Shown: piece by piece, positions 1 to 64,000 of the stretch
How the letters are laid out: each line of letters starts with the position of its first letter
Numbering within the stretch: the first letter of the stretch is position 1
Source of the DNA: Thermococcus sp. LS1
GTDB taxonomy: Archaea > Methanobacteriota_B > Thermococci > Thermococcales > Thermococcaceae
Length of the DNA: 64,000 bases
Assembly: GCF_012027395.1 (NCBI RefSeq)
Contig: NZ_SNUJ01000001.1
Coordinates: 682,001-746,000, forward strand
Direction: 5' to 3'
Notes under the pieces: generated by a model
What the model was told of the DNA's origin: nothing
Databases searched by the model: none
What the model saw: only the letters and a program-made list of their open reading frames with translations
Translations under genes and position numbers: made by a program

Positions 1-185
1 CGATATTTGAGATCCTGGGCTGGGACGTTGAAGTGAAGCCTATAAAATCGAGCGAGCTTAACAGACTGGCGAGGAGGCCGAGGTTCTCTGCGCTGAAGAA
101 CGCGAGGCTTCATGGACTTGGCCTGAGGATGCCGGGCTGGAGGGAAGGGCTGAAGGAGTATCTGGGAGAGAAGGGGTATCTCTAA
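1..185 (+). CDS. rfbD: dTDP-4-dehydrorhamnose reductase, C-terminal end only (runs off the left edge)
   Basis: Only the last 60 codons lie in the window, ending at a TAA at 183-185. The translated tail contains RRPRFSALKN followed by PGWREGLKEYL, which matches the conserved C-terminal end of RfbD/RmlD reductases (RRP.NSAL.N, then a W..aL helix). RfbD performs the last step of dTDP-L-rhamnose synthesis, the NADPH-dependent reduction of dTDP-4-keto-rhamnose. Its position directly before a surface-polysaccharide island suggests that the rest of the rml operon lies to the left of the window. Base composition is GC-rich and host-like, unlike the island that follows. Confidence 0.85.
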   Translation, partial: IFEILGWDVEVKPIKSSELNRLARRPRFSALKNARLHGLGLRMPGWREGLKEYLGEKGYL

Positions 186-197
186 ACGTCTCTGAAC

Positions 198-260
198 AAA
201 GGGGCTCCGCCCCTTAGACCCCGTTTTATCCTCTTTTATCTCGGCGCTTACGCGCCGCAC
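198..260 (+). repeat. Two-hairpin repeat, copy 1 (likely rfbD terminator)
   Basis: This stretch just after rfbD holds two GC-rich hairpins, GGGGC-TCC-GCCCC and CGGCGC-TTAC-GCGCCG, joined by a T-rich spacer (GTTTTATCCTCTTTTATC). A near-identical copy lies at 1915-1975, behind the first ATPase gene, and shares the CTTAGACCCCGTTTTATCCTC core. A hairpin followed by T-runs fits archaeal transcription termination, and the duplicate suggests that it moved with the intervening cassette. Confidence 0.7.
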
Positions 261-310
261 GTATTATATGATGCAAAAATGAAGCAAGAATGATGCAAAA
301 GATGCAAAAA

Positions 311-340
311 AGGTGAACCCTATGAGCGAGGCAGGTCAGG
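311..340 (+). repeat. Copy A of the flippase 5'-end repeat
   Basis: AGGTGAACCCTATGAGCGAG followed by GCAGGTCAGG is nearly identical to the ribosome binding site, start codon and first codons of the flippase gene at 5443-5472. It encodes MSEAGQA-like residues and then loses the frame. Other copies lie at 1867-1890 and 3675-3704. Just upstream are imperfect GATGCAAAA repeats. Confidence 0.75.
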
Positions 341-360
341 CTTTACATTTTTCTTTGAAA

Positions 361-391
361 GCCTCGCCCTTCAGGCAAGGAGGAGGTCAGG
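361..391 (+). mobile_element. Remnant resembling the right end of an IS200/IS605-type element
   Basis: GCCTCGCCCTTCAGGCAAGG followed by AGGAGGTCAGG resembles the hairpin-plus-GGAGGAGGTCAG end typical of archaeal IS200/IS605 (TnpB-carrying) elements. The stem is degenerate here. A better preserved copy with a 9-bp stem lies at 30434-30464, and a terminal-motif-only match at 5335-5350. No transposase or TnpB gene is present, so this is at most a relic. Confidence 0.4.
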
Positions 392-422
392 TTGCTAAAA
401 CCAAAATATTTAAATATTCGAG

Positions 423-443
423 TCATGATTATTATAATCATGA
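423..443. promoter_or_regulatory. 21-bp palindrome over the start of the first ATPase gene (candidate operator)
   Basis: The arms TCATGATTAT and ATAATCATGA flank a single central T and form a perfect inverted repeat. It lies about 10-30 bp after an AT-rich TATA-like element (AATATTTAAATATT, near 404-417), and the ATG at 440 sits inside the right arm. The transcript is therefore probably leaderless or nearly so, and a protein bound here would block initiation. Confidence 0.6.
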
Positions 444-1816
444 TTCGAAAATTTGTAAATAGGAAGAGAGAGCTCGAAGTCCTAGAGAGGGCGTGGAGGG
501 GAGGCTTTCGACTTTTTGTGGTCTACGGGAGAAGAAGGGTGGGAAAGACTGCCCTTTTGAGGAAATTCTTGGAGAACAAAAGGGGCATATATTTTCTCTG
601 CTCCCAGAGGGGATATGAGAAAGACCTCGAGAGATTTTCTCACGAGATAAGTTCTTTTATTGGTGCTCCGGTAAGATTCGAAAGCTTTAGGGATGCATTT
701 AAGTTCCTAAGAGGGCAGGGGAAGCTTTTGGTGATTCTTGATGAGTTCCCTTACTTAATAGAGGCAGACAAGGGTGTTACATCCGAGTTTCAGGAGGTAG
801 TGGATATAGTGCTTGAGGGTTCAGAGATCACCATTATCCTCTGCGGTTCGAGCGTTGGAATGATGGAGCGTGAGGTTCTCAGCTACAAGAGCCCCCTCTA
901 TGGGCGGGCAAGTGGGGTTCTGAAGGTCAAACCATTCCGCTTCTTCGATATGGTCGAATGGTTTGGAAAGGACTTTGAGGGGCTTTTAAGACTCTATGGG
1001 GTCACGTGGGGGATTCCTAAATACATGGAATTCTTCAAAACGGGGAGCGATGATGAGATTATCAACAACTTCTTTGACCCGAGTGCATTTCTTTTCAACG
1101 AGGCGAGGCTTCTCCTCATGGAGGAACTGAGGAATCCAACCAGATACATGCAGATCATCGAGGCCATAGCCATGGGAAAAACCCGGCTTAACGAGATCGC
1201 TCAGTACGTTGGGATGGAGGCCAAAGACCTGTCTGCATATCTCAGGGTGCTCTCAAATCTTGGAATTGTGAGTCGTGAGGTTCCAATAACAGAGAGGAAA
1301 GCCAAGAGGGGGATTTATGTTATAGAAGATGAATACTTCCGTTTTTACCACCGCTTCGTCAGTCCGCACTATGAGGATATAGAGTCGCTCAACCCCGAGC
1401 CGGCAGTTCAGGACTTCCTGAGGAACTTTAACACCTACCTTGGAAAGACCTTCGAAAAAGCAGCCAAAGAGTTTCTAATAGAACTTAACAAGCATGGGGG
1501 GCTGCCGTTTAAGTTTACGAAGATCGGAAAGTGGTGGCATAAAAATGAGGAAATTGATCTCGTTGCACTGGACAAAAGGGAAAATAAGGCTTTGCTGGTG
1601 GAGGTAAAGTGGAAGGAGTTGAGAGAGAAAGAGGCGAGGGGAGTTTTAAAAGATTTAGAGCGTAAAAGTGGGCTTGTTGGGTTAGAAAACTGGCAGAAGT
1701 ATTACGGGTTGATAGCGAAGGGCATTGAAAGTAAGGAAGCCATCACAGGTGAGGGCTGGCTCCTGTGGGATCTGGAGGACTTCGAGAATTTGAATTTCAA
1801 GATAAGAAAACTCTGA
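440..1816 (+). CDS. Archaeal ATPase with winged helix and PD-(D/E)XK-like C-terminal domain
   Basis: A 458-residue member of the archaeal ATPase family (STAND-like P-loop plus DUF234). Residues 30-37 (GRRRVGKT) are the Walker A motif and D101-E102 the Walker B. A winged-helix region follows in the middle. The C-terminal third has D373 and an E388-V-K390 motif, the usual acidic and lysine residues of PD-(D/E)XK nucleases. The chosen ATG (440) begins MIRKFVNRKRELE, the normal family N terminus; the earlier in-frame codons from 392 would add a non-homologous tail over the promoter. Function is unproven in the family; defence, toxin-like or mobile-element roles have been suggested. It is flanked by repeats at both ends and is related to the genes at 3771, 24878 and 45995. 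Confidence 0.85.
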   Translation: MIRKFVNRKRELEVLERAWRGGFRLFVVYGRRRVGKTALLRKFLENKRGIYFLCSQRGYEKDLERFSHEISSFIGAPVRFESFRDAFKFLRGQGKLLVILDEFPYLIEADKGVTSEFQEVVDIVLEGSEITIILCGSSVGMMEREVLSYKSPLYGRASGVLKVKPFRFFDMVEWFGKDFEGLLRLYGVTWGIPKYMEFFKTGSDDEIINNFFDPSAFLFNEARLLLMEELRNPTRYMQIIEAIAMGKTRLNEIAQYVGMEAKDLSAYLRVLSNLGIVSREVPITERKAKRGIYVIEDEYFRFYHRFVSPHYEDIESLNPEPAVQDFLRNFNTYLGKTFEKAAKEFLIELNKHGGLPFKFTKIGKWWHKNEEIDLVALDKRENKALLVEVKWKELREKEARGVLKDLERKSGLVGLENWQKYYGLIAKGIESKEAITGEGWLLWDLEDFENLNFKIRKL

Positions 1817-1866
1817 ACAGGCCCATTTCGAAGGCTAAAGACTCATCGTGAGTCAAATGAGTCAAA

Positions 1867-1890
1867 AGGTGAACCCCGTGAGCGAGGCAA
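1867..1890 (+). repeat. Copy B of the flippase 5'-end repeat
   Basis: AGGTGAACCCCGTGAGCGAG followed by GCAA repeats the flippase start region, with GTG in place of ATG, and ends earlier than the other copies. It follows GAGTCAAATGAGTCAAAAG, a short direct repeat analogous to those before copies A and C. Confidence 0.65.
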
Positions 1891-1914
1891 CTTAATATCA
1901 ATTAATTTTTGGGT

Positions 1915-1975
1915 AAAGGGGCTTCGCCCCTTAGACCCCGTTTTATCCTCTTTATCTCGGCGCTTCGCGCCGCAC
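1915..1975 (+). repeat. Two-hairpin repeat, copy 2 (likely terminator of the first ATPase gene)
   Basis: This is a near-exact second copy of 198-260, with hairpins GGGGC-TTC-GCCCC and CGGCGC-TTC-GCGCCG and the same T-rich spacer. The two copies bracket the first ATPase cassette, which suggests duplication or recombination through this sequence. Confidence 0.7.
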
Positions 1976-2031
1976 CTCCAGAACCAAAAAGCTATTAATT
2001 TCCCAAATCGTTTTTTACATCTGGTGGTTAA

Positions 2032-2553
2032 ATGGATGTTAAAGACCTGATTAAGAATGGAGAGAGTGAAACTATTGAGTTTAAGAGGGAGCTAAATGAT
2101 TCCCTGTATAAGACGCTGTCGGCATTTGCTAATACTGCTGGAGGAATTCTGCTCCTCGGTGTTAGCAATGATGGTAAAGTTTTTGGTTTTTCTGGAGACT
2201 TGGACAGCTTAGCCAGATCAATAAGGCACAACCTTGGAATAAACCCATCCATAAAAGTTGAAGATATTGATGGAAAGAAAATCGTCATCATTGAAGTTCC
2301 CCAATCCCCTGTTCCAGTCTCTTTTAGAGGGAGGTACTACAGAAGAGTCGGTGCCCAGACCGTTGAGATGGGCTGGGAGGATCTGCAGAGGTTTTTCCTT
2401 AAAAAATCCGGAACTACGTGGGACTCCCTGCCATCTCCTTCAACTCTGGAAGATCTGGATGAGGAAACTATCAGAAAGTTTGTTCATATGGCTAAGAATA
2501 GGCTACCATACATCAGTGAAAACGAGGACATAACATCTATCTTCGATAAGTGA
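2032..2553 (+). pseudogene. AlbA_2 (Schlafen-like) domain protein, N-terminal half of a broken gene
   Basis: The 173 residues include ESETIEFKRELND and the FANTAGGILLLGVSNDGKV motif, diagnostic of the AlbA_2 putative nucleic-acid-binding domain found in RecG-like/Schlafen-related proteins. Intact members are usually well over 400 residues, with a central ATPase-like domain and a C-terminal winged helix. This one stops right after the AlbA_2 domain. The missing winged helix is found at 3391-3648 on the same strand, so the two pieces are probably one gene whose middle was replaced by the segment at about 2554-3385. A TATA-like AT-rich stretch precedes the ATG. It may still be transcribed. Confidence 0.7.
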
Positions 2554-2560
2554 GTGCAAA

Positions 2561-2570
2561 CTTTATAAAG
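2561..2570 (+). promoter_or_regulatory. TATA box for the small RNA candidate
   Basis: CTTTATAAAG lies 8 bases after the stop codon of the AlbA_2 fragment and about 25-30 bases before the first hairpin of the structured RNA candidate, the normal archaeal TATA-to-start distance. Confidence 0.55.
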
Positions 2571-2590
2571 GATTGGTGCATATATACTGT

Positions 2591-2684
2591 TGAGCCCGTG
2601 AGAATGATCGGGCTCGGGCCCTTTGAGTGGTGGCCTCGGCAGACCCTCATGAAGCCGGGGATGCACCGTGAGAAGGGCTCATAA
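2591..2684 (+). ncRNA. Structured small RNA candidate with K-loop (H/ACA-like)
   Basis: Two adjacent hairpins are visible. The first has a 7-bp stem (GAGCCCG 2592-2598, CGGGCTC 2609-2615) closed by UGAGAAUGAU, whose UGA/GAU strands form the tandem G-A pairs of a K-loop, the L7Ae-binding element. The second has an 8-bp outer stem (2616-2623 with 2673-2680), opposed UGA-type G-A pairs, GGUG/CACC, and a 7-bp upper stem (CCUCGGC with GCCGGGG). An AUA triplet follows the base of the stem, like an ANA box, and a T-run (TCTCTTTT) follows at 2691-2698. A TATA box sits at the right distance. I cannot name the family. It fits an H/ACA guide-type or other L7Ae-bound RNA. Confidence 0.6.
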
Positions 2685-2696
2685 TTGATGTCTCTT

Positions 2697-3185
2697 TTAT
2701 AATATTCCTTTTCTGCGGAGCTCCTTTTTGAAAGCTGTTAAATTTGGAGTTTTCTCGTAAATCTCACGACTAATATATGCAATGTTGTCAGTTAGAAGAA
2801 CAATGTGACGGAATTCTCTTCTTTTCTTGGCAATGCTTTCTTTAAAAACGTTCTTTCTGTCTTGATATCCTCGAAGTTTCTTTGATAACACTACATCGTC
2901 AATTATTAAGACCCTAGCATTATTTTCAAATTTGCTCATTTGATTGTAGAGATCATCAAAATAGGGAGTTATCCATACGTATTCTAAGAGCGGTTTAATA
3001 GGGGCAAACCTTTGTGGAAATTTTGAAATGTAGCTTCTTTTTTCTTGCTTTCTAAGCTCAGCTATATGTTTAAGCCAACTGGTCTTCTCTCTAAGCTCCT
3101 TTAGATTATCATAATTAACCACAACCAAGGCATAGATTGTCCTTTTTTCTCTGCTTCTATCAACTGAGACTACTAATGTTTTCAT
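2697..3185 (-). CDS. Hypothetical protein in the insert of the broken AlbA_2 gene
   Basis: The product has 162 residues, starting with MKTLVVSVDRSREKRT; a GGTGAGGGA ribosome binding site precedes the ATG at 3185. I do not recognise a family. The protein is basic, with alternating beta-like hydrophobic stretches (TLVVSVDR, ALVVVNYD, VLIIDDVV, IVLLTDNIAYI). The N-terminal strand with an Asp and the LIIDDVV strand recall nuclease- or NTPase-like folds, but no catalytic motif can be assigned. It overlaps by ATGA with a shorter open frame upstream on the same strand (3182-3382), which suggests an operon. It is convergent with the RNA candidate at 2591. Base composition is AT-rich. Confidence 0.6.
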   Translation of the reverse strand: MKTLVVSVDRSREKRTIYALVVVNYDNLKELREKTSWLKHIAELRKQEKRSYISKFPQRFAPIKPLLEYVWITPYFDDLYNQMSKFENNARVLIIDDVVLSKKLRGYQDRKNVFKESIAKKRREFRHIVLLTDNIAYISREIYEKTPNLTAFKKELRRKGIL

Positions 3186-3382
3186 TCCCTCACCAGCCAC
3201 TTGGGTTTCTTTTCCTGTGGAATTAGTGCGATGATCTCTTTGGGTTCCTTTGGAGTGAGGGGATAAACTTCTTCTCTAAATTCAATCTTGGATGGGATGT
3301 AAACTACTTTCTGCGTCTGTATTACAGATTCTGACCTTCTTTTTCTACTTTTTGGATAAGTTGAAGACCTGAGTTCAAAGAG
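3182..3382 (-). pseudogene. 5'-truncated open frame upstream of the hypothetical gene
   Basis: An open frame ends with TGA at 3182-3184 and overlaps the next start as ATGA, as in a translationally coupled pair. Its visible residues (KVVYIPSKIEFREEVYP, then EKKPKWLVRE) look protein-like, but no ATG, GTG or TTG exists in frame before the upstream stop codon, which lies inside the neighbouring plus-strand fragment. The simplest reading is a gene whose 5' part was lost at the right edge of the inserted segment. The family is unknown. Confidence 0.4.
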
Positions 3383-3390
3383 GGGTTTTT

Positions 3391-3648
3391 GTGGTTCTTT
3401 TGAGGAAGGATATTTATACAGAGGATTACCTGAGAAAGCTGGGTTTAAATGACAGGCAGATTAGAGCTGTGCTCTATGTGAAGGAAAAGGGGAAGATTGG
3501 CAATAAGGAGTATCAGAAGCTGTTTGGAGTGTCGGAAGCTACCGCCACCAGAGATTTAAAAGAACTTGTTAAAAGGAGAATATTTGAAAAAATCGGAGCA
3601 ACTGGGAGGGGCACTTATTACAAATTAAAGCCCTCAAAGCCATCATAA
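3391..3648 (+). pseudogene. C-terminal winged-helix piece of the broken AlbA_2 protein
   Basis: The 85 residues contain RKDIYTEDYLRKLGLNDRQI, then KEYQKLFGVSEATATRDLKE and GRGTYYKL. This is the characteristic C-terminal winged helix of AlbA_2/HATPase-type RecG-like proteins. Similarity seems to extend a few codons before the GTG at 3391 (GVFVVLLRKD), so the apparent start is probably an artefact of truncation. Together with 2032-2553 it frames an insertion-deletion that removed the middle of the gene. Confidence 0.7.
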
Positions 3649-3674
3649 TGCCATCACAAAGCCATCATAATTAC

Positions 3675-3704
3675 GGGTGAAACCCATGAGCGAGGCGAGT
3701 CAGG
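3675..3704 (+). repeat. Copy C of the flippase 5'-end repeat
   Basis: GGGTGAAACCCATGAGCGAG followed by GCGAGTCAGG is the copy closest to the true flippase start at 5443-5472 and encodes MSEASQ before the frame is lost. It is preceded by the direct repeat GCCATCATAA (twice, with a related GCCATCACAA between). Confidence 0.75.
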
Positions 3705-3734
3705 ATAACCAAAAATGTATTAAATTCTAATGCA

Positions 3735-3760
3735 TTACAGTTTTATGCATAAATCTGTAA
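3735..3760. promoter_or_regulatory. 26-bp near-perfect palindrome before the second ATPase gene (candidate operator)
   Basis: The outer arms TTACAG (3735-3740) and CTGTAA (3755-3760) surround the perfect 12-base core TTTATGCATAAA (3742-3753); only one base pair breaks the symmetry. A TATA-like ATTAAATTC lies just upstream (about 3718-3726), which puts the expected transcription start inside the palindrome. The ATG is at 3771 with GGTGAT in front of it. Confidence 0.65.
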
Positions 3761-3770
3761 GGGTGATATC

Positions 3771-5288
3771 ATGTTTGTTGACAGAAGGGTGGAACTGAAG
3801 GTGTTACACTCTGCCTATGGGTCACTAAAGAGTGGAGAGAAGGTTAATGTTGCTATTATCGGGCCGAGGAGAATTGGAAAAACTGAACTTCTTCTCAAAT
3901 TCAGAGAGGAAGCCAAGGGAGTTGTTCCATACTTAAACTTACAGCGGATTGGAAGCTTAGACTCATTTATCTTTGCATACACGAGGGAGCTTCTATATGA
4001 AATTGCTAATACACTGGGAATGAAGATTGAAAGGAGTGAGCTCTTAACCTGGGATGACCTGCTAATCCTGTCAGCAAAGCTTGACGTTGATAGGGAAGTT
4101 AGAGCAATCAAGGATGGGAACCTCGAAACTCTCTTTGAAATTCAGGAGTCAATTCTGGAGAAAACAGGACAAAATGCTGTTTTCATTCTCGATGAATTCC
4201 AAGAAGTTCTTAATTTCAAGGGATTCTTGGAAGTAATGCGTGCTGTTACGGAAAAGCAGAGGAACATTGCATACTTCATTTCTGGCTCTGCCGTTAGAAT
4301 GATGGAAGAAATACTGGCACCGGAGAATCCCTTCTTTGGCCAGTTCAGGCGGATTTACCTGAAGGGTTTACCGAAAGAAGATGCAGTAGAGCTTGCAAAA
4401 ACAACCCTGGAAAGGGCAGGGATTGAAGCTTCCCGATCAGCACTTGAACTAATTTATAAGCTCACCCAGGGTCATCCGTTTTATGTTCTGGCTGTGTGCA
4501 GGCGTTTAATTGAGGAGGGCTTTGAAAAGATCAGGCGGAAAGATGTTCACTATGCCTTTCTCACTGAACTATTGACAGAGAAAGGGGACATCTATATGCA
4601 CCTTGAATATGTTTTCAATGAGTCCCTCTCAAGGGCCTACAGAGGACCCGTCCACAAGCAGATTCTTCTCATCTTAGCTCAGGAAGAGGGATTGAGGCTT
4701 TCGGAGATTGCCAGACGTTTGGGCAAGCCCAGTGGTGAGGTATCAAACTATTTGAAGTTCCTTTTGAGGACGGATTTGATTGTAAGGCAGAATGAAAAGT
4801 ATTACTTTGCCGACAAGCTCATGCGTTTCTGGCTTGCAAAGACCTACCTTGGCATCACCGAGCTGGAGCTCAGGCGGGAGAAGTATTTGGAAGAGCTGAT
4901 TAAGGAGCTGGAGGAGAAGTATCTCAGGGTGAAGAGGGAGCTTGGACTTGCAAGAGAATCCGTGGTCAGGGAGAAGATGAGGGAAGTTTTCGGCATTGAT
5001 TTCAAGCCCTATCGGAGGGGTGATGTTGAGTTTGATGGTGTTGCCTTTGGTGACAGGATTTACGTGCTCGAGGTTAAGTGGAGGAATAAGCCGGCAACTT
5101 ACAGGGATGTGGAAGAGTTCGTGAGGAAAGCAAAAGAAGAGTTTGGATCTGCGGTCATGTTCTTCTTCTCGGAATCAGGCTTTACTGAAAAAGCAAAGGA
5201 ACTGTGTAAGGAAGAAGGTGTTAAAATGCTAATACCCGCGGATCTGGAGTGTAGCGCTGAAGACGTTAGGTTCCGAAGAAGTCGATGA
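3771..5288 (+). CDS. Archaeal ATPase with winged helix and PD-(D/E)XK-like domain
   Basis: A 505-residue member of the same family as the gene at 440. It has Walker A at 31-38 (GPRRIGKT), Walker B at D141-E142 (FILDEFQ), a winged helix around 305-345 (LRLSEIARRLGKPSGEVSNY), a charged coiled stretch (EKYLEELIKELEEKYLRVKR), and a C-terminal nuclease-like motif with D422 and E434-V-K436 in VLEVKW. A GGTGAT site precedes the ATG. Its promoter carries a private palindrome. The sequence differs strongly from the first ATPase, so this is not a recent duplication. It sits between copies C and D of the flippase-start repeat, as if it were a cassette inserted at that junction. A role in defence or genome addiction is possible but not shown. 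Confidence 0.85.
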   Translation: MFVDRRVELKVLHSAYGSLKSGEKVNVAIIGPRRIGKTELLLKFREEAKGVVPYLNLQRIGSLDSFIFAYTRELLYEIANTLGMKIERSELLTWDDLLILSAKLDVDREVRAIKDGNLETLFEIQESILEKTGQNAVFILDEFQEVLNFKGFLEVMRAVTEKQRNIAYFISGSAVRMMEEILAPENPFFGQFRRIYLKGLPKEDAVELAKTTLERAGIEASRSALELIYKLTQGHPFYVLAVCRRLIEEGFEKIRRKDVHYAFLTELLTEKGDIYMHLEYVFNESLSRAYRGPVHKQILLILAQEEGLRLSEIARRLGKPSGEVSNYLKFLLRTDLIVRQNEKYYFADKLMRFWLAKTYLGITELELRREKYLEELIKELEEKYLRVKRELGLARESVVREKMREVFGIDFKPYRRGDVEFDGVAFGDRIYVLEVKWRNKPATYRDVEEFVRKAKEEFGSAVMFFFSESGFTEKAKELCKEEGVKMLIPADLECSAEDVRFRRSR

Positions 5289-5334
5289 AAACAACAGCCC
5301 GAATTTGAGTGGTCTTCACACCCGGGGGAAGATA

Positions 5335-5350
5335 AGGGGGGAGGAGGTCA
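5335..5350 (+). other. Terminal motif shared with the IS-like remnants
   Basis: GGGGGGAGGAGGTCA matches the 3' part of the IS200/IS605-like ends at 361-391 and 30434-30464, but has no clear hairpin before it. It lies after the second ATPase gene and before the flippase. Confidence 0.25.
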
Positions 5351-5442
5351 GTTATAGCACTTCTGTGAGAATTTTCCTGAGCCCGGGATAACCTTAAGAA
5401 TCTAAACTCACTCAATAAATTTAGTTTTAGCTACACCGGTTC

Positions 5443-5472
5443 AGGTGAAACCCATGAGCGAAGCAAGCCAGG
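5443..5472 (+). repeat. Copy D (original) of the repeat: ribosome binding site and first codons of the flippase
   Basis: AGGTGAAACCCATGAGCGAA followed by GCAAGCCAGG forms the functional translation start of the flippase gene and is the parent sequence of copies A, B and C. Confidence 0.75.
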
Positions 5473-6983
5473 CACTGCAAAGGATTGCCAGGGGGACAGG
5501 AATAATCTTCACAGGAACCGTGATCTCGATGTTCTTTGGATTTTTAAGCAGGGCGGTGATAGCGAGGTACTTTTCCACTGCAGAGTATGGAGTGTTTAAT
5601 CTAGCTCTGACTGTTTTGAACATAGCTCTTGTAATAGCTACCCTTGGATTTCAGAATGCTCTTCCTAGGGAAGTTGCCTTTTATAAAGAGAGGGAACCTT
5701 CAAGAGTTAGGGATTTAATTTCAACGGCTTTGGTGATTGTTGCTGTGAACAGTTTAATCTGGACGGTAATCCTGTTCTTAGAAGCGGGGAATATTTCTCA
5801 AGTTTTCAAAGATGCAAGGCTGGTTCATGCTCTGAGGATAATAGTTTTTGCCCTGCCTTTTTGGGCGTTAATCGTTGTGATGATCTCGATCTCAAGGGGC
5901 CTTGGAAGGGTTAGGGAGCAGGTGTATTTTCAGAACATAGTTTATCCAACGGTGTTTTTGGTTCTCATTGTGGTTGGGGCATTTTTGAAGTTCTCGTTTA
6001 CTTTTGTCTTTGTTGCTTATGTTGTTGGGTGGAGCTTGACATTTTTGGCTCTGGCATTTAACGTGTGGAAAATCGAGCTCCTTAAGTTCAGACCCCAGCT
6101 AAATTTGGAGATTGGAAAAAAGCTGACTCTCTTCTCTATCCCATTAATGTTTTCAGGCATTCTGAACTTTCTAATGACGTGGACGGATACGCTGATGTTG
6201 GGGTATTATAAATCTTCTGAAGTCGTTGGAATTTACAATGCCGCCGCTCCTTTAGCAAGACTTATTCCCATCTTTTTAGCCTCAACTTCGGTTTTATATG
6301 TCCCGATAGCATCAAGACTCTATGCTCAGGAGAAGCTTAAGGAGCTGGGCAGAACTTATCAAATATTAACGAAATGGACATTTCTACTGACTCTTCCCTT
6401 GTTCAGTATGATGTTTCTATTCCCTGAAGCTGTGATTTACTTCCTTTTTGGAGCAAAATATGTTTCAGCGGCTCCAGCGCTTCAGATTTTGGCTTTGGGT
6501 TTTATGTTTCACACATTTTTAGGATTGAATGGGTTGAGCTTAGTTGTTATTGGGCAACCAAAGCTCAACATGATTGGAGATACGTTTGCAGTTATTTCCA
6601 ACGTCTTGCTAAATGTTCTTTTAATACCAGAGTACGGGATAGTAGGAGCAGCCATTGCAACGGCTGTTTCCTATTTTGTCGCCAATGTGTTTAGATCACT
6701 CTGGCTTTATCAAAGGACTAAAATCCATCCTTTCAGCTGGAACTACGTGAAGCCTTTGGTAATCAGTTTTGTTCTATTGGGACTAATTCAGAGCTTGCAC
6801 CTGAGAGTGCCAAGCATATGGTATGCGATTCCTGTCCTTGCAGTGTTTTTGGGAGTTTACTTCTTCTTGGTTTTGCTTAGTAGAAGTGTTGATAAAGAGG
6901 ACGTTGAGCTGTTTTTGGCGATAGAGAAGAAGTTGGGAGTTGATTTAAAGATAATAAAGAAAATTTTAAGGAGGTTTGTTTAG
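5454..6983 (+). CDS. Wzx-like polysaccharide flippase (MATE/MOP superfamily)
   Basis: A 509-residue integral membrane protein with about 12-14 hydrophobic segments and the polysaccharide-synthesis pattern (FLSRAVIARYFSTAEYGVFN near the N terminus, VGIYNAAAPLARL in the middle, PEYGIVGAAIATAVSY late). Such proteins move lipid-linked sugar units across the cytoplasmic membrane for assembly on the outside. The ATG at 5454 has AGGTG six bases upstream; the in-frame GTG at 5445 lies within that site and is not preferred. It is the first island gene reading away from the ATPase patchwork and is followed 22 bases later by a sulfatase-fold gene. Its 5' end has been copied three times upstream. Confidence 0.9.
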   Translation: MSEASQALQRIARGTGIIFTGTVISMFFGFLSRAVIARYFSTAEYGVFNLALTVLNIALVIATLGFQNALPREVAFYKEREPSRVRDLISTALVIVAVNSLIWTVILFLEAGNISQVFKDARLVHALRIIVFALPFWALIVVMISISRGLGRVREQVYFQNIVYPTVFLVLIVVGAFLKFSFTFVFVAYVVGWSLTFLALAFNVWKIELLKFRPQLNLEIGKKLTLFSIPLMFSGILNFLMTWTDTLMLGYYKSSEVVGIYNAAAPLARLIPIFLASTSVLYVPIASRLYAQEKLKELGRTYQILTKWTFLLTLPLFSMMFLFPEAVIYFLFGAKYVSAAPALQILALGFMFHTFLGLNGLSLVVIGQPKLNMIGDTFAVISNVLLNVLLIPEYGIVGAAIATAVSYFVANVFRSLWLYQRTKIHPFSWNYVKPLVISFVLLGLIQSLHLRVPSIWYAIPVLAVFLGVYFFLVLLSRSVDKEDVELFLAIEKKLGVDLKIIKKILRRFV

Positions 6984-7005
6984 AGGTTAAAATTAAGGAG
7001 GTGCT

Positions 7006-8373
7006 ATGGTGTTTAAGCCAATAATAAATGCTGCAAAAAACATTGTAAATAAGAATAAGATGCTTAAAAGTATTGCATTTAAATTTTACGGACTACATGA
7101 GGAAAGAAAAGCCAAGAAGGAGTTCTACTCGAGGATTAAAAGCATTAATATAAATAAATATGTTGACACTTCAAATAAGCCTGACTTAAATGTGATTGTT
7201 TTAACAATAGACTGTCTTAGGTATTCTAACTTATCATTTACTGGATATCAAAGAGAAACAACGCCTTTTTTAGATTCTTTGAAGGTAAAGTTTAGAGCAA
7301 TTTCCGCTGCACCGTGGACGTATCCTTCGGTTCCATCAATTTTAACGGGATTGTATCCACATAATCATAACGCCTACATACACAGCAAAGTCAGGCATCT
7401 TAATTATCTTAAATATTTCAAACCAATTAGGAAGAGTGTATTAACTTTGCCTGAAATATTCTTCGCTTTGGATTATGATGTTTACTTTGAAACAACGATT
7501 GGACTTGCAAGATTTCCTTTAAAGGGGAGAATTATTCCCAAAATTTATCCAGAAGACGCTCCTGCCGAAAAACCGCTTAACGATTTAAAGAAGTGGATAA
7601 CAAAGAGAAGAAAGCCCTTCTTTGCATATGTTCATTTGGGGGATTTACATGAACCTTTCGCTCCACCCAAAGAATTTAAAAGCTATTTCGGGAAGGTGGA
7701 AGAAAAACCAGAGGATAAAGAGGGATATAGGGAAAACAGAATCCTTCTCTACGATAACATACTCAGGTACGTTGATTATGCAATAGAGCAGTTTTATGTA
7801 TTTCTTGAAGATTCTGGCTTGTTAGACTCTACAATTCTTGTGATTACAGCGGATCATGGCGAAGAGTTTTGGGAACATGCAGAACTTGAAGCAAAGTACT
7901 TTTATGACCCAAGGGGACACTCGGGTGGGCATGGTCATAATGTTTTTAATGAGATTATTGAGGTGCCGATTTTGTTTGATGGTGCCCTTAAGAAAAAAGG
8001 GTATTATACCGAAAACAGGGTCAGTTCCGTTGATATTATGCCTACGATTTTAGATTTGTTGGGTGTTTCTCATAGTCTAACTTTTGATGGGCAAAACTTG
8101 TTTGAGGTTAAAAACAAGAAAAGGCCTTTGCTTTCTGAGGCTACGGGTTATGGGTATGAGAAGAAGGCTTTGATCTTGGGGAGGTATAAGCTTCTTTATG
8201 CTCCGGATGATGGTGTTCAGTGGCTCTTTGACCTTAAAAAAGATCCTTTTGAACAGCATCCTATCAAAGATGAGGAAGTTACATCAATATTTGTGGATAA
8301 GTTGAATAAGATGCTTAAAGAAGATGAAAAAAGGAGATTAAAGGAGATAATTAAACTGAAAATCTCCGCTTAG
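7006..8373 (+). CDS. Sulfatase/alkaline phosphatase-fold enzyme
   Basis: The 455 residues include the family opening VLTIDCLRYSNLSFTGYQRE, the nucleophile region APWTYPSVPSILTGLYP (a Thr or Ser in place of the sulfatase Cys/formylglycine) and the metal site ITADHGEEFWEH. The fold is that of sulfatases, phosphoglycerol transferases and phosphoethanolamine transferases. With a Thr-type nucleophile it could hydrolyse or transfer a phosphate- or sulfate-linked group on the glycan. There is no obvious signal peptide, so it probably acts inside the cell. AAGGAGGTG precedes the ATG. A paralogue lies at 20246. The 3' end overlaps the convergent gene by 4 bases. Confidence 0.85.
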   Translation: MVFKPIINAAKNIVNKNKMLKSIAFKFYGLHEERKAKKEFYSRIKSININKYVDTSNKPDLNVIVLTIDCLRYSNLSFTGYQRETTPFLDSLKVKFRAISAAPWTYPSVPSILTGLYPHNHNAYIHSKVRHLNYLKYFKPIRKSVLTLPEIFFALDYDVYFETTIGLARFPLKGRIIPKIYPEDAPAEKPLNDLKKWITKRRKPFFAYVHLGDLHEPFAPPKEFKSYFGKVEEKPEDKEGYRENRILLYDNILRYVDYAIEQFYVFLEDSGLLDSTILVITADHGEEFWEHAELEAKYFYDPRGHSGGHGHNVFNEIIEVPILFDGALKKKGYYTENRVSSVDIMPTILDLLGVSHSLTFDGQNLFEVKNKKRPLLSEATGYGYEKKALILGRYKLLYAPDDGVQWLFDLKKDPFEQHPIKDEEVTSIFVDKLNKMLKEDEKRRLKEIIKLKISA

Positions 8374-9932
8374 ATTTTACTTTTGAGTTTTAGGTTTTTG
8401 ATTGCTTTTTTGAGTTTTTCGTCTTCTTGTTTTTTCTCGTAGTAGCTTGGATCAACGTATTTTGGCTTTCTTTTAGCAAACTCTGAATTTTCTTCAAAAA
8501 TTTCCATTAACACTCTTCCATCCATATCGTTCGGAAGTGGTAAGCCAAATATATGGAGGATTGTAGGGGCGATGTCGTAGATTTTAGCATTGACTCTTTG
8601 ACCTTTCTTAATTCCCGGGCCATAAGCTAAGAAAATACCAAACAACTCATGAAATGAAGCCGGCTTATAAGGTTCGACTAATTTATCAACAGAAACCGCC
8701 GCATCAACAAAAAATCCATTTGTTAGAAAGAGAATGTCAGGTGCAAAATCAACGAATGGTCCTGAATAAATTTCTTCTCTTGTGAAAACTCGTTTGAATA
8801 CTTTCTTGCCATTAAATTCCAGCTTGTTTAGAAGGTTTATCAATTCATTCCTAATCCTTTCTCTCTCATGTGTATCATTTACGTTTAAATATATACTCCA
8901 CGATTCAGAAGTAGGGACAAAAGCCCTTGAATTTTTAAAATCTACAGATTCGACAAGTCCTATCTGTTTGCTCTTGAATAACAGCCTATAGATTTTGCGC
9001 GAAATTGGTTTTAGGATAGGATGGGTTGCTAGTTTAAGAAGGATTTTAGGGGGTTTGATATAGCTTATTTTCTTTTTTGTTCCAGATTCCGATATTCTCT
9101 TAGAGAGCGTCTCATCTTGAGATACATCTTTTATTACAGTCTTTAGGTACCCTCTATCTTTCAACAGTTTATTCAGATGAATTACATATGGATAATGACC
9201 AAATCCATGATCGGACATTATGATTAGGATGTCGTTCTCTTGAAGATTACCCAGAACCCATCTAAGAAATTCGTCAGAAATCCTAAAAACAGCTTTTACT
9301 TGTTCTTTTAGATATCCATTCCCTTTTAAGTCCTTCCAAAAATGATGAGAGACACTGTCTGTCTCACCTATCCATACAAAGTAAAAATCCCACTCCTCAT
9401 TAAGAAATAGAGTTTGAGCAAGTTTTATTCTGTTCTTTAATGTCCGAATCAACTCATTTAACAACTCTCTTTTGGGTGTTTTAGTCAGGTCAGGGACAAT
9501 ATCAAGGCCATCAAGATATTGACGTTTTGAACTTGGAAAAGTATCTTGTTGGGGATACAAAAAGTCAGATATCATTATTCCATTAAACTCACTGGTAGGA
9601 GGAAATGATAAAGGGAGGCTTATTATTATATTTTTTAGCCCTTTTTTGGATAGAAAGTCATAAAACGGCTTCGCTTTGATATCCTTTGATGTATGGAGCT
9701 TCAAGCGACCATTTTCAAGATATACAAAATCAAAAATCCCGTGTTTTCCTGGATTTTTACCAGTAGCAAAAGAAACCCATGCAGGTCCCGTAACTGGTGG
9801 GATTGTAGATTCCAGATATCCCCAGCTTCCATTTTCCATGAGCTTCTTAAATGTTGGTAGTTCTCCTTTCTCGGCCCATGGTTTTATTAGCTCCCATGTT
9901 GCACCGTCGAGGCCTATTACAACAACACGCAT
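8370..9932 (-). CDS. Type I phosphodiesterase/nucleotide pyrophosphatase-like enzyme
   Basis: The 520 residues begin MRVVVIGLDGATWELIKPW and contain PPVTGPAWVSFATGKNPGKH (metal and nucleophile Thr/Ser region of the type I phosphodiesterase branch of the alkaline phosphatase superfamily), then VWIGETDSVSHHFW and IIMSDHGFGHYP, which supply the metal-binding Asp/His residues. It probably cleaves or transfers a phosphodiester on nucleotide-sugars, lipid-linked sugars or glycan phosphates. It has no signal peptide. It is the last gene of a minus-strand run that starts near 14.8 kb and lies 3 bases after the glycosyltransferase at 9936-10889. Confidence 0.8.
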   Translation of the reverse strand: MRVVVIGLDGATWELIKPWAEKGELPTFKKLMENGSWGYLESTIPPVTGPAWVSFATGKNPGKHGIFDFVYLENGRLKLHTSKDIKAKPFYDFLSKKGLKNIIISLPLSFPPTSEFNGIMISDFLYPQQDTFPSSKRQYLDGLDIVPDLTKTPKRELLNELIRTLKNRIKLAQTLFLNEEWDFYFVWIGETDSVSHHFWKDLKGNGYLKEQVKAVFRISDEFLRWVLGNLQENDILIIMSDHGFGHYPYVIHLNKLLKDRGYLKTVIKDVSQDETLSKRISESGTKKKISYIKPPKILLKLATHPILKPISRKIYRLLFKSKQIGLVESVDFKNSRAFVPTSESWSIYLNVNDTHERERIRNELINLLNKLEFNGKKVFKRVFTREEIYSGPFVDFAPDILFLTNGFFVDAAVSVDKLVEPYKPASFHELFGIFLAYGPGIKKGQRVNAKIYDIAPTILHIFGLPLPNDMDGRVLMEIFEENSEFAKRKPKYVDPSYYEKKQEDEKLKKAIKNLKLKSKI

Positions 9933-9935
9933 TTG

Positions 9936-10889
9936 CTACACCTCTTGAAGTATTTTGTTAATCGACAAGTACCATTTTCTAAGAACGTTTCTTATAAAAC
10001 TGTCTTCTTTGGTGTGCAGTATGACTAGTAGCATGCCCCAATATAATGATGCTGGATATGTCGAGAGGATCTTATACAAATATTGCTTGGCAGCTCTCTT
10101 ATTTCCCAGTTGAGCATATGCGGAAGCAATTCTATAATATAGCATCGCTCTTAGTTTTCTCGATATTCTGTCTCCATATTGTTCTAGGAAATACTTATTG
10201 ACCCTTACAGCATCAATGAGCCATCCCTTTTTATCGGATAATATTGTATTTCTTCCATGTATTCTGTATTTGGCAAGGGGATTTTTAATAAAGTGATATT
10301 CATACTTCCATGCTAAGTCAACAACAAATTTATAATCATTGAGATATTTTAGACTTTCATCAAATCTTATTTTATCAAGATTTTTTCTTTTTAATATCAT
10401 ACTAGAGCCAAAAATGAAGTTTCCTTTTAATAATTCTTCAAATATCCGTCCACTCTTTTTTCTATTCGTTGCATTATGTCTTTCAGTAAAAGCTTGTCCG
10501 GTAGGATTACCATTAGCATCAATGATTTCCCCTTCGCTCCATACCACTAAGTCTTCATTGCGGGCTAAAATTTCCAACTGAACCTCTAATTTATTTGGCA
10601 CCCAAACATCATCTGATGCTATAAATGCTATGAACTCCCCTTTGGAAGCTCTAAGTCCATCATTTAAAGTTCGAGCTATTCCCATATTCTTTTTGTGAAA
10701 TATCGGCTTTATTCTTGAATCAATCTCAGCAAATTTTTGTATAATTTCCTGAGAATTATCAGACGAGCTGTCATCTATGATAATTAATTCAAAATCGTCA
10801 AATGTTTGATTTAAAACACTCTGGATAGCCTCTTCAATAAACCTTGAGTGATTATAAGACGGCATGATAACACTAACAGTTGGACGCAT
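9936..10889 (-). CDS. Family 2 glycosyltransferase
   Basis: The 317 residues have a GT-A fold: [20 protein letters not shown] at the N terminus, [10 protein letters not shown] (nucleotide binding), [19 protein letters not shown] (the DXD-like Asp pair), then a C-terminal acceptor domain with [16 protein letters not shown] and YRIHGRN. It transfers a sugar from a nucleotide donor to the growing lipid-linked unit in the cytoplasm. The start overlaps the aminotransferase gene before it by 17 bases, so the two are co-transcribed. Confidence 0.9.
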
Positions 10890-11970
10890 TTTTAACCACC
10901 ATTGCTATCTTCTCAATTTCGGCATCTGTCAAATATGGAAATATTGGAAGTGACAGTATCTCCCGGCTAATTCTCTCCGTAACAGGTAACTTCACTCTAA
11001 TTCCAAGATCAAGGTAAGCTTTTTGGAGATGAACTGGAACAGGGTAATGTATCTGGGTTTTTATTCCCTTCTCTGTCAAATACTTTTGTAACTTATCCCG
11101 TTCTCTATGCCTTATTACGTAAAGATGATAAACATGCTTGGCCCACTCCTTTTCAATGGGTGTAATTACATCAGAATCTTCTAAAAGCTCATTATACAAC
11201 TTAGCAATCTTTCTCCTTTTCTCATTCCATTCGTCTAAATGTCTTAGCTTTACCCTAAGCACTGCTGCTTGAATTTCATCAAGCCTGCTGTTGACTCCAA
11301 TGAATTTATGGTAATATTTTTTGGGTGAACCATAATTTCTCATCATTCTTAATTTTTCAGCAAGCTCGTCATCATTTGTAACTACTGCACCGGCATCACC
11401 ATAAGCCCCAAGGTTTTTAGTAGGGTAAAAGCTAAAACATCCTATATGCCCTATACTACCGACTTTTCTCCCTTTATACTCAGCCCCATGAGCTTGGCTG
11501 GCATCCTCTATTACATACAGTTCATACTTCTCTGCTATTTCCATTATGGGGTCCATATCTGCGGGATGGCCATACAAATGAACCGGTATAATTGCTTTTG
11601 TTCTTTCTGTAATAGCTTTCTCAATCTGGCTTACATCCATAGTATATGTTTCTGGATCGATATCCACAAAAACAGGCTTAGCACCGTTTCTTGCAATAGC
11701 ATCCACCGTTGATATAAACGTGTGAGAAACAGTTATAACTTCATCACCTTTGCCAATACCAAGAGCCTTAACGGCTAAGTATAATGCATCAGAACCAGAA
11801 TTCACACCGATTACGTGCTTTACCCCAATGTACTCAGCAAACTCTTTTTCAAAAGCCTCAAGTTCCTTCCCTAAAATGAACCATCCACTTTCCAATACTC
11901 GCTGTATTGCTTGATCTATTTCGTCCTTAATAGCTTGGTATTCTCTCCGCAGGTCAACGAATGGTATCAT
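10873..11970 (-). CDS. DegT/DnrJ/EryC1 sugar aminotransferase (FdtB/QdtB-like)
   Basis: A 365-residue PLP-dependent enzyme. The N terminus [53 protein letters not shown] and the PLP lysine in [16 protein letters not shown] (about residue 186) define the sugar 3- or 4-aminotransferase family. With the FdtA-like isomerase at 14366 the likely job is making dTDP-3-amino-3,6-dideoxyhexose (Fuc3N or Qui3N type) from the dTDP-3-keto sugar. The regiochemistry is inferred from that pairing. It overlaps the preceding HAD gene by 4 bases and the following glycosyltransferase by 17. Confidence 0.85.
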
Positions 11971-12644
11971 TTCTTACTCCCCCATCCAAGTTCAGATATT
12001 AAAATGTCCTGGAGTTCGGAGACAGTCTCAACGCAATAGTTTGGTTGTAATTTTATTAAAAATTCTTTACTTCTTATGCCCCAAGTTACTGCAACACAGG
12101 GGATCTCAAGTTTTTTGCTGGAGGATATGTCCACCTCGCTATCCCCTACGAGTATAAATTTTCCCTTGGCTGAACTCTTAGAGTGTTTTTCGATATAATC
12201 CTTCAGCAATGGTGTTTTGTTCTGCATTTTTAGAGGATTTCCCACTAATACTGCCTTGAAATATTTTAATAATCCAAATCGATTAAGCTCCCAAAAAAGA
12301 TTTCTCTTATTATTTCGTAGAGTTACTAATACGAGATCCGCTTTGGTCTCCAATACTGAGAGGAGGTTTAAAGTTCCCTCAAAAGGTCTGTCATAAACAA
12401 GATAAGTCTTGTCTTCTATTCTATTTATCCATTCTTTTGCAAATTCCTTTTGTAGTTCTGAGTTAGATGGTTCTGGCAGGAGTTCTGTAGTTTTCTTTCC
12501 CTTTCTCTTTTCTGCCCAAAAAGATTCCTTTGGAAGCACTTTGCGTATTCCATACATGCTTAAGATATCTAGATAAACCTTATAGTGCCGATAGGAAGTA
12601 TCGAGCAATGTTCCATCCAAATCGAAAAATACTACTTTCCTCAT
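11967..12644 (-). CDS. HAD-superfamily phosphatase
   Basis: The product has 225 residues. Motif I is [13 protein letters not shown], motif [13 protein letters not shown] (Thr), and motif [21 protein letters not shown], a complete HAD catalytic set with a small helical cap (phosphoglycolate phosphatase/beta-phosphoglucomutase type). It probably dephosphorylates a sugar phosphate intermediate of the glycan pathway. The ATG at 12644 overlaps the methyltransferase stop as ATGA, which argues for this start over the GTG nine bases earlier and for translational coupling. Confidence 0.85.
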
Positions 12645-13372
12645 ATTTCGCACACCACGTAGATATGTGCGCAGTAATCTGGTAATTCCTTGCCAACTTC
12701 ATAGAATCCCCTGATGATATTCTCGTTAAGTTGCATCATCATGGAGTTCGGCAATGGCTTCAGAAATATGCCTTCCCAATGTACTATTTTATACCCACAC
12801 TTTTTGAGCTCTTTAAACAGAGTTTCCCTGTCGTATACTCGTTTATGTCCAAGTAACTTATCTCTCTCACTGAATTCATGGACATCACCGATGATGCCCA
12901 TATACCAAGCGACTCTCCTGTGTAGTGAATATGCATTCGGGACTACAATGTGCAATCTACCACTGGGTCTGAGCCAGTTTTTGATTGTACATAGGATTTT
13001 TTCTGCGTCATCTTTGCTTATGTGTTCTAATCCGGAGAAAAACACTATATCGCTTATATCTTTCTTTTCATATTTGAACTCTTGCCATAATGAATGGTAG
13101 AACCTTATATTTGAATAGCTCTTTAGTTTCTCCTTTACGTAATCGATATTTTTTTTAGAGCCTTCAACAACAATAAGCTCTTTGCATACTCTTGCCAACT
13201 TTTCTGTCAGAACACCTCTACCACAGCCCATCTCAATAACTTTTTCGCCAATCAAGAATTTACGTAAGGCTTCGAAATCGAATTGTATGAGCCAAAAATC
13301 GAAATCGTTTTCTGGGGAACTTGGATCGTATTTTTCGGCAATTTTTTCCAACTTTAGTTTGTCAGTCTCCAT
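12641..13372 (-). CDS. SAM-dependent class I methyltransferase
   Basis: The 243 residues include GEKVIEMGCGRGVLTEKLAR (the SAM-binding glycine loop), ELIVVEGSKKN (acidic residue for the ribose hydroxyls), DIVFFSGLEHISKDDAEKIL and LRPSGRLHIVVPNAYSLHRR, the pattern of Methyltransf_11/23 enzymes acting on small molecules or sugars. It most likely methylates a sugar or lipid-linked glycan. It overlaps both neighbours (ATP-grasp upstream by 11 bases, HAD downstream by 4), so it belongs to one polycistronic unit. Confidence 0.85.
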   Translation of the reverse strand: METDKLKLEKIAEKYDPSSPENDFDFWLIQFDFEALRKFLIGEKVIEMGCGRGVLTEKLARVCKELIVVEGSKKNIDYVKEKLKSYSNIRFYHSLWQEFKYEKKDISDIVFFSGLEHISKDDAEKILCTIKNWLRPSGRLHIVVPNAYSLHRRVAWYMGIIGDVHEFSERDKLLGHKRVYDRETLFKELKKCGYKIVHWEGIFLKPLPNSMMMQLNENIIRGFYEVGKELPDYCAHIYVVCEI

Positions 13373-14345
13373 AAAAGAACACCTCCTCCCAATATCTACA
13401 CATTCTTACCTTTTTAAACCTATTTATAGGGTTCAAAGTCTCTCCCATCGCCAATTTAACAGCTAATAATGGTGTATTAACACCTGCTGCTATTGTTAGG
13501 GGGAGACCTCCCGAAAATCTTGGGTTAATCTCTATCACTTTTATTTCTTTTTTGTTTTTGATTATTTGAATATTGGCGGGTCCAAATATTTCTAGTTTTT
13601 TGACAATTTTTTTAGCAAGAGAGATAAGGCTTTCATCGTATTCTGTCTCTCCTTTGTAGGAAATGCCAGCTCTTGTTTCAATTCGTTTCCTAGGAACAAC
13701 TGCTATGGCTTTTTTACCATCAGAAAAAACATCAATTGTGTATTCCTGCCCAAAGATTTTTTCTTGGATGATTGGATCCTTGACCCTATTTATAAGAACT
13801 ATCTCATCTTCGTTATGTATCTCCCATACCCCTCTGCTACTAACTCCCTTTCTGGGTTTTGTAATTACGGGAAAACTTATACCTGCCTTATAAATTTCAG
13901 CTAAAATTTCTCTAGGAATGCTGGATTTGACTAATATTGTTTTAGGTGTAGGAATGTTATGCTCTAGAAAAAACTTGTATGTCCTATATTTATCATTACT
14001 AATCAAAACAGTTTCATACGGTGAAACTAAGACTGTAGTGTACTTTTCAAGCATTTCCTTGTTTCTTGAGATAACTTCAAGTTCAATATCGACTATCGGA
14101 ATAACTAAATCTACTGACTCTGACTTGATAATGTCCATTAGTTTTTTAATATATTCCCTTTCCTTACTTGCAGGCGGGACTTTGAAAAACTTATCACAGA
14201 ACTGAGCCCCAGCAATGGTATGATAATCATTAATATCAGTACCAACAATGAACACTTCATATTCATCTTGTCTCCTTAGTCCCTTAATTACAGATATTGC
14301 AGTAGTACTACCCACACCAGTCACTAAAATATTGGTCCGTTTCAT
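13362..14345 (-). CDS. ATP-grasp enzyme (carbamoyl-phosphate-synthase-like/PylC-like)
   Basis: The 327 residues start with a Rossmann-like pre-ATP-grasp domain (NILVTGVGSTTAISVIKGLRR) and continue with the ATP-grasp core: DKYRTYKFFLEHNIPTPKTI, FPVITKPRKGVSSRGVW (ATP lysine), PIIQEKIFGQEYTIDVFSDG and the Mg-binding KVIEINPRFSGGLPLTIA. Such enzymes ligate a carboxylate to an amine or similar nucleophile using ATP. In this setting it may attach an amino acid or other acyl group to an amino sugar such as the FdtB product. That is inference from context only. Confidence 0.8.
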   Translation of the reverse strand: MKRTNILVTGVGSTTAISVIKGLRRQDEYEVFIVGTDINDYHTIAGAQFCDKFFKVPPASKEREYIKKLMDIIKSESVDLVIPIVDIELEVISRNKEMLEKYTTVLVSPYETVLISNDKYRTYKFFLEHNIPTPKTILVKSSIPREILAEIYKAGISFPVITKPRKGVSSRGVWEIHNEDEIVLINRVKDPIIQEKIFGQEYTIDVFSDGKKAIAVVPRKRIETRAGISYKGETEYDESLISLAKKIVKKLEIFGPANIQIIKNKKEIKVIEINPRFSGGLPLTIAAGVNTPLLAVKLAMGETLNPINRFKKVRMCRYWEEVFFYGD

Positions 14346-14365
14346 GCTTAATCCCTCATTTTTTG

Positions 14366-14845
14366 CTATTTGAAAGCTCTCACTCTTGATATTTTCTCTG
14401 CAACTCTCTTATCAGACTCATCCCAAAATCCCTCCCTTACCATTCTTCTGAATTTCTCATAGTCTCTTATATAGTCTTTCTCATCATAGGGCATTGAAGC
14501 TAATACTAAAGCCACTGAATTTGAAGAGAAGTTTACTAATTCTCTCCAAATCCCCGGAGGAATGTACAAACCATAGTGAGGCCGGTTAAGGAAAACACTT
14601 CTTCTTTTGTACCCATCGTCGATTATTACTTCGAAGCTACCGCTTAACGCAATTATCACCTGTTCTAGGTTAATGTGAGCATGCCCTCCTCTCGTTGCAC
14701 CGGTTGGAACATCGTATAAATAATAGACTCTCTTAATTTCAAAAGGCACGTGCCTGTTCTCTTCGATGAATGTTAGATTTCCCCGATAATCTGCGACTAC
14801 TGGAAAATTAATAATTTTGCATAGATTTATTCTGCCAATTGGCAT
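14366..14845 (-). CDS. fdtA: FdtA/QdtA-like dTDP-sugar 3,4-ketoisomerase (cupin)
   Basis: A 159-residue cupin. GATRGGHAH (residues 49-57) and the flanking YYLYDVP and PHYGLYIPPGIWREL segments are those of dTDP-4-oxo-6-deoxyglucose 3,4-ketoisomerases. The enzyme moves the keto group from C4 to C3, giving the substrate for the FdtB-like transaminase at 10873. The ATG at 14845 has GGGGGAA just upstream; an earlier TTG would add eight unlikely residues. The dTDP substrate can come from the rml pathway, whose rfbD ends at the left edge. Whether the product is the galacto or gluco epimer cannot be told. Confidence 0.8.
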   Translation of the reverse strand: MPIGRINLCKIINFPVVADYRGNLTFIEENRHVPFEIKRVYYLYDVPTGATRGGHAHINLEQVIIALSGSFEVIIDDGYKRRSVFLNRPHYGLYIPPGIWRELVNFSSNSVALVLASMPYDEKDYIRDYEKFRRMVREGFWDESDKRVAEKISRVRAFK

Positions 14846-14886
14846 AAGCGTTCCCCCTAAGTATCTCAAAAGATTTAAGAGAAGCG

Positions 14887-15912
14887 ATGCTTAAAAGGTT
14901 GATGGTGATCCCTGTGTTTCCTCGTGTTTCAATTATTATTTTGAATTGGAATGGGTGGCGAGACACTGTAGAGTGCTTGGAGTCGCTTTACAGGATTACT
15001 TATCCCAGCTATGACGTTATTTTGGTGGATAATGCTTCCAAGGATGATTCAATAGAGAGAATTAAGGAGTATGTGGAAGGTAAAATTGAGGTTAACTCAA
15101 AGTTCTTCAATTACAGCCCTTATAATAAACCGATTAAAGTTTTTGAAATAAGTGAGGACGAAGCAAGGCAAGGGAAATTCAACAAACCTCTCTATGAAAA
15201 ATATGATGTCAACAGGAGATTAATTCTAATTAGGAACAAAGGCAATTATGGTTTTGCTGGTGGAAACAATGTGGGGATAAAATTTGCTTTGAGTGTGTTA
15301 AATCCAGAGTATGTTTTGCTTTTGAATAATGATACTATTGTGGATAAGAGATTTTTAGATGAATTAGTTAAAGTTGCCGAAAGTGATGAGAAACTTGGGA
15401 TTGTCGGGCCAAAGATTTATTATTATGATTATTATGGGAGAAATGACATTATATGGTCCTCTGGCGGAAGTATACATTGGTGGTTGGTGTGGGTATATTC
15501 ATCTAATAAAACAGGAGTTCGAGATTCTGAAGAAGATCTTCTACCAGAAGATGTTGAATGGATCTCAGGTGCAGCTTTGATGATGAATACAAAGTATTTT
15601 AGGTGGCTAAATCCCAATTACTTTTTTGGAAATGAGGATGTTGAACTTGGCATAAATGCTCGGCAAAAAGGACTAAGAGTTGTTTATGTTCCTAAATCTA
15701 AAGTCTGGCATAAAGTTGGTGTTTCACGAAAAAAAGCCAAAGTTAGTGTTAAAGTATTCGAAGGGTATTTTAAGTTTATTAAGGCAAACTTTCCTCTATT
15801 GATATATATTTACCAGATTTTAATTAATACTCTGCTTATACCTCTCCGGGCTATGAGGAACAAAGATTTAGCCATGTTTTATTATCTTCTCAGCAAATTT
15901 AGAATAAATTAA
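14887..15912 (+). CDS. Family 2 glycosyltransferase (rhamnosyltransferase-like)
   Basis: The product has 341 residues: VSIIILNWNGWRDTVECLES, DVILVDNASKDDSIERI, NYGFAGGNNVGIKFA, YVLLLNNDTIVDKRFLDELV and a late FFGNEDVELGINARQKGLRV, the hallmark of GT2 enzymes of the WcaA/rhamnosyltransferase group. The donor could be dTDP-rhamnose from the rml genes, but this is not proved. It contains an unusual insertion between the first two strands and the GN motif (about residues 55-105). It lies divergent to the isomerase gene, with only about 40 bases between the starts. Its 3' end overlaps the convergent membrane-protein gene by 4 bases. Confidence 0.85.
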   Translation: MLKRLMVIPVFPRVSIIILNWNGWRDTVECLESLYRITYPSYDVILVDNASKDDSIERIKEYVEGKIEVNSKFFNYSPYNKPIKVFEISEDEARQGKFNKPLYEKYDVNRRLILIRNKGNYGFAGGNNVGIKFALSVLNPEYVLLLNNDTIVDKRFLDELVKVAESDEKLGIVGPKIYYYDYYGRNDIIWSSGGSIHWWLVWVYSSNKTGVRDSEEDLLPEDVEWISGAALMMNTKYFRWLNPNYFFGNEDVELGINARQKGLRVVYVPKSKVWHKVGVSRKKAKVSVKVFEGYFKFIKANFPLLIYIYQILINTLLIPLRAMRNKDLAMFYYLLSKFRIN

Positions 15913-17615
15913 ACAACGGCAATAGTGTTCCCCGTAGTATATATAGTGTTTTTAAATGCAATGATTCTTGCAAGAACCCTTTTAGTTTCTGCACCAAAAG
16001 GCAAGTATGCTCGTTGAGAATACCCTTTACCCAAGACAAAGTATCTCTCTTGGATCAAATTCATTCGCATTAAGACTAAACAGTCACCGTTTCTGATGAT
16101 ATCATCAAAAGTCTTGAGATTACAAATAGGGTCTTTTCTAAAGCTCTCATTAAGCATTCCTACTTTAATCGAACTAAAATGTTGAAAATCAATATCGGTA
16201 GCTATTGGAAGTGAAGATCTTGTTATTGCAAACTTTGCCGTTAAAATTTCTGAATCATACCATCCTGTCCTTATTGTGTACTCTTTAACAATTGGGTTAT
16301 CATCATTTGAGATCGACGCAGTAAACATTAGCCACATAATCACAAAAGCTGAGAACATAACTAAGGATCGTTTTATCAACCTAAACCTCTTTGATTGCCA
16401 TACTCGTGAAATTAAATAGCCCGTATATACACTACCTAGGACCTCTCCATAGTACCACAATCTCTCATTAATCCCCAAGAAAGTGGGTATAAATGGGGCG
16501 ACTATACCAGTAACAATAAAGAATGCGGAAACTATCGCAAGTTTAATTACTTTGAAGTTATGTCTATTCCTACCAGTTAATATTGCTAGAATACCGATAC
16601 TACCGGTTCCAAACAGTAGTAGCATACCTAGCCTAGCAAGTATAACATAAACAAAAGGAACTGTAAGATTTTGTACGTACTGTTGTACGCCCTCATCTCC
16701 CGCAACAAAGAACCACCGAATCCTCATAATAGCTCCTTCAAAATAAAAACCTGATACAAATGCCCACACAAATATAGCGATAACAAAGAACACCAGCGTC
16801 CAACAAAGATTTTCGCGAACCGACTCTTTATCTTTATTGATAACAAAGTCTAAAATTATCAAAAGTATTAGTTGAGTTAATGCAAATGCATAACTAATAG
16901 TATGAGTGAAAACGAGTCCCAGAATCAGTATCACTACTAAGAACTTACCTTTAAGATGCGCTATCAATTTTTCTTGCTGTATAAACAGATATAGGAGCAA
17001 AAGCGTGAGTCCTATGCCAACTGTATTAGGTACGATATTCTTTCCCGTCATACATAGGACAACATCAGAGACCGCCACAAACAGCATAGCCAAAAAAGCA
17101 ATATTTTCCTTAAACAGTGACCTTGTCAGAAGGTATATTATAAAAAACTCTAGCAGTAAGGTTCCGGTCCCTGCTACCAGATATGAGGCCCACTTATACG
17201 TCATTCCAGATATTAGCATATAGGTGGCAATTAAAATATGAAAATTTGGTATCTTCACATAAGGACTTGGAATCTCATTAAAGGAGGGAATATGCCCTGT
17301 ACGTATTATTGTTTCCGTTAATATCCAATGCCCCCAAGGATCCCTGCCTGTGACTGTTTGGTATAACAACTGCTGAGTAATGTTGAATGAGACAGATAAG
17401 AGAAATATCTCAGAGAAAAGTACGAGTTTACAAAATTTGGGCATGCTCTTTGGAGACATAAGTACTTGGATTAAGGTAATGATGCCCATGATAGAGAGAA
17501 TAATGAAATATATTTCTGGGCGAACATAGGGTTTTGTTCTGTTCCAGGATATTAGCCAAGAGATAGAAAAGAGCAAAAAGTAAAATATAACAAGTAGAAG
17601 CACTTTATTTTTCAT
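15909..17615 (-). CDS. Large multi-pass membrane protein, possible GT-C-type glycosyltransferase or polymerase
   Basis: The 568 residues have about 12 predicted membrane segments and a soluble C-terminal region of roughly 120 residues. After the second pair of segments comes TGRDPWGHWILTETIIRTG, an Asp-containing external loop reminiscent of the first loop of GT-C enzymes. No other diagnostic motif is visible, so it could be a glycosyltransferase using a polyprenyl-phosphate donor or a Wzy-like polymerase. The ATG at 17615 is preceded by GGGAGGGG. The stop codon of a decayed glycosyltransferase fragment overlaps its first codons, showing that the two were once consecutive genes in one operon. 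Confidence 0.7.
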   Translation of the reverse strand: MKNKVLLLVIFYFLLFSISWLISWNRTKPYVRPEIYFIILSIMGIITLIQVLMSPKSMPKFCKLVLFSEIFLLSVSFNITQQLLYQTVTGRDPWGHWILTETIIRTGHIPSFNEIPSPYVKIPNFHILIATYMLISGMTYKWASYLVAGTGTLLLEFFIIYLLTRSLFKENIAFLAMLFVAVSDVVLCMTGKNIVPNTVGIGLTLLLLYLFIQQEKLIAHLKGKFLVVILILGLVFTHTISYAFALTQLILLIILDFVINKDKESVRENLCWTLVFFVIAIFVWAFVSGFYFEGAIMRIRWFFVAGDEGVQQYVQNLTVPFVYVILARLGMLLLFGTGSIGILAILTGRNRHNFKVIKLAIVSAFFIVTGIVAPFIPTFLGINERLWYYGEVLGSVYTGYLISRVWQSKRFRLIKRSLVMFSAFVIMWLMFTASISNDDNPIVKEYTIRTGWYDSEILTAKFAITRSSLPIATDIDFQHFSSIKVGMLNESFRKDPICNLKTFDDIIRNGDCLVLMRMNLIQERYFVLGKGYSQRAYLPFGAETKRVLARIIAFKNTIYTTGNTIAVV

Positions 17616-17745
17616 CCAGTCCCCTCCCATATAATTCTAATATTCTCTTTGCAACTCTTTCCCAAGTAAACTGCTCTGCGTATTTCCTTATCTTCTCTCC
17701 ATTCTATTTCTTGTCGAGAGCTATTAAAATTTTTTCTGTTGCACT
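17605..17745 (-). pseudogene. C-terminal remnant of a family 4 glycosyltransferase
   Basis: Reading on the minus strand gives EKILIALDKK, then a TAG stop where Trp is expected, then NGEKIRKYAEQFTWERVAKR and ILELYGRGLDEK before the TAA at 17605-17607. This is the typical last helix region of GT4 enzymes; compare the intact gene at 19047, which has KIHEYAQRFTWDRIARE near its end. The rest of the gene is missing, so it was truncated from the 5' side and also carries a nonsense mutation. The end overlaps the start of the membrane-protein gene. Confidence 0.75.
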
Positions 17746-17828
17746 TTAGATTGGTAATTGAGCTGGGAATACACGCTTCTGAGAGGGTACTTCAAGTCCT
17801 CTTATGTTTAAATTCCTGTTTTAGTTGG

Positions 17829-17838
17829 CAACTTTTAT
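17829..17838 (+). promoter_or_regulatory. TATA box before the plus-strand glycosyltransferase
   Basis: The sequence ACTTTTATAAGTG places a TATA element about 35-45 bases before the ATG at 17874, in the only gap of the island with an obvious promoter of its own. Confidence 0.5.
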
Positions 17839-17873
17839 AAGTGAAATGTTATCTACAGTTTCTTGGGATTCTT

Positions 17874-19043
17874 ATGCGAGTGGGGGTAGCAATAAACCCA
17901 ATGGGTGTGAGCATTGCAAATTATACGAATAATTTAATTTCTGAATTAGTCAAGATAACCAATGATGATTTTGAGATATTTCTTATCGATTTCTTTACGG
18001 GAAAGATAATTGAAGATATCTCTCCAGAGGATAATTTAGTGCCGATTATGAAACAGGTCAACATGTTATCTTTTTCTAAGATACTTATGAGGCAAACAAT
18101 TTATAGTGGAAAACTCCAATCAAAGATTATCGAGAAGAAAATAGACGTTGTCCATGTGCCCTTCCTTGGTAGGCCCGCTCCGCCTATTCCCCTTGCATTC
18201 TCCAAAGTTAAGGTTGTTGTTACAAACCATGGTATGGCAAATCTAGCGTTGCCAAAGTCTTACTTTTATAGAAAAAATGATTTAGCTAGGAAAATGTTTG
18301 ATTTTACTCAGGTATTACAATGGCATCTAATTAAAGATAGACTTGCTACAATTATCACTGTTTCACATAGCGAAAAATATAATATTGCTAAAAATCTTAA
18401 CATATCTCTTGATAAAATCAGAGTCATCTATCATGGAGTGTCTGATGAATTTAGACCAATAAGCGATAAAAGAGAGCTAGAAGAAACTTTCAAAAAGTAT
18501 GGGGTTAATCAACCCTATATCTTTCACCTAAGTGCATATCAACCAAAGAAAAATCTCGTGGGAGTTTTGAAGGCATTTGCCGTTGCTAAGAAAAAATATA
18601 GAATCCCAGATAGATTAGTAATTGGGGGTAAACAACCTACCATTATTAAAGATATAACAAAATCGCTAAATATTCAAGATGATGTTATTTTTACAGGATT
18701 TATTGCAAATAAAGACTTACCAAAATTATATAGCGGGGCAAAATTCTTTATTTTTCCATCATTTCATGAAAGTTTTGGACTTCCAATTTTAGAGGCCATG
18801 GCATCTGGGACTCCGGTAATAACGTCTAATGTGTTCTCCCTAAGAGAATTAGGCGAGGGTGTGGCATTATTAGTTAATCCATATAACCTAAACGAAATAG
18901 CTGAAGCTATGTATACCCTCTCTGTAGATAATGTACTCCGAAGAAAACTTAGGAATAAAGGCCTTAAGAAAGCACAAGAGTTCTCATGGGAAGTTACTGC
19001 TAAAAAGCATTTAAAAGTTTACCAAGAAGCATTGGCATCTTGA
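17874..19043 (+). CDS. Family 4 glycosyltransferase
   Basis: The product has 389 residues: VGVAINPMGVSIANYTNNLI (N-terminal Rossmann domain), VVTNHGMANLALPKSYFYRK, IITVSHSEKYNIAKNLNIS, IRVIYHGVSDEFRP, and the C-terminal donor domain with FHLSAYQPKKNLVGVLKAFA and the E-x7-E region FHESFGLPILEAMASGTPVI. This is a retaining GT-B enzyme of the mannosyltransferase type. The ATG at 17874 begins MRVGVAI, the normal start; 11 extra codons from 17841 look non-homologous. It is transcribed alone on the plus strand between minus-strand runs. Confidence 0.9.
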   Translation: MRVGVAINPMGVSIANYTNNLISELVKITNDDFEIFLIDFFTGKIIEDISPEDNLVPIMKQVNMLSFSKILMRQTIYSGKLQSKIIEKKIDVVHVPFLGRPAPPIPLAFSKVKVVVTNHGMANLALPKSYFYRKNDLARKMFDFTQVLQWHLIKDRLATIITVSHSEKYNIAKNLNISLDKIRVIYHGVSDEFRPISDKRELEETFKKYGVNQPYIFHLSAYQPKKNLVGVLKAFAVAKKKYRIPDRLVIGGKQPTIIKDITKSLNIQDDVIFTGFIANKDLPKLYSGAKFFIFPSFHESFGLPILEAMASGTPVITSNVFSLRELGEGVALLVNPYNLNEIAEAMYTLSVDNVLRRKLRNKGLKKAQEFSWEVTAKKHLKVYQEALAS

Positions 19044-19046
19044 CAA

Positions 19047-20246
19047 TTATTGTTGGTCTTTTAAGACCTCTTTGTACACCTTGAGGGTCTCTCTTGCTAT
19101 TCTATCCCATGTAAATCTCTGTGCATATTCGTGTATCTTTTCTCTGTCCCAATCGAGGTCTAGAGCTTTCATAATTTTCTCTGCGAGATCTTCTGGATTT
19201 CCTGGATCAACAAGAAGCCCATATTCATTGGAGGTTATTATTTCAGGAACACCCCCTACTTTGGTTCCTACAAATGGCACCCCACAACCTAGTGCCTCGA
19301 ACATAACAGTTGGATTTCCTTCACTTAAACTTGGTAGTACAAATATGTCCGCTGAATTCATCCATAATGGTACTTCCTGATGGGGAACTTTGCCAGCAAG
19401 AAAGACATATTCTTGTAAGTTTAAATTTTTAATTAATTTCTTTAATTCTTTTTTCAACTGACCATCCCCTACCAATATACAAAGAACATCCTGTCTTTCT
19501 TTGATTACGTATTTCATAGCATTTACTAAAATATGTTGCCCTTTTATTTTTGCTAGATTACCTACGCATACTATTATTTTTTTATTGATTGGTAGTCCTA
19601 GTGCCTCTCTTGCATGTTTCTGGGGAAGAGGATAGAACATTGTGGGATTGAACCCATTGGGAATTACAGTAATTGGCGGAGTTTTATGGCATATTTTCTT
19701 AATATATTTCGCTGTGTTATTGCTAGATGCAATAATATGATCTGGTTTGGAAAGGATGTATTTCATTATCTTTAGCCAGAACCCTCCTCTCTGAGCGACA
19801 TAATAAAAACCCAGACCGTGTATTGTCACTATTTTGGGAATGTTAAAATATTCTCCAATATTTATCGCGGCATATCCAGATGGCCATCTAAATTGTCCAT
19901 GAACAATATCAAAGTTTGTGTTTTCTTTTTTTAAATAATCAATGAATTTTTTTGTTACAAGATTCCCAAGTCTTTTATTCCTACCATCTGGGATTAAATA
20001 ATACATTGGCACTACCTGAATTTTGACATTTTGGGGAGTATTATTTGTGTCAATTAGATTCTCTTTTGTAAATAGCCGTACCCAGTCAATATATCCCCCC
20101 ACAGGTATAACTTTTGATAGTTCAACAAGGGGATTATAATGAACAAGCACAACAATTTCTTCTATGTATTTTGATAATGCTTCTACCCAGTGTTTTATGT
20201 AAAATCTATAAAATGGAGCAATAACCAAAAGGCGTCCTATGTCCAT
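19047..20246 (-). CDS. Family 4 glycosyltransferase
   Basis: A 399-residue GT-B enzyme: FDIVHGQFRWPSGYAAINIG, PKIVTIHGLGFYYV, IIASSNNTAKYIKKICH, ITVIPNGFNPTMFYP, VCVGNLAKIKGQHILVNAMK and the E-x7-E donor motif LSEGNPTVMFEALGCGVPFV. It joins a sugar to a lipid-linked or exposed acceptor in the cytoplasm. It is the last gene of a minus-strand operon (22818 to 19047) in which consecutive genes touch: it starts at the last base of the sulfatase-fold gene. It is convergent with the preceding plus-strand glycosyltransferase with a 3-base gap. Confidence 0.9.
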   Translation of the reverse strand: MDIGRLLVIAPFYRFYIKHWVEALSKYIEEIVVLVHYNPLVELSKVIPVGGYIDWVRLFTKENLIDTNNTPQNVKIQVVPMYYLIPDGRNKRLGNLVTKKFIDYLKKENTNFDIVHGQFRWPSGYAAINIGEYFNIPKIVTIHGLGFYYVAQRGGFWLKIMKYILSKPDHIIASSNNTAKYIKKICHKTPPITVIPNGFNPTMFYPLPQKHAREALGLPINKKIIVCVGNLAKIKGQHILVNAMKYVIKERQDVLCILVGDGQLKKELKKLIKNLNLQEYVFLAGKVPHQEVPLWMNSADIFVLPSLSEGNPTVMFEALGCGVPFVGTKVGGVPEIITSNEYGLLVDPGNPEDLAEKIMKALDLDWDREKIHEYAQRFTWDRIARETLKVYKEVLKDQQ

Positions 20247-21649
20247 TATTGAACACCCCAGTACAATAATTTAGGAGATGTTAGTTTCTCTAAGTTTTTC
20301 ATGAATATCTCCGAAAGTTCCTCATCTACAATCGGCTTCTGCTCCTTTGGATCGTTTTTAAGATTAAATATCCAAGCAACGCCATCGTCTTTAGAATAAA
20401 TAAATTTGAGCTTTCTAAAAATCAATGCCTTCTTCTCATGCCCATGTATTGTGTTTTCAGTAAGGATCATTCTCCTTTTGGATGCATTGAATATGCTTGT
20501 TCCATCAAACAGAATACTATGTTGAATATCGAGTAGCTCTAACAATGTTGGCACAATGTCTACACCGCTAACTAGCCTGTCCTTTTCTTCCCTTCTAGGA
20601 ACACCCGGACCTGTCATTATTAGTGGAACCTGAATAAGCTCATTGAACACACTATGACCATGTCCTATCCCTGCGTAGCCGCGTATGTCGTAGAAATATT
20701 TAGCCTCTACCTCTGCGTGATCCCAAAACTCTTCGCCATGATCTGCTGTGATTATTAGGATTGTATTATCTGTTAATCCTTGATCTTCAAGAAATGCATA
20801 GAATTGTTCTAATGTGTAATCTACATATCTTAAAGTGTTATCATACAGTAAAATCTTGTTTTCCTTGAACTCTTCAAATTCTCTTCCTTTTTGATTTTCG
20901 GGCTTTTGGAAATCTCCCCAGTATTCAATTTTATATAGCTTTTTGACTTTACCAAAATAATTGTAGAACTTCTGAGGTGGTGTAATTGGTTCGTGTAAGT
21001 CTTTCAAATGAATGTGTGCAAAAAAGTTGTCTTTCTGTTTTCCTATCCAGTCTTTTAGGTCATTTAAAATGACCTCTGCATCTGTTAAAGAATTAAGCTT
21101 TTGTTCGTGAAACCTTCTTCTCACAGAAAGCATTGCAAGATCAATTCCAGAATTAAAGTAAGTTGCATACCCAAATAGTGCCAAGATTTCGCTCAATGTT
21201 AAGATGTTACCTTTTAATGGCTTTAACTTGGATAAATCAAACTTTCTATCATATCCATCTAGAATTGCTCCGTGATTGTGGGGGTAAAACCCCGTAAGGA
21301 GAGATGCAACAGCAGGATAAGTCCATGGGGAAGTCGCAATTAGCGATGCCTTATATCCTTTAAGCGAATCTAAAAATGGTGTGGTTTCCCTTTGATAGCC
21401 ATTGTAAGATAAATGAGTATTTCTAAGGCAATCAATTGTTACTAAAATAATATTTTTGTCTGGCTTACTTGATATGTCTAAAAACTTCTCTGCAGAGGGT
21501 TTTATTTTTCTGATTCTCTTTTTAAAATACTCTTTATCCTTTGGTGCATTTTTCTCAAACTTAACTTTATCATAAAATTTGCGAATCATTTTGTACAGTC
21601 TTATGTTTCTCTTAATTGTCTTATCAATTATTGATTCCATGAATGTCAT
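20246..21649 (-). CDS. Sulfatase/alkaline phosphatase-fold enzyme, second copy
   Basis: The 467 residues are clearly homologous to the gene at 7006: VTIDCLRNTHLSYNGYQRET, SPWTYPAVASLLTGFYPHNH, ITADHGEEFWDHAEVEAKYF and GHGHSVFNELIQVPLI align closely. It has a Thr at the nucleophile position, as in the paralogue. Likely roles are hydrolysis or transfer of a sulfate, phosphate or phosphoglycerol-like group in glycan decoration. The start overlaps the preceding gene by ATGA. Two paralogues within 14 kb of one island suggest two acceptors or duplication within the island. Confidence 0.85.
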   Translation of the reverse strand: MTFMESIIDKTIKRNIRLYKMIRKFYDKVKFEKNAPKDKEYFKKRIRKIKPSAEKFLDISSKPDKNIILVTIDCLRNTHLSYNGYQRETTPFLDSLKGYKASLIATSPWTYPAVASLLTGFYPHNHGAILDGYDRKFDLSKLKPLKGNILTLSEILALFGYATYFNSGIDLAMLSVRRRFHEQKLNSLTDAEVILNDLKDWIGKQKDNFFAHIHLKDLHEPITPPQKFYNYFGKVKKLYKIEYWGDFQKPENQKGREFEEFKENKILLYDNTLRYVDYTLEQFYAFLEDQGLTDNTILIITADHGEEFWDHAEVEAKYFYDIRGYAGIGHGHSVFNELIQVPLIMTGPGVPRREEKDRLVSGVDIVPTLLELLDIQHSILFDGTSIFNASKRRMILTENTIHGHEKKALIFRKLKFIYSKDDGVAWIFNLKNDPKEQKPIVDEELSEIFMKNLEKLTSPKLLYWGVQ

Positions 21650-22818
21650 CCCTGTCTCCTCCTAATCAAAAATTTAAACAGTCTCTCATACTCCTTCGCA
21701 ACCTTCTCCCAGTTATATTGCCTCTTTATTCTTCTAATCTGCGTCTTCTTTATAAGCCTTAAGTCGAACCCTCCCCTTTCGAGCATTTCCATTTTGTTAG
21801 CTAAATCTTCGGCATCTTTAAAGTATATTCCTCCCTCTTGCAGAACTTCTTTGTTAAACGGCACATCATAAGCCAATATTGGTCTCTTAAACAGCATCTG
21901 CTCAAGTAGAGAGGGATTTGTTCCTCCAACTTCATAAGCGTGAATGTAAGCAAAGCAGTTTTTCCTCAAAACTCCGAGGACTTCTTTATCATAGATTGGA
22001 TTTAGCAGAATTATGTTCTCATCGTCCTCCTTCAATTTGAAAAGGTACTTTGTATAGGGATCCTTTTTATTGAAGTTCCCTACGATAACAAGCTTCTTGG
22101 TAGAGTTCGCTTTCTTGAATCCTTCAATTTCTAAGTGAATATTGTTCTCGGCAACTATACGGGCAACTGTCAGGTAATATTCTCTAGGTTTAAGTCCAAA
22201 TTTATCAAGGATTTCCATTTCCTCTTTTTTTGAGAACTTTGGCGGAAGAAGTTCCCTTGCACCATAGGCAATGTAAACTACATTCTCTACCTTATGCGTC
22301 CTTTCTAAGTGATCCTTTATCCCACCAGAATCTGCAATGGTAATTTCGGGCAATTTACAGGATAAGTACTCCATTAGATACATGTAAACCATCGTGGTGA
22401 GATACAACGGGATCATGTAAAACGGAATATAGTGGCTTCTCTTTATTAAACGCTTCCACTCGATTCCATCTGGATTTATAACGACTTTTTTCTTGAATAA
22501 CTTGGCAATAATTGCTGATAATGCTCCATCTGGAGCTACGTAGTACACAACGTCGATATCCTTAGAATGTCTAAGAAGAAGGTATGTCGTGGCGATCACA
22601 TCGTTCACAGAGGGTATGGTCACACTTTTCCCCTGAATTGATGGAACGTGCACTCTGATTATGCCATTATACCCATCCTCAAAGAATCTATTCGATTCAG
22701 ACGTGACGTATATTTGAAACCCTTTTTCCATTAGTCTCTTGGAGATCTCTTCAACAAAAGTCTCATTTCCCCCATATTTGGCGGGAATCCCCCTGGAACC
22801 TATGAATGCGATTCTCAT
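21646..22818 (-). CDS. GT4-type glycosyltransferase (DUF1972/rhamnosyltransferase-like)
   Basis: The 390 residues start MRIAFIGSRGIPAKYGGNET, the signature of the DUF1972 N-terminal domain found in WbbI/RfaG-like transferases, followed by VYYVAPDGALSAIIAKLFKK, ITIADSGGIKDHL and a GT4 C-terminal domain with ARIVAENNIHLEIEGFKKAN and EVGGTNPSLLEQMLFKRPIL. It heads the minus-strand operon that includes the sulfatase-fold and GT4 genes and overlaps the next gene by 4 bases. It is the rightmost AT-rich gene; the next gene to the right has host-like composition. Confidence 0.9.
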   Translation of the reverse strand: MRIAFIGSRGIPAKYGGNETFVEEISKRLMEKGFQIYVTSESNRFFEDGYNGIIRVHVPSIQGKSVTIPSVNDVIATTYLLLRHSKDIDVVYYVAPDGALSAIIAKLFKKKVVINPDGIEWKRLIKRSHYIPFYMIPLYLTTMVYMYLMEYLSCKLPEITIADSGGIKDHLERTHKVENVVYIAYGARELLPPKFSKKEEMEILDKFGLKPREYYLTVARIVAENNIHLEIEGFKKANSTKKLVIVGNFNKKDPYTKYLFKLKEDDENIILLNPIYDKEVLGVLRKNCFAYIHAYEVGGTNPSLLEQMLFKRPILAYDVPFNKEVLQEGGIYFKDAEDLANKMEMLERGGFDLRLIKKTQIRRIKRQYNWEKVAKEYERLFKFLIRRRQG

Positions 22819-22839
22819 ATTGATTTCATCCCCCTATGC

Positions 22840-23730
22840 TCACTCCCTCACCATCTTCGCCAGCACGTTCAGCGTCAGCCCGGCAACGAACAACTGGATC
22901 CCGATTATCGCGAAGATCCCCGAGCCGATGGCGGGGGTAAGGTAGACGGTGCCCTCCTCGTAGTAGGGCAGGAACGCTAGGTATCCGAGAACGATGGCAG
23001 CAAGGAACGAGAGGAGGCTCAGCGTCCCGAAGAGCAACAGGGGTCTCTTGTACCCAATCAGGCTCACAATGTCCGCCAGCACTCCAAACCCATGGGCCAG
23101 GGGGTTCTTCTTGTGCTTGTTCGGGACATCATAGCAGACGGTTATCGGCACCTCTTTAATCCTCACTCCCTTCTCGGCCAGGTGCACCAGCATATCGCTC
23201 TCCACGCTGTAGCCGTTGCTGTTTATCTTCATCAGTTCACCTAGGGCTTTTCTGTTCATCGCCCTGAAGCCCGACTGGGAGTCTGTGATCTTCAGCGTCC
23301 CGTTCAGGCTCACGTTCGTGGTGGCGTTCAGGACCCACAGGCCGAGCCTCCTGTAGAAGGGGATGTTCTTCTTGGCCCCGTCCAGGAACCTTGACCCTAT
23401 GACCATGTCGGCTTCATCATTAAGAATTGGCTCAAGGAGTTTGGGTATCTCCTCGGGGTTGTGCTGCCCGTCGGCGTCCAGGCACACCACAATATCATAG
23501 CCTTTTTCTGTAGCATACTTGAAGGCCGTCTTAAGGGCCTGGGCCTTCCCCATGTTCCGGGGGTGCTGTATAACGTGGGCCCCGGCAGAAATGGCGATGT
23601 CATAAGTCTTGTCCTTACTCCCATCATCGACTACCAGAACATCACCGTACCTCTTAGAAAGGGCTACCACAGACCCAATGGTCAGCCCCTCATTGTACGC
23701 TGGAATAGCGATCAGGATGTTATGCCCCAT
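22840..23730 (-). CDS. Polyprenyl-phosphate glycosyltransferase (DPM1/GtrB-like GT2) with C-terminal membrane segments
   Basis: The product has 296 residues from MGHNILIAIPAYNEG. VLVVDDGSKDKTYDIAISAG and VVCLDADGQHNPEEIPKLLE are the GT2 metal and nucleotide motifs; MVIGSRFLDGAKK and TDSQSGFRAMNRKALGEL are typical of dolichyl-phosphate sugar synthases. Two or three hydrophobic segments at the C terminus anchor it in the membrane. It loads a sugar onto a polyprenyl phosphate. The ATG at 23730 has GGTGGG upstream; earlier ATGs are less well placed. Its GC-rich codons mark the right border of the AT-rich island. Confidence 0.85.
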   Translation of the reverse strand: MGHNILIAIPAYNEGLTIGSVVALSKRYGDVLVVDDGSKDKTYDIAISAGAHVIQHPRNMGKAQALKTAFKYATEKGYDIVVCLDADGQHNPEEIPKLLEPILNDEADMVIGSRFLDGAKKNIPFYRRLGLWVLNATTNVSLNGTLKITDSQSGFRAMNRKALGELMKINSNGYSVESDMLVHLAEKGVRIKEVPITVCYDVPNKHKKNPLAHGFGVLADIVSLIGYKRPLLLFGTLSLLSFLAAIVLGYLAFLPYYEEGTVYLTPAIGSGIFAIIGIQLFVAGLTLNVLAKMVRE

Positions 23731-23784
23731 AATTCCCACCGGTGACATCGTTGCAGTATTTCCAAATTTTAGCAATACTACCAA

Positions 23785-24130
23785 TAATTCAAATCATATA
23801 TATACCAGGAATCCAAGTAACTTCTATTGTCTGTTCCTTTTAAGTTTTTCTAACTATGGGAGATATTTTGGTTCGCGTGTGGAACGTTATTTGGTGGGAA
23901 TCGTCCCTATTAGTGTCGAATATAGAACATTTTTTGACATTATGGTGCTTTTAGAGCCACTATTCATGCTGAAACTTGAATAATGTTCCCCTCTGGACAT
24001 CCAAAGGGCATCTTAATGACGTTCGGGTCATCCACTGTGGCTGGAATTCTGCGCTGATTTATTTCAATCTCTCCCCTGTAGTCTCATGGAGAATCTCTGC
24101 CAGTGCCGGGGTGTCGCTGTTTCCATCACC
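23785..24130. other. Intergenic region between the island and the tRNA genes
   Basis: There is no convincing gene. A TATATATA stretch near 23801-23812 is a likely promoter for the minus-strand glycosyltransferase. On the minus strand a 39-codon open frame (23964-24083) ending PFGCPEGNIIQVSA reads like the end of a protein but has no start codon, so it may be a gene remnant. Confidence 0.4.
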
Positions 24131-24146
24131 GAAAACTTTTTAAATC
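24131..24146 (+). promoter_or_regulatory. tRNA promoter (BRE/TATA)
   Basis: The sequence GAAAACTTTTTAAATCC is a BRE plus TATA element about 30 bases before the tRNA-Glu 5' end. It probably drives both tRNA genes. Confidence 0.65.
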
Positions 24147-24171
24147 CTCTTCCCTCCCTAATTTCGGACAC

Positions 24172-24249
24172 GCCCCGGTGGTGTAGCCCGGTCAATCATG
24201 CGGGACTCTCGATCCCGCGACCCGGGTTCAAATCCCGGCCGGGGCACCA
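24172..24249 (+). tRNA. tRNA-Glu (CTC)
   Basis: The 7-bp acceptor stem GCCCCGG/CCGGGGC, the D-arm with GTAGCCCGGTCAATC, the anticodon stem CGGGA/TCCCG closing the loop CTCTCGA (anticodon CTC) and the T-arm CCGGGTTCAAATCCCGG are all present. The 3' CCA is encoded (24247-24249). No intron is present. Confidence 0.95.
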
Positions 24250-24254
24250 TTCTC

Positions 24255-24334
24255 TCGGGCCCGTGGCTCAGCCTGGTCAGAGCGCCCGCCTGATAAGCGG
24301 GAGGTCCGGGGTTCGAAGCCCCGCGGGCCCACCA
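24255..24334 (+). tRNA. tRNA-Ile (GAT)
   Basis: The acceptor stem GGGCCCG/CGGGCCC, D-arm GGCTCAGCCTGGTCAGAGC, anticodon stem CCCGC/GCGGG with loop CTGATAA (anticodon GAT) and T-arm CGGGGTTCGAAGCCCCG are present, and CCA is encoded at 24332-24334. It lies five bases after tRNA-Glu and is co-transcribed with it. Confidence 0.95.
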
Positions 24335-24340
24335 GTTCTA

Positions 24341-24364
24341 CAAACTTCGCCTGCGCGAAGTTTG
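24341..24364 (+). terminator. Hairpin directly after the tRNA pair
   Basis: CAAACTTCGC, a 4-base loop CTGC and GCGAAGTTTG form a perfect 10-bp stem starting six bases after the tRNA-Ile CCA. It could stop transcription or guide 3' processing. No long T-run follows directly, so the terminator role is tentative. Confidence 0.5.
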
Positions 24365-24877
24365 ATCAAGGTCGGTGATTCCTGTTTGAGTGCTCTTTTG
24401 GGAGTGTTTGCCTTTTTGAGTGTGCGGTTTTTAGTGAAGAATTCCTTTGAAAATACATTATTCAAGTGGGTTTACTTCTCCTGCGCTCCGTTGGAGCGCT
24501 TTAATGGTTTAAACCCGCGTTTTGAGGCTTGTGAAATGCGAATTCCAGCTTAAAATAGCAGTTTGGTAGTGCAAACCCTTTCAACTGCACCTTTGGGGAG
24601 AAGAATCACAAACTTTGATGAAACTTTGCAAAGCAACGTTTCTTTGGTGAAGCTTTTCCAAAAGCTTCAGCACTAACGGAAAATGAGGTGCCTATTCTGA
24701 AAAGTGCTTGTTTCTGTATGAGTTGTGAGGCAAATTGATCATTTCGTGATTAATTCTCAGAGGTGGTAATGGTCAGAGTAAACTCTGGTCCCTCTCAAAA
24801 ACAAAGCGGACGATTGGGAATTTCATCACAATTAAATTTTTATCCATATTCCCATGAAACCTTATGTGGTGAAAGCT
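24365..24877. other. Gene-free AT-rich stretch between the tRNA genes and the third ATPase gene
   Basis: No gene is visible on either strand. Short direct and inverted repeats occur (AACTTTG repeats near 24612-24640; AAGCTTTTCCAAAAGCTT near 24650). The 3' part contains the promoter of the ATPase gene: AATTAAATTTTTA near 24830-24842, flanked by inverted TGGGAAT (24815-24821) and ATTCCCA (24848-24854). The position next to tRNA genes and the low GC fit an old integration site. Confidence 0.5.
24815..24854. promoter_or_regulatory. Inverted repeat flanking the TATA region of the third ATPase gene
   Basis: TGGGAAT and ATTCCCA, 26 bases apart, bracket the TATA-like AATTAAATTTTTA. The spacing is larger than in the palindromes of the other ATPase genes, so an operator function is less certain. 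Confidence 0.35.
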
Positions 24878-25993
24878 ATGGGATGTCAGAAGCCGAACTA
24901 TTTCAGTACGGCACCAAAAACCCGTGTATGCGATCTTTTCGGAAGGGACTATCACGTACATAAGTTCGAAAGATGGATGCTGAATCCAAACCGGAGATTC
25001 TTCATAATTACCGGCCCTCGAAGAGTTGGTAAAACGAGCTTTCTCTACTCCACACTCAACGAGTTGCATAAATCAAAGAACTATCAGACCATTGTAATTG
25101 ACGTGAGGAAAGTAATCTCAATGAACAAAAACTATCCAGAAAAACCCATCTCCCAAAAAATGACTGGACTCTTATCGGGAAAAAAGCGTTTCAAAGAAAT
25201 ATTCCCCTTTGCAAAAATAACCGTGAAACTCCCGTTCATCGAGGTAGCGTGGGAAAATAAGGAAGAGCTTTCCCTCGCCGAGATATTCGACGCTCTAGGA
25301 GAAACAGACCACACTTTCGTAATAGCCTTTGATGAAGCGCAGGAACTGAGATATGGACAAAATGACCTCAGAGAACTTTTTGCATCGGTACTTGATTCGC
25401 CAGAGTTACAAAACATAAAACTTATCTTCACCGGTTCACAAGTTGGCATACTCGAAAAATGGCTTGCGGTTGATGATGGCGATTCCCCGCTCTATGGACG
25501 CTTTGAAAAACGTATCCACCTCAACCGTTTCAGTCCCAACGAAACAATACGCTTCCTTGAGGAGGGCTTTGAGCAAAACGAGTTTGATGATTATGATTTC
25601 GATGAACTCATACTCGCGTACGATGAGGTAGGTGGCACGCCGGGCTGGCTCATTGATTATGCAAATGACCGCCTTGAAGGCTACACTCACAGAAAAGCGC
25701 TCAAAAACATGATCGAGAAGGCGAAAAGAAACGTGATAAGTGAGTTCAAGCAACTGAGAAAAGACAAGAAAAAAGAATCAAACTACGAAAAGGTCATGAG
25801 GGTCATCGCGAAGAAAGTTCATGAGAGGGGATATGCGACGTTTGGGGAAATAAAGAACTATATGGGTCTAAATGATTCCACGGTGAGAGAATTACTCATC
25901 AAGCTTGAGGATTATGGATACATTGAACAGGTAGGTCATAACAGATATACAATTTTTGACCCTATTGTAGTGAATGTGTTCATTGATGTATAA
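24878..25993 (+). CDS. Archaeal ATPase with C-terminal winged helix
   Basis: The 371 residues start MGCQKPNYFSTAPKTRVCDL; GGTGA six bases upstream supports the ATG at 24878 over the one at 24854. LFGRDYHVHKFERW is the typical family opening, Walker A is at 46-53 (GPRRVGKT), Walker B is VIAFDEAQEL, and IFTGSQVGILEKWL corresponds to sensor 1. The C-terminal winged helix is ATFGEIKNYMGLNDSTVREL. It lacks the nuclease-like domain seen at 440 and 3771, so it belongs to the shorter subgroup, like the gene at 45995. Function is unknown. It lies alone next to the tRNA genes with no partner gene. Confidence 0.8.
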   Translation: MGCQKPNYFSTAPKTRVCDLFGRDYHVHKFERWMLNPNRRFFIITGPRRVGKTSFLYSTLNELHKSKNYQTIVIDVRKVISMNKNYPEKPISQKMTGLLSGKKRFKEIFPFAKITVKLPFIEVAWENKEELSLAEIFDALGETDHTFVIAFDEAQELRYGQNDLRELFASVLDSPELQNIKLIFTGSQVGILEKWLAVDDGDSPLYGRFEKRIHLNRFSPNETIRFLEEGFEQNEFDDYDFDELILAYDEVGGTPGWLIDYANDRLEGYTHRKALKNMIEKAKRNVISEFKQLRKDKKKESNYEKVMRVIAKKVHERGYATFGEIKNYMGLNDSTVRELLIKLEDYGYIEQVGHNRYTIFDPIVVNVFIDV

Positions 25994-26000
25994 GATTATG

Positions 26001-26021
26001 CATCCCAAGTTACTTGGGATG
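26001..26021 (+). terminator. Hairpin after the third ATPase gene
   Basis: CATCCCAAG, loop TTA and CTTGGGATG form a perfect 9-bp stem eight bases after the stop codon. No T-run follows, so it may be a terminator or an RNA stabilising element. Confidence 0.5.
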
Positions 26022-26866
26022 TGGAAAGTTGTTCGTTGATAGACATGTTTGGCGTGGTTGGAAGTACATACACCCTTCGATGAGCTTGGGAACTGAAGTG
26101 ATGTTCTCAAGATGTTGCTTTTCTCATTTTCGCCATTCTTCGAGCGCTCCTTCTTTTCCCGGGGAGAAAAGTTCAACCGGCTCGCATTTTCCCAATTTGA
26201 AAATGGTCTGTCATTTTTGCAAAATTTTTTGGGGCAATTCACTGGCCTTTTATAGTATGTGCATCACTATCCCTAACTTTTCCATCTGCTTCCCTAACTT
26301 CAAAGGCCTCCCCCAGAACTTCCATCTGTGTCTCACCGTCCCTAGTGAAGGGGGTTCATTTGCGGGGGATCCTCTCTGGTCGATTCTTGCTAAGTGTTCA
26401 ACTCTAGTCTGCTCAAGCCAGACTAAACCACGAGGTTTTTATTCCGTTCGGACAGACTAGACTGTGGCGTGGTCGTCCATAACGGGAAGCTTGGAAACAG
26501 AAATGGCGTGTGGTTTGTCCCCCGTGAAATGTTTCTCCTGATGCTTTGATCTTTTTCGTAGTTCCCTTTATACAACCTGTATGAGGGGAGGCCGGTGTTG
26601 TTAAGGTTTGGTTAACTCCCGCAACTCTTATGTACATCTTTGGACGTCCCCCATAATGGGGGACCTCTCATTTCTCCGGAAACCTGGCCCCATTAGGGGA
26701 TCCTTCTTAAAGAACGGGGGGATAAAGCAAACCTCCGGGGGCGTGGGGGCGGAGCCCCCCAGTAATTCAAATAAAACCGGGGTGCGGGGTGGAACCCCGC
26801 ATTTCACCATATCAAGTGAGTGGTTATAGAATGCCATATGTTACATCCCTTTAACCTCGTTCCGAA
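26022..26866. other. Hairpin-rich gene-free region
   Basis: The open frames here have improbable compositions and I call no gene. Perfect or near-perfect hairpins cluster in the right part: 26646-26664 (arms GTCCCCCAT and ATGGGGGAC), 26745-26759 (GGGGGC-GGA-GCCCCC) and 26783-26801 (TGCGGGGT-GGA-ACCCCGCA). The last two share the GGA loop. A weaker AGTCTG/CAGACT pair lies near 26407-26425, with CAGACT repeated near 26452. The GGCGGAGCCCC sequence is the reverse complement of part of the 198-260 repeat. A relic of mobile DNA is likely, but its type is not evident. Confidence 0.45.
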
Positions 26867-26898
26867 AATTTTATTAAGAAAGTTACCATAATGGTCAC
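26867..26898 (+). promoter_or_regulatory. Promoter and candidate operator of the AbiE pair
   Basis: The TATA element AATTTTATTAAG (about 26867-26878) is followed by the inverted repeat ACCAT-A-ATGGT (26885-26895), symmetric in the wider GTTACCATAATGGTCAC. The expected transcription start falls in or just after the repeat, and the ATG is at 26902, so the mRNA is probably leaderless. AbiEi-type antitoxins are known to repress their own promoters through inverted repeats. Confidence 0.5.
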
Positions 26899-26901
26899 TA
26901 T

Positions 26902-27693
26902 ATGCAGAAAAATTACTACCTTACAAAAACTGAACAGGACATAATGAGGGCGATACGAGGGACTGATATAGTGAGTGCTGACGAGATTAGAGAACTCTTC
27001 CCAAGTCTCAGCAGGGAGATGGTTAAAAAGGTTCTTTGGAGCCTCTCAAAAAAAGGATACCTCACAAGGCTGAAGAAAGGCCTCTACCTCGTCAATGAAC
27101 ATCCTGGAAACCCCTCAATAAAAAACCCTTACAGGATAGCCCTCGCCCTGTTCCCGGGATACATAGCCTTCTCTTCCGCCCTGAGGCTTTATGACCTACT
27201 CGAGTACGAGCCGTTCACGGTATTCGTGGCCACACCGAGAAAATCCGGTGAAAGAACCATTGGGGAGTACACGATCAAGGCCGTTGCCCTCGGAGAAAAG
27301 GCCACTGGAATGACGCTTAAGGATGGGATTTATACATCCACCCTCGCGAAGACGTTCTTCGACTGTTTTTACAAGCCTGGATACTGCGGGGGTTACTCCG
27401 AGATAACCAAGGCCCTCTACGAGGCCGGAAAGCTCGACTGGGACGAATTCTTGGGCTACTTCGAACGCTTTGCCAGCGACTCCCTCTGTCAGAGAACCGG
27501 TTACGTCTTGGAGCTCCTCAAAAACGAGTTGGGGGTCGACATCCCAGAGGAGGTTCTTAACTATCTAAGGGGCAGGGTTAGAAGCTGGACGAAGCTCGTT
27601 CCAACTCTCCCCTCCCGCGGGAGGAGCATTAAGGAGTGGAAAGTGATAGACAACCTTGGAAAGGAAAAGATACTGGGGTGGGCGTATGGATGA
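26902..27693 (+). CDS. abiEi: AbiEi-type antitoxin/transcriptional regulator
   Basis: The 263 residues have an N-terminal winged helix (DIVSADEIRELFPSLSREMV, then SLSKKGYLTRLKKGLYLVNE) followed by the AbiEi antitoxin domain (YIAFSSALRLYDLLEYEPFT, VFVATPRKSGERTIGEYTIK, DGIYTSTLAKTFFDCFYKP). Proteins of this type bind their own promoter and neutralise the AbiEii nucleotidyltransferase without direct binding (type IV toxin-antitoxin, as studied in bacteria). The gene overlaps the toxin gene by 8 bases. GC content is higher than in the preceding region. Confidence 0.85.
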   Translation: MQKNYYLTKTEQDIMRAIRGTDIVSADEIRELFPSLSREMVKKVLWSLSKKGYLTRLKKGLYLVNEHPGNPSIKNPYRIALALFPGYIAFSSALRLYDLLEYEPFTVFVATPRKSGERTIGEYTIKAVALGEKATGMTLKDGIYTSTLAKTFFDCFYKPGYCGGYSEITKALYEAGKLDWDEFLGYFERFASDSLCQRTGYVLELLKNELGVDIPEEVLNYLRGRVRSWTKLVPTLPSRGRSIKEWKVIDNLGKEKILGWAYG

Positions 27694-28480
27694 GGAAATG
27701 CTCAGGTATCTGGCAGCGAAGACTGGGCTGGGCTTGAACTACATTGCCAAGGAGGAGAGGATTTCCTTCCTGCTGAGTCAGCTGTGGGAAATCTTCGGCG
27801 AGAAGGCGATACTCAAGGGCGGCACTGCCCTCAACAGGGTTTACCTCGCAAAGATTGGAGCGGCAAGGTTTTCCGAGGACATAGACATTGACTATTTCAA
27901 CGGCGACGTTGGCAGGGCAGCTGAGGAGATAAAAAAGGGCATGAAGCTCGTCGAGGAGTTTGACGTTAAAGGCCCAAGGGTTCTGCACAGGACTTTTCGG
28001 TTCGATTGCTATTACAGGAATCCTCTAGGGAATAGGGATAGGGTCAAAGTTGAGTTCTACCTCAGCAGGCCGCCCTACGTTGAGGCCAGAATTGAGCTGG
28101 TTAAGTCTCCCTTCGTCAGTGAGTATCCGACCATGTTCAGGGTCTATTCCTTTGAGGACCTGCTCGCCAAGAAACTCGCTGCCCTCTACAACCGCACTGA
28201 AGGCAAGGACATCTACGACTCCTTCCATGCCCTCAACATGGAGTTTGATAAGAAAAGGTTGGAAAATGCTTTGAAGCTCACCCTTGAGTTCTACCACATA
28301 GAGGATGGGGACTTCCTAAGGAGTTTAGTTGAAAAGCTCGATTATGCAAAGAAAAATGCCCGGTACATCGGCAACTCCACCAACCACTTTATCCCCAAGA
28401 GCTTACGTCCAAACTGGGAAGAGATGATAGAAAGCCTGAAGCTCAGAATTGAAGAACTGGGTCGGGTGCTTTCATTGTAG
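27686..28480 (+). CDS. abiEii: AbiEii-type nucleotidyltransferase toxin
   Basis: A 264-residue member of the DNA polymerase-beta-like nucleotidyltransferase family. KGGTALN at 44-50 and FSEDIDID at 62-69 are the G-G-T and D-x-D motifs that bind the NTP and metal; RVKVEFYLSRP adds the third acidic strand, and EDLLAKKLAALYNRTEGKD is the conserved helix of this family. The ATG at 27686 overlaps the antitoxin stop; earlier in-frame codons lie in the antitoxin. Bacterial members modify tRNA ends and stop growth. All catalytic residues appear present, so the toxin is probably active. Confidence 0.85.
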   Translation: MDEEMLRYLAAKTGLGLNYIAKEERISFLLSQLWEIFGEKAILKGGTALNRVYLAKIGAARFSEDIDIDYFNGDVGRAAEEIKKGMKLVEEFDVKGPRVLHRTFRFDCYYRNPLGNRDRVKVEFYLSRPPYVEARIELVKSPFVSEYPTMFRVYSFEDLLAKKLAALYNRTEGKDIYDSFHALNMEFDKKRLENALKLTLEFYHIEDGDFLRSLVEKLDYAKKNARYIGNSTNHFIPKSLRPNWEEMIESLKLRIEELGRVLSL

Positions 28481-28502
28481 TTCGCGCCTTTTCCCAGAGA
28501 AA

Positions 28503-28512
28503 GGTTTATAAG
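28503..28512 (+). promoter_or_regulatory. TATA box of the zinc-ribbon/EF-1B operon
   Basis: The sequence AAAGGTTTATAAGCC lies about 60 bases before the GTG at 28570. A GGAGGTG ribosome binding site (28556-28562) follows. Confidence 0.55.
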
Positions 28513-28569
28513 CCAACTCCCTCAATGCCCACCAGTGATTAAAAACCACCTTTCTTGGAGGTGTTCGCA

Positions 28570-28749
28570 GTGGAAGCCAAGTTCGAGATACCCGTATGCA
28601 CATCATGCGGAAAGGAGATAACCCCAAGGGAGCACGCCACTCACTTCGTCTGCCCGAACTGTGGCGAGGAGATCATCTGGCGCTGTGAAAGCTGCAGGGT
28701 CCTCTCAGTCCCCTACAAGTGCCCCAAGTGCGGCTGGGAGGGGCCGTGA
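28570..28749 (+). CDS. Small zinc-ribbon protein (DUF1610-type)
   Basis: The 59 residues have three pairs of Cys-x2-Cys knuckles plus one extra cysteine: CTSC, CPNC, C-ESC and CPKC. It matches the small archaeal Zn-ribbon RNA-binding proteins encoded just before EF-1 beta in Thermococcales. The GTG start at 28570 is preceded by GGAGGTG. The EF-1B gene follows after 19 bases, so the two are co-transcribed and the role is probably linked to translation. Confidence 0.85.
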
Positions 28750-28768
28750 AGTTTAGGAGGTGAAAGGA

Positions 28769-29044
28769 ATGGCTGACTACAACCTTGTTGGCGTTATAAA
28801 GGTCATGCCGACCGATCCGGATGTCAACCTCGACGAGCTCGAGGAGAAGCTCAAGGCCGTCATCCCGGAGAAGTTCGGCCTCGCCAAGGTCGAGCGCGAG
28901 CCTATAGCTTTTGGTCTCGTTGCCCTCAAGTTCTACGTCCTCGGTAGGGACGAGGAGGGCTACTCCTACGACGAGGTTGCCGACCTCTTCAGGCAGGTCG
29001 AGAACGTCGAGAGCGCCGAAGTTGAGACCGTTTCGAGGATCTGA
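28769..29044 (+). CDS. Elongation factor 1-beta (aEF-1B), guanine nucleotide exchange factor
   Basis: The 91 residues start MADYNLVGVIKVMPTDPDVN and include LDELEEKLKAVIPEKFGLAK, EPIAFGLVALKFYVLGRDEE and QVENVESAEVETVSRI, the full-length archaeal EF-1 beta. It exchanges GDP for GTP on aEF-1A during elongation. GGAGGTG precedes the ATG at 28769. It shares an operon with the zinc-ribbon gene. Confidence 0.95.
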   Translation: MADYNLVGVIKVMPTDPDVNLDELEEKLKAVIPEKFGLAKVEREPIAFGLVALKFYVLGRDEEGYSYDEVADLFRQVENVESAEVETVSRI

Positions 29045-29122
29045 ATCCTCGACTTTCTTCTATTCTCTCGTGATTTAACACGATGTTTTTAGTTTGCTGC
29101 TCTGATTAAGGTGGGTTGAGGT

Positions 29123-29347
29123 ATGAAGGTTAGGTATGACCCAAAGGCTGATATCCTCTATATTCTGATCAGAGAGGGCCCGGTGGCAGACACCGACGAA
29201 GTTGACGAAGACGTGTGGTTCGAGTACGATGAGGAAGGAAACGTCGTCGGAATCGAAATATGGAACGCTGGGGAGAATGTTATCAGAAAAAGTCTCTTGG
29301 AAATAGAGCGCTATACGAAGGCGTTGGATAGAAAAATGGAAGCCTAA
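29123..29347 (+). CDS. DUF2283 family protein
   Basis: The 74 residues begin MKVRYDPKADILYILIREGP and continue EDVWFEYDEEGNVVGIEIWN, the whole DUF2283 domain. The function is unknown; members occur near toxin-antitoxin and mobile regions as well as in core positions. It overlaps by 4 bases the end of the convergent TPR gene. GGTTGAGG lies before the ATG. Confidence 0.85.
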   Translation: MKVRYDPKADILYILIREGPVADTDEVDEDVWFEYDEEGNVVGIEIWNAGENVIRKSLLEIERYTKALDRKMEA

Positions 29348-30369
29348 AGCCCTAAACTCAGGCTCAGCTTTGGCTTCTTCCACTCGTCGAGGATTGCTTT
29401 CAGATCCTCGTTCTCGACCTTTGAATAGAGCTCGTCGAACCTCTTCTTCGCTTCCTCGTCTCCTCCCCTCCAGCGGGCGAGCTCGCCTATCGCCCTGAAG
29501 AAATCCGCCGTGTCGTCCTCGAAGACTTCAACAAAGAGCCCGATGTTCTCGTAGATGTCCTCGTAGGCCTCCTCGTTGAACAGTCCCTCGATGAAGTCAA
29601 CGAGCGTGTCGAAGACGAGGCCGAAAATCTCTTCGTTCGTATCGACGGCCTTCAGGAGCGCGTCGCGGAGGGCTTTGAAGGCCTTTCCGTACTCCTCTCT
29701 GCCAGCCCAGATCTCGGCCTCCACCAGCTTGGCGTTTATCTCTATCTCGTTGTCCCTCGGGTTCTTGAGAACCTCGTTTATCAGCGCCTCGGCGGTATTG
29801 TAGTCTCCGAGTTCGTATCTGAAGTGCGCCAGGTCGAGGAGGCTTATGAGGTAGTTCTTCTCGTCGCTGAGCCTCTCGAATATGTCCCTCGCGCGCTCCA
29901 TGAGCTCTATGGCTTTCTCGGTCTCGCCGATCTCGTCGAGGTTCACGGCAATGTTGGCCAGCGTCAGCGCTATCTCCTTCTCATTTTTGAGGACTTCCTC
30001 CTCAAGCTTGAGCAGCTCCTCATAGGTCTCTATCGCCTTCTCTGGCATGCCGAAGTGCTCGTAAGCATCGGCCAGGTAGTAGAGCGCCGTCGCGTACTCC
30101 TCCGGATCTTCCTTCTTCCTTTCGGCTATCCTTTTGTAGAGCTCAATGCCGCTCTCGGCGTCGTCGAGGTGAGCGTAAACGTGGGCTATCTCATGCGCTA
30201 AATCGTAGGGGTCCTCGCACTCGATGACGACTTCCTCAAGCCTCTTCAGCTCCTCCCTCAGCGTCTCCTCATCTTCGATGTTCTCGATGTAATCGTCAAA
30301 AAGCTCAAGTAACTTCTCACAGTCCTTCTCGCTCAGGGCTTTCTCCCATTCAGCTCTAACATCGCTCAT
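29344..30369 (-). CDS. Tetratricopeptide-repeat protein
   Basis: A 341-residue, very acidic protein made of helical pairs with TPR spacing: ATALYYLADAYEHFGMPEKA, IALTLANIAVNLDEIGETEK and LLDLAHFRYELGDYNTAEAL are clear repeats. It has no signal peptide or membrane segment, so it is probably a cytoplasmic scaffold for protein contacts. It is a single gene, divergent from the 30.7 kb transporter operon. Confidence 0.85.
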   Translation of the reverse strand: MSDVRAEWEKALSEKDCEKLLELFDDYIENIEDEETLREELKRLEEVVIECEDPYDLAHEIAHVYAHLDDAESGIELYKRIAERKKEDPEEYATALYYLADAYEHFGMPEKAIETYEELLKLEEEVLKNEKEIALTLANIAVNLDEIGETEKAIELMERARDIFERLSDEKNYLISLLDLAHFRYELGDYNTAEALINEVLKNPRDNEIEINAKLVEAEIWAGREEYGKAFKALRDALLKAVDTNEEIFGLVFDTLVDFIEGLFNEEAYEDIYENIGLFVEVFEDDTADFFRAIGELARWRGGDEEAKKRFDELYSKVENEDLKAILDEWKKPKLSLSLGL

Positions 30370-30700
30370 TTTCTAATCACCAAGATTCGGTTGGCCAAAT
30401 TGGTTAAAAAGCTATGGCTTATTCTCTTGAAGACCTCGCCCTCCAGGGCGGGGAGGAGGTCAGACTGGCTGATGCATCATCGCTTGGGTCTTCGCTTAAT
30501 TATGGGGAACATGGGAACAATGACTGATATTTCCTGGTTAAAAGAAGAAGTGGGACACATGGGGATAAGGTTACGTGCCCACCATTGAGATCAGATGGGG
30601 ATGGGTAATTCTTTCTGTTTTGATATTATCGAAACCATAAGTTATGAACCTGCTGTTTTAAAAAGTGTTAAAAATAAGCAATATTCCTCGAGTTTTGTAT
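30370..30700. other. Intergenic region with an IS-like relic
   Basis: No gene is supported in these 330 bases. Apart from the IS-like hairpin (30434-30464) the sequence is AT-rich and without clear repeats. The upstream part should contain the TPR gene promoter. Confidence 0.5.
30434..30464 (+). mobile_element. Solo IS200/IS605-like right end
   Basis: CCTCGCCCT, loop CC and AGGGCGGGG form a 9-bp stem (one G-T pair), followed directly by AGGAGGTCAG. This is the arrangement of right ends of archaeal IS200/IS605 elements, where the same sequence is the 3' part of the TnpB-associated RNA. No tnpA or tnpB lies within reach, so it is a solo end, a decayed copy or a small non-autonomous element. 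Confidence 0.5.
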
Positions 30701-30720
30701 TACTAAATTAGAAATTAGTA
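30701..30720. promoter_or_regulatory. Inverted repeat before the metal/corrinoid transport operon (candidate operator)
   Basis: TACTAA and TTAGTA arms enclose an AT-rich partly symmetric centre (16 of 20 positions symmetric). It lies 20 bases before the ATG at 30741 and overlaps the likely promoter. A regulator cannot be named. Confidence 0.4.
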
Positions 30721-30740
30721 GCACACTGGTGGTGAGCACG

Positions 30741-31868
30741 ATGAAATCCCGTGGGAAACACTTTGCCCTGCTTTTGGTCGGCGTCTTGATCCTCGCCGTC
30801 GTGGCGAGCGGCTGTATAAGCGGCGGAACTACTACGACTACCACCGCGCCCTCCTTCAGCCCAACGGAGACGGCTTCATCCCCGACAACCACCACTGCCG
30901 CTCCCAAGTACCCGATAACCGTCACGGACTTCGCGGGAAGGACCGTCACCATAGATAAGCCGCCCGAGAGGGTGATAGTGCTCTCCGGCTACTGGGCGGA
31001 GATACTCTGTGTCCTCGGCGTCCAGGACAGGATAGTCGGCATAGGCAAGTACGTCCCCTACGACCCCTACCTCCCGGATGATGTGAAGAACAAGACCGTC
31101 GTTGGCAGCAACTTCAAGGGCCTCAACTGGGAGACCGTCGTCGGTTTGAATCCAGACCTCATAATAATCGACTGGTACGGCGGCAAGTACGCCGACGCCG
31201 AGACGATACAGAAGGCGGAAGAACTCGGCATACCCGTCATAGCACTCACTGCTAAGACCATCGAGGACAACGTGGATGTCGTCGAGCTCCTTGGAAAGGT
31301 GTTTGGTGAGGAAGAGAAGGCCGGTGAGCTGGCAGGATGGATGAAGGAGAAGCTCAGCGCCGTGAAGGAAACCGCCGCCCAGATTCCGGAGAGCGAGAGA
31401 AAGAACGCCCTCCTCATAAGTGCCCCCAAGGACATCGCCGGCCCGGTCACTGTCTACGCCAACGGAAGCGCGTGGGCGAGTATGGTGGAGCTCATCGGTG
31501 CCCACAACTTAGCTTTCGACATGACATTCGACACCCAGTGGCCCAAGCTCGACCTCGAGAAGATAATCGCCTACTGGGGCAACGACACGGACGTTTTAAT
31601 CCTGACGTCATTCAGCCAGGACAGGCTTGAGGACGCCGTGAACGGCATTAAAAATGACTCAAGGTGGCAGGAAATCAAGGCCGTGAGGGAAGGACACGTT
31701 TACGGCATCCTCGCAGGTTCAAAGGGCTACCTCGACTGGGGCCCGAGGATAATAGTCGGCCTCTACCAGATGGCCAACATAGTCTACCCCGACCGCTACC
31801 AGAGCTGGGAGTCGGTCAGGGACGAGCTGATTGAGAAGTTCTACAGCCCGTTCTACCAGGGTGGGTGA
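30741..31868 (+). CDS. Substrate-binding lipoprotein of a BtuF/FecB-type ABC importer
   Basis: The 375 residues have a lipoprotein signal ending VVASGC (Cys25), a Thr/Ser-rich linker (about 28-60) and the two-lobed helical-backbone binding fold: ITVTDFAGRTVTIDKPPERV, LNPDLIIIDWYGGKY, VELIGAHNLAFDMTFDTQWP and SRWQEIKAVREGHVYGI. It captures a metal chelate, most likely a corrinoid, iron complex or other tetrapyrrole, outside the cell. The ATG at 30741 follows GGTGGTGAGC. First gene of a five-gene operon with a permease, an ATPase and two chelatase subunits. Confidence 0.85.
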   Translation: MKSRGKHFALLLVGVLILAVVASGCISGGTTTTTTAPSFSPTETASSPTTTTAAPKYPITVTDFAGRTVTIDKPPERVIVLSGYWAEILCVLGVQDRIVGIGKYVPYDPYLPDDVKNKTVVGSNFKGLNWETVVGLNPDLIIIDWYGGKYADAETIQKAEELGIPVIALTAKTIEDNVDVVELLGKVFGEEEKAGELAGWMKEKLSAVKETAAQIPESERKNALLISAPKDIAGPVTVYANGSAWASMVELIGAHNLAFDMTFDTQWPKLDLEKIIAYWGNDTDVLILTSFSQDRLEDAVNGIKNDSRWQEIKAVREGHVYGILAGSKGYLDWGPRIIVGLYQMANIVYPDRYQSWESVRDELIEKFYSPFYQGG

Positions 31869-31870
31869 GC

Positions 31871-32917
31871 ATGAGGAGAGCCCTCTACCTTTCCTTTTTG
31901 CTCTCCCCAGTCCTTGCCCTCATCGTAAGCCTGTGTATAGGGACCTATCCAATTCCTCCCTCCGCCGTAGTGAGTATGGTGCTCCTTAAAGGGGCCCAGA
32001 TCATCTCCGAAGTTTTGAAAACTTTAACCCTTGGGAAGGTATCCTTCTCCGTCACAATTCCCTACCCGAGCGTTTACCAGACCATACTCTTTGAGATACG
32101 CCTTCCCCGCGTCCTGATGGCCATGCTCGTCGGCTCGGCCCTTGCCATCTCTGGAGCGGTTCTGCAGGCCATATTCAGGAATCCCCTCGTCAACAGCTAC
32201 ATCCTCGGCATATCTTCCGGGGCGGCATTCGGCGCGGCTTTGGCCATAGGCCTCTCCGTTGGATTAGGTGTAACTCCTTCAGCGTTCGCCTTCGCGCTCC
32301 TCGCGGTCTTCATAACGACCTCGCTGGCGAGGGTCGGCGGAAGAATAACCCCAGTCTCGCTGGTTCTCGCCGGAATCATAGTCAACGCCTTCTTTTCAGC
32401 TTTAACGTCCCTTCTCAAGTTCCTTATGGAGCACGATAAGCTGGCGAGCATCGTCTACTGGCTCATGGGGAGCTTCGCCAACTCTGACTGGGGCTCGGTC
32501 AAGGTGGCCTTCCCGGTGATCCTCGCCGGCTGTTTCCTGATATACTCAATGCGCTGGCAGCTGAACGTGCTCTCCTTCGGTGAGGAGGCTAAAATCGTGG
32601 GTGTCGAGACCGAGAAGCTGAAGTTCGTCTTCATAGTCATCGTCTCCATGATAACGGCCGTCTCAATAGCCTTCTGCGGTATAATCGGGTGGGTCGGGCT
32701 GATGATACCGCACATAGTCAGGATGGCCTTCGGCCCGGACCACAAGACCCTGATACCCCTGACGATAACCCTCGGGGCTTCGTTCATGGCCCTGGCCGAT
32801 ACGCTCGCGAGGTCTGTGGCGACCTACGAGATCCCGATTGGTATAATAACGACCCTCCTTGGAATTCCCTTCTTCGCTTACCTGCTCAGAAAGACGGGCG
32901 GTGGATGGGATGCTTGA
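31871..32917 (+). CDS. BtuC/FecCD-family permease
   Basis: A 348-residue membrane protein with about 10 segments. RLPRVLMAMLVGSALAISGA, NPLVNSYILGISSGAAFGAA, GGRITPVSLVLAGIIVNAFF and GWVGLMIPHIVRMAFGPDHK (the loop that contacts the ATPase) are family hallmarks. The ATG at 31871 lies 2 bases after the preceding stop and is preceded by GGGTGAGC. The gene overlaps the ATPase start by 8 bases. Confidence 0.9.
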   Translation: MRRALYLSFLLSPVLALIVSLCIGTYPIPPSAVVSMVLLKGAQIISEVLKTLTLGKVSFSVTIPYPSVYQTILFEIRLPRVLMAMLVGSALAISGAVLQAIFRNPLVNSYILGISSGAAFGAALAIGLSVGLGVTPSAFAFALLAVFITTSLARVGGRITPVSLVLAGIIVNAFFSALTSLLKFLMEHDKLASIVYWLMGSFANSDWGSVKVAFPVILAGCFLIYSMRWQLNVLSFGEEAKIVGVETEKLKFVFIVIVSMITAVSIAFCGIIGWVGLMIPHIVRMAFGPDHKTLIPLTITLGASFMALADTLARSVATYEIPIGIITTLLGIPFFAYLLRKTGGGWDA

Positions 32918-33683
32918 GGTCAGAGGCCTGTCGTTCAGCTACGGTGATTTCAGCATCGAAGGGGTCACCCTCGAGGTGAAGGAAGGGGAAGTCGTGACGC
33001 TCCTTGGCCCCAACGGGAGCGGGAAGACCACCATACTGAAGGCCATCTACGGGCTGCTGAAGCCCAAGAAGAGGTGCGTCTTCATTGACGGCCGGGACTT
33101 CCACGGGCTGCCCATCAGGGAGAGGGCCAAGCTGGCCGGCTACGTCCCACAGTCCCACACACCGCCCTTCCCCTACACGGTTCTGGACGTGGTCGTCACG
33201 GGTTTGGCTTCCCAGCTCGGCCCCTTTGAGAGCCCGAGAAAAGAACACTACGAGAAGGCCCTCGAAAAGCTCAGGCTCCTCGGACTCGAGCGCCTTAAGG
33301 ATAAACCCTACACCCAGCTGAGCGGTGGACAGATGCAGCTGGTTCTCATAGCGAGGGCCCTAGTCCAGGAGCCTAGGGTTCTGCTCCTCGACGAGCCAAC
33401 GGCTCACCTTGACTTCAAGAACCAGGTCAAAGTCCTCGGGATAGTCAAGAGGCTCGCGCGGGAGGGGGGTATCTCGGCCATCATGACGCTCCACGACCCT
33501 AACTTGGCCTCCCTCTACTCCGACAGGATAGCCCTCGTTAAGGAGGGCAAGATCAGGGCCGTCGGGAGGCCGCTTGAAGTCCTGCGCGAGGAGATGCTCC
33601 GCGACGTCTACGGCGTCCCAGTGTGCGTCCTTGAGTTCGACGGTTTCAGGCTCATACTCCCCAGAACGGAGGTGATTCAATGA
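32910..33683 (+). CDS. ABC transporter ATPase (BtuD/FecE type)
   Basis: The 257 residues contain Walker A at 33-40 (GPNGSGKT), signature LSGGQ at 137-141, Walker B LLLDE at 158-162 and the H-loop in IMTLHDPNLA. It powers the importer formed with the permease at 31871. The ATG at 32910 overlaps the permease end; in-frame codons from 32859 belong to the permease. Its stop overlaps the cobN start as ATGA, showing coupling of transport and chelatase. Confidence 0.9.
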   Translation: MLEVRGLSFSYGDFSIEGVTLEVKEGEVVTLLGPNGSGKTTILKAIYGLLKPKKRCVFIDGRDFHGLPIRERAKLAGYVPQSHTPPFPYTVLDVVVTGLASQLGPFESPRKEHYEKALEKLRLLGLERLKDKPYTQLSGGQMQLVLIARALVQEPRVLLLDEPTAHLDFKNQVKVLGIVKRLAREGGISAIMTLHDPNLASLYSDRIALVKEGKIRAVGRPLEVLREEMLRDVYGVPVCVLEFDGFRLILPRTEVIQ

Positions 33684-36600
33684 TATGCTTAATCCTGGGA
33701 TACGGCGCGAGACCCCTGCCCCTGTTGAGGGAGATACTTGAGGAGGAGAGAATAGATGGGCTCGTGCTCATCGACCAGAACTGTGAGGGGGAACTGGATA
33801 AAGTAGAGAAAGCTAAGGTGATCTTCATCTACGCCCACGAGCTCCCCAAAATAGTGGAGGAGAGGATTAAAGAAAGCAGGGCTAAAGTCATTGCCTGCGC
33901 CGGTTTGGAGGGCCTGGCGAACGTCCCGGAGGAGGTTCTGATAAAGGCCAAGACCTACTACGTCCTAGGGGGCGAAAAGAACCTGAGGAACCTGGTCAGG
34001 TTCCTTGCGGGCCTCGCTGGGGCTGAGCTTGAGTACGAAGATCCCCAGGAAGTGCCGATGCACGGCATCTACCACCCCGAGCTGGGCCTTTTTGAAAGCC
34101 TGGACGAATACCTGAGAGTTTACAAGAAGAGGCCCCTCATTGGAGTCCTCTTCTGGAGGAGTGCCTGGCTCTACAAGGAGTTCAGACCAATTGGAGAGCT
34201 CATCAAAGCCCTTGAGGAGGAAGGCTTTGGGGTAATCCCGGTCTTCACCTACGGAAAAGACTCAAGGACAGGGCTTGGAAGGGAGAAGAGCGAGGCCGTT
34301 GAGGAGTTCTTCATGAAGGACGGAAAGCCGGTTGTAAAAGCTTTAGTGAGCTTAATCTCCTTCGGCACGGTCGAGCTGAAGAACCTGGGGAGGCTCAACG
34401 TCCCGGTCTTCGCCCCGATACGGTCCTACTATCAGTCCCTCGAGGATTGGAAGAAAAGCGAGAAGGGCGTTGACTACATGACTCAGGTCTATGGGGTGAT
34501 AATTCCGGAAGTTGCGGGTGCAATTGAGCCGATTTTCATAGCCGGAACCAGAAACATTGAGGGCTACAAGAAGGGCGAGCCCTATGAAGAGCACATGAGG
34601 TACCTGGCCAGAAGGGTGAAGAAGTGGGTCGGGCTGAGGAAGAAGCCCAGGGATGAAGTTAGAATAGCAATCGTTTTGATAAACCCGCCGTGCAAAGGCC
34701 TTGAGGCGAACGTCGCCGTGGGCCTCGGCCTGGATGTTCCCGAAAGCATCGTCAGACTTCTGCACGAGCTTAAGGAGAAAGGATACTACGTTGGCGAGGA
34801 CCTGCCGGAAAACGGTGAAGAGCTGATAAAGCTTATCCTGGAGAGGAAGGCGATAAGCGAGTTCAGGTGGACGAGCGTTGAGGAGATAGTCAGGAGCGGC
34901 GGGGCGATTGACTTCGTGGGCCTGGAGGAGTACCTGGAGTGGTTCAACGAGCTGCTGGATGACCTGAGGGAAAGAATCGTCAAGGACTGGGGAAGACCTG
35001 AGGATGTCCTGGCTGGAAAAGTGGACAAAGCGCTGGTCGGGATGGTCTATGATGGAAAGTTCGTCGTCCCGGGGATAAGGTTCGGAAACGTCCTCATAAC
35101 CCCCCAGCCCAAGTTCGGTTGCGCCGGGGCGAGGTGCGATGGAAAGGTGTGCAGAATTCTGCATGACCCAACGATAACCCCACCTCACCAGTGGTGGGCC
35201 GTTTACAGGTGGATAACCAGGAAATTCAAGGCTGATGTAATGGTCCACTTCGGAACCCACGGCTACCTTGAATTCAGGCCCGGAAAAGGCGTCGGGCTTT
35301 CCCCATCGTGTGTACCTGAAGCTTCTTTGGACGACGTCCCTCACCTCTACGTTTATGCTGTCTCCAATCCAATGGAGGGTGTTATTGCCAAGAGGAGAAG
35401 CTACGCAGCGCTTGTAGACCACATCTACCCCCCGATGGGAATGGCGGGGGTTCTGGACGATCTGGACTCCCTCCTGACCCAGTATGCAAAGGCTAAGAAC
35501 CTGGGAGATGAAGCGAGGAGAAGGAAGATTTACGAGCAGATCCTTGAGAAGGCCAAGGAAAACAGGCTGAGAATAGCGAACCCTGAAAATGAAGAGCGGA
35601 CGATAGAGGAGATACACCGCTACGTCGAGCTGATGAGGGGCTCCCAGATAAACCTCGGCCTCCACATCTTCGGCTATCCGCCAGGGGAGCCCGAGAGGCT
35701 GGCGGAATACGTTGCCACTGCAATGGCCTATGATTCCTACGCTTCTCCTTCGATTAGGAGAGTCATAGCCGAGGCAGTGGGCCTGGACTACGATGAACTA
35801 AAAAAGAACCCCTTGGGAACTACAAACGGGTTCACGAACAGGGAACTGTTGGAGATCTTTCACAAGATAGCAGTCAAGAGCCTGGAGCGTTTGCTTAAGG
35901 GAGAAAGCTTTGAAGTCATTGCAGAAGAAATTGAGAAGTTCGGATTCAAAGTTAAGGAGAAAAAGAAGCTTGAAGAAACGTTTAGAAAAGCCCTTGAAGT
36001 TGCAGGGAAAATAATCGGGTGTAAAAAGGAGCACGAAGGGCTCTTGAAAGGACTGAGTGGAGAATACGTTGAACCCGGCCCCTCGGGAGCGATAACGAGG
36101 GGGAAGTTCGAAATTCTGCCGACGGGAAGGAACTTCTATGCAGTTGATCCAAGGACTCTGCCGACTAAAGCGGCGTGGCAGATAGGAGTTGAAACCGCGG
36201 AGAAGCTCCTGGAGGAATACATGAAAAAGCACGGAAAATACCCGGAGAGCGTCGGACAGGTTCTCTGGAGCATAGACGGATACAAGGCTGATGGAGAGCA
36301 GATAGCCCAGATTCTGTACCTGATTGGAGTCAGGCCGGTCTGGAAGGGAGATGTGGTTGCCGGGCTTGAAGTCATACCTCTGGAGGATCTCGGAAGGCCG
36401 AGGATTGACGTCCTGGTGAGGATAAGCGGAATAGTGAGGGACACGCTGCCGAACTACATCTACCTGATTGACGAGGCCATAGAGAAGGTCGTTACGCTGG
36501 ATGAGCCCTTGGAGATGAACTACATTAGAAAGCACTACGTTGAGCACATCAAAAAGCTAATTGAACTCGGAAAGAGCTTTGAAGAGGCGCAGAGGTTCGC

Positions 36601-37438
36601 AAGGTTTAGGGTTTTCTCGGCCCCACCGGGTGCCTACGGGGCTGGAGTGAATTTAGCGGTTGAATCATCGGGCTGGAGAAGTGACGAGGACTTGGCCAAG
36701 GTGTGGATTCAGTGGAGCGGCTACGCCTACGGAAAGGATACCTTTGGCGTTGAAGCATATGACTCGCTGGTTCTGAGCCTAAAAGAGGTGGACGTGATCA
36801 ACAGAAACCACATAAGCGACGAGCACGACCCGACTAACTGCTGTTGCTATTTTGCCCATCATGGAGGGTTTAAGGCAGCCGTTGATGCCCTAACCGGCAA
36901 GAACGCTGAAGTGGTTCAGACGGACACGAGGGACATAAGCGATACCAAAATCGTTGAGGTGAAAGTTGAGCTTGAGAGGGTCGTCAGGGCAAAGCTCCTC
37001 AACGAGCGCTGGATTGAAGAGATGAAGAAGCACGGTTACCGGGGGGCGAGCGAGTTCTCCAAGAAGATCAACCACCTATACGGCTGGGAGGCGACAACAA
37101 AGCTAGTTGAGGACTGGGTTTTTGACGAGATAGCAGGGAAATACGTTCTGGACGAAGAGATGAGGAGATGGTTCGAGGAGCACAACCCCTACGCCATCGA
37201 GGAGATCGCGAGAAGGCTGATTGAAGCCTATGAGCGCGGCCTGTGGGAGACGAGCGATGAGCTCATTGAAAGGCTCATGGAAGTTTATTCGGAAATCGAA
37301 GGAATTCTGGAAGAAAGCCTTGGTGAAGGATATGTTCAAGGTGGAACGATTGAAATCTACACTGCCCAAGACGACGAACACTGGAGTGAAAACATGAGGG
37401 AGGTGGAGGGAATATGGAGCCTCGTGAAAAACGATTAG
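33680..37438 (+). CDS. cobN: CobN/BchH-type metal chelatase large subunit
   Basis: The 1252 residues are full length for CobN. Recognisable parts are [119 protein letters not shown] and [20 protein letters not shown]. These enzymes insert cobalt (CobN) or magnesium (BchH) into tetrapyrroles with the help of AAA and VWA subunits and ATP. Here it is coupled to a BtuFCD-like importer, so it may act on an imported tetrapyrrole. The metal and substrate are not visible from sequence. It overlaps the next gene by 25 bases. Confidence 0.85.
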
Positions 37439-39336
37439 TCTTCCCGTTCTCTGCAATAGTCGGGCAGGAAAAGGCCAAGCTGGCACTACTCTGTGTAGCC
37501 GTTAATCCACTGATCGGTGGTGTCCTGCTTAAGGGTGATAAGGGTACGGGAAAATCGACCCTGGTCAGGGCTCTGGCCAACGTTTTGCCCGAGATTGAAG
37601 TCGTGGCGGACTGTCCTTTCAACTGCAACCCGAGGAACCCGCTGGAGATGTGCGACAGCTGCTACGAGCGATACGAGAGGGGAGAAGAACTGCCAGTGGC
37701 AAAGAGGAAGATGCGCGTTGTGGACCTGCCCTTAAGCGTTACGATAGACAGATTAGTTGGAACAATTGACGTTGAGCGCTTTTTAAAAGAGGGCAAAAAA
37801 GCTCTACAGCCTGGAATACTCGCGGAAGCGAACAGAGGAGTTCTTTACATCGATGAGGTGAACCTTCTCGATGACTACATAGCCGATTCACTCTTAGATG
37901 CTGCAGCAATGGGATGGAACACGATAGAGAGGGAAGGGATTTCTTTCAGGCATCCGGCGAGGTTCATCCTGGTTGGAAGCATGAACCCTGAGGAAGGCGA
38001 GCTCAGACCGCAGATCCTCGACAGGTTCGGTTTATGCGTTGAAGTTTCAGCACCGATGGATCCGGAGGAGAGGATAGAGATAGTCAAGCGCGTTGAGGAG
38101 TTCCATGAAGACCCCATAAGCTTCTACAAAAAGTATGAGAGCGAAGAGAAGAAGCTCACGGAGAGGATCGTTAAGGCGAGGAGGATTCTGCCGAAGGTTG
38201 AGATAAGCGACGATTTGCTGAAGCTTTTGGCTGAAACTGTCGTTAACCTGGGAATCAAAACCAACAGGGCCGAGATAGCAACGATAAAGACGGCCAAGGC
38301 AATAGCTGCTTTAAACGGAAGGAGAAGGGTCTCACTGGAAGACCTGGAAAAAGCCATGGAATTAGCTTTGCCGCACCGCCTGAGGGACAGGCCGTTCCAA
38401 AAGTCACCCCAGATGAGGCCCCCAAAGCCTAAGGACGATAGCAAGCAGGATCACGACCACAAAGGCGATCATAAGCATGAGCACAAAAAGGGAAAAAGGA
38501 GTGAAAGGAGGAACCAGGAGCCTCGAAGTCGAGGGACTGGAAACTTAGAGCAGAATTTTCGCTCGAGCGAGGCTAAAATCCCGAGGATAGAGAGTAAAAA
38601 CTTTGATGGAAGTGAATTCAAGGGATACCGCTCCTCGAGGGACGTCAGCGTCACGGTGATAAACTTTCCGAAGGGAATTCCCGTCTCTTACGTTCCCCCC
38701 AAAGGTGAAATAAGGGATGTTGATTTTTACAACTCGGTTATTTGCGCCATGTTGAATGGCAAAAAGCCCCCAATAAAGCTCGATTTAAACGATATCCGCG
38801 TTAGGGTCAGGAAGGCAAAGGCACCAACGCTCTGGGTTCTGCTCCTGGACTCAAGCGGAAGCATGGCCGTGCAGAAGAGGATAAGCATCGCGAAGGGAAT
38901 AGCGGAGAAATTGGTTGAGAACGGCTACATCAAAAAGTCAAAGATGGCCCTGATCGTTGCGAAAGGTAACCAGGCGGAGATATTCGTTCCACCCACCAAG
39001 AACTACTGGGAAGTGCTTGAGAAAATAGAGAGCGTTCCGACTGGAGGGAGGACACCTTTAAGCTCCGCCCTCTACAATCTTCTGCTTTTGGCGAACAGGG
39101 AGAGGGTGAAGGACAGGTCTGTCAAGGTGAGGGCTTTTCTAATAACCGATGGAAAGGCGAACGTGCCGCTCTTTGGAAAGAGGATCAAGGAGGAAATAAC
39201 GGAGCTGGCCAGGGCGCTGAAAAAGAGAGAGATTGAGCTCACGATTTATGATACGAGGGGAAGGGGAATAAACCCGGGCCTGTCCTACGTCCCCATCCTG
39301 GAGCAGGTTGCCGGGGCGAGGGTGCACAAAGTTTAA
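37414..39336 (+). CDS. AAA-VWA metal chelatase subunit (fused ChlI/ChlD type)
   Basis: The 640 residues combine two subunits that are separate in many bacteria. The AAA module has Walker A at 41-49 (GDKGTGKST), Walker B YIDEVNLL with D147-E148, and arginine-finger segments. A charged, His-rich linker follows (about 340-360, [15 protein letters not shown]), then a VWA domain with the MIDAS motif DSSGS at 479-483 and [13 protein letters not shown]. It drives CobN by ATP hydrolysis. GGAGG precedes the ATG. The His-rich linker could bind cobalt or nickel. It is the last gene of the operon. Confidence 0.85.
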
Positions 39337-39469
39337 CCTCTTGAATCGCTCTGTAGCTGGGAGAACGGCTGTGCTGGTGTACGGGGGAGCCGGGCCAGCC
39401 GAGGGCTTTAGATTTCTGAACCTTTCTTCTCCACGCGTACTGTGGTGCCGCATGGTGCTGCTAAGAAAC
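39337..39469. other. Intergenic region upstream of the thermosome promoter
   Basis: No gene is supported. It contains GC-rich segments (GGGGGAGCCGGGCCAGCC, near 39384-39400) that can fold locally and may terminate the chelatase operon. Confidence 0.35.
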
Positions 39470-39488
39470 CGAAAAATTTATAAATAAT
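39470..39488 (+). promoter_or_regulatory. Strong BRE/TATA promoter of the thermosome gene
   Basis: The sequence CCGAAAAATTTATAAATAA is an almost ideal archaeal BRE plus TATA. Transcription should start near 39510, giving a leader of about 60 bases with GGAGGTGAGGGG before the ATG at 39573. Confidence 0.75.
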
Positions 39489-39572
39489 CCAAAGGAACGA
39501 TAAAGCGGATACACTAATTGTAACTAAAAGTCCTCCACCCATAAAAAAGAGAACGGGCGGAGGTGAGGGGAG

Positions 39573-41207
39573 ATGGCCCAGCTCGCTGGACAGCCGGTCG
39601 TTATTCTGCCTGAGGGAACCCAGAGGTATGTTGGAAGGGACGCCCAGAGGCTCAACATCCTGGCCGCTAGAATAGTCGCCGAGACCATCAGGACCACCCT
39701 CGGTCCGAAGGGTATGGACAAAATGCTCGTCGACAGCCTCGGCGACATCGTCATCACCAACGACGGTGCCACCATCCTCGACGAGATGGACATACAGCAT
39801 CCTGCTGCTAAGATGATGGTTGAGGTTGCTAAGACTCAGGATAAGGAGGCTGGTGATGGTACTACTACTGCTGTTGTGATTGCTGGTGAGCTTCTCAGGA
39901 AGGCTGAGGAGCTTCTTGACCAGAACATTCACCCGAGCATCATCGTCAAAGGTTACACCATGGCCGCCGAGAAAGCCCAGGAGATACTCGACAGCATCGC
40001 TAGGGACGTCGATGTCGAGGACAAGGAGGTCCTCAAGAAGGCTGCCGTGACCTCCATCACCGGTAAGGCCGCCGAGGAGGAGAGGGAGTACCTCGCCGAG
40101 ATCGCCGTCGAGGCCGTCAAGCAGGTCGCCGAGAAGGTCGGCGACAAGTACAAGGTCGACCTCGACAACATCAAGTTCGAGAAGAAGGAGGGCGGCAGCG
40201 TCAAGGAGACCCAGCTCATCAGGGGTGTCGTCATCGACAAGGAGGTCGTCCACCCAGGCATGCCGAAGAGGGTTGAGAACGCTAAGATCGCCCTCATCAA
40301 CGAGGCCCTCGAGGTCAAGGAGACCGAGACCGACGCCGAGATCAGGATCACCAGCCCGGAGCAGCTCCAGGCCTTCCTCGAGCAGGAGGAGCGCATGCTC
40401 AGGGAGATGGTCGACAAGATCAAGGAGGTTGGAGCGAACGTCGTCTTCGTCCAGAAGGGTATTGATGACCTTGCCCAGCACTACCTCGCCAAGTACGGCA
40501 TAATGGCCGTCAGGAGGGTTAAGAAGAGCGACATGGAGAAGCTCGCCAAGGCCACCGGTGCCAAGATCGTCACCAACATCCGCGACCTCACCAGCGAAGA
40601 CCTCGGTGAGGCCGAGCTCGTCGAGCAGAGGAAGGTCGCCGGCGAGAACATGATCTTCGTCGAGGGCTGCAAGAACCCGAAGGCCGTCACCATCCTCATC
40701 CGCGGTGGAACCGAGCACGTCGTTGACGAGGTCGAGAGGGCCCTTGAGGATGCCGTCAAGGTCGTCAAGGACATCGTCGAGGACGGCAAGATCGTCGCTG
40801 CCGGCGGTGCTCCGGAGATCGAGCTCGCCATCAAGCTCGACGAGTACGCCAAGGAGGTCGGCGGCAAGGAGCAGCTCGCCATCGAGGCCTTCGCTGAGGC
40901 CCTCAAGGTCATCCCGAGGACCCTCGCCGAGAACGCCGGTCTCGACCCGGTCGAGACCCTCGTGAAGGTCATCGCCGCCCACAAGGAGAAGGGTCCGACC
41001 ATCGGTGTCGACGTCTTCGAGGGCGAGCCGGCCGACATGCTCGAGAAGGGCGTCATCGCTCCAGTGAGGGTCACCAAGCAGGCCATCAAGAGCGCCAGCG
41101 AGGCTGCTGTGATGATCCTCAGGATCGACGACGTCATCGCCGCCAGCAAGCTTGAGAAGGACAAGGGAGACAAGGGTGGCGACGACTTCGGCAGCGACCT
41201 TGACTGA
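39573..41207 (+). CDS. Thermosome subunit (group II chaperonin)
   Basis: The product has 544 residues: [20 protein letters not shown] (nucleotide-binding P-loop region), [15 protein letters not shown] (catalytic Asp region), [15 protein letters not shown], the helical-protrusion apical domain, and [20 protein letters not shown]. The C-terminal tail is charged ([14 protein letters not shown]) without the Gly-Gly-Met repeats of some subunits. It folds proteins in an ATP-driven double ring. Codon use is extremely biased to C-ending codons, as in highly expressed genes, except for a patch at 39798-39930 that uses T-ending codons. Strong promoter and ribosome binding site. Confidence 0.95.
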
Positions 41208-41279
41208 AGGCCTTTAACTTCTTCCTTTCCTTTCAACACCTCCGAAAGGCATTTTTAGTCAGATGGGAACTTTTCTTGT

Positions 41280-42161
41280 ATGTCCTCCATTGAGGTAAGA
41301 GGCCTCTCCAAATGGTACGGCTCAAAAAAGGCCCTCAGCAACGTTTCCTTCACAGTGGAAGAGGGCGAAATAGTGGGAATAATCGGGCCGAATGGAGCGG
41401 GAAAGACGACACTGATAAGGATTCTGAGCTGTCTCCTGAAACCCGACTCCGGTGAAGTCAGAATTTTTGGAGAGGGGCCCTGCGAAGCGAGGAACCTTTT
41501 TGCACTCCTCCCACAGGACGTTAGGGCCCACTTCTACACTCTAACGCCGAGGGACTACGTTTACCACTACCTCCGCATGCGCGGGCTTTCGAGGAAGAAT
41601 GCGAGGGAGAGAGCTAATAAGGCGATGGAGGCCTTTGGGATAGACTACGCCGACGAGCTCTTCTCAACCCTCTAGGGCGGAATGGTGGGAAGGGCCCTCC
41701 TGGTGATGGTTTTCTCGGAGGAGGTTCCGCTCTACTTCCTCGATGAGCCGACCGTTGGCCTTGACGTCCAGAACAGGCTCAAGCTCTGGGAGATGCTCCG
41801 TGAGAGGGCTGAGGAAGCCACAATAATCCTCACCAGCCACTACCTCAACGAGATATCGAGCGTCTGCGATAGAGTGCTCCTCCTCAGGGGAGGGAGGGTG
41901 GTTGCGGATGGCAAGCCGGAGGAGATAGCGAAGGACTATTTGAGCGGTTTCATCTCGAAGATTGTAGCTTTTGAGGGAGTCTCCCTTGAGGGCGTCGTCA
42001 TTAGAAGGGCTGGAAGGCAGGTCTACCTCTACGCGCGCTCCAAAGCGGAGGAGAGGGAAATCATCGAGAGGCTTGAGGAACTCGGAGTGCCCTTCAAAAG
42101 GGAGGAGGTAACCATAGAGGACGTCTTCTTGGTGGGTGGTATCGGTGATGGCCCTGATTGA
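41280..42161 (+). pseudogene. ABC transporter ATPase interrupted by a stop codon in its signature motif
   Basis: Reading through gives a 293-residue ABC ATPase of the drug/multi-drug export type: [20 protein letters not shown], Walker [29 protein letters not shown], then FSTL-stop-GGMVGRALLVMVF, Walker B YFLDEPTVGLD and H-loop LTSHYLNEIS. The TAG at 41673-41675 stands where the Ser of the LSGG signature belongs; one base change (TCG to TAG) explains it. Downstream codons remain perfectly in frame, so the event is recent, or it is a sequencing error. A product starting at the ATG at 41682 would lack Walker A. The permease gene follows with overlap. Confidence 0.85.
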
Positions 42162-42825
42162 GTACTACGCCAAGGCCCTGACGAAGGGGAAGTTCGCACT
42201 GCTCAGCTTCGCAGTTCAGCCTATTTCCTTCATCTTCATCGTCTACATCGTAAGCGGGGGGAGGTTCCTCGACAGGGCCCTCGCCGGCGCCGTCGTAAGC
42301 TTCATAGTTGGTGTCGGGATAGCCGACCTATCCATCGAGCTCGTTGGCATGAAGGCCCGTTCAAAGTTCTACGACATCATAATGTCCCTCCCAGGAAGGA
42401 ACTGGAGAAAGGCCCTCGGGATATCCACTGGCATGAGCATTCCCGCAATCCCTTACGTCCTGCTCCTAACGCTCCTCCTCTCATGGCGCCTCGGACTGAA
42501 GGCTGTGCCGGGGATTGTCTTCGGGATAGCGTCGCTCTGGCTCTGGAGCGCTGGAGTCGGCTTCCTCATGGGAGTCAAGGCGAGGGAACCGCTCACAGTG
42601 ATGAGGCTCTCCAGCTTAACCGTTACCGCCCTAACCGTCTTTCCTCCGGTTTATTATCCGAGTAAAATCCTCCCGGAGAGGCTCGCCGAAGTGATGAACC
42701 TCCTCCCAACGGTGAGCGCATCCCAGCTTATGACTGGGGGGAGCAGAGAAGCGTTCGGGGTCTCGCTTTTCTGGGCGGTCTTTGGGGCGCTCCTCCTCTG
42801 GAGGTTCAGGGGGCTTGAAGAGTGA
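42148..42825 (+). CDS. ABC-2-type transporter permease
   Basis: The 225 residues contain about six membrane segments, with KARSKFYDIIMSLPGRNWRK between the second and third, typical of ABC-2 permeases, and PPVYYPSKILPERLAEVMNL before the last pair. It forms an exporter with the ATPase encoded upstream. The ATG at 42148 lies within the end of the ATPase frame (14-base overlap). If the ATPase gene is dead, this permease has lost its motor. Confidence 0.8.
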   Translation: MALIEYYAKALTKGKFALLSFAVQPISFIFIVYIVSGGRFLDRALAGAVVSFIVGVGIADLSIELVGMKARSKFYDIIMSLPGRNWRKALGISTGMSIPAIPYVLLLTLLLSWRLGLKAVPGIVFGIASLWLWSAGVGFLMGVKAREPLTVMRLSSLTVTALTVFPPVYYPSKILPERLAEVMNLLPTVSASQLMTGGSREAFGVSLFWAVFGALLLWRFRGLEE

Positions 42826-42900
42826 GGGCATTCCGGTTTCAAAAATCCTCTTCGCCAAGACCTTTTTAAGGTTCAAAAATAAACCCCAAACGGTGAGAGA

Positions 42901-43101
42901 ATGGAGGAGATAGAGGCAGTTTACGAGAACGGTGTCTTTAAGCCGCTCAAAAAGCCCCATCTTAAGGAGAAAGAGATGGTTGTCATAGTCGTCAAAGAGA
43001 AGGTTATCACTAAAAACTTCCTTAAAAAACTTGAGGAATTCAGTGAGACCCTCCCAAAGTTCCAAAGCCCCTCAAAACTCCTTGAGGAGGACAGGAGATG
43101 A
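42901..43101 (+). CDS. AF2212/PG0164-like antitoxin (DUF104)
   Basis: The 66 residues begin MEEIEAVYENGVFKPLKKPH and continue KEKEMVVIVVKEKVITKNFL, the short beta-rich DUF104 antitoxin family. In Thermococcales these genes usually precede VapC-type PIN toxins. The stop overlaps an ATGA start of a 28-codon open frame beginning MIVV, the expected position and opening of such a toxin, but the toxin gene is destroyed. AACGGTGAG lies before the ATG. Confidence 0.85.
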   Translation: MEEIEAVYENGVFKPLKKPHLKEKEMVVIVVKEKVITKNFLKKLEEFSETLPKFQSPSKLLEEDRR

Positions 43102-43184
43102 TAGTGGTTGGTGTGAACATGTCATGGATATCTCTGCGAAGGCAGATTTTCCGTAAACCTCTTCTTTTGGGGTTAAATCTTTGA
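43098..43184 (+). pseudogene. Wrecked VapC-like toxin gene, N-terminal stub
   Basis: The frame starts at the ATGA overlap with the antitoxin and reads MIVVGVNMSWISLRRQIF, then stops after 28 codons. PIN toxins start MIVVDTNV; here the catalytic Asp is already replaced (VGVN) and the rest is missing. The gene arrangement, not the remaining sequence, is the main support. Confidence 0.5.
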
Positions 43185-43400
43185 AATTCTGTCTAAAAGA
43201 TCAAAAGTTAGCTTTTACTGTCCGTGTGTATTCCTCTGTCCTCTCTTTTACTCTTGCTTCTATTGACTTACCCTCGTCATTTTGCCATCGTTGTAAGTTG
43301 AAAATCATACGAAAAAACGTTAGCTAATCCAACTAGTAAAAAGAAAAGTTCATATAATCTCGTGCATTATTTCAAGTGACCAACTGGTCAGGTAGTAGCC

Positions 43401-44475
43401 ATGGAGTGGAGGAGAACAGCCTTTGGTTTGTTTCTTGTGGCTATGGTGTTGAGCCTGCAGTTGATCGCAGCACCACAGGCAATGGCCATGAGCACTAACA
43501 ACGCCAGCGTGACCTTCCGTAGAGCGGTCGTTGCCTGGTACGACGACAGGGGCAGGCTTCAGATGAACATTACCTGGGTGAATCAAAACAATAGACTTCG
43601 CGAACTTAACGAACTCTTCCTGCGCGTGTCACAACTCAAGTTCCTGCAATTCCAACTTGACCGCTAACCTCAACGTTTCCGTGGTTACCCTCTACAACCT
43701 GACGAAAAAGCATGAGCAGTTACTATTCTTTGGCGTTAGCCTGTACAATGAGACATTCAACTACACGATGTACGCCCTCGTTTACAAGGCTGAAAGGAGT
43801 CAGTACAACTTCACGCTAATTACTAAAATACTCACTGATCCTAAGACGGGTAGGTATAAGGCTTTCGTCACAGGAATGAATATTGCTCCAAACAACGAGA
43901 AGAGGGTTGTTCCAGTTGGGGATACAATACTCACTGCGAACAATTTGACGCTCTCTCAGTATTACTGGACTTTGAATAAGGTTCTCATGAAGCTCCGCAG
44001 GGGTGACGAGACTAACTGGATTTGGGGCAGGAGTGCATTCGAGTTAAGGCACTTATCCCACCTCGTGAGGCTCAACCTTTCAAAGTATGACCTGCAGGCA
44101 AATTTGGGATATACCATAACTATTGATGACTACTCAGCGTGCTCTCACCTCTGTGATTTAGCATGTACCTCGGCTTTTACTATAGTATGTTTGGGTGCTA
44201 TGGCATCCAGTGGGGGATGGCTTGGTGTAGCTTGTCTCCTTGGCGGGGGATTTTGTACAGTGGGATGTAGTGCTCTATGCAACTCAGGATGGGGATGGAA
44301 TACAATTGTAAGCGGGGGCTGCTCTTATGCTTGCAGTGAACTCATTATAAAGACTGGAGTTTGTGGAAAGATATGTCCTGGATTCATTCCTGGATGCCGC
44401 AGTGGCTGTGCAGCTGTTTTAACTCCTATATTCTGCCCTCAATTCTGTGCGGCTATTAGTGCATTGCTGCCCTAG
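43401..44475 (+). pseudogene. Secreted cysteine-rich halocin-C8-like precursor, split by a frameshift
   Basis: Two frames together make one protein. The first (43401-43667) starts MEWRRTAFGLFLVAMVLSLQ and has a clear signal peptide ending near PQAMA. The second is open from 43582 and contains NLTNSSCACHNSSSCNSN, a domain of about 150 residues, and a C-terminal region (44140-44475) with 16 cysteines in about 115 hydrophobic residues, e.g. CSHLCDLACTSAFTIVCLG and GGGFCTVGCSALC. Precursor layout (signal, long N domain, Cys-rich hydrophobic tail) and spacing recall halocin C8, an archaeocin cut from the C terminus of its precursor. One extra base near 43584-43593 would explain the shift. The membrane protein that follows may belong to it. 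Confidence 0.6.
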
Positions 44476-44517
44476 AGTTTTTATTTTTCCTAATTCAATA
44501 AGCCCGTGGTGGTCTCT

Positions 44518-45303
44518 GTGAAGGGAAAAAAGGTCCTTGTAATGATTATTTACATGGTGGTGCTCGGCATAGCACCGTTTAGCTTTATCTGGATAGAGCA
44601 TGGTGGCATGACCCTTGAATGGGCTCTTGGTACGGTTGCTTTCCTCCTCCTCACGGTGGCCTCGATGGTGTTCTTTCTCGCCCGCGTTCTTGAGAAACAC
44701 GGGTACAGCAAGAAGGACATCAAAAGGCTCCACGTGATTCTTGAAGAGCACTGGGAGGAGCCGTGGGAATGGGGGTACCTGAAGTACGACGTGCAGCGGT
44801 ATATTGCCTACCACATTGTTTTCTGGGGGTTCCTCAGTACGGCTCTCCTGGAGCTTCGAGATGTTTCTCTGGTCATCGTGGGGTTTATTGGCGTAATCTT
44901 CGTGCTGGTGACATTCTATCCGATTCTTGCCACAATGATAGTATGGTTCCTGTGCCTTCCGTTGTACCTCCTTAAAAACGAAAAAGCCAAAGGGATGTTT
45001 GAATTCGTTGGTAGGTCTTCTCTGGTCTCCACTTTCGGAATCCTGGGTGTTTGGGCCGCTTCCTCTTATTTCACAACGAGGAACTATCCTGAACAAGTTT
45101 TGAACATGTTCAGGGGTGTGGTTAGCAATGCCGGAGGGCTCTTGGTTCTCTCCGCTTTGAACGCTCTATTTGGGGTCTTGGGGATTTATTTTCCGCGTAG
45201 GTTTGACAGAAAAATCGTCACGATGGTTTTACTTACCCTAGCTATATTCGCACTCCTCGTTGTCTGGGATATCCTCACTCAAACTCGAGTCCTCCGGTTA
45301 TAA
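44518..45303 (+). CDS. Multi-pass membrane protein next to the halocin-like gene
   Basis: About 261 residues from the GTG at 44518 (an upstream GTG at 44506 is also possible). There are six to eight hydrophobic segments, with a cytoplasmic loop KHGYSKKDIKRLHVILEEHW between the second and third. No known family is recognised. It starts 42 bases after the Cys-rich gene on the same strand and may serve immunity, processing or export for that peptide. That is inferred from position only. Confidence 0.6.
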   Translation: MKGKKVLVMIIYMVVLGIAPFSFIWIEHGGMTLEWALGTVAFLLLTVASMVFFLARVLEKHGYSKKDIKRLHVILEEHWEEPWEWGYLKYDVQRYIAYHIVFWGFLSTALLELRDVSLVIVGFIGVIFVLVTFYPILATMIVWFLCLPLYLLKNEKAKGMFEFVGRSSLVSTFGILGVWAASSYFTTRNYPEQVLNMFRGVVSNAGGLLVLSALNALFGVLGIYFPRRFDRKIVTMVLLTLAIFALLVVWDILTQTRVLRL

Positions 45304-45390
45304 TTCTCCAAGGAGATTGGAAGACACAGAAAGAAGTCCGCGGAGCTTTTGGGATTATTATTTTTGCTGTTTCTGCTGGGGCGGGTGTAT

Positions 45391-45990
45391 TTAAACTTGG
45401 TCTAGCTCCTGATTTACATTTTCCTCAAGCCTCTTCAGCTTGGCCTTAAAGCGCCTCACCTGGGCGTTGCCCATCTCGACGATTCTGGCGATGTACTCCT
45501 CATCAACCCAGAGCTCCCCATCCTCCCCGAGGGGAACGTCCATCCTCTCAGTGGAGCGTATCTCAACGACCAGCTTCTTGTGGCTGACGCTCTTTATGTT
45601 GGAGTACTTGAACCCGAGGCCTATAGCCAGGTTAAGGAGCTTTACAGCGTCCTCCAAAGTTCTGGCGGAAACATGGAGGATGGGGCTCCTCACCATGAAC
45701 CAGAGCTGACCGCTGGAGTGCTTTTTGATGGCTTCAAGGACTTCCCCGAGCTCGACTTCCCTGTGCCACTTGCCGAGCCAGACGGCGTTGATCTTGTCTC
45801 CAAATTCGGGCATCTCCATTACCGAAATCCTTCCGGAGCAGGAGGACGTTGTGAAGTAGTTCTCGAGTGAGTTTATCTTCTCCAAGAGCGGGATTATGTC
45901 CTCATCTACCTTACCCTGCTCCAGCGCCTCCTTAAGGCCCGCCATTGCCTTCTCTCTCTGGAGCTCGAAGTTCTTGGTAAATAGGAACAT
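45391..45990 (-). CDS. taw3: tRNA wybutosine-synthesis methyltransferase Taw3
   Basis: The product has 199 residues. ENYFTTSSCSGRISVMEMP is the hallmark of the TYW3/Taw3 family, followed by FMVRSPILHVSARTLEDAVK and LNLAIGLGFKYSNIKSV. It methylates the tricyclic wyosine intermediate at position 37 of tRNA-Phe using SAM. The length is normal for archaea. It lies 4 bases after the ATPase gene at 45995 on the same strand, so it might be transcribed with it. Confidence 0.95.
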   Translation of the reverse strand: MFLFTKNFELQREKAMAGLKEALEQGKVDEDIIPLLEKINSLENYFTTSSCSGRISVMEMPEFGDKINAVWLGKWHREVELGEVLEAIKKHSSGQLWFMVRSPILHVSARTLEDAVKLLNLAIGLGFKYSNIKSVSHKKLVVEIRSTERMDVPLGEDGELWVDEEYIARIVEMGNAQVRRFKAKLKRLEENVNQELDQV

Positions 45991-45994
45991 GGCA

Positions 45995-47041
45995 TCACCT
46001 CAGTTCAATTAACTGGGCGGCTTTCCGATAGGAAGGCTCGGTAAACTGGTACACGGTTCTGTTTCCAATCCGGGATTTTGAGACGACGTAGAGGTCGTTT
46101 ATCAGGGAATCTAGGAGCACATGGAGTGCCCTCTTTGAAATACCCGTTTTTTCAAGCTCACTCCACGTCGCTCCATATGCCAGGAGCTTTATAACCCTTG
46201 GGGCGTTGGAGGACCTTCCATCCAATAGATTTTCAAGCTCGCGTTTGGCCTCCATCACGGCACTTTCGCTAACCCTGTTGAGGGCCTTCACATGGTCATC
46301 TCCAAGACACCGCCGTAGGCCATAGGCACTCAACCAGCCGGGTAGCGTTCCAAGTTCCCACAGAACGTCTTCAAGCTCGTTTTCAGTTATCCCAACCCTG
46401 CATTCTGCGAGTCCTCTTTTGAGAAACTCCTCAGCAACGCTTCGTTTCCATGGATTCAACGTTATCTCAAGGGGCTGTCTTGCGTACAGCCCGTCAGAGT
46501 ACGTTTGGGAAAAAAGCTTCCTTACAAGCCCTGCGTATGAACCTGAAAAGACAACTAAAAGCTCTGGGTTCTCATTGAATGCAACGGACAGAGCACTGAG
46601 GAACTGGGGCAGTCCTTCTCTAACTTTCTGAACCTCATCCAAAATAAGGACGGTTTTTCTTAGATTCCTGAGGGCTTCCTCAAGCGCTCCCGATGCAGAA
46701 GCCTTAGGTTTTAATCTGATTCCAACACCTCCAACCTGGACAGAAGCAAGGTAGCTTCTGAGTCTTTTAATCACTCCCTGAGGCAGATTGCGAAGTATTC
46801 TCTCCGTGGCTTCCCTTAGTGTTGTTGAGTTTCTCAAATCGATATACACTGTAGAATAACCATGCATTCTGGCAAACTCCTTGGATGACGCTACGGCCAG
46901 GCTGGTCTTTCCTGCCATCCTCGGTCCAAGAACCGCGACCCAGCTGTTGGACTCAAGTGCTCTGATCAACCTGTTTACCTCGATATCTCTTCCAAATAAC
47001 TCACTCACGTTTTCCCTTGGACGTGGAGAGAACCAATGCAT
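45995..47041 (-). CDS. Archaeal ATPase with C-terminal winged helix
   Basis: The product has 348 residues. ENVSELFGRDIEVNRLIRAL is the family opening, Walker A is at 39-46 (GPRMAGKT), Walker B VLILDEVQKV, sensor LVVFSGSYAGLVRKLF, and the C terminus is a winged helix (GATWSELEKTGISKRALHVL) with no nuclease domain. It belongs to the shorter subgroup with the gene at 24878. Its promoter is covered by a 24-bp perfect palindrome, strongly suggesting autoregulation. Function unknown. Confidence 0.85.
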   Translation of the reverse strand: MHWFSPRPRENVSELFGRDIEVNRLIRALESNSWVAVLGPRMAGKTSLAVASSKEFARMHGYSTVYIDLRNSTTLREATERILRNLPQGVIKRLRSYLASVQVGGVGIRLKPKASASGALEEALRNLRKTVLILDEVQKVREGLPQFLSALSVAFNENPELLVVFSGSYAGLVRKLFSQTYSDGLYARQPLEITLNPWKRSVAEEFLKRGLAECRVGITENELEDVLWELGTLPGWLSAYGLRRCLGDDHVKALNRVSESAVMEAKRELENLLDGRSSNAPRVIKLLAYGATWSELEKTGISKRALHVLLDSLINDLYVVSKSRIGNRTVYQFTEPSYRKAAQLIELR

Positions 47042-47045
47042 GCCA

Positions 47046-47069
47046 ACCCCCGAAACATGTTTCGGGGGT
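47046..47069. promoter_or_regulatory. 24-bp perfect palindrome over the promoter of the fourth ATPase gene
   Basis: The arm ACCCCCGAAACA is followed directly by its exact reverse complement. On the minus strand the TATA element CTTTTTAAGG (47076-47085) lies just upstream, so transcription should start inside the palindrome and the ATG follows at 47041. A terminator hairpin for the helicase gene, which ends at 47090, is an alternative reading. Confidence 0.65.
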
Positions 47070-47089
47070 ATTGCCTTAAAAAGATATCC

Positions 47090-49039
47090 TCAAATCGGGA
47101 TGAAGATCCCATTTCCCCTCACAAACTCGATGAACCTTTTGTAAGTTGGGTGAACGCTTAAAGTCTCGGAATCCCCAACCACTACCAGCTTCCTCTTCGC
47201 CCTCGTCAGCGAGACGTTTAATCTTCTCAAATCAGTTAGGAAGCCTAGCTCGCCCTTTTTATTCGAGCGGACGAATGAGAGGATGATAACTTCCTTTTCC
47301 CGGCCCTGGTAGCCATCAACTGTTTTGACCTCGACTTCTTCTGACAAAAGCGAGCTTATTAAGTCCCGCTGGTCGTCGTAGGGCGTTATGACCCCAATCC
47401 ATTCGGGCCTAACGCCCATCCCCATGAGCCTCTCAACGATTTTCTTAACCAGCGCCGATTCGAGCCTGTTCTCTCTCGACTGGGATCCCTTCCTCTGCCT
47501 CTCCCACTTCTCCGGGTGTTTGGATGTGTCCACAAAAACGAGCGGTTCACTTGGGTCTAAAATCGAGTCCCAGGGCTCCCCAAACCCTGGCCTTCTCACC
47601 TTCAAATCGGCCAGCGTTATGTTCCTCACGCTCTCATCGGCCCTTATCCTTCCGCCGTAGAACTCCCTGCTCGGAAACTCCATGAGCCTCTCGTTCATCC
47701 TGTACTGGACTTCGAGCATCTGGGCCTTGGCTGGATACCTCTCTATCAGGCCCTCAAAGAGCGTCCTGCTCAGCTCCTTTGCCTCTTCGCTCAGAATCGT
47801 CGGCGGCAGCTGCTTGTGGTCGCCGGCTAAGACAAAGCGCTTCGCCCTGTTTATCGGAATTAGAACGCTCGGAATCGTTGCCTGGGAGGCCTCATCTATC
47901 ACCGCGACGTCGAATTCCACCCCATCTAAAAACTCGAGGGCGGCCGAGGAGTTGGTGGCCAGCACGACCTGGGCGTTCTCGATTATCTCCCTGACTATAC
48001 CCTCCTCTATCTTCTTTGCCTCGTCGTAGAGGAGCTGGACTTTTCGGTTTATCCTGATCCACTCGGCCATCTCCTTTATCTTCCTCGCCGGAATCCCGCG
48101 TGTTCCGATGCCCTTTTCGGCGAGCCTTAGGATTTCCCTATCCGTCAGCCCGCGCCTCCACTGGGGGGTCGGCTTGGTGAGTCCGTCCCTCATCATAGCC
48201 AGCCTCTCTGCCCTGTTCCTGAACTCCCTCACGCGTCTGTAGCGCGGGTGGTTCTCGACCTTGTATGCCAATGTGGTCTCCTTGAGGTGCTTCGAGACCC
48301 TCGACGGATGCCCGAGCCTTACAAGCTCAACCCCAGAAAGCCTCTCGACGAGGTTGTCCACTGCAACGTTGCTCTCAGCCGTGGCGAGGACCTTGTTTCC
48401 TCTCTCCACCTCCTGCCTGATAAGCTCGACGAGGGTTCTTGTCTTTCCAGTCCCGAAGGGGCCGTGAATGAGGAAGAAATCGCCGCTTCCGAGAGCCAGG
48501 CTTACTGCCTTCCTCTGACTCTCGTTTAGGTTCCTGTCAAAAGGCTCGAACTTGAGGGACCTGCTTTCTTCCGGCTCTCCAAGTCCGAGGAGAAACTCTA
48601 GGGCCCTTTTTCCACTCTTGCCCAGCTTTTCGAGGTTCTCCAGCTGGCGCCTGAAGGTAATGTCGTTGGCGTAGAGGTCTATCCTGACGTTTCTCAGCGC
48701 CCAAGAGGGAACGCTCTCCAGGGCAACCACAAGAAACCTCTTTCCCTTTTCGGTGACCGTCCCCACCAGGTCGCTCCGGAGCGGGTCGTTCCTGCTTATC
48801 ACGACCAAATCGCCGACGCTTATCTCGGTCTTTATCTCTCTCTCACGGCCGTATTTGACCAGCTTGTAGCCGAACTCCTCACCTATTATCTTCCCGTTCA
48901 GCCCGAGAATCGCCCGTCCAGCCTTTTCCCTCTCCCTCCCGCTGAGCCTGCGCATCTCCTCACGCATGGCATCTATCTCTGCTTCCCTCTCAAGCTCCAC
49001 GAGCTCCCTGAGGTGGTTGATGAATCTCAGAAGGTTCAT
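47090..49039 (-). CDS. Superfamily 1B helicase (UPF1/IGHMBP2-like)
   Basis: The product has 649 residues. After a leading beta-barrel region (GDLVVISRNDPLRSDLVGTV) come the helicase motifs: Q-motif NLNESQRKAVSLAL, motif I GPFGTGKTRTLVEL, motif Ia TAESNVAVDNL, motif II VIDEASQATIPSVL, motif III FVLAGDHKQLPPTI, motif IV LEVQYRMNERLMEF, motif V VDGYQGREKEVIIL and motif VI NVSLTRAKRKLVVV. It unwinds DNA or RNA 5' to 3'. The ATG at 49039 is preceded by CGGTG. Single gene, host-like composition. Confidence 0.95.
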   Translation of the reverse strand: MNLLRFINHLRELVELEREAEIDAMREEMRRLSGREREKAGRAILGLNGKIIGEEFGYKLVKYGREREIKTEISVGDLVVISRNDPLRSDLVGTVTEKGKRFLVVALESVPSWALRNVRIDLYANDITFRRQLENLEKLGKSGKRALEFLLGLGEPEESRSLKFEPFDRNLNESQRKAVSLALGSGDFFLIHGPFGTGKTRTLVELIRQEVERGNKVLATAESNVAVDNLVERLSGVELVRLGHPSRVSKHLKETTLAYKVENHPRYRRVREFRNRAERLAMMRDGLTKPTPQWRRGLTDREILRLAEKGIGTRGIPARKIKEMAEWIRINRKVQLLYDEAKKIEEGIVREIIENAQVVLATNSSAALEFLDGVEFDVAVIDEASQATIPSVLIPINRAKRFVLAGDHKQLPPTILSEEAKELSRTLFEGLIERYPAKAQMLEVQYRMNERLMEFPSREFYGGRIRADESVRNITLADLKVRRPGFGEPWDSILDPSEPLVFVDTSKHPEKWERQRKGSQSRENRLESALVKKIVERLMGMGVRPEWIGVITPYDDQRDLISSLLSEEVEVKTVDGYQGREKEVIILSFVRSNKKGELGFLTDLRRLNVSLTRAKRKLVVVGDSETLSVHPTYKRFIEFVRGNGIFIPI

Positions 49040-49149
49040 GCCCAACACCGCTAAAATTTGAGGGGTGGTCAGCCCATGCGAGTTTCCTCACCGCTCGGAC
49101 GAAACTTCCCTCATCATCCCAAGAAGAGTAGAGAAAGGGGGTTAAAAAG

Positions 49150-49440
49150 CTAAGCCTTCTCAAAGGAAATCACTGCGATGATGTCTCTTTGGAAGGATTT
49201 TAGCGCTTTCATGTGCCGCTCTTCTATCCTGCCGCAGCAGGCGACGCGGTTGTAGAATATCTCCAGCTCCCTGAGTAGATCCGCGAGCTCCCTCTTGGTG
49301 CTTTCACTGTACCCGTTGTTCAAAAGCTTGCCCCTCAGAAACGGCATCACTTCCGACGGCCTTCCGAGAGCCGCCCAGAAAAGGCCTTCCTTCAGTATTT
49401 CACCCAAAATCTCCTCAAAACTAAAGCTCCTCACCTTCAA
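49150..49440 (-). CDS. Small hypothetical protein
   Basis: The 96 residues are predicted to be mostly helical: FEEILGEILKEGLFWAALGR, then KRELADLLRELEIFYNRVAC and RHMKALKSFQRDIIAVISFE. There is a CC pair in the middle. I do not recognise the family. Codon use is host-like and the frame is GC3-rich, which supports a real gene. The start is not marked by a strong ribosome binding site. Confidence 0.6.
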   Translation of the reverse strand: MKVRSFSFEEILGEILKEGLFWAALGRPSEVMPFLRGKLLNNGYSESTKRELADLLRELEIFYNRVACCGRIEERHMKALKSFQRDIIAVISFEKA

Positions 49441-49611
49441 AATCCTTTCCTTAGCGATGGGTTTGGTACTCCCCCCTCATCGTGGAATCACCAAAGGGAA
49501 GGATGTTTGGAAGTATTTTGGCTTTTCGGCGGAAGTCTTGATGTGATGACAAAATGTTGGGAAAAAGGGCATAAATTTCGGACGGACTGCCATTTATTCC
49601 TGCTCTCTTTG

Positions 49612-49689
49612 TCACATCATCAGGACGATGACGCCGAGCGTGAGCAGTATCGGTGCCGCGTAGGAGAGGATTATCGCGAGCTTTCTCAC
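49612..49689 (-). CDS. Tiny single-span membrane peptide
   Basis: A 25-codon frame (GTG start) reads MRKLAIILSYAAPILLTLGV then IVLMM: a positively charged start and one hydrophobic helix. GGTGATT lies just before the GTG, and a TATA-like CTTTATAAGC is about 40 bases upstream (49718-49729 on the plus strand). An alternative GTG at 49698 adds three residues. Promoter, ribosome binding site and amphipathic logic support a real small protein of unknown role, divergent from guaB. Confidence 0.5.
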   Translation of the reverse strand: MRKLAIILSYAAPILLTLGVIVLMM

Positions 49690-49814
49690 TTCAATCACCG
49701 TGCCCAAACGTACACATTTGCTTATAAAGTTTACGTTTGTAAAGTTATTAAATGTGAAGCCACCGGTTCGAAGCTGTACATTGAAACCGCGGCCGAGTTC
49801 GATCCCCGATGTGG
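49690..49814. other. Divergent promoter region between the small peptide gene and guaB
   Basis: Apart from the TATA elements no gene is visible. ACGTTTGTAAAG and the similar TTACGTTTG/CAAACGTA segments repeat near 49705-49745 and could be regulatory. Confidence 0.35.
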
Positions 49815-49826
49815 AAACCCTTAAAA
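49815..49826 (+). promoter_or_regulatory. guaB promoter
   Basis: The sequence AAACCCTTAAAAACTCC is a TATA-like element about 50 bases before the ATG at 49873. GGAGGTTCG before the ATG is the ribosome binding site. Confidence 0.5.
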
Positions 49827-49848
49827 ACTCCTGCCAGGTTCATGTTAA

Positions 49849-51333
<1,485 letters not shown>

Positions 51334-51374
51334 GCTTTTCTTCCTTTGTTCTTCTATGCTTGATTCCAAAAACC

Positions 51375-51383
51375 GTTATAAAC
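51375..51383 (+). promoter_or_regulatory. nadB promoter TATA box
   Basis: AAACCGTTATAAACCCC lies about 35 bases before the nadB ATG at 51413. Confidence 0.55.
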
Positions 51384-51412
51384 CCCCTTTTTGAGCCCCA
51401 TTGGGGGAGAGC

Positions 51413-52813
51413 ATGACCAAGATTGGAATCGTCGGCGACGGCGCAGCTGGTTTAACGGCCGCCATAGCCCTGGCGAAGAGAGGTTTTGACGTCACGGTCA
51501 TAGGTGAGGGGTTCAAAAACACCAACTCCTACCTTGCTCAGGCTGGGATAGCCTTCTCGATTCTTGAGGGAGATTCATCTAGGGCTCACTTCCTCGACAC
51601 GGTTAAGGCGGGCAAGTACCTTAACGACGAAGAGGTCGTCTGGAACGTCGTGACAAAATCCTCTGAGGCTTACGATTTTCTAACCTCGCTCGGCCTTGAG
51701 TTCGAGGCCAACGAGACGGAGGGGGGACACTCCTTCCACAGGGTCTTCACGATAAGGAACGAGACAGGAAAGCACCTGATAAAGCTCCTCCACATGGCCG
51801 CAAGAGAGCATGGGGTGAACTTCGTCGAAGGCCTTGCCGAAGAGCTCGCCGTTAGAGATGGTATAGCCTACGGCGTCTTTCTCGATGGGGAGCTGATGAA
51901 GTTCGACGCTACCATTCTGGCCACGGGCGGCTTCGCTTCGCTGTTCAAGTACACCGCCGGCTCGCCCCTCAACCTCGGGACACTGATAGGCGATGCCGTC
52001 ATAAAAGGTGCTCCCGCAAGGGACCTGGAGTTCGTCCAGTTCCATCCCACCGGCTTCATCGGGAAGGAGGGCGTCAAGCTCGTGAGCGAAGCCGTCAGGG
52101 GGGCCGGGGCCAGGCTCGTGACGGATGACGGCGAGCGCTTCGTGAACGAGCTTTCCACGAGGGACATTGTGGCGAGGGCCATATACCACCAGATGCAGGC
52201 TGGAAAGAGGGTCTATCTCGATGCAACTGGCATAGAGGACTTCAAACGTAAGTTCCCCCAGATATACGCCTTCCTCATCAAGGAGGGCATAGACCCCTCC
52301 AAGGATCTTATTCCAGTCTTTCCAATAGCCCACTACACTATCGGCGGAGTAGCGGTCGACCTGTGGTATCGTACGGGCATTAAGAACCTCTATGCGATAG
52401 GCGAGGCTATGAGCAACGGCTTCCACGGGGCGAACAGGCTGGCGAGCAACTCCCTGCTTGAGTGCATCGTGAGCGGACTTGAAGTTGCCAGAACCATAGC
52501 GAGAGATAGGCCGAGGCTTGGCGAGGTTCCAGAGGTTCCCTACACCTTCGACTCCCTCGGGGACGTTGAAGCCCTCAGGGAAATACTGTGGGAGCACGCT
52601 GGTATAGTGAGGACTGCCGAGGGCCTGGGGGCTGGCCTGGAAAAGCTTAACGAGATCGATGCTGATGCGAGGCTTAAGCTGCTCGCGAGGGGTGTTCTTG
52701 AGTGTGCTTTGGCAAGGGAGGAGAGCAGGGGGAGCCACTACCGCGAGGACTTTCCCGTCATGAGGAAGGAGTTTGAGAGGCCGAGCTTCTTCGACGGGAG
52801 GTGCAGGCTCTGA
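51413..52813 (+). CDS. nadB: L-aspartate oxidase
   Basis: The product has 466 residues. IGIVGDGAAGLTAAIALAKR is the FAD-binding glycine motif, NSYLAQAGIAFS and RFVNELSTRDIVARAI the substrate region, HYTIGGVAVDLWYRTGIKNL the catalytic loop and GFHGANRLASNSLLECIVSG the C-terminal FAD contact. It converts aspartate to iminoaspartate for quinolinate synthesis. The chosen ATG has GGGGAGAGC before it. It works with nadA (54097) and nadC (57537). Confidence 0.95.
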   Translation: MTKIGIVGDGAAGLTAAIALAKRGFDVTVIGEGFKNTNSYLAQAGIAFSILEGDSSRAHFLDTVKAGKYLNDEEVVWNVVTKSSEAYDFLTSLGLEFEANETEGGHSFHRVFTIRNETGKHLIKLLHMAAREHGVNFVEGLAEELAVRDGIAYGVFLDGELMKFDATILATGGFASLFKYTAGSPLNLGTLIGDAVIKGAPARDLEFVQFHPTGFIGKEGVKLVSEAVRGAGARLVTDDGERFVNELSTRDIVARAIYHQMQAGKRVYLDATGIEDFKRKFPQIYAFLIKEGIDPSKDLIPVFPIAHYTIGGVAVDLWYRTGIKNLYAIGEAMSNGFHGANRLASNSLLECIVSGLEVARTIARDRPRLGEVPEVPYTFDSLGDVEALREILWEHAGIVRTAEGLGAGLEKLNEIDADARLKLLARGVLECALAREESRGSHYREDFPVMRKEFERPSFFDGRCRL

Positions 52814-52854
52814 GCCCAAACATTTAAATTCTCATCGAATCATTATCATACCCG

Positions 52855-54051
52855 GTGAAACGGGTGGAGCTCCTCTACCTCATAGCCTCATTCGCAGTCA
52901 TCATCGCCCTCATCTGGCTTAAAATCAACATTGGTGTCTCGATATTCGTCGGCTCACTTGTTCTGGCCTTTCTGTTCGGCATGAGTCCCTCCGATGCGGT
53001 TATGGCCCTCTACCACTCTGCCGCCTCCTGGGAGACCATCAGGCTCGTACTTATCATCGCCTTCATCATGGGGATGACCTCGGTGTTCTCACAGATCGGC
53101 TATCTGAAGGATATGGAGGCCGCCGCGGGCAATCTCTTCCCTAAGGCCAAGTACTCACTGGCAATGCTCCCGGCGCTTATAGGTCTTATGCCCATGCCCG
53201 CTGGCGCCCTCGTTTCGGCCCCCATGATAGACCCCGTCGCGGACAGGCTTGAGCTGAAGCCAGAGGATAAGACACTGGTCAACTACTGGTTCAGGCACAT
53301 ATGGGAGCACTCCTGGCCGATGTACCAGGCCATAGTAATCGCCTCCGCCATCGTCGGGATTTCCATAAGGGAGATAAGCACCAAGATGTTCCCCCTGACG
53401 GTTCTTATGGCTATCATCGGCTACCTGATGCTGATTCGGCCCCTTCCGGATGACGGGAGTGGCGAGGGCGACTTCAGAACCGGCCTAAAGCTCCTCCTGA
53501 AGAGCACATACCCTATACTGGTTATCATACTCGTTTCAATCGTTCTGGGCATCGACATGGTCTACGGTGCTTTTCTCGGCTTCCTCTCGGCTCTCATTCC
53601 CAACCTGAAGAGGGTGAGCCTGAAAGAGGTCATTGCTCATGCCCTCCAGCCCAAGATAGTCTTCCTCCTCGTTTCGGTCATGTACTTCAAATACGTCCTT
53701 GAGGTTACGGGGGCCGTGGAGGCCCTCCCAAAGGCCATGCTGGCCATGAACCTCCCGGTAATCCTTGTCCTCATGGTGACGCCCTTCGTTGTCGGCCTGA
53801 TGACGGGCATAAGCTTCGCCTACGTCGGCATGACCTTTCCGCTGTTGCTCCCCTTCTTCACGAGCTTTGACAGGGTCGCCCTTGCCTATCTAAGCGGCTA
53901 TATGGGGATGCTCTTCAGTCCCGTCCATCTCTGCTTCGTTTTCTCGGCCGAGTACTACGGGGCCGAGCTCCGGAGGGTCTATTTGAGGCTGCTGGTTCCC
54001 GCTCTGGTCCTCTTCCTGCTCGGGCTTCTTTACATCGCCGTTGTGCTTTAG
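52855..54051 (+). CDS. DUF401 family integral membrane protein
   Basis: A 398-residue membrane protein with about ten to eleven segments, related to ion/organic-acid permeases. Recognisable stretches are ALIGLMPMPAGALVSAPMID, NYWFRHIWEHSWPMYQAIV and GYMGMLFSPVHLCFVFSAEY, typical of DUF401. The substrate is unknown; its position between nadB and nadA might suggest a link to aspartate or NAD precursors. TTTAAATTC at about 52824-52832 is the TATA region, so the GTG at 52855 may start a leaderless mRNA. Confidence 0.85.
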   Translation: MKRVELLYLIASFAVIIALIWLKINIGVSIFVGSLVLAFLFGMSPSDAVMALYHSAASWETIRLVLIIAFIMGMTSVFSQIGYLKDMEAAAGNLFPKAKYSLAMLPALIGLMPMPAGALVSAPMIDPVADRLELKPEDKTLVNYWFRHIWEHSWPMYQAIVIASAIVGISIREISTKMFPLTVLMAIIGYLMLIRPLPDDGSGEGDFRTGLKLLLKSTYPILVIILVSIVLGIDMVYGAFLGFLSALIPNLKRVSLKEVIAHALQPKIVFLLVSVMYFKYVLEVTGAVEALPKAMLAMNLPVILVLMVTPFVVGLMTGISFAYVGMTFPLLLPFFTSFDRVALAYLSGYMGMLFSPVHLCFVFSAEYYGAELRRVYLRLLVPALVLFLLGLLYIAVVL

Positions 54052-54057
54052 AACAAG

Positions 54058-54067
54058 CTTTTATACC
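54058..54067 (+). promoter_or_regulatory. nadA promoter TATA box
   Basis: AGCTTTTATACCTC lies about 30 bases before the nadA ATG at 54097. Confidence 0.55.
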
Positions 54068-54096
54068 TCTGGGCATAGCATTCTCTAGGTGAGAGC

Positions 54097-55005
54097 ATGA
54101 AAATGGAGGAGCTCGTTAGGGAGATTGAACGCCTCAAAGAGGAGAGAAACGCTATAATCATGGCCCACAACTATCAGTTGCCCGAGATTCAGGACATAGC
54201 TGACTTCCTCGGCGACAGCCTCGAGCTCGCGAGGAAAGCTGTTAACGTTGATGCGGACGTCATAGTTTTTGCGGGCGTCGACTTTATGGCTGAAACTGCC
54301 AAAATTCTCAATCCAGAGAAGACCGTTCTGTTGCCAACGAGGAGGGCAACCTGCGCGATGGCCAACATGCTCAAAGTCGAGCACATCCTCAAGGCCAAGG
54401 AGCAGTATCCGGACGCGCCGGTGGTTCTCTACGTAAACACCACCGCCGAGACCAAGGCCTACGCCGACGTTACGGTTACCTCTGCCAACGCCCTCAAAAT
54501 AGTCGAGAAGCTCGACTCGGACGTCATAATCTTCGGCCCGGACAAGAACCTCGCGAGCTATGTGGCAAAGATGACCGGCAAGAAGGTCATCCCCGTTCCT
54601 GAGTACGGCCACTGCTACGTGCACAGGCAGTTCACCCTTGAGGATGTCGAGCGCGCGAGAAAGCTCTACCCCAACGCCAAGCTGATGGTTCACCCGGAAT
54701 GCGAGCCAGAGGTACAGGAGAGGGCCGACATCATAGTCTCCACGGGCGGAATGATAAGGCGCGCCCCCGAGCACGACGAGTGGGTGGTCTTCACGGAGAG
54801 GGAGATGGTTTACCGCCTTCAGAAGCTCTATCCGGACATCAAGTTCCACCCGGCTAAAGAAGACGCCATCTGCATCGGCATGAAGGCGATAACGCTCAAC
54901 CACATCTACGAGTCGCTCAGGGACATGAAGTACGAGGTTACGGTACCTGAGGAGATAGCCGAGAGGGCAAGAAGGGCGATAGAGAGGATGCTGGAGATGA
55001 GCTGA
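54097..55005 (+). CDS. nadA: Quinolinate synthase
   Basis: The product has 302 residues. [20 protein letters not shown] at the N terminus, [23 protein letters not shown]-like [20 protein letters not shown] and [20 protein letters not shown] contain the three cysteines that bind the 4Fe-4S cluster. It condenses iminoaspartate with dihydroxyacetone phosphate. The length and cysteine spacing are those of the short archaeal/thermophilic enzyme. Confidence 0.96.
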
Positions 55006-55195
55006 GCTTTTTGATTGGTTCTTTATTTTTAAATCCCTTTTGAACGTTGATTCCTGTAAGAACTTTTTGATGCTCTTTTGTATGTTTGTTCCTGGCGGGA
55101 ATCTGTAAAACATACGTGTCCGGAGATACTTTTTGACAGAAAAGCTTATATACAACTGATAGAAGTTTTCAATGATAATTTGGTAGGTGATTTAA

Positions 55196-56095
55196 ATGAC
55201 GACTTGGGGACTGTGGTATTATAGGTGGGATAGGTCAGAGTACGTGAGGATAAGCGACTGGAACGACCAGAAGTTTGACTACATAGTTGTCACTGATGGA
55301 GGCTACAACGGGACTGAAGGAAAAACTGCCAAGTACTCCGGACCAGGTTACGATGATGGCTACAACGATGCTGGGGAGTTAATAGACATGATAGAGAACC
55401 AGTGGTTGCATAACAGAAACTACATCGTTGAGATACCTTATTTCTACGTCCCTCCCGAAGGTGGTAAAAAGGCACGTCCCCTGGACTACTGGCTTGGCTG
55501 GATCGATGGTGCCGCCAGCAGGGGGAGCTCACGGCTGAGGGGCTTCTACTGGTCGCTTGAGAACATAAGGTACATTCAGGCTGGAAAGCTGAGCAGGTAC
55601 ACGATAGAAACCATCTGGGGCAGGATAATGGAAAACAAGAGAGAATATGGAGTGGATTACCAGTTTATCTGGATACCGAGCTTGAGGAGTCTCTTTGTGA
55701 GCAGAGACTTCTCCTCGGAGCAAGATATTTTAGAGGCAGTAACTTATGAAACGGACGTTCCCAACATAGCGAACTATTTCAACGATGTTTTCATTCAACC
55801 TGGCTACTACTTTATGAACATGGACAATATACTTATTAATGGAGGGATACCTTACACATACTCTCTTTTCGTTGACATCCTAAAGACGATACACGAATAC
55901 ATGCCTTCAAACGTCTCCATCGAGATGGAGGCCGATGGAACTGTTAGGGTTAATGACGACGCTGAAAATTATGCCTGTGATTACGTACGCGCCCAGATAG
56001 ATGCGCTGGGTTATCTGTGGTCAGACAGGGCATACTACTTCGACAAAAGTGAAATCACCTTTGAGCACATGAAAAACGCCTGCCCAGGATGGTGA
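55196..56095 (+). CDS. DUF4855-like protein, probable glycoside-hydrolase fold
   Basis: The product has 299 residues. GFYWSLENIRYIQAG, YQFIWIPSLRSLF and YFNDVFIQPGYYFMNMDN resemble the DUF4855 family, a TIM-barrel-like group linked to carbohydrate metabolism. No signal peptide is visible at the start MTTWGLWYYRWDRSEY, so it would be cytoplasmic unless the true start is elsewhere. GGTGATTT precedes the ATG, and AAAGCTTATATACAAC (55140-55155) is a good promoter. It lies in an AT-richer two-gene unit with the secreted gene that follows, inserted between nadA and nadC. Confidence 0.6.
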   Translation: MTTWGLWYYRWDRSEYVRISDWNDQKFDYIVVTDGGYNGTEGKTAKYSGPGYDDGYNDAGELIDMIENQWLHNRNYIVEIPYFYVPPEGGKKARPLDYWLGWIDGAASRGSSRLRGFYWSLENIRYIQAGKLSRYTIETIWGRIMENKREYGVDYQFIWIPSLRSLFVSRDFSSEQDILEAVTYETDVPNIANYFNDVFIQPGYYFMNMDNILINGGIPYTYSLFVDILKTIHEYMPSNVSIEMEADGTVRVNDDAENYACDYVRAQIDALGYLWSDRAYYFDKSEITFEHMKNACPGW

Positions 56096-56099
56096 GTTA

Positions 56100-57461
56100 A
56101 TGCGAAAGTACATTCTACTGATTTTTCTGCTGCATCTTTTTCTTTCCCATTATGTTTTAGCCGATTCTCCAGAAATTACAGGAATAATCCATTACCATGA
56201 CGGTTTTCTAGTCCTGACTCAAGGATCAGCAAACAACACTACTCAGCTCTGGTTCTTCGAACCGGGGAAGGGTTTTAAGCTCCTGAACGCTACTTTCCCA
56301 AACCTAACCTTCGTCCATTCAAACGGGGAAAGAGTTCTTCTCTACCGAAACCTCTCAAACCCTTACTTCCCGGACTTCCAGCTTTACACCTACGATGGTA
56401 AACTTCACTTCTTGGGGAACTTTACGGGGATAGATGACTTGTACGATGCGAGTGCAATCTACTGGAACGGGGAATTTTACTTTTTCTTTGAGATAGAAGG
56501 GACGTTTAAGGTTGGGCTGTACCACTGGTACGCGATAGTCAATAATTCGATTTACAGCTTAATTAAACCGAGCGACATTGATAAGGAGTATTCCTTTGCA
56601 TGCACCTGGCTTGACGACTCCTGCTATCTGGGAGACATCCAGAGCGTTCCACACGGTTATCTGGTGGTGTACACACCGTTTTCCAGTTACTGGGGAGAGC
56701 CGCAACTTGTTAAACTCAATGGCTCCGAGTTGGTAATCAAGAATTTGACGGAGGATGGCCTGTCCAGTGACTGGGTGCTTCCAAATCTAGATGGACATTA
56801 CGAAGGTTTCCTATGCTTCAACGGCACCCACTTCGCTACCATAATGCATAATGCAAACCAGCTTCTCTTTAACAATAGCACGGTCTGGACTCGCTATTTT
56901 GAAATAATCAACCTAAATGGCAGTTACAGACTTATACCCCTCGGTTCTATTCCGCGAGAGAGCAACCTGTCCCTCACCTTTGCAGGGACTTACAATGGTA
57001 AGTGGATCATTCGCAAGGATTACTGGTGGAAACCGGAGAAAGGGCAAATTCCCAAGTGGCACCGTAAGGTTCTTGAGTACATCCTTATCTCATCCAAGGG
57101 AATTGAGGAGGTTGAAAACGCGACCGATATAACTCCAGTATGCAGGAAGAATCGGCCCCAGGTTGTTTTTATTGGAAGACGTCCAGTTAAGGGCACCCTT
57201 AAGTTCAACGGCAGTGAAGTCACGGTAAACGGAAGTGTTCTGTACCACAAGGGCAACGCCTTTAAGTTGCCCTTTAAACCAAAAATAGCGGACTGTGGCA
57301 ACGGCTGTCTGCTGTCTGATGGGAGGAGACTGGCCTACTTCGATGGGAATGGCGTCCGTATCGTTGAGTTCCCAGGAGAGCGTTCCTTAGAAAGGAGTTA
57401 TCTCGCCGCACTGGGAATTGCGGTTATCGTGCTTCTTTTGGCGTGGAGATTAAGGAAATAA
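56100..57461 (+). CDS. Secreted, membrane-anchored surface protein, possible beta-propeller
   Basis: The 453 residues have an N-terminal signal peptide (MRKYILLIFLLHLFLSHYVL, cut near ADS), many N-x-S/T sites, repeated beta-strand blocks with aromatic and Gly residues (IHYHDGFLVLTQG, AIYWNGEFYFFFE, DGHYEGFLCFNGTHF) that fit a propeller, and a C-terminal anchor (AALGIAVIVLLLAWRLRK). Function unknown. It starts 4 bases after the preceding gene, so the pair forms an operon. Confidence 0.75.
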   Translation: MRKYILLIFLLHLFLSHYVLADSPEITGIIHYHDGFLVLTQGSANNTTQLWFFEPGKGFKLLNATFPNLTFVHSNGERVLLYRNLSNPYFPDFQLYTYDGKLHFLGNFTGIDDLYDASAIYWNGEFYFFFEIEGTFKVGLYHWYAIVNNSIYSLIKPSDIDKEYSFACTWLDDSCYLGDIQSVPHGYLVVYTPFSSYWGEPQLVKLNGSELVIKNLTEDGLSSDWVLPNLDGHYEGFLCFNGTHFATIMHNANQLLFNNSTVWTRYFEIINLNGSYRLIPLGSIPRESNLSLTFAGTYNGKWIIRKDYWWKPEKGQIPKWHRKVLEYILISSKGIEEVENATDITPVCRKNRPQVVFIGRRPVKGTLKFNGSEVTVNGSVLYHKGNAFKLPFKPKIADCGNGCLLSDGRRLAYFDGNGVRIVEFPGERSLERSYLAALGIAVIVLLLAWRLRK

Positions 57462-57536
57462 AATGAGTTTCGTTTTTGGCTTCCCACGGAAAACGAAATA
57501 AAGCCCGCAGTGGAATCCCCTCAGAGGTGAGACGAA

Positions 57537-58370
57537 ATGATTTCCCTTTCATACCTGCTCAGATTCCTTGAGGAAGATGCCCCCTTTGGCGACGTCACGA
57601 GTGAGGCGGTTATTCCGAAGGAGTTGAATGCAAAGGCCGTAATCATCGCGAAGCAGGAAGGAATAATAGCGGGCGTTGAAGAGGCCAAAGCCCTGTTCGA
57701 GTACTTTGGGGTTAAAGTTGAGGTCAGGAAGAGGGACGGCGAGGCCGTGAAGAGGGGCGACGTCCTCCTTGAGCTCGTCGGAAACGCCCGCTCAATCCTC
57801 CTCGTCGAGAGAACCGCGCTGAACATAATGGGCAGGATGAGCGGCATAGCGACCGAAGTCAGGAAGCTGGTCGAGAAGGTGAGGGCGGTAAACCCGAAGG
57901 TTCGGATTGCCGGAACGAGAAAAACCCTCCTCAAGCCGATAGACAAGAGGGCGATACTCATAGGTGGCGGTGAGCCCCACCGCTTTTCCCTCAGCGATGC
58001 CGTACTCATAAAGGACAACCACCTGGCTCTTGTCCCCCTGGAAGAAGCCATAAGGCGCGCCAAGGCCTTCAGTGTTTACAAAGTCGTCGAGGTTGAGGTC
58101 GAGACCCTCGAGGATGCCCTCAAAGCGGCCAGGGCAGGTGCCGACGTTGTGATGCTCGACAACATGAAGCCTGAGGAAATAGCCGAGGTTTTGGAAGCCC
58201 TCAAGCGAGAAGGGCTCAGGGAGAGAGTTAAAATTGAAGTCAGCGGCGGGATAACACCCGAGAACATAACCGATTACGCCAAGCTTGACATCGACGTCAT
58301 AAGCCTGGGCTACCTGACGCACTCTGTGAAGAACTTTGATGTCAGCCTCGATATTGTTGGGAGGCTGTGA
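57537..58370 (+). CDS. nadC: Nicotinate-nucleotide pyrophosphorylase
   Basis: The product has 277 residues. EDAPFGDVTSEAVIP, LVERTALNIMGRMSGIATEV, IAGTRKTLLKPIDKRAILIG, GGGEPHRFSLSDAVLIKDNH and VVMLDNMKPEEIAEVLEALK are the quinolinate- and PRPP-binding elements. It makes nicotinate mononucleotide from quinolinate, completing the pathway started by nadB and nadA. GAGGTGAG precedes the ATG. Confidence 0.96.
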   Translation: MISLSYLLRFLEEDAPFGDVTSEAVIPKELNAKAVIIAKQEGIIAGVEEAKALFEYFGVKVEVRKRDGEAVKRGDVLLELVGNARSILLVERTALNIMGRMSGIATEVRKLVEKVRAVNPKVRIAGTRKTLLKPIDKRAILIGGGEPHRFSLSDAVLIKDNHLALVPLEEAIRRAKAFSVYKVVEVEVETLEDALKAARAGADVVMLDNMKPEEIAEVLEALKREGLRERVKIEVSGGITPENITDYAKLDIDVISLGYLTHSVKNFDVSLDIVGRL

Positions 58371-58532
58371 GTTTTATCTGTTTCTTGGAGATTTCTGTGC
58401 ATTTTTCTTTTGGGTTCCCTTTCTGTATCTCTCGCCGGCCAAGGCAGAGGAGTCAGTGGGACGCCGAGAAAGAAAGTGGAAATAGTCAGGGTGCCGCCCG
58501 AACTGTTGGAGCTCATAATCATAATTCCACAC
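58371..58532. other. Short intergenic region after nadC
   Basis: No gene is called. A piece on the plus strand encodes GTPRKKVEIVRVPPELLELI, which looks protein-like but has no proper start or extent; it may be a fragment of a lost gene. Confidence 0.35.
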
Positions 58533-59048
58533 TTATTCTCTCCCCAGTGCACCTGCATACCTGCTGTTTCGTATAAGCTCCTTCACCCGTTCAAGGGCGG
58601 TTAAGTATGCATCTTCTGTGGCATCTTTTAAGTACTCCTCAAGGAACCCTACGGCGGCTTTAACGTACTCCTCAACCCCTATCTTCTCCCGACCAACGAA
58701 CTGCCTCTCCTCAAAGGATTTAATAACTACATAATCGCCCTCCTTCCTGAATACTACTACGAAAATTGGTTCGTAAGTGCCAAAACTTACCCTAAGCTCT
58801 CCGTTCTTGCAGTTCCTCATTATTGCGCTCTTTTCGTCCTCTCAAAATTTCTCAAGCGCGTAGGGAATTTCCCTGCATGACTTGACCGCGTAAGTTACAG
58901 AAGCAAAGAGCGCGCTCAATGCTTGTACAATGTAGCAAGCGGCCTACACAATCCTCTTCTCGTTGACTTCTATGATAAGCCAGGCTCCAAATCCATCGGA
59001 TTCCTTCAGCTTTTCAAGACTTGGCTTAACACAAAATTTAATGCCCAT
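58533..59048 (-). pseudogene. Decayed paralogue of the immunity-like gene (two in-frame stops)
   Basis: From the ATG at 59048 one frame runs 171 codons with a TAG and a TGA inside. It reads MGIKFCVKPSLEKLKESDGF ... VNEKRIV-stop ... EIPYALEKF-stop ... NCKNGELRVSFGTYEPIFVV. The C-terminal half matches the neighbour at 59057 (GTYEPIFVVVF against GSYDPTLVIYG; VGVEEYVKAAV-like against VPVKEFVKVAI). It lies 8 bases after that gene in the same orientation. The intact C-terminal frame from 58820 could still be read. Tandem extra immunity genes are common in toxin-immunity loci. Confidence 0.7.
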
Positions 59049-59056
59049 CACTATCC

Positions 59057-59713
59057 TCACTCTTCGCTCAATTCTTTCAGGTTTTTAAGGAGTTCTTTGT
59101 AGTCATTAATTATCTTTAGGTACCCTTTAATCCCGTTCTCCTCAAATATGCGAGTGCAGGATTCCAACTCTTGGATGGCCTTGTCAGTGACGTTTATTGC
59201 AACCTTCACAAACTCTTTAACCGGTACCCTACAGACCTTCCTGTAATCCACACTTACGAGATAGATATACTCATCCTCCCTGAATCCGTAGATGACTAAA
59301 GTTGGATCATAACTTCCAAGAAAGGATCTCAAGAACAGGTCTGATGCCAATTTGTTAAATTTGTTTTTCAATAGTCCTCTGAGAATTCTGACTTCATTGT
59401 CAAGCCAGTTCGGGAGCTCTTTAGGGATCTTAAAGCTCCATCCGTAGGACCTTACGTTCTTGGGAACTTCCCCAGTTATAGCATAAAATGCAAAGCGGAG
59501 AAGCTCATAGAGGAATTCATTGAAGTTAACGGTCGCATTAAAGATCTTCTCACCTTGGCAGTAGATAGAAACATCGTACTCGCTGAGAGCCATCTCTATT
59601 ATTGATTCGTTTGAATATTCATATTCTCTTCCTTCCGTTGTTGCCTTTTCCGCCATCTTTTCTAATGGTCCAAAGGGTTCGTTAAGTGTGAACGTGATTT
59701 TGAATTCCCCCAT
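59057..59713 (-). CDS. Putative immunity protein of the secreted toxin-like gene
   Basis: The 218 residues begin MGEFKITFTLNEPFGPLEKM; no known domain is recognised. It is acidic to neutral, without a signal peptide or membrane segment, mixing beta strands (FGSYDP-type block, IYLVSVDYRKVCRVPVKEFV) with a helical C terminus. The ATG at 59713 has GGTGG just before it. It follows the secreted gene (59771) by about 57 bases on the same strand and has a decayed tandem paralogue downstream. That order, toxin then immunity then spare immunity, is the reason for the suggested role; it is not shown by homology. Confidence 0.5.
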   Translation of the reverse strand: MGEFKITFTLNEPFGPLEKMAEKATTEGREYEYSNESIIEMALSEYDVSIYCQGEKIFNATVNFNEFLYELLRFAFYAITGEVPKNVRSYGWSFKIPKELPNWLDNEVRILRGLLKNKFNKLASDLFLRSFLGSYDPTLVIYGFREDEYIYLVSVDYRKVCRVPVKEFVKVAINVTDKAIQELESCTRIFEENGIKGYLKIINDYKELLKNLKELSEE

Positions 59714-59770
59714 TTGTACCACCCTTATGGTTATGTAATAAAAATTAAAAAATGGTTTCTTAGATACTAT

Positions 59771-60754
59771 TCAGTCCCAATCTATTGGATGTGCTGTCAC
59801 TATCCTGTAGAGATTATTGGACACTTTCCTAATAACCACCCTTAGCTTGTTCTTGGCGCCAAGCCCGTAGTAATACTTTTCAAGGACTACTTCATTTGGT
59901 GGATTGCTTCTGTCACAGTTTATTTCACCAGTTTCAATTGTCTCTTTGAGCATTTGGAGGAGCATATCTGCGGTTAAGTACTTGAATTTTGACTTGTATT
60001 TCCATTTTTCTTCTAAGATGTGTCGCTCAATTATGTGCTTTGCTCCCATACTGTCAATAATGACATCCCCTTCTGGGAAGTAGCCACCACAGCTGTATCT
60101 CCCCTTAAAGTGTGCCCTGAAGCTCTTGTACTTTCTGTCAAATTCCTCGGCAAGTTTCTTCGCGTCATTTGCGTCCCATCCGTTAAGCCAGGCCCTCGCG
60201 AGTAGTTGTCCAAATTCTTTTGGACTGAAGAGGTCGCTGACTTGGTCAAGCTCGCTGGTTTTGACTTCCACTATCTTTCTTGAGCCATCATAGATTACAA
60301 TACTTTCAACTTTAGGTAGTGGAATGATCCAGATTTTCTTTAGGTTGTACTTAACGTCTGGATCCTTCATGTAATGGCCTGCAGTCGTCAGGAAACCATC
60401 ACCAAACTCCGAGGTTTGTTTAATGCCTATGGCCTTCAGCACATACTTGCCAGGTGAACCCCCGTATTTCTCAATGACCCTGTAAAGTCCAATGGCAGCT
60501 ATTGTAGCTAAGCTTACGGTTATGGCTAACAGTTCAGTACTGCCCACTACTATACTTATACCAACACCAATAGCTGGTAGGAACTGCGGCTGGACTTCAT
60601 CTCCTGGCTTCCTCTCAGGATTGAATTCTGACGGGAGTTCTACGGTGCTGTTCGAGGTAGTGTTCACTAACTCTGCCGTGGCGCTTGCACTGCTGACTGT
60701 CATTCCAAGAAAGAGTACAACTAGGATAAGGGCAACAATCCTACGCCATTCCAT
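59771..60754 (-). CDS. Secreted protein with a nuclease-toxin-like C-terminal domain
   Basis: The 327 residues start with a signal peptide MEWRRIVALILVVLFLGMTV cut near SSASA, then a short Pro/Glu/Asn-rich segment with N-x-T/S sites, a hydrophobic stretch (LPAIGVGISIVVGSTELLAI onward, about 60-95), and a soluble C-terminal region. The last 90 residues have KHIIERH (H240, R244, H245), NPPNEVVLEKYYY, LRVVIRKVSN and RIVTAHPIDWD (T320, H322). The HIIxRH ... V-x-T-A-x-P pattern is seen in BECR-type ribonuclease toxins of polymorphic toxin systems. GGTGATACA precedes the ATG at 60754. Function not proven; a surface or cell-wall enzyme is an alternative. Confidence 0.55.
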   Translation of the reverse strand: MEWRRIVALILVVLFLGMTVSSASATAELVNTTSNSTVELPSEFNPERKPGDEVQPQFLPAIGVGISIVVGSTELLAITVSLATIAAIGLYRVIEKYGGSPGKYVLKAIGIKQTSEFGDGFLTTAGHYMKDPDVKYNLKKIWIIPLPKVESIVIYDGSRKIVEVKTSELDQVSDLFSPKEFGQLLARAWLNGWDANDAKKLAEEFDRKYKSFRAHFKGRYSCGGYFPEGDVIIDSMGAKHIIERHILEEKWKYKSKFKYLTADMLLQMLKETIETGEINCDRSNPPNEVVLEKYYYGLGAKNKLRVVIRKVSNNLYRIVTAHPIDWD

Positions 60755-60784
60755 TGTATCACCAGTGTTGAGCACACGATTGCA

Positions 60785-60797
60785 GTTTTTAAACTTT
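60785..60797 (-). promoter_or_regulatory. TATA box of the toxin-like operon
   Basis: On the minus strand AAGTTTAAAAACTGC lies about 35-40 bases before the ATG at 60754. Confidence 0.5.
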
Positions 60798-60966
60798 TCT
60801 TAGTAATAAAGGAGTTATGTCTTGGCAAACATCGTTGAGTAGTAAGCTAGGGACAGAAAAATATTTGCTGGATTTTTAATCCAATCCGAACAACCCTGTA
60901 CAATATTCTCCGGCTGTTAAGTCTTTAAACTGCTTCCCTGGTCATTTCTGCTCCCACACCGCAATC

Positions 60967-60974
60967 CTTATATT
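60967..60974 (+). promoter_or_regulatory. pdxS promoter TATA box
   Basis: ATCCTTATATTCAAG lies about 55 bases before the ATG at 61026. It overlaps the inverted repeat TCAAG-TTTTTT-CTTGA, which could bind a regulator. AAAGGTGA at 61013-61020 is the ribosome binding site. Confidence 0.5.
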
Positions 60975-61025
60975 CAAGTTTTTTCTTGAGATTATTGCAA
61001 GTTAAAGCTTGAAAAGGTGATACCG

Positions 61026-62033
61026 ATGGGAAGGCTCCACGTTATTGAGGCTAAGGGCACGGAAAGGCTGAAGCGCGGCTTCGCCAAGATGGTCAAGGGC
61101 GGCGTAATTATGGACGTCACCAACGCCGAGCAGGCGAGGATTGCGGAAGAGGCCGGTGCAGTTTCTGTCATGGCCCTTCACAAAGTTCCGGCCGACATTA
61201 GGAAGGCAGGTGGAGTTGCAAGGATGGCTCCGATAGAGAAGATCCAGGAAATAATGGACGCGGTGACGATTCCTGTCATGGCCAAGGTCAGGATAGGCCA
61301 CGTCGCCGAGGCTAGAGTTCTTGAGGCGCTCGGTGTAGACATGATAGACGAGAGCGAAGTATTAACTCCAGCGGACCCGTTCTTCCACATAGACAAGAGG
61401 GAGTTCAACGTTCCCTTCGTCTGTGGAGCGAGGAATCTCGGGGAGGCCGTCAGGAGGATATGGGAAGGCTCCGCCATGATAAGAACCAAGGGTGAGGCCG
61501 GAACCGGCAACATCGTCGAGGCAGTCAGACACGTTAGGCTCGTCGCCGACAACATAAGGCTCATCCAGCGCATGACGGACGAGCAGGTTTATGCCGTGGC
61601 TGAAAAGTTCGCCGAGCCGTACCTCAGGCTGGCCAGGCAGATAAGGGAAATAAGCGGCCTGCCGGGGCAGGTCCTTGAGAACGAGCCCGTTTACGGCCAC
61701 TACACCTACCGCGAGATAGTTGACGGCCTCTACAAGATTCTCCTGGAAATAAAGAAGCTCGGAAGGCTGCCCGTGGTTAACTTCGCCGCCGGAGGAGTTG
61801 CCACTCCAGCTGACGCTGCCCTGATGATGCAGATGGGCATGGACGGCGTCTTCGTGGGCAGCGGCATCTTCAAGAGCTCCAATCCGGAAAAGATGGCCAG
61901 GGCAATAGTTGAGGCCGTTAACCACTGGGACGAGCCGGACGTTATAGCCGAGATAAGCAAAGAGATCGGCGAGCCCATGAAGGGCTTGGAGATTGAGGAG
62001 CTCGAGGTCCGCCTCGAGGAGAGGGGCGTCTGA
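61026..62033 (+). CDS. pdxS: Pyridoxal 5'-phosphate synthase subunit PdxS
   Basis: The product has 335 residues. [40 protein letters not shown] (substrate lysines), [16 protein letters not shown] and [20 protein letters not shown] are the PdxS motifs. It makes PLP from ribose 5-phosphate, glyceraldehyde 3-phosphate and ammonia from PdxT. The ATG at 61026 is preceded by AAAGGTGA; the GTG nine bases earlier is inside that site. It is co-transcribed with pdxT. Confidence 0.97.
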
Positions 62034-62065
62034 GCTTTTCTTTCTCTATTTCTGGGGGTGAGAAG

Positions 62066-62659
62066 GTGCTCAAAGTCGGAGTTATTGGTGTTCAGGGGGC
62101 GGTTAGCGAGCACATCGAGGCGGCGAAGAGGGCCTTCGAGAGGCTCGGCGTCGAGGGGGAGGCATTCTGGCTGAGGAGGCCCGAGCAATTGAATGCCATT
62201 GACGTGATAATCCTGCCGGGCGGAGAGAGCACGACCATATCTCGGCTGATGCAGAAGAACGGTCTCTTTGAGCCGGTTAAGAAGCTCGGTGAGGAAGGGC
62301 TTCCAATAATGGGCACCTGTGCCGGTTTAATCCTCCTCGCAAAGGAGGTCGAGGGAGCCGTTGAGGGGCAGCGCTTTCTGGAGCTCCTCGACGTCAGGGT
62401 TAACAGAAACGCCTACGGCAGGCAGGTGGACAGTTTCGAAGCCCCGTTAAAGCTGTCCTTCAGCGATGAACCGTTCCCGGGTGTCTTCATCCGCGCGCCG
62501 AGGATAGTCAAGCTTCTGGGCGATAAGGTCAAGCCCATAGCCTGGCACGGCGATGAGGTCGTTGGCGTAGAGCAGGGGAACATCATTGGCTTAGCGTTCC
62601 ATCCTGAGTTAACCGAAGACGCGAGGCTGCATGAGTACTTCCTCAGGAAGGCTCTTTGA
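62066..62659 (+). CDS. pdxT: Pyridoxal 5'-phosphate synthase glutaminase PdxT
   Basis: The product has 197 residues. VGVIGVQGAVSEHIEAAKRA, DVIILPGGESTTISRLMQKN, MGTCAGLILLAKEVEG (nucleophile Cys) and GLAFHPELTEDARLHEYFL (His-Glu of the triad) define the class I glutaminase PdxT. It releases ammonia from glutamine for PdxS. GTG start with GGGGGTGAG upstream. Confidence 0.97.
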   Translation: MLKVGVIGVQGAVSEHIEAAKRAFERLGVEGEAFWLRRPEQLNAIDVIILPGGESTTISRLMQKNGLFEPVKKLGEEGLPIMGTCAGLILLAKEVEGAVEGQRFLELLDVRVNRNAYGRQVDSFEAPLKLSFSDEPFPGVFIRAPRIVKLLGDKVKPIAWHGDEVVGVEQGNIIGLAFHPELTEDARLHEYFLRKAL

Positions 62660-62694
62660 CTTTACAAATTTTCATGTATTCAGAATAAGGAGGC

Positions 62695-64000
62695 TCAGAA
62701 GCGGAAAGCCCACTCTGGATACTCGCCGGTGAGGCAGGCGGTGCAGAGCCCCCTCTTCCCCACTGCCTTTTTCAACCCCTCGACGCTTAGATACGCCAGA
62801 CTATCAGCTCCAATGGCTTTCATGACCTTCTCGATGCCGCCGAAGGCCGCTATGAGCTCGTGCCTGGTGGGGATGTCTATTCCCATGTAGCAGGGATACC
62901 TTATCGGTGGCGAAGCGATCCTCACGTGCACCTCCTTCGCGCCGGCCTTTTTGAGCATTGCAACGATCCTCTTCATCGTCGTGCCCCTGACTATTGAATC
63001 GTCCACGAGGACGACTTTTCTGCCCTCGACGATTTCCTTAACTGGCGAGAGCTTGAGCTTGACCTTCAGCTCGCGGTAGAACTGCCCCGGGGTTATGAAC
63101 GTCCTTCCGATGTAGCGGTTCTTTATGAGCCCCTCAGAGTATGGGATGCCGCTTTCCTGGGAAAAGCCCAGAGCGGCTGCCCTTCCGGAGTCGGGAACCG
63201 CTATGACGACGTCTCCATCGGCAGGGCTTTCCTTTGCAAGTTCATGGCCCATTCTGACCCTCGCCGAGTAAACGCTAACACCCTCAATCGTGCTGTCCGG
63301 CCGGGCGAAGTATATGTACTCAAAGACGCAGTGGTGGTGGCTCTCCTCCACTAGAACTTTGCTCTCAACCGAATCATCCACGAAGAAGACCTCGCCGGGC
63401 TTTACGTCCCTTATCTCATCAACAAAGAGACTCAGCGCGGAATCTTCGGAGGCGAAGTAGTGGCCGTCTCCGGTTCCGTAGCTCAGCGGGCGAAATCCTA
63501 CAGGGTCCCTCGCGACGATTATCTTCCCGTCGAAAAGGAAGGCAACGGAATACGCGCCTTTGACCTCGTTGAAAACTTCTCCCATCGCCTCGAACTCGTC
63601 CCTGGTTTCCTTGAGGTGCCAGAGGAAGGAAACGCCAAGGAGCTCGGAATCGACGGAGTGGCTGAACCTAACACCAAGTCTCTCGTAGTGCCTCCTCAGG
63701 GGAAGAAAATTCGTGAGGGTGCCGTTGTGAGCCAAAGCAAGCCTCTTCCCGCAGCAGGAGACCTCGAGCGGCTGGGTCTCGTTCAGCGAGCCGGAGGTGG
63801 AGTAGCGGACATGGGCTACGGCAAGGTTGGACTTCAGCTTTGCCAGCCCCTTTCCCTTGAACACCTCGGAGACAAGGCCTTGGCCGGCCACCGTTTTAAT
63901 TCTGTGCTTCCAGATGCTTATTCCTGCACTCTCCTGGCCGCGGTGCTGCAGAGCGATGAGTGCGTAGTATGCCTTCGTCGGGGCGTTTTCAGTCTTCGCT
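62695..64000 (-). CDS. purF: Amidophosphoribosyltransferase (5' end cut by the window)
   Basis: 435 codons lie in the window; the frame runs off the right edge at [20 protein letters not shown], so only about ten N-terminal residues, including the catalytic Cys, are missing. [20 protein letters not shown] and [12 protein letters not shown] are the glutaminase part, [20 protein letters not shown] the PRPP site, and the cysteines in [15 protein letters not shown] and LCTACLTG suit the 4Fe-4S type enzyme. It starts purine synthesis from PRPP and glutamine. It is convergent with pdxT. Confidence 0.95.

What the first reader, a model, noticed from the sequence alone, without database searches (positions are those of the whole stretch)
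43401..45303. Possible archaeocin cassette: halocin-C8-like precursor plus membrane protein
The precursor has a signal peptide, a long N-terminal domain and a hydrophobic C-terminal part with 16 cysteines in about 115 residues, the layout of halocin C8, whose C-terminal peptide kills and whose N-terminal part gives immunity. The next gene encodes an unknown multi-pass membrane protein that may add immunity or export. A frameshift splits the precursor, so it is silenced, phase-variable or misread. I know of no described peptide antibiotic of this type from Thermococcus.
Basis: partly seen in the sequence, partly recalled or inferred. Interest (0 to 1): 0.75.

Follow-up and report, generated by a model that had tools for sequence, protein, structure and literature searches.

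The report
Swappable peptide toxins in Thermococcus
This is a (here frameshifted) gene for a secreted, cysteine-rich killer peptide plus its matching membrane immunity gene, one member of a family in heat-loving archaea that keeps one carrier domain and swaps at least fifteen different toxin tips, each with its own probable immunity protein.

Summary
Window 43401-44475 encodes a precursor with a signal peptide, a ~200-residue domain and a 114-residue tail with 16 cysteines, broken by a one-base frameshift at 43585-43588. A multi-pass membrane protein gene follows. Homologues show what it is: a modular archaeocin family of Thermococcales. About 47 precursors, three of them in this genome, share the carrier domain but end in at least 15 different Cys-rich tails. 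Six precursors on the same carrier end in the real halocin C8 domain (TIGR04449, above cut-off). The window's own tail is a different class with no demonstrable homology to halocin C8. The first downstream membrane gene follows the tail type (Mantel r = 0.86), not the carrier (r = 0.11). Spare immunity genes form arrays, and at one chromosomal site six genomes keep immunity genes without a toxin. So immunity most likely lies in the downstream gene, not in the N-domain as in halocin C8. A promoter box is found only at these genes in the six genomes tested. Verdict: a real toxin/immunity cassette, probably disarmed here (or misread), a new variant of the halocin C8 / polymorphic-toxin kind. Killing activity is inferred, not shown.

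The parts
43300..43318 (+). family-specific promoter box (consensus GAAAATCCTACGAAAAAAA, 2 mismatches here)
   Evidence: 3 sites with <=2 mismatches in the own 2.0 Mb genome, all just upstream of the three archaeocin genes; 10 of 10 sites in six genomes lie upstream of such genes, none for the reversed control pattern
43343..43358 (+). probable BRE/TATA box (GAAAAGTTCATATAAT), conserved in position across the family
   Evidence: upstream comparison of 36 precursors
43401..43490 (+). signal peptide of the precursor (Sec-like; the RR at its start is RK or KK elsewhere in the family)
43491..44091 (+). conserved carrier (N-)domain, about 200 aa, shared by all family members
   Evidence: predicted beta strands followed by helices, modest confidence
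43585..43588 (+). frameshift: one surplus base in a short A run; ORF 43401-43667 ends early, homology resumes in the frame 43588-44475
44092..44130 (+). linker LQANLGYTITIDD; probable processing region where carrier conservation ends
   Evidence: cleavage itself inferred
44131..44472 (+). class A1 toxin tail, 114 aa with 16 Cys, hydrophobic, predicted all-helical
44506..45303 (+). class A1 membrane protein, probable cognate immunity protein (GTG start at 44506, or 44518); P0002
45391..45990 (-). conserved flanking gene (TYW3-like by inspection) that marks one insertion site of the family
   Evidence: found in 58 of 61 genomes of the genus; site occupied, immunity-only or empty

Best explanation
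The locus is one cassette of a polymorphic archaeocin family. A precursor with a signal peptide is secreted; the constant carrier domain keeps or delivers the tail; a protease releases the C-terminal Cys-rich, hydrophobic peptide, folded by disulfides, which acts on the membrane of related Thermococcales (killing, cleavage and target are inferred). The producer is protected by the membrane protein made from the gene directly downstream, which is specific for that tail. Carrier and promoter are constant; tail plus immunity gene are exchanged as a unit by recombination. Cells collect spare immunity genes and often lose the toxin. In this strain the class A1 toxin gene is frameshifted while its immunity gene is intact, so the strain is probably an immune non-producer for this class, unless the surplus base is a sequencing error.
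For: Same carrier bears at least 15 tail types with type-specific, mostly even Cys counts: 16, 12, 10, 20, 6, 8. Six of these precursors end in TIGR04449 halocin_C8 domains above cut-off. First downstream membrane gene matches tail type: Mantel r 0.86, P 0.0002; partial given carrier 0.856; carrier given tail 0.01, P 0.42 (clusters). Within class A all 13 loci pair A1 with A1-type and A2 with A2-type genes (P 0.0008). Swaps: L068/L069 carriers 90 % identical with unrelated tails; L069/L071 tails 93 % identical on carriers 55 % identical; the carrier tree needs 26 tail-type changes for 15 types. Orphan immunity genes: at the TYW3-like site 10 genomes have toxin plus immunity, 6 immunity only, 14 neither, one of the six keeping a 21-codon toxin remnant before its immunity gene. 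15 of 46 toxin genes are broken against 1 of 41 assessable immunity genes (counting 14 broken, Fisher P = 0.0005).
Against: No activity data exist. The window's own tail matches no known antimicrobial family. Membrane-protein similarity is partly compositional; the Archaeoglobi downstream gene, which first clustered with P0002, is not demonstrably related. No processing protease is linked. The fold model is of modest confidence and without a structural match.
Confidence: 0.8

Rival explanations
1. Secreted signalling peptides (pheromones or self/non-self markers) with type-specific membrane receptors rather than toxins with immunity proteins.
For: A swapping tail with a co-varying membrane partner would look the same; a common promoter box suggests regulated, social expression.
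Against: Partners range from 62-residue one- or two-span to 327-residue eight-span proteins without a known signalling domain; the peptide genes are broken often and the partners rarely; arrays of many partners without peptides fit immunity better; six sister tails are halocin C8 domains, the founder of which is an antimicrobial peptide (PMC11509114).
Confidence: 0.12
2. A structural Cys-rich surface or adhesion protein with a membrane anchor partner.
For: Secreted, disulfide-rich tail, carrier rich in possible N-glycosylation sites (N-x-S/T, seen in the sequence).
Against: Tail class, Cys number and length change completely between close carriers; patchy distribution, 30 of 201 genomes; no Pfam surface domain.
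Confidence: 0.05
3. Halocin C8 mechanism: one gene gives both toxin and immunity, the N-domain being the immunity protein.
For: Same gene layout as ProC8 / HalI / HalC8 (PMC11509114).
Against: The N-domain is nearly constant while tails are unrelated, and the downstream gene, not the N-domain, follows the tail. A general chaperone-like restraint by the N-domain inside the producer is not excluded.
Confidence: 0.08

Closest known systems
Halocin C8 (HalC8/HalI, ProC8; NCBIfam TIGR04449)
   Same: Signal peptide, long N-domain, hydrophobic Cys-rich C-terminal peptide; six precursors with this carrier end in a bona fide TIGR04449 domain.
   Different: Window tail is another class (16 Cys, 114 aa, no TIGR04449 match); immunity appears to be a separate downstream membrane protein; twin-Arg signal not conserved; carrier not covered by any Pfam/NCBIfam model.
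Polymorphic toxin systems (Zhang et al. 2012, cited in PMC6393860)
   Same: Constant N-terminal delivery part, swapped C-terminal toxin, cognate immunity downstream, orphan immunity arrays.
   Different: Tails are small Cys-rich hydrophobic peptides, not enzymes; immunity proteins are integral membrane proteins as in peptide bacteriocins.
VARTIG modules of Thermococcales (PMC8416519)
   Same: Hypervariable conflict-type loci of the same order with recombining C-termini.
   Different: No Ig domains and no DNNxxxGG C-terminus here; different genes.

Membership tests
Halocin C8 family | C-terminal halocin C8 domain (TIGR04449) | tested here: not met
   Window tail: no match at E<=1; class A versus halocin-C8-class profile 7.6 % probability, shuffled control up to 14.7 %. 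Met by six sister precursors on the same carrier.
Halocin C8 family | Signal peptide + long N-domain + Cys-rich hydrophobic C-terminal part in one precursor | tested here: met
Halocin C8 family | Immunity carried by the N-terminal part of the same gene | tested here: inconclusive
   Comparative evidence points to the downstream gene instead; no direct test possible
Halocin C8 family | Tat-dependent export | tested here: not met
   Twin Arg in the window (WRR) is RK or KK in sister precursors
Halocin C8 family | Released C-terminal peptide kills related archaea | not testable with these tools
   needs culture or purified peptide
Polymorphic toxin systems | Constant N-terminal delivery domain with exchangeable C-terminal toxin | tested here: met
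Polymorphic toxin systems | Toxin-specific immunity gene directly downstream, with orphan immunity arrays | tested here: met
   (by association; protection not shown)
Polymorphic toxin systems | Known toxin domain, usually an enzyme | tested here: not met
   no Pfam match
VARTIG | Large protein with Ig domains | tested here: not met
   no Ig domain found by Pfam

The most novel reading that the evidence does not exclude
Thermococcales, and sporadically Archaeoglobi and one other archaeal family, run a polymorphic peptide-toxin arsenal: one carrier domain under its own private promoter box, at least 15 disulfide-rich tails of which only one group is halocin C8, and a separate membrane immunity protein for each. 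The window's class A (16 Cys) is a new archaeocin class, and immunity-only banks are kept at a fixed chromosomal site.
Probability: 0.65. Interest if true: 0.78.

Novelty: new variant of a known kind. Interest (0 to 1): 0.7.

Why it matters
No peptide archaeocin of this kind from Thermococcus turned up in the literature held here. If right, hyperthermophilic archaea wage the same modular toxin/immunity warfare as bacteria, with tails that must be stable at high temperature, and the system gives ready-made toxin/immunity pairs testable in genetically tractable Thermococcus species. It also separates immunity from the halocin precursor, changing the one-gene picture drawn from halocin C8, and gives a rule (carrier domain plus first downstream membrane gene) for finding archaeocins that current profiles miss.

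Tried and rejected
Direct family matches for the window proteins: none in Pfam or NCBIfam. Homology of the class A tail to halocin C8 by profile-profile: not above shuffled controls. Fold search against PDB: no match at E<=0.001, model pLDDT 63.5. Archaeoglobi downstream gene as a P0002 homologue: an artefact of uncorrected scoring, rejected; that locus was not used in the Mantel test. G237 downstream gene as a class G immunity homologue: not demonstrable. Weak carrier hits in G120 and G162: not in plausible genes. Plasmid and viral carriers: none. RNA elements: none. Phase variation: no slippery tract. The upstream box as a general promoter element: rejected, it occurs only at these genes in the genomes tested. 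Literature: the 2019 mBio survey of archaeal toxins and halocin families by Makarova and colleagues (known to me, cited in PMC8416519) is not held, so I could not check whether it lists Thermococcales members; part of this family may be in its tables.

Full report
What is there. The window holds a precursor gene at 43401-44475 and a membrane protein gene at 44506-45303. The precursor starts with a signal peptide, continues with a domain of about 200 residues and ends in a 114-residue tail with 16 cysteines. The Cys content is far beyond chance: 0.63 % in the other long ORFs of the window, at most 5 in any 115 residues there, P about 4e-17 for 16. The reading frame is broken once: homology to intact relatives runs in one frame to 43583 and in another from 43588, because of one surplus base in a short A run at 43585-43588. 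The membrane gene is intact.

Relatives. A DNA search of the own genome found two further genes that share only the first two thirds; both have different Cys-rich tails and each is followed at once by a different small membrane gene. Among 201 genomes, 30 had a match, 29 of them of the same family as the window's genome and one weak outside hit that I rejected. A wider search of 396 genomes added one convincing carrier in another archaeal family (G237, E 1.7e-26), and an Archaeoglobi MAG holds the carrier with a class A tail (38 % identity). I cut out regions of about 10 kb around the genes and read 47 precursors.

A modular family. The carrier (signal peptide plus about 200 residues) is shared; the tails fall into at least 15 types, assigned by eye and by all-against-all comparison, with characteristic Cys numbers: A1 and A2 16, B 12, C 10, D 20, E 6, F to H 12 (one H 10), I 10 or 12, J mostly 8, K 8. 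Six precursors, with tails of groups F and H, score above the curated cut-off of TIGR04449, the halocin C8 domain (L089 45.2 bits over residues 251-335). This ties the carrier to archaeocins. The window's class A tail is not a halocin C8 domain by any test I ran.

Immunity. The first membrane gene downstream groups by tail type almost one to one. On 43 loci the similarity of these genes correlates with tail similarity (Mantel r 0.86, P 0.0002) and hardly with carrier similarity (0.11); with tail held fixed the carrier explains nothing (0.01, P 0.42). Within class A all 13 loci pair tail subtype and gene subtype. Further copies lie behind or in front as arrays belonging to other tail types, for example eight in L062. 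At the site next to the conserved TYW3-like gene (found in 58 of 61 genomes) I compared 30 genomes: 10 carry toxin and immunity, 6 immunity genes only, 14 nothing of the kind at E<=1e-5; L170 keeps the last 21 codons of a class A2 toxin directly before a class A2 immunity gene. Broken toxin genes are common: 15 of 46 not cut by a contig end (frameshifts, stops, deletions, lost tails), against one of 41 first immunity genes that have a sibling for comparison (Fisher test counting 14 broken, P 0.0005). This is what toxin and immunity genes are expected to do, and it argues against the N-domain being the specific immunity factor as in halocin C8, where one gene gives both (reviewed in PMC11509114).

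Exchange. Carriers 90 % identical bear unrelated tails (L068, L069) and tails 93 % identical sit on carriers 55 % identical (L069, L071). The carrier tree needs 26 changes of tail type for 15 types. The upstream 130 bases are conserved with the carrier. A 19-base box in it occurs three times in the own genome at <=2 mismatches, each time upstream of one of the three archaeocin genes; in six genomes all ten sites are of this kind, one of them before a precursor with a large internal deletion. A dedicated regulator is therefore likely, but I did not find it.

Mechanism, with what is shown and what is inferred. Shown by comparison: secretion signal, modular tail, type-specific partner gene, loss of toxin with retention of partner, common promoter. 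Inferred: cleavage at the linker, disulfide-stabilised folding, membrane action on relatives, protection by the partner. The model (pLDDT 63.5) gives a beta-rich carrier and an all-helical tail, with no structural match.

Novelty. No held paper describes such a system in Thermococcales. A 2019 survey of archaeal toxins that expanded the halocin C8 family could not be read. NCBIfam already recognises the halocin-C8-bearing members; the carrier, the other tails and the immunity genes have no model. I rate it a new variant of a known kind.

Limits. One genome per species; genomes unnamed; the window genome is a draft of 25 contigs, so the frameshift may be an error. Immunity and killing need experiments.

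Noticed in passing
window 41280-42161: An ABC transporter ATPase gene is cut in two by an in-frame stop near 41673 (131 aa and 159 aa pieces in one frame): a pseudogene or a sequence error close to the finding.
   Followed up: no
window 42901-43180: A small antitoxin-like gene (66 aa) whose expected partner stops after about 27 codons (MIVVGVNMSW...); in L057 the tail of a similar gene lies at the broken 5' end of the class A precursor, so it may mark the edge of the insertion site.
   Followed up: partly
L056 5839-7993 (Archaeoglobi MAG): Behind the carrier/class A precursor: a 342-aa membrane protein, a 109-aa Gly-rich secreted peptide and a SpoIIM-family membrane protein (PF01944, E 1e-23): looks like a second bacteriocin-type unit in the same locus.
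   Followed up: partly
L101 940-1980, L137 952-2116, L138 (reverse strand), L133 157-1405: A second, different carrier domain in Thermococcales and another archaeon that also ends in a halocin-C8-like domain and is followed by membrane genes.
   Followed up: partly
L130 reverse strand 1339-2790 (G237): Carrier plus a class-G-like tail and a four-span membrane gene in an archaeon of another family: probable horizontal spread of the cassette.
   Followed up: partly
L079 and L095 (G043, G057): Class B precursors whose N-terminal half has been replaced by unrelated sequence while tail and immunity gene stay intact and nearly identical.
   Followed up: no
L062: One class A2 toxin gene with eight immunity-type genes for about seven toxin classes around it, the largest immunity bank seen.
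   Followed up: partly

What the first reader, a model, noticed from the sequence alone, without database searches (positions are those of the whole stretch)
58533..60797. Candidate archaeal polymorphic toxin-immunity locus
A secreted protein with a hydrophobic middle and a C-terminal His/Arg/Thr domain of BECR-nuclease type is followed by an unknown cytoplasmic protein and a decayed paralogue of that protein. The order toxin, immunity, spare immunity is typical of contact-dependent or secreted polymorphic toxins in bacteria. Few such loci have been described in hyperthermophilic archaea.
Basis: partly seen in the sequence, partly recalled or inferred. Interest (0 to 1): 0.75.

Follow-up and report, generated by a model that had tools for sequence, protein, structure and literature searches.

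The report
Swappable archaeal nuclease toxins with immunity
A heat-loving archaeon carries a secreted protein whose predicted RNA-cutting tail is swapped, together with its matching antidote gene, between related strains and species, which is the genetic signature of weapons used against close relatives.

Summary
On the minus strand, in a Thermococcaceae genome, lie an intact secreted 327-aa protein (59771-60754), a cytoplasmic 221-aa protein (59057-59722), and a pseudogene (58533-59048, two in-frame stops).

Comparison with 93 family genomes shows a polymorphic toxin-immunity system. One Sec-signal N-terminus carries interchangeable C-terminal nuclease domains (several BECR classes, EndoU-like, PD-(D/E)XK), and each class has its own immunity family next door. 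Over 50 non-redundant pairs, toxin-tip similarity predicts next-gene similarity (Mantel r=0.85, 0/5000 permutations). The N-terminus of the same proteins predicts neither (r=0.01 and 0.03). A related genome with the same chromosomal site is 94% identical in DNA from pdxT through pdxS into toxin codon ~208. There identity ends and both tip and immunity gene differ.

The pseudogene belongs to a different immunity family, cognate to another toxin class, so it is decayed foreign immunity rather than a spare copy. Invariant residues are H240, H245 and T320; H322 is not conserved. The best PDB fold match is a contact-dependent growth inhibition (CDI) toxin of BECR fold, with a weak E-value. The immunity fold has no PDB match.

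Toxicity, delivery and target are untested. New variant of a known kind; an earlier description (Makarova 2019) could not be checked.

The parts
60786..60798 (-). Archaeal BRE/TATA-like promoter element (AAAAGTTTAAAAA) upstream of the toxin
   Evidence: sequence read directly, position checked; function inferred
60680..60754 (-). Sec signal peptide, toxin residues 1-25 (MEWRRIVALILVVLFLGMTVSSASA)
   Evidence: conserved in profile A2, found in the family genomes; hydropathy
60464..60679 (-). Linker with conserved PGDEVQP motif and hydrophobic Gly-rich stretch, residues 26-97
   Evidence: low AF2 confidence
60131..60247 (-). Constant helical linker SDLFSPKEFGQLLARAWLNGWDANDAKKLAEEF, residues 170-208; the point where identity with the allele of L047 ends
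   Evidence: orphan cassettes begin within it
59774..60130 (-). C-terminal BECR-type nuclease (toxin) domain, residues 209-327, class C0a
   Evidence: PBECR1 E=0.014 for this member, PBECR2/3 and EndoU for relatives; fold hits 7m5f (CdiA-CT) and BrnT
60035..60037 (-). H240, invariant, predicted catalytic
60020..60022 (-). H245, invariant, predicted catalytic
59795..59797 (-). T320, invariant, predicted catalytic
59771..60754 (-). Whole toxin gene, 327 aa, intact
   Evidence: homologues
59057..59722 (-). Cognate immunity gene, family I1, 221 aa (GTG 59722 or ATG 59713), no signal peptide
   Evidence: AF2 pLDDT 89
58533..59048 (-). Pseudogene of immunity family I4 (cognate of toxin class C3); in-frame stops at 58944-58946 and 58842-58844

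Best explanation
This is a polymorphic toxin-immunity locus of Thermococcaceae. A Sec-exported protein carries a C-terminal BECR-fold nuclease, most likely an RNase. The proposed mechanism is that the exported protein reaches neighbouring cells at the surface or in vesicles, and its hydrophobic Gly-rich segment helps the nuclease into the target cytosol, where it cuts RNA (perhaps tRNA). The cytoplasmic protein encoded next to it binds and blocks the nuclease, protecting the producer and its kin. Strains diversify by exchanging the tip and its immunity gene as one unit, by recombination in the constant linker, and they collect immunity genes against tips of others. The pseudogene in the window is one such immunity, now decaying. 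Shown by sequence: secretion signal, modularity, co-exchange, near one-to-one pairing. Inferred: nuclease activity, inhibition, delivery, target.
For: Same N-terminus with BECR, EndoU-like and PD-(D/E)XK tips. Tip-immunity Mantel r=0.85 over 50 pairs, 0/5000 permutations; N-terminus against immunity r=0.01, N-terminus against tip r=0.03. Allele replacement at the pdxS site with a sharp junction at codon ~208. Displaced old cassettes next to a new one (L055 against L052). Orphan tip cassettes and 140 immunity ORFs against 62 tips. BECR profile hits, invariant H, H, T, CDI toxin fold hit with probability 0.97. Immunity proteins lack signal peptides, placing the target in the cytosol. Low dN/dS.
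Against: No toxicity or binding data. The window's own tip is below Pfam's cut-off (E=0.014-0.036) and the PDB fold match has E=0.045. No known delivery machine is evident: the one contractile-system marker tried (PF04965) is absent, and the route across the target membrane is unknown. A single hydrophobic helix after a cleaved signal peptide could also leave the tip in the producer's cytosol.
Confidence: 0.88

Rival explanations
1. A type II toxin-antitoxin module that acts inside its own cell (RelE/BrnT-like) and happens to carry an N-terminal hydrophobic segment.
For: BECR folds include RelE and BrnT (BrnT hit); two adjacent genes.
Against: The toxins carry a conserved Sec signal and linker; antitoxin-like DNA-binding domains are absent; tips swap behind a constant exported N-terminus, which is not how type II modules evolve.
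Confidence: 0.06
2. An exported nuclease for nutrition or extracellular RNA/DNA turnover, with unrelated downstream genes.
For: Thermococcales are heterotrophs; a standalone exported BECR-like protein without an immunity family exists next to hisS.
Against: The strict tip-to-next-gene pairing and co-replacement would be unexplained for a nutritional enzyme; so would the arrays of cytoplasmic partner genes.
Confidence: 0.03
3. A surface recognition or adhesion module of the VARTIG type with variable ends and no toxicity.
For: VARTIG modules in Thermococcales also have a constant first gene and variable ends (PMC8416519).
Against: No Ig domain is reported for these proteins by Pfam; the variable ends are nuclease-like, which VARTIG ends are not.
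Confidence: 0.03

Closest known systems
Contact-dependent growth inhibition (CdiA-CT/CdiI), e.g. Serratia marcescens BWH57, PDB 7M5F
   Same: BECR-fold C-terminal toxin with a cognate cytoplasmic immunity gene next to it, exchanged as a unit at a constant linker; displaced orphan cassettes; two helix histidines five residues apart (H47/H52 there, H240/H245 here; PMC8616854)
   Different: No filamentous haemagglutinin stalk or CdiB; the carrier is a ~200-residue Sec-exported protein; immunity fold unrelated to PDB entries
Polymorphic toxin systems sensu Zhang et al. 2012 (PMC3482391)
   Same: Constant trafficking N-terminus, polymorphic nuclease tips, standalone tip cassettes, neighbouring immunity genes, polyimmunity arrays
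   Different: Hyperthermophilic archaeal lineage; unknown short delivery module; that paper reported extended polyimmunity loci only in some bacterial lineages and few archaeal cases
PBECR1/2/3 and EndoU_bacteria Pfam nucleases
   Same: Weak profile matches of the tips
   Different: Below gathering cut-offs for the window's tip; a separate family
VARTIG modules of Thermococcales (PMC8416519)
   Same: Hypervariable ends behind a constant first part, same order of archaea
   Different: Ig domains, membrane partners, no nuclease
Haloarchaeal T6SS-like toxin-immunity pairs (PMC11566945)
   Same: Archaeal inter-cell antagonism with toxin-immunity pairs
   Different: Needs a contractile injection system; its marker PF04965 is absent from this genome

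Membership tests
Polymorphic toxin systems | Constant N-terminal trafficking region joined to varied C-terminal toxin domains | tested here: met
   BECR, EndoU-like and PD-(D/E)XK tips on one N-terminus; N-terminus and tip similarity uncorrelated (r=0.03)
Polymorphic toxin systems | Cognate immunity gene directly downstream, specific to the tip | tested here: met
   50 pairs, Mantel r=0.85, near one-to-one classes; physical inhibition not tested
Polymorphic toxin systems | Recombination with standalone tip cassettes | tested here: met
   Orphan tips in L032, L042, L044, L074 and others; junction mapped; displaced cassette
Polymorphic toxin systems | Known secretion/delivery route (T2SS, T5SS, T6SS, T7SS, PVC, etc.) | tested here: inconclusive
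   Sec signal present; PF04965 (contractile systems) absent from the genome; other routes not searched
Polymorphic toxin systems | Toxicity neutralised by the partner | not testable with these tools
   needs bench work
BECR-fold nucleases | Helical segment followed by a beta meander, with conserved H, H, [ST] | tested here: met
   AF2: helices 235-246 and 262-275, then strands 288-294, 303-312, 315-324; H240, H245, T320 invariant; 7m5f hit probability 0.97 but E=0.045
CDI (CdiB/CdiA two-partner secretion) | CdiB transporter and long FHA-repeat CdiA stalk | tested here: not met
   Protein is 327 aa with no stalk; no such Pfam domain found
Type II toxin-antitoxin | Non-secreted toxin with antitoxin, usually DNA-binding | tested here: not met
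   Conserved signal peptide; no DNA-binding family in the partners
VARTIG | Ig domains in the first protein | tested here: not met
   No Ig family reported by Pfam

The most novel reading that the evidence does not exclude
Thermococcaceae have their own compact weapon system: a ~200-residue Sec-exported carrier with a Gly-rich hydrophobic segment that delivers any of several nuclease tips into archaeal cells without an injection machine, neutralised by a large archaeal immunity superfamily (I1-I5, I8) of a fold not seen in the PDB.
Probability: 0.5. Interest if true: 0.8.

Novelty: new variant of a known kind. Interest (0 to 1): 0.63.

Why it matters
Archaeal polymorphic toxins have been predicted, but the 2021 VARTIG paper states that none had been experimentally characterised (PMC8416519). 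This locus gives a defined, compact and testable toxin-immunity pair in a lineage with genetically tractable members, predicts which immunity protein should neutralise which tip, and names the residues to mutate. It also supplies a new immunity superfamily, and a question of how a nuclease enters an archaeal cell without a known injector.

Tried and rejected
Type II toxin-antitoxin, nutritional nuclease and VARTIG readings were considered and rejected (see rivals). A phage or plasmid origin was sought: no match in INPHARED, PLSDB or IMG/VR, and the two tRNA genes in the window lie far from the locus. PADLOC gave no hit. Sequence searches of the PDB found no real relative of toxin or immunity. 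The immunity model matched nothing in the PDB or viral library at E<=0.001. The key earlier paper (mBio 2019, 10.1128/mBio.00715-19) is not held, so prior description of this family cannot be excluded.

Full report
Observation. The toxin starts at ATG 60754 after GGTGAT, with a BRE/TATA-like box at 60786-60798. It has a signal peptide, a linker with a conserved PGDEVQP motif, a hydrophobic Gly-rich stretch, a middle region, a helical linker and a C-terminal domain. The second gene encodes a cytoplasmic 221-aa protein. The third ORF is the 3' half of a pseudogene (58533-59048) with TAG at codon 35 and TGA at codon 69 and no frameshift.

Distribution. The window lies in a 2.0-Mb Thermococcaceae genome that holds a second, intact copy at 46% identity. 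Homologues occur in 32 of 94 family genomes. The tip profile finds none outside the family among 115 genomes of the phylum. The N-terminal profile finds 29 genomes at E<=1e-12 (my count).

Polymorphism. The N-terminus also carries PD-(D/E)XK tips (UPF0102, Hjc and Mrr_cat profiles, the best at E=1e-4) and EndoU-like or PBECR2/3 tips. BECR tips occur as orphan cassettes in arrays. For each tip I took the next same-strand gene mechanically. After removing redundancy, 50 pairs remained. Tip and next-gene similarity correlate at r=0.85 (no permutation of 5000 reached it; maximum 0.16). With BECR tips only, 35 pairs give r=0.86. In 14 full-length BECR toxins the N-terminal part correlates with neither immunity (r=0.01, p=0.38) nor tip (r=0.03, p=0.33), while tip and immunity give r=0.86. 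Eight tip classes map nearly one-to-one on nine immunity families. The one exception, L072, has a gene of the expected family further downstream.

Exchange caught in place. At the pdxS site, L047 (genome G029) is 94% identical in DNA to window 60131-62700, covering pdxT, pdxS, the promoter and toxin codons 1-208. Below 60131 identity is lost and both tip and immunity family differ (I1 in the window, I3 in L047). The junction lies in the linker SDLFSPKEFGQLLARAWLNGWDANDAKKLAEEF, which plays the role of the VENN-type boundary of CDI (comparison from general knowledge). The L047 toxin is itself broken by stops. L055 and L052 share another site: L055 has a new EndoU-like tip and partner in front of fragments of the old PD-(D/E)XK tip and its immunity. 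The window's whole operon also matches L040 (72% over 2.2 kb) at a different chromosomal site.

Immunity. The loci hold 140 immunity ORFs against 62 tip ORFs; 83 do not follow a tip directly. Families I1, I2, I3, I4, I5 and I8 are linked by profile comparison (pairwise links from about 1e-4 to 2e-15) and most share a [FL]G[ST][YF][DE]P motif; I0 and I6 are not linked, and I7 matched only the N-terminal part of I3. The window's pseudogene belongs to I4. I1 is modelled with confidence (pLDDT 89) and matches no PDB or viral model at E<=0.001.

Nuclease. Individual tips match PBECR3 (best 2e-5), PBECR2 (2e-6), PBECR1 and EndoU. H240, H245 and T320 are invariant in 12 diverse tips; H322 varies. The AF2 model (mean pLDDT 71, about 90 in much of the tip) has helices followed by a beta meander. 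Its best PDB match is 7m5f chain C, probability 0.97, E=0.045, and BrnT is also matched at probability 0.91. The 7M5F paper describes the toxin as BECR fold, with H47, E51, H52 and R89 as candidate active site (PMC8616854). The spacing of the two histidines is the same here; that they superpose is inferred.

Mechanism and limits. Cytoplasmic immunity implies a cytoplasmic target. Export by Sec is likely. How the tip leaves the producer's envelope and enters the target is unknown; the Gly-rich hydrophobic segment is the obvious candidate. No contractile-system marker was found in the genome. Toxin and immunity are under purifying selection, though dS is near saturation in most comparisons.

Novelty. 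The system fits the definition of polymorphic toxin systems (PMC3482391) and works like CDI, but is not CDI. New here are the archaeal hyperthermophile setting, the short carrier and the immunity superfamily. Makarova et al. 2019 catalogued archaeal polymorphic toxins and could not be read, so priority is uncertain.

Noticed in passing
L085-L092 (regions next to hisS in several Thermococcus-type genomes): A conserved 155-185-aa BECR-like protein, usually with a signal peptide, sits beside hisS with no immunity family next to it; E 1e-7 to 3e-5 to the tip profile.
   Followed up: partly
L055 4562-7750 against L052 2259-5631: Same chromosomal site with a new EndoU-like tip and partner placed in front of displaced remnants of the old PD-(D/E)XK tip and immunity.
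   Followed up: partly
L073 6812-7300 against L074 6643-7725: A peptidase-like ORF appears fused to or interrupted by a toxin tip near a contig end; may be an assembly error.
   Followed up: no
L075 1-3419: A contig labelled Thermotogota MAG carries a Thermococcaceae-type toxin and immunity array; probably mis-binned.
   Followed up: partly
window 55196-56095 and 56100-57461: Two adjacent genes, the second with a signal peptide and C-terminal membrane helix, without any Pfam match.
   Followed up: no
window, L032, L047, L067, L068: The stretch just upstream of pdxS-pdxT is a recurrent site for these toxin loci in different genomes.
   Followed up: partly
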